Shown: one piece after another, positions 1 through 21,975 of the stretch
Layout of the letters: each line of letters begins with the position of its first letter
Numbering within the stretch: position 1 is the first letter of the stretch
Virus record (IMG/VR): IMGVR_UViG_3300008448_000756
Span: 1-21,975 of that record
Strand: one strand, 5' to 3'
Length of the DNA stretch: 21,975 bases
From: a virus
Notes under the pieces: generated by a model
Told to the model about the DNA's origin: nothing
Seen by the model: the letters and a program-made list of their open reading frames with translations, nothing else
Database searches by the model: none
Program-made: the position numbers and the translations under genes

Positions 1-288
1 AGTGGGGCCCCTTGGGAAAATGCGAGGGTGATTCGGTGGCCGCAGGTAGCCCCAACAGAATCCAAAACAAAAATTTCAATGCCCTTGTATTTCCACTGAG
101 GGGGGCTACTACATATAGTATTGTGCCAGTAAGGTTTTGAAGCTACCGCTTTGTGACTACACCATGAGAACACGGGCAAAGATACTTAGGGTGTGTCTTT
201 AGGGCAACTTTTTACCTTCTGGTCAAATAATTCTTTTGTGGGATTTCAATAGCTTGTAAGATTCTTGCAAAAAAGTTGATTCTGCCCC

Positions 289-319
289 TTGACTGAGAGC
301 AAAAAAGCAGACCTATATA
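289..319 (+). promoter_or_regulatory. Candidate sigma70-type promoter for the rightward structural operon
   Basis: TTGACT (289-294) matches the -35 consensus at five of six positions. It is followed after 18-19 bases by TATAT/TATATA (313-319), close to the -10 consensus. It reads rightward towards the terminase genes about 340 bases downstream and lies just upstream of a structured leader. It is the best sigma70-like pair seen in the leader by eye; activity and start point are not shown by sequence. Confidence 0.45.
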
Positions 320-340
320 TAAGTAGGGGGTAGGGGGATA

Positions 341-424
341 ACTAAAGTTTCCTACTACAGTTCAAGCAGAGAGAAGAGAAAAAACAAAATCTCTGAACCA
401 GACACTGTAGTTCAAGACTTTAGT
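341..424 (+). other. Nested inverted repeat in the operon leader
   Basis: Three concentric complementary pairs lie in one 84-base stretch: ACTAAAGT (341-348) with ACTTTAGT (417-424), ACTACAGT (354-361) with ACTGTAGT (404-411), and CAGAGA (367-372) with TCTCTG (390-395), leaving a purine-rich apical loop. As RNA these can stack into one long interrupted hairpin just downstream of the candidate promoter. The hexamer TTCAAG also recurs directly at 361 and 411. It could be a leader RNA structure controlling stability or read-through, or a protein binding region; function is unknown. Confidence 0.5.
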
Positions 425-658
425 AGAGAACTATAGTATCACCGCTTACCAGTACAAAGATTGTGTTTTCTCTTTCCTCTTTGTCTGTTGTACAAGCGAA
501 GCGACTTGGACTACCCACTATAGTATAGACCTGATAGGTAATAACCTTTCAACTAGGTGAATCACTCTCAACCTTTTTGTAGTTGCACCTACCGATGTAG
601 GGTTATTTCCTAAAGGGTCTCTTTCTACTTCTGTAGTTACAAACGAAAGAACAACCAG

Positions 659-1045
659 ATGGCTCTTCCACTTCCGCATGACATTAAGATTGCCACTAAG
701 ATTCGGGCTGGCATTGCTGCTGGTGTCTCCATGAGAGTCATCTTTGATTCTGTAGCTACAATGAAGAATGCTCCGAAGTCTTATCAAACCTTCTACAAGA
801 TTTATCGTGATGACATTGCTGATGCTAGGGCTTCGATTCAAGAAGAGATTGGTTCTGTAGTTATCACTGCTGCTAGGGGTGGAGACATCAAAGCTGCTGA
901 ATTGTTCCTTCGTAGTCGTGCTGGTTGGAACCCAACTGTCAAGGTCGAAGAAGTCGAACCAGAAGACATTGCAGAAGACACAGGTGCTATTGATGACCTG
1001 TTGGCTCTCTTGGGTAAGAAGAAGCCAGAATCTCAGGACGAGTAA
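659..1045 (+). CDS. terS: Terminase small subunit (putative)
   Basis: This 128-residue protein sits immediately upstream of the large terminase, the standard place for the small subunit, which recognises phage DNA and hands it to the motor. Its central part (about 35-90) is rich in predicted helix and resembles small-terminase-like proteins; the tail from about residue 95 is highly acidic and ends in a charged stretch. No classical N-terminal helix-turn-helix is obvious to me, so identification rests mostly on gene order and size. The ATG at 659 is the only ATG after an in-frame stop at 611; its ribosome site is weak (GAAAGA). A gap of two bases separates it from the large subunit gene, suggesting coupled translation. 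Confidence 0.7.
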   Translation: MALPLPHDIKIATKIRAGIAAGVSMRVIFDSVATMKNAPKSYQTFYKIYRDDIADARASIQEEIGSVVITAARGGDIKAAELFLRSRAGWNPTVKVEEVEPEDIAEDTGAIDDLLALLGKKKPESQDE

Positions 1046-1047
1046 AC

Positions 1048-2430
1048 ATGTCTAAGAACGGCCTCCCGATTCATGCCGATGATCTTAGAGCAATGGGTGA
1101 AGATGTAGTAGCCCTCCTCTCGCAACTCCCACCAGAGAAAGCCGAAGAACTTATCTACACATGGGAGTTCTGGGCTAGACCCCAACAGATCGCACCCACT
1201 GGTGATTGGAACACTTGGTTCATCAATGCTGGTCGTGGTTTCGGTAAGACCCGTGCTGGTGTTGAGTGGGTACGTCATAAGGTAAAGAGCGGTAGCAAAC
1301 GTATTGCTGCTATTGCTGCTACCAACTCCGATATTGAACGTGTCATGGTCAACGGTGAGTCTGGGTTCCTAGCTAGATGCTGGAAGGGTGACAAGGATCA
1401 TCGTGGTAAGCCTTTGGGTAATCCCCAGTGGTCTCCTACTAAGCGTCTCCTGACTTGGGAGAATGGTGCTTACGTCCAGTTCTTCTCTGCTGAAGAGCCA
1501 GAGCGTCTCCGTGGTCCTCAGTTTGAGGCTGCTTGGTGTGACGAACTTGCTGCTTGGAATAAAGACCGTGACACATGGGACATGCTACAGTTTACCCTTC
1601 GTCTAGGTAAACATCCACAAGTTTGTGTGACTACAACTCCCCGACCTACCAAACTTGTCCGTGACATTATGAAGAACCCTAAGTCCATCGTGACCTACGG
1701 TTCGACCTTTGATAACTCTGCTAACCTTGCATCCACTTACTTGCAAGCAGTCAAAGACCAGTATGAGGGTACACGCCTCGGTCGTCAAGAACTCTACGCT
1801 GAGATCATGGATGAAGCCTCTGGTGCCTTGTGGACTAGAGACCTTCTGTCTAGATGTGAAGTAGAGGGTGTAGATGATCCTGTAGCCTTTGCTAAGACAC
1901 TTGCTCGTGTAGTTATTTCAGTAGACCCCGCTGTCACCTCCAATGCTGAGAGTGATATGACTGGTCTGATTGTGGCTGGTATCGACCTGAATGGTTGTAG
2001 CTACATCCTAGAAGATGCCACTGATCGTTATACACCAGAAGGTTGGGCCACTAAGGCTATCGACCTTTACCACCATTACGAAGCTGATAAGATTGTAGCT
2101 GAACGTAACCAAGGTGGTGATATGGTTAAGCACACCCTCCATACGGTTAATGAGACTGTTCCTGTCAAGCTAGTCCATGCCTCTCGTGGTAAGTTCGCTA
2201 GGGCTGAACCAGTATCTGCCTTGTATGAACGTGGTAAGGTCAAGCACCTCAAGGGTCTAGACGCCTTGGAAGATCAGCTAGTCCAGTGGGAGCCACTAGG
2301 TTCCATTGGTTCTCCTGACCGTCTTGATGCTATGGTATGGGCAATCACTGAACTTGCTCTCAAGGGTATCGCTAAACCAGAACTCCGCTTGGCCTATTCA
2401 GATGCGAAAGGTCTTATACCAAGAAACTAA
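1048..2430 (+). CDS. terL: Terminase large subunit (packaging ATPase/nuclease)
   Basis: This 460-residue motor packages DNA into the prohead and cuts it. The ATPase half shows a Walker A motif, AGRGFGKT at 61-68, a Walker B region ending in CDE at 164-166, and the TTTP coupling motif at 195-198. The nuclease half has an RNase H-like acidic set: SVDPAV with D293, AERNQGG with E352, and SPDRLDAMVWA with D424/D427. The arrangement matches the Terminase_6 group. An AGGA ribosome site at 1035-1038 lies nine bases before the ATG, inside the end of the small subunit gene. Length is normal and all motifs are intact. Packaging mode (cos or headful) cannot be read from the sequence with confidence. Confidence 0.95.
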   Translation: MSKNGLPIHADDLRAMGEDVVALLSQLPPEKAEELIYTWEFWARPQQIAPTGDWNTWFINAGRGFGKTRAGVEWVRHKVKSGSKRIAAIAATNSDIERVMVNGESGFLARCWKGDKDHRGKPLGNPQWSPTKRLLTWENGAYVQFFSAEEPERLRGPQFEAAWCDELAAWNKDRDTWDMLQFTLRLGKHPQVCVTTTPRPTKLVRDIMKNPKSIVTYGSTFDNSANLASTYLQAVKDQYEGTRLGRQELYAEIMDEASGALWTRDLLSRCEVEGVDDPVAFAKTLARVVISVDPAVTSNAESDMTGLIVAGIDLNGCSYILEDATDRYTPEGWATKAIDLYHHYEADKIVAERNQGGDMVKHTLHTVNETVPVKLVHASRGKFARAEPVSALYERGKVKHLKGLDALEDQLVQWEPLGSIGSPDRLDAMVWAITELALKGIAKPELRLAYSDAKGLIPRN

Positions 2431-2447
2431 AGTACACAGGTATTCTT

Positions 2448-3800
2448 ATGAAGAAACTAAGTGAAACAGCGGCTAAGATTGAACTTGGGGTCTCGGGCAA
2501 GAATACCTACACGGGTGACATTCGGGCTGACGAGTTTCTTCAAGAACTCCGTGGTAAGAAGGCTATCCAGAAGTACCGTGAGATGAGAGATAACAACGCT
2601 ATCGTTGGCTCCGTCATGTACGCTGTAGAACAGACCCTCCGTGACGTTAAGATCGAAGTTAAGCCTGCCGATGATAGTCCTGTAGCTAAAGCTGAAGCTG
2701 AGTTTCTACAGTCTGTCCTAGACGACATGGACCACTCCCTTGACGATCACATCTCTGAGGCTCTGTCGTACCTGACCTATGGCTTCTCTTGGTTTGAGGT
2801 GGTGTATAAGCGCCGTGAGGGTGACTTCCGTTCCCCCAAGAAAAACTCCAAGTACGAAGATGGTCGTATTGGTATCAAGAAGATCGCCATTCGTGCGCCT
2901 TGGACTGTCGAACAGTTTGAAGTAGACCCGAACACTGGTGAAATCCTCGGGATGTACCAAGAAGCTGCATGGGGCAAACGTCCCGCAATGATCCCCGTAG
3001 AGAAATCCGTTTACTACCGCACTACAAGCCTGAACAATGACCCCTCTGGCAGATCGGTACTCCGCAATGCGTATGTTAGCTACACATATCTCAACAAGAT
3101 ACAGAGTTATGAAGCCATTGCTATTGAGCGAGAGTTACATGGCGTGCCTATTGGCCGTATGCCTGCGGAGTATATGAGTGCTGATGCTTCTGTAGATCAA
3201 GCTGCTCTCCGCAATCAGTTTGACCGTATCCTTCGTGATCTGAAGCTGAATGAACAAGGCTATGCCCTGCTTCCCTCTGACCTTTATGTAGATGCAGACG
3301 GTAAGCCTACCAATCAGCGTCTCATGGACATTGAACTGATTACTGCAAATGGCTCTCGCTCCATCGACATTGATCCTGTTGTTAAGCGTTACCAGCACGA
3401 TATTGCTCGTAGCCTTATGGCTGAGTTTCTTATGCTTGGTAGCGGCAGTGGTTCTTACGCTCTGTCAAAGACTAAGACAGACCTGTTCCTCCGCTCACTC
3501 GAAAGCTACATCAACACGATTGTAGATGTCCTGAACAAGCAACTCGTAGAACGTCTGTGGCAACTGAATGGCCTTGATTGGTCCACGATGCCTAAACTTG
3601 TAGCTGGTGACGTTGCTCCGCATGACCTTCGTGAGATTGCAGCCTTCCTGCGTAATATTAACAACGCTGGTATCGAACTTCAAGATCATCCCGAAGTCGT
3701 CAGTGATCTTATGTCTATTGCTGAGATCGACTTTGATCGTAAGAAGTATGAAGAACGTCTGACTGCTGCACCTGTCGCAGAAGTTGTCCCTGAATCTTAG
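2448..3800 (+). CDS. Portal protein
   Basis: This 450-residue protein follows the large terminase directly and has features of the DUF935/Mu gp29-like and related portal families: an early REMRDNNAIVGSVMYAVEQ-type helix (about 45-63), an LSYLTYGFSWFEVVYKRR core (about 107-124), and a late helical stem and crown region with the glycine-serine-rich GSGSGSYALSKTKTD turn (about 331-345). Portals form the dodecameric ring at one capsid vertex where the terminase docks and the tail attaches. The ribosome site (AGG about nine bases upstream) is modest. It ends close to the next gene, whose ribosome site overlaps this stop. Identification is firm from order plus motif. Confidence 0.88.
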   Translation: MKKLSETAAKIELGVSGKNTYTGDIRADEFLQELRGKKAIQKYREMRDNNAIVGSVMYAVEQTLRDVKIEVKPADDSPVAKAEAEFLQSVLDDMDHSLDDHISEALSYLTYGFSWFEVVYKRREGDFRSPKKNSKYEDGRIGIKKIAIRAPWTVEQFEVDPNTGEILGMYQEAAWGKRPAMIPVEKSVYYRTTSLNNDPSGRSVLRNAYVSYTYLNKIQSYEAIAIERELHGVPIGRMPAEYMSADASVDQAALRNQFDRILRDLKLNEQGYALLPSDLYVDADGKPTNQRLMDIELITANGSRSIDIDPVVKRYQHDIARSLMAEFLMLGSGSGSYALSKTKTDLFLRSLESYINTIVDVLNKQLVERLWQLNGLDWSTMPKLVAGDVAPHDLREIAAFLRNINNAGIELQDHPEVVSDLMSIAEIDFDRKKYEERLTAAPVAEVVPES

Positions 3801-3811
3801 GAGTAAAACAC

Positions 3812-4540
3812 ATGCCTGATTGGGGACAATACATCCTTCGAGATAGCTACTTTTCCATCGCCCAAGGCCAGATTGATGGGTACTCTCTTGTCCATGTGAC
3901 TGGCTACAACCCTGATGTCGATTCTGGTGCAGATGAAACAGTCTGGGCTGCTGGTGGCCTATACCCTTGGTCCGTTTGGGACTCTAGCCGTCTGGTTACT
4001 GTAGTCTCTACATCTGCCCTAGACACTGGTTCTGTAGTCGTCTCTGGTTTGGATGCAAGCTACAACGTCATCTCCGAAGAGATTGATTGTACTGGGACCA
4101 GCCCGTCAACTGGCACTACTCAGTTCAGACGTGTCAACTCTGCTGTCTACAAGAATGGTGCATCTAACAATGCTGGTGCAATCACCCTGACAGCCAATGG
4201 CAACACTATCGGTCTTATTACGGCTGGTATTGGACAAACCCTGAATGGCATCTACACAGTCCCCGCTGGTCATACGGCCTACATCCTTACGGGAGACTTT
4301 AGCGTCCAGAGGGGTGAAGATGCTCAGGTTCGTTTCTTTGTTCGTCCCTTTGGTCAAGGCTTCCGCATCGCCCACATTAGTGAATGCTTTGAGTCTACTT
4401 ATCGCTACGACTTTATCGCACCTATCGCTATGACTGAGAAAACTGATTTAGATGTTCAGGCTTCCCTTGTAGAGACAAACAACACTCGTGCGACTACAAA
4501 CTTCTCTATCATTTTGGTGAAGAACGATGCCCTACAGTAG
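3812..4540 (+). CDS. Beta-rich virion structural protein, function unassigned
   Basis: The 242-residue product has no transmembrane segment and a composition rich in Ser, Thr, Val, Asn and Gly with alternating hydrophobic residues, typical of beta-sandwich virion proteins. A segment near residues 143-155 (NGIYTVPAGHTAYI) resembles a motif found in structural proteins of marine phages. It lies between portal and protease, where head-associated proteins occur, so a head fiber, head decoration or minor structural role is plausible. AGGAG at 3799-3803 gives a good ribosome site eight bases upstream. Its end overlaps the next gene by 14 bases. The function itself is inferred from position only. 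Confidence 0.6.
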   Translation: MPDWGQYILRDSYFSIAQGQIDGYSLVHVTGYNPDVDSGADETVWAAGGLYPWSVWDSSRLVTVVSTSALDTGSVVVSGLDASYNVISEEIDCTGTSPSTGTTQFRRVNSAVYKNGASNNAGAITLTANGNTIGLITAGIGQTLNGIYTVPAGHTAYILTGDFSVQRGEDAQVRFFVRPFGQGFRIAHISECFESTYRYDFIAPIAMTEKTDLDVQASLVETNNTRATTNFSIILVKNDALQ

Positions 4541-5363
4541 CAATGATGATCTGCCCAAGGCAGTACGAGGTAAACTCTCCCCTCACCAGCAATCAGTCTT
4601 CCGCAACGTCTTCAACTCTATGATGGAACAAGACGGTATGTCTGAGAGTAGGGCCTTCGCTGGTGCATACTCCCAAGCCAAGCAAGCTGTAGCTAAAGCT
4701 GAATACCAAGGCCGTGAGGTTGAACTCGACAAGCCCTTCCGTATGCCTGCTGGCTCTACCAAGAAGTTTGGTGTCTACGTCAAGTCTGGTGACAAGGTTA
4801 AGAAAGTTACCTTCGGTGATCCCAACATGGAAATCCGCCGTGACGATCCTGACGCTCGTAGGAATTTTCGTTCTCGCCACTCCTGCGATGCCGCCACAGA
4901 TAAGACAACTCCCCGCTACTGGTCATGCCGCATGTGGGAAGAAGGAACCTCGGTCTCTGAAATGACTAACAAAGCAGAAGTCCAGATCGAAGGTCAAATC
5001 CTTAAGCAGATGGATGAAGAGCGTTTGGCCTTTGGTTGGGCTTACGTCTCTACCGTCAAAGGTGAGGTTAGTCTGGATCACAGTGGTGAGTTTATTCGCC
5101 CAGATCAGATTGCTAAAGCTGCTACAAATTTTATGCTTTCCATGAGAACCGCCAAGGCTATGCACACTGGTGAGAAGATCGGGGAAGTTGTTCATTCCAT
5201 GCCCTTGACTAACGACATTGCCAAGGCATTGGGTATCCAATCAGACCGCGAGGGTTGGGTAATCGCACTGAAAGTTTATGACGATCAAGTGTGGCAGGAT
5301 GTTAAAAGCGGTAAACTGGCTGCGTTCTCGATTGGTGGACGAGCCTTGAAGGAGATGGTGTAA
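4527..5363 (+). CDS. ChaB-domain / XkdF-like capsid maturation protease (lacking its last core segment)
   Basis: The 278-residue protein shows three parts. Residues 1-55 match the ChaB pattern (MPYSSNDDLPKAV, then FNSMME and a conserved helix). Residues 75-140 carry the RRDDPDARRNFRSRH...PRYWSCRMW signature seen in many phage head proteins. Residues 150-278 resemble the XkdF / Peptidase_S78_2 family, with candidate catalytic His in AKAMHTGE (H213) and VVHSMPLT (H223) and Ser in AAFSIGG (S268). Such proteases cleave scaffold and capsid delta domains in the prohead. The reading frame stops ten residues after S268; the EVSLVD segment that normally follows is found at the start of the next gene. 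Stop and start overlap as TAATG. Confidence 0.75.
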   Translation: MPYSSNDDLPKAVRGKLSPHQQSVFRNVFNSMMEQDGMSESRAFAGAYSQAKQAVAKAEYQGREVELDKPFRMPAGSTKKFGVYVKSGDKVKKVTFGDPNMEIRRDDPDARRNFRSRHSCDAATDKTTPRYWSCRMWEEGTSVSEMTNKAEVQIEGQILKQMDEERLAFGWAYVSTVKGEVSLDHSGEFIRPDQIAKAATNFMLSMRTAKAMHTGEKIGEVVHSMPLTNDIAKALGIQSDREGWVIALKVYDDQVWQDVKSGKLAAFSIGGRALKEMV

Positions 5364-6196
5364 TGCCCACCGAACTCGTAAACTTGGAACTTGAGGAAGT
5401 TTCCTTGGTCGATATGGGCGATGACCCACTCGCTAAGGTTGCTCTCTACAAGCGCAGCCCGGAAGGGGAACACATGGATAACGAAACTAACGAAGAAATC
5501 CAAAAGGTTGATGAGACTAACGTCACTGACGCAACTGAAAAAGGCTATATGAAGGACGACATGAAGCCCGCCGATAAGATGGACGACATGGAAGACGACG
5601 AAGAAGAGATGATGGAAGACGATATGGAAGGCAAGAAGCCCACCCGTAAGTCTTGGAAAGCAGAGGCTCTGGCATTTGAAGATGTCAACAAGATGCTTCT
5701 GGAAGAGATCGAAACCTACAAGGCCAAGGTTGCTGAACTCGAAGCTGCTGTAGTCACAAAGGCTGCTCCTGCTGAAGAGATGATGGAAGTTGAAGGCGAA
5801 ATGATTGCCAAGTCAGCTATCCCTGCACCTATCCTGAAAAAACTAGAAGAGATGCAAAAGGCTGTTGAGGTCGAAGCACTCCGTAAACGCGCCGAAGAGG
5901 TACTCCCGAACTTCAAGGGTACTGCTGATGAGCGTGGTAAACTGTTGAAGTCTGTAGGCACCGACGAAGGTTTGCTTGCACTTCTGAAGGCTGCTGACGC
6001 TGCTTTTGCTGGTGTCTATCAGGAAGTCGGTAAGACCGATGCAGAAAACGACCTGAAAACTGCCGCTGAAAAGCTGAAAGACCTTACGAAAGCCTATCAA
6101 ACTGAAAAGGGCGAGAAGAGTTTCGAAAAGGCATATGCAGCTATTGTTAAAACCGCTCAGGGCCGCGCCCTCGTGCTTGAAACCTACAAAAATTAA
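5363..6196 (+). CDS. Scaffold-like head protein carrying the C-terminal segment of the protease fold
   Basis: Residues 1-31 read ELVNLELEEVSLVD...PLAKVALYKR, which in the S78/XkdF family normally follows the catalytic serine within the protease. The rest looks like an internal scaffold: a Met-Asp-Glu-rich stretch (about 64-90), a helical coiled-coil region (about 98-130), a low-complexity linker and a second helical domain (150-277), with high charge and little cysteine. The position just before decoration and capsid genes fits a scaffold. The ATG overlaps the preceding stop in a -1 frame (TAATG), so translation probably depends on reinitiation. Scaffold identity is inferred from composition and order; the protease-tail match is a pattern I recognise, not a search result. 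Confidence 0.65.
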   Translation: MPTELVNLELEEVSLVDMGDDPLAKVALYKRSPEGEHMDNETNEEIQKVDETNVTDATEKGYMKDDMKPADKMDDMEDDEEEMMEDDMEGKKPTRKSWKAEALAFEDVNKMLLEEIETYKAKVAELEAAVVTKAAPAEEMMEVEGEMIAKSAIPAPILKKLEEMQKAVEVEALRKRAEEVLPNFKGTADERGKLLKSVGTDEGLLALLKAADAAFAGVYQEVGKTDAENDLKTAAEKLKDLTKAYQTEKGEKSFEKAYAAIVKTAQGRALVLETYKN

Positions 6197-6211
6197 TAAG
6201 GAGCCTCTATT

Positions 6212-6577
6212 ATGGCATTTACGGAACGTATGGCTACCCGCACCTACACCTCGGGGTCGGCTGTTGCACAATTCACTTTCGTCTCTCTGGCTGCTGATGG
6301 TCAAGTTGACAACACCTCCGCTAACGCTCGTACCGATGGTGTGGCCTTGATGGCTGCTACTGGTGCTGGTGAAGCTATCACGGTTGCTTACGATGGTCGT
6401 GTGACTGTCCAAGCTGGTGGTACGATCAACCGTGGCGCTGCTGTTGCAGTTGGTACTTCGGGCAAAGCTAAAGCCGCTGCTTCAACCAACGTGATCGTGG
6501 GCTATGCTCTCGAAGCTGGTGTTGACGGCCAGATCATCACCATTGAACTGTCTCGCGCTGATAACGCTGCGGCCTAA
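6212..6577 (+). CDS. Capsid decoration protein (DUF2190-like)
   Basis: This 121-residue protein is rich in Ala, Gly, Val and Thr and shows alternating short beta strands. The segment EAITVAYDGRVTVQAGGTINRG (about residues 54-75) followed by IVGYALEAGVDGQIITIEL resembles the DUF2190 capsid cement family, small proteins that bind the outside of HK97-type capsids and stabilise them. It lies directly upstream of the major capsid gene, the usual place. AAGGAG at 6197-6202 is nine bases before ATG, a strong ribosome site fitting high expression. Part of its serine codons are TCG, as in the neighbouring capsid gene. Confidence 0.75.
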   Translation: MAFTERMATRTYTSGSAVAQFTFVSLAADGQVDNTSANARTDGVALMAATGAGEAITVAYDGRVTVQAGGTINRGAAVAVGTSGKAKAAASTNVIVGYALEAGVDGQIITIELSRADNAAA

Positions 6578-6604
6578 TCTAGTTTGAAATAAGGAACACT
6601 ACAA

Positions 6605-7612
6605 ATGGCTATGTTGACTCCCAGCGCCGTTCATATCGACGCACCGCTTACCAACCTGACGGTTGCCTTCCTGCAAGACGCTAACGGCTTTATCGCTGAC
6701 CGTGTTTTCCCGAAGGTCTCGGTCTCTAAGAAAACCGACAAGTACTACATCTACAACCGTGCAGACTTCAACCGTACTGGTCAAGTCCAAGCCCGTGCGC
6801 CCCGTACTCAGGCTCCTCGCGTTGGTATGACCCTCTCGACCGACACCTACTCGGCTGACGTGTACTCGCTGGCTACCGACTACGACTTCTTCACCTTGGC
6901 TAACGAAGATGCCGCTCTGGACATCCGCGCTGCTGGCGCACAGATGCTGACCCACCAACTCCTGATCGACCGCGAAATCAAGTGGGCTTCGTCCTACTTC
7001 GCTGGTGGCATCTGGGGTACGGACTGGGATGGTGTTGCCTCGTCGCCGTCTTCGGTTCAGGTCATCCAGTGGTCGGACTACACGAACTCGACCCCGATTG
7101 CTGACGTTACCAAGATCATGCGTACCGTGCAACTCAAGTCGGGTGGCTTCAAGCCCAACGTGATGGTTGTAGGTAAAGAAGTCCGTGACGTTCTCGTCAA
7201 CCACCCCACGATCCTTGCTCGTCTGAATGGCGGCGCTACCGTGACGAACCCTGCTCTGGTGACGGATGCCAAACTGGCTGAAATCTTTGGTGTGGAAGAG
7301 TTCATGGTTATGGAAACCGTGAAGAACACCGCCGCTGAAGGTCTGACCGAATCGAACTCGTTCATCGGTGGCAAGCTGGCTGGCTTCTACTACCGTCCCC
7401 GTTCTTCGGGCCTGATGATCCCCTCGGCTGGCTACACCTTCACTTGGGATGAACTGGAAGGCGCTTCGGGCCACGGCATTTCGATCAAGTCGTATCGCGG
7501 TGACTATCTGGCTATTGACGGTATTGCCGAAGTTCTGGAAGCCAACTTGGCCTACGACCACAAGGTTGTGTCGTCTGATCTGGGCGCTATCATCGACAGC
7601 GTTATTGCCTAA
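6605..7612 (+). CDS. Major capsid protein (HK97-fold, putative)
   Basis: The 335-residue product has the order and size of a HK97-type major capsid protein: an N-terminal arm (IADRVFPKVSVSKKTDKYYIYNR, about 31-53), a central peripheral domain, and a C-terminal segment with FYYRPRSSGLMIPSAGYTFTW and a trailing beta-rich domain. No long cleaved delta domain is evident upstream of the arm, so any scaffold is separate (previous gene). The ribosome site AAGGA is about ten bases upstream. Codon use is strikingly distinct from neighbours: 19 of 26 serines are TCG, and CTG, ATC, GAC and TAC dominate, as expected of a gene under strong expression selection. A long - strand frame inside it is an artefact of this bias. 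Confidence 0.9.
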   Translation: MAMLTPSAVHIDAPLTNLTVAFLQDANGFIADRVFPKVSVSKKTDKYYIYNRADFNRTGQVQARAPRTQAPRVGMTLSTDTYSADVYSLATDYDFFTLANEDAALDIRAAGAQMLTHQLLIDREIKWASSYFAGGIWGTDWDGVASSPSSVQVIQWSDYTNSTPIADVTKIMRTVQLKSGGFKPNVMVVGKEVRDVLVNHPTILARLNGGATVTNPALVTDAKLAEIFGVEEFMVMETVKNTAAEGLTESNSFIGGKLAGFYYRPRSSGLMIPSAGYTFTWDELEGASGHGISIKSYRGDYLAIDGIAEVLEANLAYDHKVVSSDLGAIIDSVIA

Positions 7613-7633
7613 CTAGCATAAGGAGTGGGAGAG

Positions 7634-8041
7634 ATGACCCGACCGTTTCTCCCCTTCTTCAATCCTTCCCGTCCAGTGTTTGTCAAACAACATGGCATTC
7701 AACTGGCGGGTAAGGTTTGGAAGAAGGGTGATAGATTTAACTGGGAGTTCTTCGGAACCCCACAGGAAGTTATCCAACAGTTGTTCTTCAATGACATGCT
7801 TCACCACAATGAAGAGTTAGAAGAGGTAGCTGCTAAGAAAGTTTCCATTGGCGATGGTCTTGAGGAATACTCAGTTGACCAACTACACCTTCTTGTAGCC
7901 AATATCAATGGCAAGGTGAAAGCCAAGACAAAGAATAGCACAGAGTTCATGCAGAAGAAGTGTGCCACTAGTAAGATCAAAGATAAACAGATTGGTCTTA
8001 TTCGTCGGTGGCGTATCTCCTACGGGGACTTAGAAAACTAA
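7634..8041 (+). CDS. Hypothetical phage protein between capsid and connector genes
   Basis: The product is 135 residues from the ATG at 7634, preferred over a GTG at 7625 because AAGGAG (7620-7625) is eight bases upstream of it. The N-terminal half contains VKQHGIQLAGKVWKKGDRF and WEFFGTPQE, the middle is acidic and helical, and the C-terminal part is strongly basic (about residues 94-130, with several Lys and an IRRWRISYG run). No membrane segment or signal peptide is visible. Its position between capsid and connector suggests a head or neck role, but I do not recognise the family. Confidence 0.6.
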   Translation: MTRPFLPFFNPSRPVFVKQHGIQLAGKVWKKGDRFNWEFFGTPQEVIQQLFFNDMLHHNEELEEVAAKKVSIGDGLEEYSVDQLHLLVANINGKVKAKTKNSTEFMQKKCATSKIKDKQIGLIRRWRISYGDLEN

Positions 8042-8057
8042 TTGATGAGGCGAACAA

Positions 8058-8531
8058 ATGTCTTGGTCCTATTCCGCAAGTGACTTAACTACTACTACCA
8101 GTGCAGGTAGGATCAACACTGTTCGCCTTCTTGTAGGTGACACAGATACCACAGACCAACTGGTCCAGAACGAAGAGATTACCTTTGCTCTCTCCCAGAC
8201 GGGAGATAACGTCTACTACGCTGCTGTGTGGATTTGTAGGGCTATCGCTGCTAAGTTCAGCCGTATGGTCACTACCACCCTTGACGGTGCCTTGAGTGCC
8301 GATTACAGCGACAGAGCAAAGCAGTACACTCAACTGGCTATCCAGATCGAAGCCCAAGGCAAGAAGACCTCTGGTAAGGCTCTGGGAATTTCTGCTGGTG
8401 GTATCTCTGTAGCTGCAATGTATGTAGCTAACGCCACGACTGATCGTGTGAAGCCTGCCTTCGGTGTCCGTCAATTCGACAATACAGAGGCGGGAGATCA
8501 GTACATCCCCGAAGAACCCAATGGCATTTGA
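8058..8531 (+). CDS. Head-tail connector protein (gp6-like, putative)
   Basis: The 157-residue protein has the pattern of connector/adaptor proteins that bind beneath the portal: INTVRLLVGDTDTTDQLVQNEEI (about residues 18-40), then VYYAAVWICRAIAAKFSR (about 52-69), then a helix with DYSDRAKQYTQLA (about 82-94). The first segment is typical of the HK97 gp6 / YqbG-like group. Its gene follows capsid genes and precedes joining and tail completion genes in canonical order. The last bases overlap the next start. Confidence comes from motif plus order. Confidence 0.75.
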   Translation: MSWSYSASDLTTTTSAGRINTVRLLVGDTDTTDQLVQNEEITFALSQTGDNVYYAAVWICRAIAAKFSRMVTTTLDGALSADYSDRAKQYTQLAIQIEAQGKKTSGKALGISAGGISVAAMYVANATTDRVKPAFGVRQFDNTEAGDQYIPEEPNGI

Positions 8532-8883
8532 TCCCTCTACTCTGCGTCAACTGATTAACGAACATGGGATAGCCCTCACGCTTCGAAAGAGAGCCGCCAG
8601 TGCGTATAGTGATGCTACGGGTACTGTGACTAACACAAACACAGATTACGCTGTACGGGGCTATTTCTACGATTATACGCCAGACATGATTGATGGCAAC
8701 TCTATCCTCCGTGGTGATCGTAGGGTTGTCTTGGACAGTAAGCTGACAAATGGATCAGCTACACCAGAACCAGATGCTACAGACCAGATCATTGGTCTTG
8801 GTGATACGGTCAACATCGTTAAGGTCATGGAGATCAAGTCTGGTAGTGCTACGATGTGCTATCAGTTGCAAGTGAGGGAATGA
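8521..8883 (+). CDS. Head-tail joining protein (putative)
   Basis: The 120-residue product from the ATG at 8521 is a beta-rich protein (RAASAYSDATGTVTNTNTDYAVRGYFYDY, then DRRVVLDSK, then a late DTVNIVKVMEIKSG). Size, fold type and position between connector and HK97gp10-like gene match head-tail joining or stopper proteins that seal the portal after packaging. An upstream GTG at 8464 would add 19 unlikely residues and overlap the previous gene more deeply, so the ATG is chosen. It overlaps the connector gene by 11 bases, suggesting coupled translation. Confidence 0.6.
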   Translation: MAFDPSTLRQLINEHGIALTLRKRAASAYSDATGTVTNTNTDYAVRGYFYDYTPDMIDGNSILRGDRRVVLDSKLTNGSATPEPDATDQIIGLGDTVNIVKVMEIKSGSATMCYQLQVRE

Positions 8884-8884
8884 T

Positions 8885-9334
8885 ATGGCCCAACCTAGGT
8901 CAATAGGTGAAAGTATCACAAGCATTGTCTCTCGCCTTGAACAACAGCTTGAAGGTGTAAGAGACGAGTTCCTGATGGGCATGGCTGAAGACTTGGTTAC
9001 TAGTTCCCCTATTTGGTCTGGTAGATACGTCACTAGTCACTCTATCGGGACAAGTTCTTCTGCTGGACAATTCACAGGGAACTTAGAAAGACCCTCTGAA
9101 AAAACTACAGTCCCAGAAGCCTATCGTGCAGAGGGTAGAGCAAACTTAGCTGGTGACATTGCTGCGTTGCCACCTAAAACAGAGCGTGTATACCTGAATA
9201 ACAATGCACCTCATGCCTACCTAGTTGAATATGGTGGGGTTAATATGGATGGTCGTAAGGTTTACGAGGGTGTTATCAATAGGGCTAACATTCACCTACA
9301 GGATGCCATCAACAAAGTCAAAGGTGGGCAATGA
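8885..9334 (+). CDS. Tail completion / HK97 gp10-like neck protein
   Basis: The 149-residue protein shows SPIWSGRYVTSHSIG (about residues 41-55) and YLNNNAPHAYLVEYGG (about 103-118), the two conserved elements of HK97 gp10-like minor tail proteins. These proteins sit at the head-tail interface and complete the tail. The C-terminal helix (VINRANIHLQDAINKVK) is also typical. It starts one base after the previous stop and ends with an ATGA overlap into the tail terminator gene. Motifs and gene order agree well. Confidence 0.75.
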   Translation: MAQPRSIGESITSIVSRLEQQLEGVRDEFLMGMAEDLVTSSPIWSGRYVTSHSIGTSSSAGQFTGNLERPSEKTTVPEAYRAEGRANLAGDIAALPPKTERVYLNNNAPHAYLVEYGGVNMDGRKVYEGVINRANIHLQDAINKVKGGQ

Positions 9335-9738
9335 CAATCATTAATGACATTCGTGCTTGCCTAGACAACCACCTCACTGGCACCGCAGGCATCCCAACTA
9401 TCGCTCGACAAAACGTACCATTTGAACCTACCACTGGCACTTCCTTCGTGAAGGCCGATATGATCCCTACCTCTCGTAGACCTGCTGTCAGGGGACTTAA
9501 CCCACAGAAGCGATACGATGGCCTCTACAGTCTCTTGATCTGTACACCAGAAGGATTGGGGCCGGGTGCAGGGTATGACATTGCTGACTTGTTGTTAGCT
9601 AGATTTGATGCAGCTACAGATATTACCTACAACGGTTTCATCGTAAGCATCGACTATTCTGAGGTAAGAACAAGTTTCCTTGATTCACCTTTCTATTGCA
9701 CACCAATCACCGTAGGGTGGTACATATATGGACAGTGA
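9331..9738 (+). CDS. Tail terminator protein (DUF4128-like)
   Basis: The 135-residue product shows RQNVPFEPTTGTSFVKADMIP (about 26-46), followed by RYDGLYSLLICTPEGLGPG (about 61-79), a combination typical of the DUF4128 / gpU-like tail terminator group. Tail terminators cap the polymerised tail tube and bind the neck. The gene overlaps the previous one by four bases (ATGA), with a GGTGGG ribosome site inside the upstream coding end. It precedes the tail tube gene, as in many siphoviruses. Confidence 0.75.
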   Translation: MTIINDIRACLDNHLTGTAGIPTIARQNVPFEPTTGTSFVKADMIPTSRRPAVRGLNPQKRYDGLYSLLICTPEGLGPGAGYDIADLLLARFDAATDITYNGFIVSIDYSEVRTSFLDSPFYCTPITVGWYIYGQ

Positions 9739-9740
9739 TA

Positions 9741-9908
9741 ATGTATAAAGCTATCTCTAATTTTGCGTTTGTAGGTAATACCTACTTCATCGGAGACGAG
9801 GTTCCAGAATCTGTAGCCTCCCTTCTGGCTGATCGGGCCGATTTGATTGAAGCCGTCAAAGCCAAGACAACTAAACCAAACCAATCTAATCTTCCCGAAG
9901 GAGAATAA
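9741..9908 (+). CDS. Small hypothetical protein upstream of the tail tube gene
   Basis: The 55-residue product from the ATG at 9741 begins two bases after the previous stop codon. It contains NFAFVGNTYFIGDEVPESVASLL, a pattern seen in short proteins next to tail tube genes, and ends with a Lys-Pro-Asn-rich tail. An earlier start would only overlap the upstream gene and adds residues without likeness. No membrane segment is present. A minor tail or assembly role is inferred from position; I do not know its function. Confidence 0.6.
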   Translation: MYKAISNFAFVGNTYFIGDEVPESVASLLADRADLIEAVKAKTTKPNQSNLPEGE

Positions 9909-9911
9909 ACT

Positions 9912-10823
9912 ATGGCCTTTGCACAGGGTTCGCGTTCCAGCCTCGCCTATATTGCTGAATCGACATTCGGCACCACCCCCTCCACTCCCACGCTTGCTAA
10001 CCTTCCGATTAACAGCCACTCGCTTGATCTGACGAAGGATCGTGTGGAAGGTAATGAAATCCAAGCCGACCGTATGCCTCGTGTTGACCGTCATGGCAAC
10101 CGTCAAGCTGGTGGTTCGATTGAAGTTGACCTTCGTAAAGGTGACTTTGACGCACTGTTCGAATCGGCTTTCCTCAACACCTACTCGACCAACGTATTGA
10201 AGATTGGTACGACCCCGAAGTTCTTCTCTATGGAAGACCGTGCTGTTGACATCGGGCAGTATCGTCTGTTCAAAGGTATGTCGGTCTCGACCATGAGTGT
10301 GTCGATTGCTCCGAACCAGATGGTCACTGGCACCTTCGAAATGGTCGGTAAGGACATGACCCAATCGTCCACCTCGGCTACTGCTTCGCCCATCACGGCT
10401 GCTTCAAACAATGCTCCCTTTGATAGCTACAGCGGTGTCATCTCGGATGGTGGCTCGGGTATTGCTATCGTGACTTCGCTTGAGTTTTCGCTGACCAACT
10501 CGTTTGCTCCGACCTTTGTTGTAGGTGCATCGACCACCCCGCAGCTTGAGTATGGCCGTGCTGTCGTTGAAGGCACCATGACTGTCTACTACGAGAATGC
10601 CACCCTGATTAACAAATTCCTGAACGAGACTGAATCTTCCATCCAAGTGACTGTGGACGATCCGACTGGTTCCTCGGACTACACCTTCTTGTTCCCTCGT
10701 GTCAAGTACAATGGCGCTTCTGTCCCGCTGGCTAACCCCCAGAGCCGACTGATTACCCTGCCGTTTGTTGCTCTGTACGATAGCACTGAGAACACCAACC
10801 TGAAACTTACGCGCTCCGCATAA
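9912..10823 (+). CDS. Major tail tube protein
   Basis: The 303-residue protein has an N-terminal SSLAYIAESTFGTTPSTPT (about 9-27) and RHGNRQAGGSIEVDLRKGDFDALFE (about 58-82), elements of siphoviral tail tube proteins, plus beta-rich central and C-terminal domains. It polymerises in hexameric rings around the tape measure. AAGGAG lies just upstream of the ATG. Its codon use resembles the capsid gene, with serine TCG dominant, unlike adjacent genes, fitting the second most abundant virion protein. It is followed by an intergenic structured RNA and the tail assembly chaperones. Confidence 0.85.
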   Translation: MAFAQGSRSSLAYIAESTFGTTPSTPTLANLPINSHSLDLTKDRVEGNEIQADRMPRVDRHGNRQAGGSIEVDLRKGDFDALFESAFLNTYSTNVLKIGTTPKFFSMEDRAVDIGQYRLFKGMSVSTMSVSIAPNQMVTGTFEMVGKDMTQSSTSATASPITAASNNAPFDSYSGVISDGGSGIAIVTSLEFSLTNSFAPTFVVGASTTPQLEYGRAVVEGTMTVYYENATLINKFLNETESSIQVTVDDPTGSSDYTFLFPRVKYNGASVPLANPQSRLITLPFVALYDSTENTNLKLTRSA

Positions 10824-10940
10824 GAATCCTCGTAAGAGGTAGGGGCGAGAACAACTGTGTCGGGCGGAAGTCTCGCCCCGTTTGTATAAAACCCGACACA
10901 TACTACACCTATCAACCCGACTGATAAAGGAATACCCGAC
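10824..10940 (+). promoter_or_regulatory. Structured intergenic RNA with predicted H-type pseudoknot
   Basis: A small hairpin CCTC-GTAA-GAGG (10828-10839) with a GNRA-type loop is followed by stem 1, GGGGCGAGA (10842-10850) with TCTCGCCCC (10871-10879). Inside the 20-base loop, TGTGTCGGG (10856-10864) is exactly complementary to CCCGACACA (10892-10900), giving a 9+9 base-pair H-type pseudoknot with connectors of 5, 6 and 12 bases. CCCGAC recurs at 10916-10921 and at 10935-10940, the last lying between ribosome site AAAGGA (10926-10931) and the ATG of the chaperone gene. So the loop can alternatively pair with the start region. A U-tract is absent, so a simple terminator is less likely. Function is inferred. 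Confidence 0.6.
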
Positions 10941-11339
10941 ATGGATTTGCTCGACATTGGTAAAACCAAAGATACCACCGAAGTTACTTTGTATCATCCC
11001 GTCACCTCTGAGGTGCTTACGAACAAAGATAGCTCACCTATGACTATTACTGTGCATGGCCCTTATAGCAAGAAGTATAAGTCGATTGCTCATGCACAAC
11101 AGAATCGTCGTCTCGCTAAAGCCCAACGTGGTGGTAAGATGACGCTCTCTGCCGAAGAAATTGAATCGTCTGCAATGGAACTTCTCGTCCAGTGTGTAGC
11201 TGATTGGAGCATTACCCTTGGTGGTGAGAAGCCCAAATGCACAGAGGCAAAAGTCCGTGAAGTGTTCACCAACATGCCTTGGGTTAAAGACCAAGTTGAT
11301 GCTGCATTGGGTGATGCTCAGGCTTTTTTGGAGAAGTAA
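10941..11339 (+). CDS. Tail assembly chaperone, short form (lambda G-like)
   Basis: The 132-residue product lies between tail tube and tape measure genes, the fixed place for the G/T chaperone pair that coats the tape measure before tube assembly. It has a beta-rich start (TEVTLYHPVTSEVL) and a helical C-terminal half with VADWSITLGGEKPKCTEAKVREVF (about 93-116), similar to tail assembly chaperones. The ribosome site AAAGGA (10926-10931) lies nine bases upstream. Near its end, TTTTTTG at 11324-11330 is placed in the correct phase for -1 slippage, so this frame also provides the first part of the longer fusion protein. Confidence 0.8.
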   Translation: MDLLDIGKTKDTTEVTLYHPVTSEVLTNKDSSPMTITVHGPYSKKYKSIAHAQQNRRLAKAQRGGKMTLSAEEIESSAMELLVQCVADWSITLGGEKPKCTEAKVREVFTNMPWVKDQVDAALGDAQAFLEK

Positions 11340-11698
11340 AGGCGTCTCTCCTTGAGTATGCTGAAAAGAGTTTTAGGCTTGATCGTAAGGCCAAAGGCAC
11401 TAAAGGCACCGAAAGAGATCACCTAGAGCAAGTCGCAAAACAGTTGGGAAGGGACGTAAGTTCCAACAATTTGGTTGATCTACCTCCCTTCCCTGATCTT
11501 GTGACACACATTTGGGCCGCTTTCATAGAACTACACAATGGTAGAACCTATGGTATGAGCGGCCCAAATCCTATTTCGTATGATACCATTTATTTCTGGT
11601 GTCGTATGACTGGTATAGAACTCACACCTTGGGAAATCAGTGTGGTTAAAGACCTAGACAACGAATACATAAAAGCAATGGGTGAAGAAAATGGCTGA
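10941..11698 (+). CDS. Tail assembly chaperone, long form made by -1 frameshift (lambda GT-like)
   Basis: Predicted product of joining 10941-11330 to 11330-11698, about 252 residues. After the slip the -1 frame reads on without a stop from GEVKASLLEYAEKS to the TGA at 11696-11698. The T part contains VDLPPFPDLVTHIWAAFIELH, NPISYDTIYFWCRMTGIEL and TPWEISVVKDLD, matching the conserved T-domain pattern (PISY, LT/PWE). The T frame has no good start of its own: the only candidate in its right half is a TTG at 11444 that would drop about forty residues. It ends by overlapping the tape measure start. Recoding is inferred from sequence, but it is the standard arrangement for siphovirus tails. Confidence 0.85.
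11324..11330 (+). promoter_or_regulatory. -1 programmed ribosomal frameshift site
   Basis: The heptamer TTTTTTG is read as T TTT TTG in the short chaperone frame, three codons before its stop (11337-11339), matching the X XXY YYZ rule. Slippage by -1 gives TTT TTT then GGA in the T frame. A weak 5-bp hairpin, GGAGA (11330-11334) with TCTCC (11347-11351), begins at the slippery site; no stronger stimulator is obvious downstream. Confidence 0.85.
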
Positions 11699-14600
11699 TC
11701 TTGGTACAGTAAGCATTCTTGTTGATGTCCGTGGTCAGCCCATCGTCAAAGACCTTGCTAAAGACCTTAACAACGTAGCTACTGCTGAAAAACAAGTCTC
11801 TGCGGCAACACAGAAAGTCATGGCAGACTTCAAGCGGATGCAAGCTATCACTGCTATGCTAAAGAAGACCACTGACGACACTTCTAATTCCTTCCAAAGA
11901 TTTTCTGCTACAGAGTTGCAACAAGCCACTCAAAGAATGCGTGGGTTTGAATCGTCTTTGGCTAATACTCGTCGTGGCATGGGTCAGATGGGTATGGCTA
12001 CACAGCAAGTGGGTTATCAGGTTGGTGACTTCTTGGTGCAAATCCAATCTGGGACTAGCGCCTTTGTAGCTTTCGGACAACAGGCCACACAGTTGGTAGG
12101 TATTCTCCCGGCTTTCTCTAAACAGTTGGGTATGTCCGTAGGCTCCTTGATCGGCATCAGTTCTGTTCTTGGTATTGCTATTCCTCTGGCTACAGCCTTT
12201 GGTGCTGCTTGGATGCGTACCAGTGAGGAAGTTAAAGAAGGGGCTGACAAGCAGAAGCAAGCCTATGACTCAGTTAAACAGTCTATCGAAAGCCTGCAAC
12301 TTGCACGTCAAATGGCATCCTCTGGCGCACAAACGGAATCAGAACAGTCGGTTCTAAACACCCTTAATGCCGCCTTGGAAGAAAGAAAGCGCCTATTAGA
12401 AGAATCTCTTGCACTAGAGTATGCCAGTACAAATGAAGCCTCTCTACAAGAAGCGGCTGCAAGGGCGGAACTCTCAGAAAAACAACGGGCTAATAGGCTC
12501 GCTATTCTGGAAAATGAAGAACTTCTTAAGTCTCTCGGTTACGAGCGGGAACTTGAGATCGCAGCAAGACGCAGGGCAAACGAAAAGCGAAACGAGTACC
12601 GGGAAGCAGAAGCCCTTCGTATAGAAGAAGAAAAGGCTCTCGAACTTGCTCGTCGTAAGAAAGATGCTTTCCATGCTATGGCTGGGGAGATGGGTGCCGT
12701 TAGTTCTGCTATGTTCAATGCTAACGATGGTGCGGCCGGTATCCTAAGCAATCTTGTAGGCGCAACGAATGCTGCTATGGGGTTGAGGGATGCTCTTGGT
12801 CAGGTAGAATCTGCTGCCAGTTCTCGTGCCGCTCGTATCGTGTCTCTGACTGCACAGATCAATGCTGCTTCTAGGGGCGGGTCTGTAGGTGCGGCTCAGG
12901 CTCAGGCTGAAACTGCGACACAGTTAGCTAAAACTGGTGCTAGTCTCGACCAGATTGCCACTGCTGCTCAAAATGCAGGTGAACAGGCTAAGGAAATTGA
13001 GAAGCTAGAAGGTTCGCTCAAAGACTTGACTAAGACCTCTGGCGGTGCTGCTAAGGGTCTAAAAGAGGCGGAGAAAGCGGCAGAAGCCCTTCGTAAAGAA
13101 CTTGAGTCTCCACTCGTTAATGCTGTAGGCTCTATCTCTAATGCCTTCGGTGATTTTGTAGCTAGAGGTCTTACCGACTTCAAAGGGTTCGTACAATCTA
13201 TCCTTGGCTCCTTCAAGAACATGATTGCACAGATGATTGCTATGGCAGTCAAGAACCGTATCATGCTGTCCTTGGGTATTGGCGGTATCACTCCCACTAT
13301 GGCTGCTGCTGGTCAAGTGGCTGGTCTAGGGTCTGCTGGTGGTATGCTCGGTAGCCTCGGCATTGGTAAAGGTATCGGTGGTCTTGCTGGTGGCACAGGC
13401 TTCCTTGGTGGGGCTGGTAATGCTATTGCTGGGCTTGGTGGCGGCGGCGCAGGACTCTTCAGCGTAGGTGCTAATGCCGCTGCTGCTGGTGGTGGTTTCT
13501 TGGCTACGGCTGGTGCTGCTGTTCCTATCCTTGGGGCTGCTGCCCTTGCGCTTAGCTTCTTCAAGAAAAAAGTCACTGAACTTGACAATGGCATTAAAGT
13601 CACAGCTACTGGACTAGACACTCTTGTACAAAGTTTTAAGACTGTACAAACAAGTCAATTCTTTGGTCTGTCTAAGAAGGTCAGTACAACTTTTGGTGAG
13701 GCTTCTCCTGAACTGGAACAGGCTGTCAATGCCTATCAAAACCAACTTCTTGCTGCTGTTGATATTCTAGAGATTAGTAAAGATGCTTTCAAGGACTTCT
13801 CGTATGAACTTCAAATTTCCCTAAAGGGTTTGACCGAAGAACAAAAGCTAGAGAAAGTCAATCAGGAACTTGGTAAGTTTGGTGATGCTCTTGCAGGTCT
13901 CACTGAATTTGGTAATGCTACTAGCCTTCTTTATGCGGCACAGTCCCTGAGAGATTTCATTGCATCTTTGACGCCTGCTCAAAAAGCACTTTACGACATG
14001 CAAAAAGGCCTCAATAGCCTTCGTCAAATCTCTCAGTCCGGTGATTTCTCCAATGCTGCTGAGATTGTCAAAAAGGTTGGTGGTGTCATTGGTAATATCG
14101 GTAGGGCTATCACTGAGACAGTTAGGGGCCTCAAGTCGAGTCTCGGAAGTCTGGCAGAAATTAACAACGTAACTACACAATTTGAGAAAGCCCTGTCTAT
14201 CGGGTCTCAGGTTCGTGAGTTCGAATCTCAGGCTGTTGCAAACCTTAATCGTGCTGCAAATGGCATTGAGAAAGTTGGTCGATTCTTGGCAAAAATGAAA
14301 CGGTCTGGAGAGTTCTCTGAGGAGGATTTGTCCAAGCTGAGCCGTAGGCTTCGTAATCAAACCAAGGCCCTTAAAGAAGCTGATTTAATTGTCGCTGCTG
14401 TTTCTAAAGTCTCGGATGTTTATGATAAAACGGTAGATGCTATTCTGGCCAAACCCGTAGACGATGCCATTGCTGGTGGATTGCTTCCCAAGTATATGGA
14501 ATCTTTCTCGGCCAGTGTCAAGAGCATCATTACCACTGTTGAAAAAGGTGATCTTGACTCTTTTGCTAATGCCTACGTTAACATTGTGAGCATGTTCGGT

Positions 14601-15245
14601 AAGGGTGAGATCAGTGCCATTGAACTCTCTAACTCTGTTCAAATTATGAGTGAGATTGTAGATGGTACTACAAAGTCTGTAAATGAGTTTGGTCAAGAGT
14701 TCCAAAAGACAATCAATATCATTGAGGATGCACTGAAACGTCTGGCAGGTATTCGAGAGGAAGTTGCCCCTCGTGAGTCTCGTCAGGCCGCTCTTAGCTA
14801 TCTTCGTGATGTTTCCTCTTCTGGAATTAAACCTGCTGCTGATGCAATCTTTGAGCAAGCTGTAGCCACAGTCTCTAACGTCTCTACCGGGGACTTTGCC
14901 TCTCAGGTTGAAATGCTCCGCTACATTGCTGAAACCTCTGCCCTTCTTAGCAACATCAAAGGTTTTGCTACGGGTGGGTCTTTTGGCGGTGGTATGCGTG
15001 TTGTAGGTGAGAACGGTCCTGAACTTGAAATCACTGGTCCTTCCCGTATCTACAGCAAGCAACAGACTAAAGAAATCTTGGGTGGTAGTGGTTCTAACGA
15101 CAGTGAGGCTCTTCGTGTTGAAGTTTCTCAAATGCGTCAAGAGTTGACTGCTGGTCTTATCCAGATTGCTAAGAACACTGGCAAAACTGCTGCAACCCTC
15201 AATAAGTTTGACTATGACGGTCTTCCCGATAGTAGAGGCTACTAA
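11691..15245 (+). CDS. Tail tape measure protein
   Basis: This 1184-residue protein is the largest in the window and follows the chaperone pair. It sets tail length and is ejected with DNA. The ATG at 11691 is preferred to a GTG at 11682 because GGTGA lies five bases upstream. Seen features: an N-terminal domain (MADLGTVSILVDVRG), a conserved segment near 102-140 (QVGYQVGDFLVQIQSG), hydrophobic runs near 151-174 and 600-624, a long helical coiled-coil region (about 185-330), a Gly/Ala-rich stretch (about 535-615) and a C-terminal GGGMRVVGENGPE motif near 1098-1110 typical of the family. With the usual rule of about 0.15 nm per residue the tail would be near 175-180 nm. No obvious peptidase domain is visible. 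Confidence 0.93.
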   Translation: MADLGTVSILVDVRGQPIVKDLAKDLNNVATAEKQVSAATQKVMADFKRMQAITAMLKKTTDDTSNSFQRFSATELQQATQRMRGFESSLANTRRGMGQMGMATQQVGYQVGDFLVQIQSGTSAFVAFGQQATQLVGILPAFSKQLGMSVGSLIGISSVLGIAIPLATAFGAAWMRTSEEVKEGADKQKQAYDSVKQSIESLQLARQMASSGAQTESEQSVLNTLNAALEERKRLLEESLALEYASTNEASLQEAAARAELSEKQRANRLAILENEELLKSLGYERELEIAARRRANEKRNEYREAEALRIEEEKALELARRKKDAFHAMAGEMGAVSSAMFNANDGAAGILSNLVGATNAAMGLRDALGQVESAASSRAARIVSLTAQINAASRGGSVGAAQAQAETATQLAKTGASLDQIATAAQNAGEQAKEIEKLEGSLKDLTKTSGGAAKGLKEAEKAAEALRKELESPLVNAVGSISNAFGDFVARGLTDFKGFVQSILGSFKNMIAQMIAMAVKNRIMLSLGIGGITPTMAAAGQVAGLGSAGGMLGSLGIGKGIGGLAGGTGFLGGAGNAIAGLGGGGAGLFSVGANAAAAGGGFLATAGAAVPILGAAALALSFFKKKVTELDNGIKVTATGLDTLVQSFKTVQTSQFFGLSKKVSTTFGEASPELEQAVNAYQNQLLAAVDILEISKDAFKDFSYELQISLKGLTEEQKLEKVNQELGKFGDALAGLTEFGNATSLLYAAQSLRDFIASLTPAQKALYDMQKGLNSLRQISQSGDFSNAAEIVKKVGGVIGNIGRAITETVRGLKSSLGSLAEINNVTTQFEKALSIGSQVREFESQAVANLNRAANGIEKVGRFLAKMKRSGEFSEEDLSKLSRRLRNQTKALKEADLIVAAVSKVSDVYDKTVDAILAKPVDDAIAGGLLPKYMESFSASVKSIITTVEKGDLDSFANAYVNIVSMFGKGEISAIELSNSVQIMSEIVDGTTKSVNEFGQEFQKTINIIEDALKRLAGIREEVAPRESRQAALSYLRDVSSSGIKPAADAIFEQAVATVSNVSTGDFASQVEMLRYIAETSALLSNIKGFATGGSFGGGMRVVGENGPELEITGPSRIYSKQQTKEILGGSGSNDSEALRVEVSQMRQELTAGLIQIAKNTGKTAATLNKFDYDGLPDSRGY

Positions 15246-16148
15246 ATGAAAATCATTCGCCCTGTCACTATAACGAATACGGTCCTTGATAGTTCTAATC
15301 TCGCAGAAAATGATTACGCTGCTTGGTCTGGTGCTACGACCTATGCTCTTGGTGACAGGGTGATCCTCACCAGTACGCATCGTATCTACGAAAGTGCCAT
15401 CAACTCTAACCTTAACAACAACCCTGCACTAAACGACCCAACCAAATGGATCAATGTTGGTGCTACAAACAAATGGAAGCCTTTTGACGGCGTTATCGCG
15501 GATCAGGCTACAAATACTACAACAATCACTTACTCTCTCATTCCCAGTTCTCTTGTAAATGCTATCGCATTCTTCAACTTGAATGCAACCACGCTAAACG
15601 TCACTGTCGATGATCCGACCGATGGTATCGTCTACGATGAAGATTTTCCGCTTGTTGACAATGGTGCAGTAGAAAACTGGTTTAGCTACTTCTTTGAACC
15701 CATCGTGAGAAAGAGTGAACTTATCGCCCTCGACCTACCCAACTATGCCTCCGCAACGATTGATATTACTATCACTGGTGATACCGGGGCAGAAGTTGGT
15801 GTGGGTGAGATTGTGATTGGCAATCAAAAGACCCTCGGGTTGACCCTTTATAACACTGTCGTGGGTATTCAAGATTATAGCCGCAAGGACATTGACGAGT
15901 TTGGAAATGCCACTATCACTAAAAGACGTTTTGCACAAACAGTGGATTATGATGTGAAAGTTAACACTTCTGCTGTTAGAGATACTCAAAAGACCCTTGC
16001 AGAATATAGGGCAACTCCCCTTGTTTTCACAGGCACGGACGAGGGAACTTATGGCGATCTTGTTTACGGTTACTACCGCAGTTTCTCCATCAATATCGCA
16101 ACTCCCAGTTTGTCTGATGCAACAATCGAAGTAGAAGGACTTGTCTAA
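15246..16148 (+). CDS. Tail tip protein with chitin-binding-like module (putative)
   Basis: This 300-residue protein starts right after the tape measure stop. Residues about 25-70 (AWSGATTYALGDRVIL, then HRIYES and PTKWINVG) resemble a small carbohydrate-binding module (CBM5/12-like). The rest contains SYFFEPIVRKSELI (about 147-160), VGIQDYSRKDIDEFG (about 207-221), a beta-rich middle and a late FSINIATPSLSDATIEVEGLV end. I recognise this as a recurring phage tail protein family near the tape measure. It probably forms part of the distal tail or baseplate hub. Stop and next start overlap by one base (TAATG). No separate distal tail, hub or tail lysin genes occur around it. Confidence 0.6.
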   Translation: MKIIRPVTITNTVLDSSNLAENDYAAWSGATTYALGDRVILTSTHRIYESAINSNLNNNPALNDPTKWINVGATNKWKPFDGVIADQATNTTTITYSLIPSSLVNAIAFFNLNATTLNVTVDDPTDGIVYDEDFPLVDNGAVENWFSYFFEPIVRKSELIALDLPNYASATIDITITGDTGAEVGVGEIVIGNQKTLGLTLYNTVVGIQDYSRKDIDEFGNATITKRRFAQTVDYDVKVNTSAVRDTQKTLAEYRATPLVFTGTDEGTYGDLVYGYYRSFSINIATPSLSDATIEVEGLV

Positions 16149-17917
16149 TGACTTACCCGACGATCACACCACTACCTGCTGCCCCGCAACGTACACAAGA
16201 CCCGGATGCTTTTGCTAATACCGCTGATACTTTTGTAGCTGCTCTTCCTGATCTTGTGACAGATGTTAATGCCGCTGGTGCCTACATCGACAATAAATCT
16301 ATCCTTGTAGGTAATAACTTCAAGGGTACTTATTCGGCAGGCACGACTTATCTTGTTGGTGAAAGTGTTCTCTCTAGCAGCAAATACTATGTCTCTCTAG
16401 TGAATGCAAATACTGGTAATACTCCTGCTTCTTCCCCTGCACAATGGTCTGAGATTGCTGGTGCGCCATCTGTTTCTGGTGAAGTCTCTCTGACGGCCAC
16501 TGGCACCATTACGGCTGGTGATCTTGTGTCGTTGCTTTCGGATGGTACGGCCATTAAGTCTACCAGCCCTGAGTTCGATACGCCTACGGAATACTTTGCG
16601 GGTGGGCCTGAACATATCAGTGTATGCCATATCCCCGGAACTCAGAAGTACGTTGTCGGCTATAAGGGAACCAGTAACTTTGGGAATGCTGTTGTTGTAG
16701 ACTACTCGTCTGGCTCTGCTGTTATTGGAACTCCTGTTGTTTTTAACTCTGCAAGTACAGAAGACGTTAATTGCATCTATCATGCAGCCCAAAACGTAGT
16801 TGTTATTACCTACAACGATACTGTAGCCACAGACGTTGAAGTGATCGCCGCCTCTATCAGTGGAACAACCTTAACTTTTGGAACTTCGGTTCAAGTCCAT
16901 ACCGCCGTATCAGCCACAATTCATACCGTTTATGACAGTGTAAACCAAGCTGTTGTTATAGCATACTTCGATGCTACTTATAAGGCAAAGGTTCTGACAG
17001 TTTCTGGAACAACCATCACTCTCGGAAGTGCTGTTTCTATCGTCCCCAGTACATCACTATTTCTTGGTGTTGTTTTTGACGTCCCATCTTCTAAACTTAT
17101 TTTTTCTGTTGGGAGTAGTTCTAATCCAGGGTTGAACCTTGTTGTTGGAACAGTGTCAGGAACCAGTATCTCCTTTGGCACTATCTACACCTCTGTTGGG
17201 TATGCGTCTAACGGTGCAGACATATCTTACACACGTCTTGCCTACAACTCACAAGAAAACAAGACCTATGCTTTTGGCCTTATTAGTCAGCAATCTAGTG
17301 GGGAACTGCATATTGGCTTTATGTCTCAAGTTACTGTCTCAGGAACAAACGTAGCTTTGGGCAAACTTCAAAGGCTAGACGACACAAACCTTAGTGCGTT
17401 TCACTACATTAACCATGTTGGCTCCCTTGGTGTTTTCTACTCAGCTAAAGATAATGCTTTTTACCTACTGGGAAATGAGGATAGTACTGTCTTCTTTAGA
17501 ACAGCTAAGTTCTATAAAATTGTTGCAGATGGGGATTTCTATGCAGTTGAACCAGCACCTTTTACCCCAGAAATAGTGTTTAACCCCAACAACAGCGCGA
17601 TAAACTTTTGCATGGATGCAGATGGTTCTAATCTTGTAGTAATTGGTCTTAGCTTTCTTTCCACTAATTTGTCCCGTTCACACATCACACGCAGAAGCCT
17701 TGCAGAATCCACTTCTTTGAACTGGGTGGGCATTGCTAAAGCATCTGTGACTAACGGTCAGACCCTATCAGTGGTTATCCCCGGTGGTGTAGCAACTGGT
17801 CTGTCCTCTCTGACCCCCGGCGCAAACTACTACACTGCTGGTGCTTCTTACGCTAAGGCTGGCTACGAGAAAATCGGTAAGGCTCTGTCCGCTACCTCAA
17901 TGCTGATTACGGGATAA
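16148..17917 (+). CDS. Tail fiber / receptor-binding protein with propeller-like repeats
   Basis: The 589-residue protein begins with an attachment-like region, then a small carbohydrate-binding-like module (about 59-103, TYSAGTTYLVGESVL, then PAQWSEIAG) and a stalk-like linker. Residues 155-500 hold repeating units of about 50 residues, each with a beta hairpin of the form GTTLTFGTSVQV: GSAVIGTPVVF near 189, GTTLTFGTSVQV near 239, GTTITLGSAVSI near 287, GTSISFGTIYTS near 338, GTNVALGKLQRL near 399. This fits a beta-propeller head. The C-terminus (GLSSLTPGANYYTAGAS, KIGKALSATSMLITG) is typical of fiber ends. The repeats could bind a surface polysaccharide or protein; no enzyme motif is seen. 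Confidence 0.7.
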   Translation: MTYPTITPLPAAPQRTQDPDAFANTADTFVAALPDLVTDVNAAGAYIDNKSILVGNNFKGTYSAGTTYLVGESVLSSSKYYVSLVNANTGNTPASSPAQWSEIAGAPSVSGEVSLTATGTITAGDLVSLLSDGTAIKSTSPEFDTPTEYFAGGPEHISVCHIPGTQKYVVGYKGTSNFGNAVVVDYSSGSAVIGTPVVFNSASTEDVNCIYHAAQNVVVITYNDTVATDVEVIAASISGTTLTFGTSVQVHTAVSATIHTVYDSVNQAVVIAYFDATYKAKVLTVSGTTITLGSAVSIVPSTSLFLGVVFDVPSSKLIFSVGSSSNPGLNLVVGTVSGTSISFGTIYTSVGYASNGADISYTRLAYNSQENKTYAFGLISQQSSGELHIGFMSQVTVSGTNVALGKLQRLDDTNLSAFHYINHVGSLGVFYSAKDNAFYLLGNEDSTVFFRTAKFYKIVADGDFYAVEPAPFTPEIVFNPNNSAINFCMDADGSNLVVIGLSFLSTNLSRSHITRRSLAESTSLNWVGIAKASVTNGQTLSVVIPGGVATGLSSLTPGANYYTAGASYAKAGYEKIGKALSATSMLITG

Positions 17918-17921
17918 AACG

Positions 17922-18170
17922 ATGAAAACCATTATCGACAAAAACACCAAAGTCAGTAAGTACCTCTTCGAAGACGATGCTTCCGTCACCCTGATGGACA
18001 ACATGATCGTGACCCCTGAGTTTATCGTTGCTGACATGAGCAGCGGTAATGCTACTCTGGTTGAGGGTGTAGTTGCTCCTGACGATTGGTTCGGTGGCAA
18101 GTACGTCCTTGATGCAGGTGTGTGGTCTGTGTCGTCCACTTGGGTTGAACCTACTCCTGCGGAAGCCTAA
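17922..18170 (+). CDS. Small fiber-associated protein
   Basis: The 82-residue product starts four bases after the fiber stop, with a GGGATAAAACG ribosome region. It contains MKTIIDKNTKVSKYLFEDD at the start and VVAPDDWFGGKYVLDAGVWSV, a pattern seen in short phage proteins that follow tail fibers. There is no signal peptide or membrane segment. A structural or fiber chaperone role is inferred from position; the exact function is not known. Confidence 0.65.
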   Translation: MKTIIDKNTKVSKYLFEDDASVTLMDNMIVTPEFIVADMSSGNATLVEGVVAPDDWFGGKYVLDAGVWSVSSTWVEPTPAEA

Positions 18171-18193
18171 CAGAACACAAGGATACTCTAACA

Positions 18194-18574
18194 ATGACTT
18201 TTGCACTAGGAACCAGAAGTAAAGAAAATCTCTCTGGCGTTCACCCTGACCTTGTTGCTGTAGTTGAGTTGGCAATTAAGCTGACTGAACAAGACTTCTT
18301 GGTTATTGAGGGTATGCGTACCGTAGAACGACAGAAGAAGTTGCTTGCTGAAGGTAAGTCTAAGACTATGAAATCTCGTCACCTGACGGGTCATGCAGTA
18401 GACCTTTGCCCTTACCCTGTGGATTGGGAAGACCATGAGAAGTTTAAGGTTATCGCTAAGGCCATGAAGGCTGCTGCTGAAGACTTAGGGATTTCTATCG
18501 AATGGGGTGGAGATTGGAAGAACGGTTGGGATAAACCCCACTACCAGCTTACCCACAAAGACTACCCACAGTAA
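18194..18574 (+). CDS. Endolysin, M15-type peptidoglycan peptidase
   Basis: The 126-residue enzyme matches the M15 (VanX/VanY, T5-like endolysin) family, which cleaves peptide bonds in peptidoglycan stems. The zinc-site pattern SRHLTGHAVD at 61-70 supplies H63 and D70; WDKPHYQL at 112-119 supplies H116 and a likely catalytic D113. The N-terminal region (IEGMRTVERQKKLLAEGKSK, about 38-57) is also typical. It has no signal peptide, so a holin is needed to reach the cell wall, and holin and spanin candidates follow downstream. A ribosome site AAGGAT lies upstream of the ATG. Length is on the short side but the catalytic core is complete. Confidence 0.9.
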   Translation: MTFALGTRSKENLSGVHPDLVAVVELAIKLTEQDFLVIEGMRTVERQKKLLAEGKSKTMKSRHLTGHAVDLCPYPVDWEDHEKFKVIAKAMKAAAEDLGISIEWGGDWKNGWDKPHYQLTHKDYPQ

Positions 18575-18579
18575 GTATT

Positions 18580-18732
18580 ATGACTTGCTTCCTATCATTT
18601 TTAACTGCCTCACATTTGTGGTTGTCAGGGTCCAATGTCCTTGTGACTGTCTGTAACTACAACTGTGGGGTAAAGATTGCAATCCCCTATGGGGAAGAAT
18701 GCCGAAAGACATTTGTTAAGGATAGGAAATGA
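18580..18732 (+). CDS. Cys-rich exported microprotein in the lysis cluster (unrecognised)
   Basis: A 50-residue open frame fills the otherwise empty gap between endolysin and the next gene. It has a hydrophobic N-terminal stretch (CFLSFLTASHLWLSG), a short hydrophobic core, then CNYNCG and a late EECRKTF, with cysteines at 3, 25, 29 and 41. Its stop TGA overlaps the next ATG as ATGA, so the two are likely coupled. The ribosome site is weak (GTAAG about six bases upstream). This resembles a small secreted disulfide-containing protein. The gene is real in my judgment because it spans the gap fully and ends exactly in the coupling overlap, but its function is unknown. Confidence 0.55.
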   Translation: MTCFLSFLTASHLWLSGSNVLVTVCNYNCGVKIAIPYGEECRKTFVKDRK

Positions 18733-19196
18733 TTGACCCACTTACAGCACTTGCTGTTGCTTCTGCGGCAGTATCTCAGGCCAGACAACTTATCTCAGCG
18801 GGAAGAGATGCACACGCAGCATTAGCTAAGTTCGCAGGGGCTGTAAGTGACATCAGTTATGCTGCTGAGAAAGCAAAGAACCCCTCTATCTGGAAGTCTC
18901 TCACTGGTAGTGCAGAAGCTGAAGCTATGGAGATTTTTGCTGCTGAGAAGAAGATACAACAGATGAAGCGTGACGTTGAGACCTTGATTGGCTACACCTA
19001 TGGTCAGACTGGTCTTGAGGAATATAAGAACACCCTGCGTACCGTGAAGGCACAGAGGCAAAAGGCTGAATACAGACGCCATGAGATAAAAGAAGCAATC
19101 ACACTCTGGCTCTTTGGTATCTTTATTACAGTGGTTGGTGTAGGTATCTTAGGCTTGTTTGCCTTTCTGCTTGGCTTACATCAGGGAATATGGTAA
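18729..19196 (+). CDS. Marine-phage-type protein with C-terminal membrane anchor
   Basis: The 155-residue protein begins MIDPLTALAVASAAVSQARQ and carries a conserved SAGRDAHAALAKFAGAVSD stretch (about 24-42), NPSIWKSLTGSAEAEAM (51-67), a charged helical region, and one strong membrane segment at about 125-148. I recognise related proteins in marine phage lysis regions, where their role is not settled; a holin partner, lysis accessory or virion protein are all possible. AAGGATAGGA just before the ATG is a good ribosome site within the upstream microgene. It overlaps the holin gene at its end. Confidence 0.6.
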   Translation: MIDPLTALAVASAAVSQARQLISAGRDAHAALAKFAGAVSDISYAAEKAKNPSIWKSLTGSAEAEAMEIFAAEKKIQQMKRDVETLIGYTYGQTGLEEYKNTLRTVKAQRQKAEYRRHEIKEAITLWLFGIFITVVGVGILGLFAFLLGLHQGIW

Positions 19197-19456
19197 TGAA
19201 GATCACCCCAGAAATAGTTGACAAATGGCGCATCTGGCCCAGAATGATTATTACCCTTTATGGTATTGCTTTCTACCAGACGACCACTTGGTTTATGGAA
19301 CTCACTGATCCTACAAATGCACAGGCTGGCTTTGTATCAGTTATTGTTGGTGCTGGTGCTGGCTTCTTTGGTATCTATGTGAACGGGAGGATCACTAACC
19401 ATGCAAAAACTCCGTCTTCTGGTCCTACTGACAATAGTGGTGGTGACGACAAGTAG
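19196..19456 (+). CDS. Holin (two-segment, putative)
   Basis: The 86-residue protein has two predicted membrane segments (about 14-34 and 43-63) joined by a short DPTNAQAG loop and ends in a polar tail. KITPEIVDKWRIWPRMIITLYG at the start is typical of a recurring marine-phage holin group. Holins form the lethal inner membrane lesion that releases the endolysin. The ATG at 19196 is preferred over ATG 19190 because AGGGA (19183-19187) is eight bases away from it but only two from the other; start uncertainty is six bases. Its C-terminal coding end overlaps the spanin gene by 56 bases in another frame. Confidence 0.75.
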   Translation: MKITPEIVDKWRIWPRMIITLYGIAFYQTTTWFMELTDPTNAQAGFVSVIVGAGAGFFGIYVNGRITNHAKTPSSGPTDNSGGDDK

Positions 19457-19745
19457 TTGTTCAGGTTTAAGCCCTTTGGGTTTACTAACGGGTGGTGGTG
19501 GCCCTAACGTAGCTGCTAACGTACAAGCAGGTAAAGAGAACACCCAACAAGTTGTAGCTAATCAAGTTAGAACAGAAGCAGGTCGGGACGTAATTCAACA
19601 ATCCTCTCCTGTAGTCGCAGAGAATATCAAAGAAGTTACAATCCAGCAAACTCCGCTATGGATGCTAGTCCTTCTTGTTCTGGGGTGGTTATTCCCATCC
19701 CCTAATGAAATCGCTAGATCAGTAAGAGGGCTATTCAAGAAATGA
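19401..19745 (+). CDS. Unimolecular spanin candidate (u-spanin)
   Basis: The 114-residue protein has an N-terminal signal sequence (about 1-19) ending in a lipobox-like VTTSSC (C20), so it would be lipidated and sent to the outer membrane. Its C-terminal end carries a membrane segment (about 84-98, TPLWMLVLLVLGWLF) followed by a short basic tail. Lipoprotein head plus inner-membrane tail in a single chain is the topology of a u-spanin, which fuses inner and outer membranes at lysis. The middle (residues 35-80) is a polar linker with an NVAANVQAGKENTQQ stretch. GGGAGGA lies nine bases before the ATG inside the holin gene. The lipobox is slightly atypical (Thr at -3). Confidence 0.75.
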   Translation: MQKLRLLVLLTIVVVTTSSCSGLSPLGLLTGGGGPNVAANVQAGKENTQQVVANQVRTEAGRDVIQQSSPVVAENIKEVTIQQTPLWMLVLLVLGWLFPSPNEIARSVRGLFKK

Positions 19746-19978
19746 ACTATCTGGAGTATATCATTGGAGGTACAATAGCCGCTATCTTCTCAGGGATTTC
19801 TTGGTTGGTCCGTAGGGTTCTTACAAACGAGAAGCAGATTGCGTTGCTACAAACTGAGATCATCTCTAGGGATGAAAGACGTAACGAAGACCGTGAGATT
19901 ATGAGGGATATTCAAAGTGATTTAAAGGAAGTCAAACGAGACATCCTAGACCTATACAAAAAGAACGATTTAGAATAA
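19742..19978 (+). CDS. N-anchored coiled-coil membrane protein of the lysis cluster
   Basis: The 78-residue protein has one membrane segment near 5-23 (EYIIGGTIAAIFSGISWLV) and then a highly charged, helical, coiled-coil-like region to residue 73. The gene overlaps the spanin gene by four bases (ATGA). Architecture resembles XhlA-like lysis accessories or an i-spanin-like inner membrane protein, or an antiholin. With a u-spanin beside it, an accessory or regulator is more likely than a second spanin, but this is inference. A terminator follows within a few bases of the stop. Confidence 0.6.
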   Translation: MNYLEYIIGGTIAAIFSGISWLVRRVLTNEKQIALLQTEIISRDERRNEDREIMRDIQSDLKEVKRDILDLYKKNDLE

Positions 19979-19981
19979 GAT

Positions 19982-20026
19982 AAGCCCCAGAGTTAGGACG
20001 ATTGATCCTGACTCTGGGGCTTTTTT
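19982..20026 (+). terminator. Rho-independent terminator closing the late operon
   Basis: AGCCCCAGAGT (19983-19993) pairs with ACTCTGGGGCT (20011-20021), extended inward by a G-U pair and AGGA/TCCT (19995-19998 with 20006-20009), leaving a seven-base loop. T20021-T20026 follow directly. This makes a 16-bp-class hairpin with a U-tract on the + strand. On the - strand the same stem is followed by TTATCTTATTC, so weaker bidirectional action is possible, which suits the convergent genes. Confidence 0.9.
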
Positions 20027-20030
20027 CATT

Positions 20031-20096
20031 TTAGCCTTCGTAGGCGTACCACATTACAAGCAAGACAAAGGCTAGGAATACTAAGGAACCAATCAT
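20031..20096 (-). CDS. 21-residue membrane microprotein
   Basis: On the - strand, ATG at 20094-20096 overlaps the stop of the 65-residue gene as ATGA. The frame encodes 21 residues: a hydrophobic run GSLVFLAFVLLVMW followed by YAYEG and a stop, a single membrane segment with a short polar tail. A GGGGTGA ribosome-like stretch sits about nine bases upstream in the preceding gene. The frame ends five bases before the terminator stem region. The coupling overlap and neat fit argue for reality, yet such a short frame can arise by chance. Confidence 0.4.
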   Translation of the reverse strand: MIGSLVFLAFVLLVMWYAYEG

Positions 20097-20290
20097 GCAG
20101 GATCACCCCACTGATAGCAAACGTATAGAACCCCATGCTCTGGTAGTTGTCCTGTCTTAGTCTTGGCCTGATTTTCCTCAATCGTCCTTGCCGCAGCATC
20201 TTCACACTGAGCAACATCAGAGAACACATCAGGTGGAGAGATGGTCCTGCATTCGTCTAGAGTACAGATCAGGAATACGAGAGAGATCAT
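20093..20290 (-). CDS. Small Cys-containing protein, possibly exported
   Basis: This 65-residue product starts with a short hydrophobic stretch (MISLVFLIC) and then a polar, Cys-containing body with cysteines at 9, 14, 29 and 58 and an aromatic YVCYQWGDPA end. Its ATG overlaps the DUF3310 stop (TCATGA), and its own stop overlaps the next ATG, so it lies in a coupled chain. AAGGA lies about ten bases upstream. I recognise the general pattern (short hydrophobic start, paired cysteines, late WG motif) from small phage proteins but not a named family. A different frame over the same bases (20026-20229) is a shadow. Confidence 0.6.
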   Translation of the reverse strand: MISLVFLICTLDECRTISPPDVFSDVAQCEDAAARTIEENQAKTKTGQLPEHGVLYVCYQWGDPA

Positions 20291-20595
20291 GATTCATCTG
20301 GTCCTTCTAACTCACCAATCAGACGATCAAGATACCAACGGGCTTTCTTGAGGTCTTCCAGAGGCTTTGCCTTATAGCGCCAACGGTGTAGGTACTTCTT
20401 GCAGTTGCCCTCTAGATAGCCTGTGTAGCCTTCCCAAGACATGTTGTCCTTTAGGTAGTCGATACATTCGATCCCACCATTGTTGTAGTGGGCAGGCTTA
20501 TCTACCATGTCTACAACATCTTCCATGTGTTCACTGAGATCGTAGCCTTCGTCCTCAACCATTGACCACTTCAGTACAGTTTCGCTAGTTCTCAT
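20287..20595 (-). CDS. DUF3310 protein
   Basis: The 102-residue product matches the DUF3310 pattern: VDKPAHYNNGGIECIDYL (about 31-48), a WEGYTGYLEGNCKKYLHRW core (about 54-72), then PLEDLKKARWYLDRLI (about 78-93). The family is widespread in phages and of unknown biochemical role, possibly nucleotide metabolism or replication associated by context. The first 27 residues are an acidic extension. It starts immediately after the phoH stop (TGA then ATG) with GAGGAG as ribosome site in the phoH end, so the two are coupled. Confidence 0.85.
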   Translation of the reverse strand: MRTSETVLKWSMVEDEGYDLSEHMEDVVDMVDKPAHYNNGGIECIDYLKDNMSWEGYTGYLEGNCKKYLHRWRYKAKPLEDLKKARWYLDRLIGELEGPDES

Positions 20596-21312
20596 TCAGA
20601 GATTCTCCTCATAGAATGCTTTGATCCATTCTTTACATATATCACTTCGCACGATGTCGTCAACACCAAACTCAATGACAGGGATGCTCATGTTGTACTT
20701 CTTAGCTAGATGAATGGCTTTAGATAACCCAGACTGTTGTTTGATGTCAGACTGTCGAATGTCACCAGAGAGAACAAACGTACAGTTCTCACCAATGCGG
20801 GTAGCCAACATCTTAAACTCTTCAACAGTCAGGTTCTGGGCTTCATCACAGATCACAAAGGCATCATTGAAGGAAGACCCTCGCATGTACTCTAGGGGAG
20901 CCATACGGATGTTCCCGTTCTTGATGTCAGTGTCTACCTTGTTCTTACCTAGTTGCTCTTCCATAGTGGTCAGGAGAGGCGATAGCCAAGGTCCGTACTT
21001 CTCACCCATGTCACCCGGCAGGGAGCCTAGAGACTTACCTACAGAGACCGCTGGCCGGGTTAGGATGATACGTTCGATCTTACGTCCAAGGAGTAGGTTG
21101 CAAGCAAAGGTGACAGGAATCCAAGTCTTACCAGTACCACTAGGTCCAAGGGCGATAACCTGATTGCTGGTCTTTAGTGCATCTACATAGGCCCTCTGAG
21201 TTTCGTTGCGGGGGTAGATAGCTACCAACTTGGACATAGATTCTTCTTCTGCGCCTTTGTACTTTGTAGCCCGCTTACCTCGTGGTTTCTCTAGCGTCAT
21301 TTTGTTATCCAT
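20596..21312 (-). CDS. phoH: PhoH-like ATPase
   Basis: The 238-residue protein has a P-loop GPSGTGKT at 56-63, a Walker B VICDE at 153-157 followed by AQN, an SGDIRQSD sensor-like motif at 182-189, and a C-terminal IEFGVDDIVRSDICKEW stretch (about 213-229). This is the PhoH family, common in marine phages and often linked to phosphate stress, RNA processing or nucleotide metabolism without a firmly known role. The N-terminus is uncertain: ATG 21312 has no clear ribosome site, whereas M5 (21300) has GGAT just upstream, and M26 is also possible. It is followed by DUF3310 with no gap. Confidence 0.9.
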   Translation of the reverse strand: MDNKMTLEKPRGKRATKYKGAEEESMSKLVAIYPRNETQRAYVDALKTSNQVIALGPSGTGKTWIPVTFACNLLLGRKIERIILTRPAVSVGKSLGSLPGDMGEKYGPWLSPLLTTMEEQLGKNKVDTDIKNGNIRMAPLEYMRGSSFNDAFVICDEAQNLTVEEFKMLATRIGENCTFVLSGDIRQSDIKQQSGLSKAIHLAKKYNMSIPVIEFGVDDIVRSDICKEWIKAFYEENL

Positions 21313-21359
21313 AATTGAGGGTATGCAAGCAGTTTAACACCATGCTCAGGGTGGGTACT

Positions 21360-21975
21360 TTAGGTCAGGTCAACAATCTCACAGCTACCACCCGCACAAG
21401 CAAAGGTGCTAGTCCCTTTGGAAGTGTCTTCTTTCTCGTAGTTACTCAGGTCAGCCCAGTTGATCCGTTCAGGCATAAGAGCAAGAGCATCAAGGTACTC
21501 ACGTTCACTAACCTCTTGGTAGGGTGCCTGTTGATAGCTATGGTCTGAGTGTGGCAAGAAAGACACACCTGATACTTCATCGAAGTGTTTGTAGACCCAA
21601 GCACCAACTTCCATCCATTCGTGGTCCCGTACAGTCACAGTCACAGAAGGCTTATGCTCACACCAATGACGCTGATAGACCAACCACAACTGCAACTGTT
21701 CGATAGCAGTCATGTCATTGCGAGTGATAGCACCTACAGGAGACTTTTGTGGGAAGCTAAAGACAGTAGTGCTATCCGGCTTCATCACATCAGGCTCATT
21801 CGGGATGCCTTGGTCAATCATAAACTGCGTCAGAGGGTCTTTGTTATCTCCACGTACAGTGCGAATATAATAGGCTGAGTGACGAGCATGAATCCCACTG
21901 GCAGAATCAACCAACTGGGACACTGTGCCTGACGGCTTGACGCAAGTGATAGCAGCAGAAGCAGGAATACCAAGG
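21360..21975 (-). CDS. nrdJ: Class II (adenosylcobalamin-dependent) ribonucleotide reductase, C-terminal part
   Basis: Only the last 204 residues lie in the window; the start is beyond the right edge. The frame opens LGIPASAAITCVKPSGTVSQL, a class II reductase signature, followed by DSASGIHARHSAYYIRTVRGD, a conserved region with SVTVTVRDHEWMEVGAWVYKH and VSGVSFLPHSDHSYQQAPYQE, and ends with FACAGGSCEIVDL, where the cysteine pair serves for re-reduction of the active site. The protein reduces ribonucleotides to deoxyribonucleotides using coenzyme B12, without oxygen dependence. The monomeric triphosphate-type (RTPR) form seems likely. The stop at 21360 is 47 bases from the phoH start, suggesting one transcript. 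A GTG-started short frame inside (21921-21923) is not a true start. Confidence 0.92.
   Translation of the reverse strand, partial: LGIPASAAITCVKPSGTVSQLVDSASGIHARHSAYYIRTVRGDNKDPLTQFMIDQGIPNEPDVMKPDSTTVFSFPQKSPVGAITRNDMTAIEQLQLWLVYQRHWCEHKPSVTVTVRDHEWMEVGAWVYKHFDEVSGVSFLPHSDHSYQQAPYQEVSEREYLDALALMPERINWADLSNYEKEDTSKGTSTFACAGGSCEIVDLT

Follow-up and report, generated by a model that had tools for sequence, protein, structure and literature searches.

We find that the junction between the tail tube and tail assembly chaperone genes of an IMG/VR phage record and its relatives carries a conserved RNA element, the structure and location of which are well supported by comparative sequence analysis, and we propose, with confidence about evenly divided for and against, that it is a cis-acting pseudoknot of the late mRNA in which competing loop pairings keep the chaperone translated far less than the tube. 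Tailed phages make hundreds of tube subunits and few chaperones from one operon, and to our knowledge little has been described of how this ratio is set beyond the chaperone's own frameshift. A compact conserved RNA sits exactly where the abundant tube meets the scarce chaperone, and the question is directly testable because the element persists in phages of differing tube family and also in cultured ones (CRP-6, RDJL Phi 1). The window, i.e., the whole stretch of DNA analyzed, is a phage record of 21,975 bases with genes for terminase, capsid, tail tube, chaperone, tape measure and PhoH, and its tail junction is laid out as follows.

9912–10823, + strand: tail tube protein gene (PHROG 290; Pfam PF18906 Phage_tube_2), stop codon 10821–10823
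10828–10839, + strand: P1, a small hairpin directly 3′ of the tube stop codon, CCTC-GTAA-GAGG, with pairing kept in relatives
10842–10850, + strand: 5′ arm of P2 (stem 1), GGGGCGAGA, from the window sequence and alignment
10859–10864, + strand: loop core GUCGGG, the 5′ part of stem 2, found in 199 of 199 distinct tracts
10871–10879, + strand: 3′ arm of P2 (stem 1), TCTCGCCCC, from the window sequence and alignment
10892–10900, + strand: rep1, CCCGACACA, the 3′ strand of stem 2 (P3), from the window sequence and alignments
10915–10921, + strand: rep2, ACCCGAC, the second copy, from the window sequence and relatives
10927–10931, + strand: Shine-Dalgarno-like AAGGA of the chaperone gene, from sequence, its position conserved in relatives
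10934–10941, + strand: rep3, ACCCGACA, between the Shine-Dalgarno word and the start, overlapping the A of the ATG, from the window sequence and relatives
10941–11339, + strand: tail assembly chaperone gene (PHROG 313), with a second chaperone part in the −1 frame, to 11698

The 3′ end of the chaperone ORF (11322–11339) reads GCTTTTTTGGAGAAGTAA, and the −1 frame is open past the end of that ORF into an ORF at 11444–11698, to 11698; the pattern fits a programmed −1 frameshift at T6, of the tail chaperone G/GT type.

The original prediction, made from the window, was of two perfect 9-bp stems interlocking at 10842–10900, and both are present there, GGGGCGAGA with TCTCGCCCC and TGTGTCGGG with CCCGACACA, the 5′ side of stem 2 in the window (10856–10864) being longer than the core. 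The loop lengths of 5, 6 and 12 nt are likewise as predicted, as are the three occurrences of ACCCGAC at 10891, 10915 and 10934, with CCCGAC recurring at 10892, 10916 and 10935 and the last of these touching the chaperone ATG. CCCGACA occurs three times in the whole window, both strands counted, and all three lie at this junction. An interlocked pair of perfect 9-bp stems is found exactly once in the 22-kb window vs two in total among 200 dinucleotide-preserving shuffles of the whole window (≈0.01 per window). Nested folding of the region is unremarkable (z = −1.0), since nested folding programs cannot draw knots. A search of the window with Rfam 15 gives no family above the gathering threshold, and the top-scoring matches below it in the region (13.8 of 58 bits) are unrelated, which rules out a known Rfam RNA as the identity of the element; a search of the open-access literature returned nothing on it. 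The first reading had overlooked the P1 hairpin after the tube stop codon, and P2 as it occurs in the window, 9 bp with a 20-nt loop, is an unusual form, relatives usually having 12–14 bp on an 8-nt loop.

Loci were gathered by their tail tube protein, and a pattern search added more loci to the pool. In a set chosen by protein only, at a tube identity of at least 60%, every one of the 199 distinct tracts (the 100 nt behind the tube stop) has GUCGGG, and this, with the rarity of a match in the shuffles, rules out a chance fold. Among 187 distinct elements with a recognizable start codon, the P2 hairpin has 12–14 bp in 175, and the loop is UGUCGGGU in 129, AGUCGGGU in 46, CGUCGGGU in 8 and UGUCGGGC in 4, the last of these being the window's own clade. 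Among the 73 distinct P2 hairpins, many positions show each of the six standard pair types. Because the stem had been picked as the best helix around the loop, pairs were also counted on a plain MAFFT alignment of 32 members, where 92.1% of cells are paired vs 42–55% when slid by 1–3 columns, double-change cells number 101 vs 29.6 in shuffles, and 13 of 13 aligned P2 pairs show compensatory double changes (0 of 500 shuffles). Covariation among relatives had been named at the outset as a check on the fold, and for stem 1 the compensatory changes are present throughout. The sequence of P1 varies in the same alignment while its pairing stays, with double changes at three of four pairs. These comparisons of sequences establish the structure of P2, its position and its conservation. 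RNAalifold, run on alignment A4, does not draw P2, because the alignment registers differ by one, and model R1 was therefore made from the loop-repeat pairs plus sequence only. In four loci (L352, L357, L358 and L360), the P1 loop holds an insert of two small hairpins and the P1 stem is retained.

The P2 hairpin immediately behind the tube gene is highly stable (mean −21.5 kcal/mol), and the major capsid gene also has a strong hairpin behind it, which is consistent with a role in mRNA processing or stability, in which P1 and P2 would shield the 3′ side of the tube message after downstream cleavage or decay, with the repeats secondary. The precedent is the Rhodobacter puf operon, where a strong intercistronic hairpin likewise stands behind a highly expressed gene of an alphaproteobacterial operon, whereas the conserved loop and the complementary start-site copies belong to the phage element. 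We regard this role as unlikely, as it does not account for the invariance of the GUCGGG loop, nor for why complementary copies are in excess and placed at the ribosome binding site. A G+C-rich hairpin behind an abundant gene, followed by ATTTT in CRP-6-like members, might also be taken for an intrinsic terminator or attenuator, reducing transcription of what lies downstream of the tube gene. This is very improbable, since a terminator would not need a conserved loop, and at least five T in the next 8 nt follow only 18% of 120 distinct hairpins, too few for the U-rich tract that a terminator requires, which rules it out as a general reading.

Stem 2 is maintained in a different manner. The loop word and rep1 are paired in 98.2% of cells of the 32-member MAFFT alignment, and within the window's group four of the seven pairs vary, on one side only each time and always to G-U when pairing persists. 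Rep1 is ACCCGAC or ACCCGAU in 156 of 185 elements; of the rarer forms, C>T and A>G still pair, and A>T, A>C and a final C>A affect terminal pairs only. Changes in the repeats are nearly all C>T or A>G, with pairing kept as G-U. A cross-lineage alignment, to which Xiamenvirus (RDJL Phi 1, RDJL6), other contigs and one Azospirillum prophage were added, shows one compensated pair of the seven: in 8 of 21 rows, a GUCGGGG loop occurs with a CCCCGAC copy, a change from U-A to G-C at the seventh and last P3 pair, with as many double-change cells in 1 of 500 shuffles, the copy being mostly the second of a tandem and the rows having been found partly by a tandem-containing pattern. Because the loop is invariant, most of stem 2 rests on wobble-only changes and on the complementarity of two conserved words, not on covariation. 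The predicted H-type pseudoknot is thus supported by covariation in stem 1 and by retained pairing in stem 2, where change is limited to G-U within the group and to that single U-A to G-C pair across lineages. Between P2 and the first copy lie at least 7 nt with 12-bp stems and at least 9 nt with 13-bp stems, and as few as 8 nt with 14-bp stems; an H-type knot over about one helical turn requires such a spacing. Most shorter spacings between P2 and rep1 have a tandem second copy further on, so that the loop lengths of an H-type knot are available by one route or the other.

The complementarity of the loop to what lies downstream is equally well established from the sequences. There are one to four downstream CCCGAC copies per element, and sites between P2 and the ATG that pair with the loop over at least 6 bp average 2.48 per element vs 0.60 after dinucleotide shuffling, with at least two such sites in 91% of elements (10% expected) and at least three in 57% (vs 0.8%). 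The original prediction also had the loop pairing alternatively onto the chaperone start. In the window's group, a suitable word (CUCGAC, CCCGAC, CCCGAU or CCUGAC) is kept directly before or over the ATG in 184 of 187 elements, the exceptions being L391 and L050/L197, in which an inserted HNH-like ORF supplies the first ATG; a start-codon word one pair shorter, ACCGAC, is found in eight elements. Start-codon copies are conserved also in lineages L571, L581, L594 and L607–L609, but none is found in Xiamenvirus, L569, L585 or L549, and pairing at the start site therefore lies outside the universal core. What all lineages share is a complementary copy downstream of P2 and upstream of the ribosome binding site. 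The loop pairing is stronger with rep1 than with rep3 in 156 of 185 elements (means of −12.5 vs −10.7 kcal/mol), and in the window the pairing energies are −15.4, −11.2 and −13.8 kcal/mol for rep1, rep2 and rep3, respectively.

Because this lineage-wide core is the copy upstream of the Shine-Dalgarno word, not the copy at the AUG, the strongest rival explanation is an activator of the repZ type, in which a loop-repeat pseudoknot immediately 5′ of the Shine-Dalgarno would be required for opening the chaperone start or for ribosome loading, coupled to termination at the tube stop. H-type mRNA pseudoknots control translation of plasmid replication genes in repZ systems (ColIb-P9 and IncI/IncL/M relatives), where, as here, the partner word of the hairpin loop directly precedes the downstream Shine-Dalgarno and a translated frame ends a short way upstream. 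The last upstream copy is at most 1 nt from the Shine-Dalgarno word in 79 of 183 elements (it is further upstream in the others); RDJL Phi 1, 2 and 6 have tandem copies directly before AGGAG or TGGAG and none at the AUG; the tube stop codon is just upstream of the hairpins in all; and in several distant PHROG 290 phages that lack the element, the chaperone start overlaps or nearly touches the tube stop. Copies between the Shine-Dalgarno and the AUG, which are kept in several lineages, instead look inhibitory if paired, and we consider activation possible but doubtful. The two systems differ in that the upstream frame is a structural gene here and a leader peptide in repZ, and in that the phage element has several competing complementary copies, one of them at the AUG; in repZ the pseudoknot is required for translation and is under the control of an antisense RNA, whereas we know of no antisense RNA for the phage junction.

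The invariant loop, up to four complementary copies, knot-distance spacing and location between a high-copy and a low-copy product are best read as cis-acting translational control. On our preferred reading, of restraint by competing pairings, the loop would pair mainly with rep1 or its tandem neighbor, giving a pseudoknot just upstream of the chaperone ribosome binding site, and in lineages with copies at the Shine-Dalgarno or AUG those copies could capture the loop instead, covering the start. A balance among the alternatives would hold chaperone translation well below tube translation, and may respond to ribosomes reaching the tube stop codon. We infer that P3 forms in the cell, that the copies compete and what the sign of the effect is. 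The two pairings were originally suggested to act as a switch or dosage control, which is plausible; a two-state balance is not assured, because short-range pairing should strongly outcompete pairing at the start codon.

Other known pseudoknots share parts of this design. The coronavirus (IBV) type has a similar stem 1 of ≈11–14 bp, short loop 1 and loop 3 of ≈8–13 nt, but the phage element lies outside a coding overlap and slippery site, the chaperone frameshift site being ≈400 nt further downstream. The T4 gene 32 autoregulatory pseudoknot and other phage operators are also upstream of a start codon in phage mRNA; the junction element differs in being intergenic in a late structural operon and in having repeat copies, and, unlike for the T4 gene 32 pseudoknot, no protein binder is known to us.

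The start-codon motif recurs at one other gene. The chaperone accounts for 92 occurrences of CCCGAY with ATG and the post-capsid gene for 41; the 20 found elsewhere are near the 24–31 of control words, and this control level outside the two sites rules out a general start-codon motif of these genomes. In the window, CCCGAC is at 7638–7643, just inside the post-capsid ATG at 7634 (in a relative, L082:3983–3993), and CCCGAY lies within the first 75 nt of the post-capsid gap in most genomes of one hairpin type and almost never in the other. Most relatives have a strong hairpin before the post-capsid gene, which carries no GUCGGG loop and is thereby ruled out as a second copy of the element. Because the post-capsid gene has the motif without a loop of its own, the role of CCCGAY-ATG need not be local pairing only. 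The word before the AUG could be recognized in trans by a protein or another RNA, the P2 loop acting as a decoy or as antisense to it, as the two-site distribution and the loopless post-capsid hairpin would allow; we hold this to be quite improbable, since base changes obey RNA pairing rules with the P2 loop, and about half of the group lacks post-capsid copies yet retains the GUCGGG loop. A broader proposal, which we also think improbable, is that the GUCGGG loop has two pairing partners, the chaperone start in cis and the post-capsid CCCGAY-AUG start either in trans or across ≈3 kb of the same mRNA, as part of a widespread alphaproteobacterial tailed-phage RNA family that sets virion protein ratios; one loop would then tune two low-copy genes behind the two most abundant structural genes. 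A second conserved type of post-capsid hairpin, GGUGGACCCUGAGCUUCGGCUUGGGGUCCAACCC-like, replaces the GGUGGGGG...CCCCACC type in about half of the relatives (e.g., L205 and L018), and is possibly another unnamed RNA element.

The element extends well beyond the window's group and occurs in numerous alphaproteobacterial phages. It is carried by the cultured Roseobacter phage CRP-6, which belongs to a group abundant in the ocean (PMC6918029), and by RDJL Phi 1, RDJL6 and IMG/VR copies of RDJL Phi 2-like genomes. A pattern search gives 22 places, 12 with an 11–14-bp P2, most of these after a tube-like gene. In three of the loci (L568, L571 and L586), the upstream tube gene is from another family, PHROG 158 (phrog_158), and the downstream gene is a relative of the GTA-gp10-like chaperone (PHROG 6454/2115 in all three, with a sub-threshold Pfam match in two); the element follows phrog_158 tubes in Azospirillales prophages as well. 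Searching host genomes with the tube protein found no relatives, and the prophages emerged through pattern and model. In one pattern search, the full element is found only in the Azospirillum match; a Chloroflexi match (L590) has a weak 9-bp hairpin and no tube-like gene before it, and the remaining matches look like chance. Model searches gave matches in 6 of 82 genomes from the order of the Azospirillum prophage host, with the full hairpin found by script in five of these (all but L606), and, across 385 genomes sampled from the whole class, only the seed genome. In a model scan of ten phage records, each genome gives one strong match, with two weak second matches in all; the window's near-identical sister record scores only 16.9 bits, because the P2 of that clade is atypical. 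The element is absent from the Bradleyvirinae, Queuovirinae, Shewanella S0112, RSP, Tedan, Erythrobacter R6L/ZS04 and 9NA records examined, of which Bradleyvirinae and Queuovirinae have similar tube/chaperone junctions; these records rule out its presence in every phage with this tube fold. HM151342 gp78 (L426:7594–9114) is labeled 'major capsid protein' and, tested for RDJL Phi 1, matches tail tube PHROG 290, making the capsid label a probable misannotation; the same label is found in RDJL6, S0112 and R6L.

Two junctions are interrupted. HNH-like ORFs lie directly behind a P2 with a GUCGGGU loop in L050 (≈86–540 nt after the tube stop) and L197 (≈65–530 nt), and the junction there looks like a homing site. 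In L050, an apparent leftover P2 3′ arm is found past the HNH-like ORF, followed by rep copies and rep3, while past the ORF in L197 the stretch from the ribosome binding site through the start to the first codons of the chaperone occurs as tandem copies spaced 123 nt apart.
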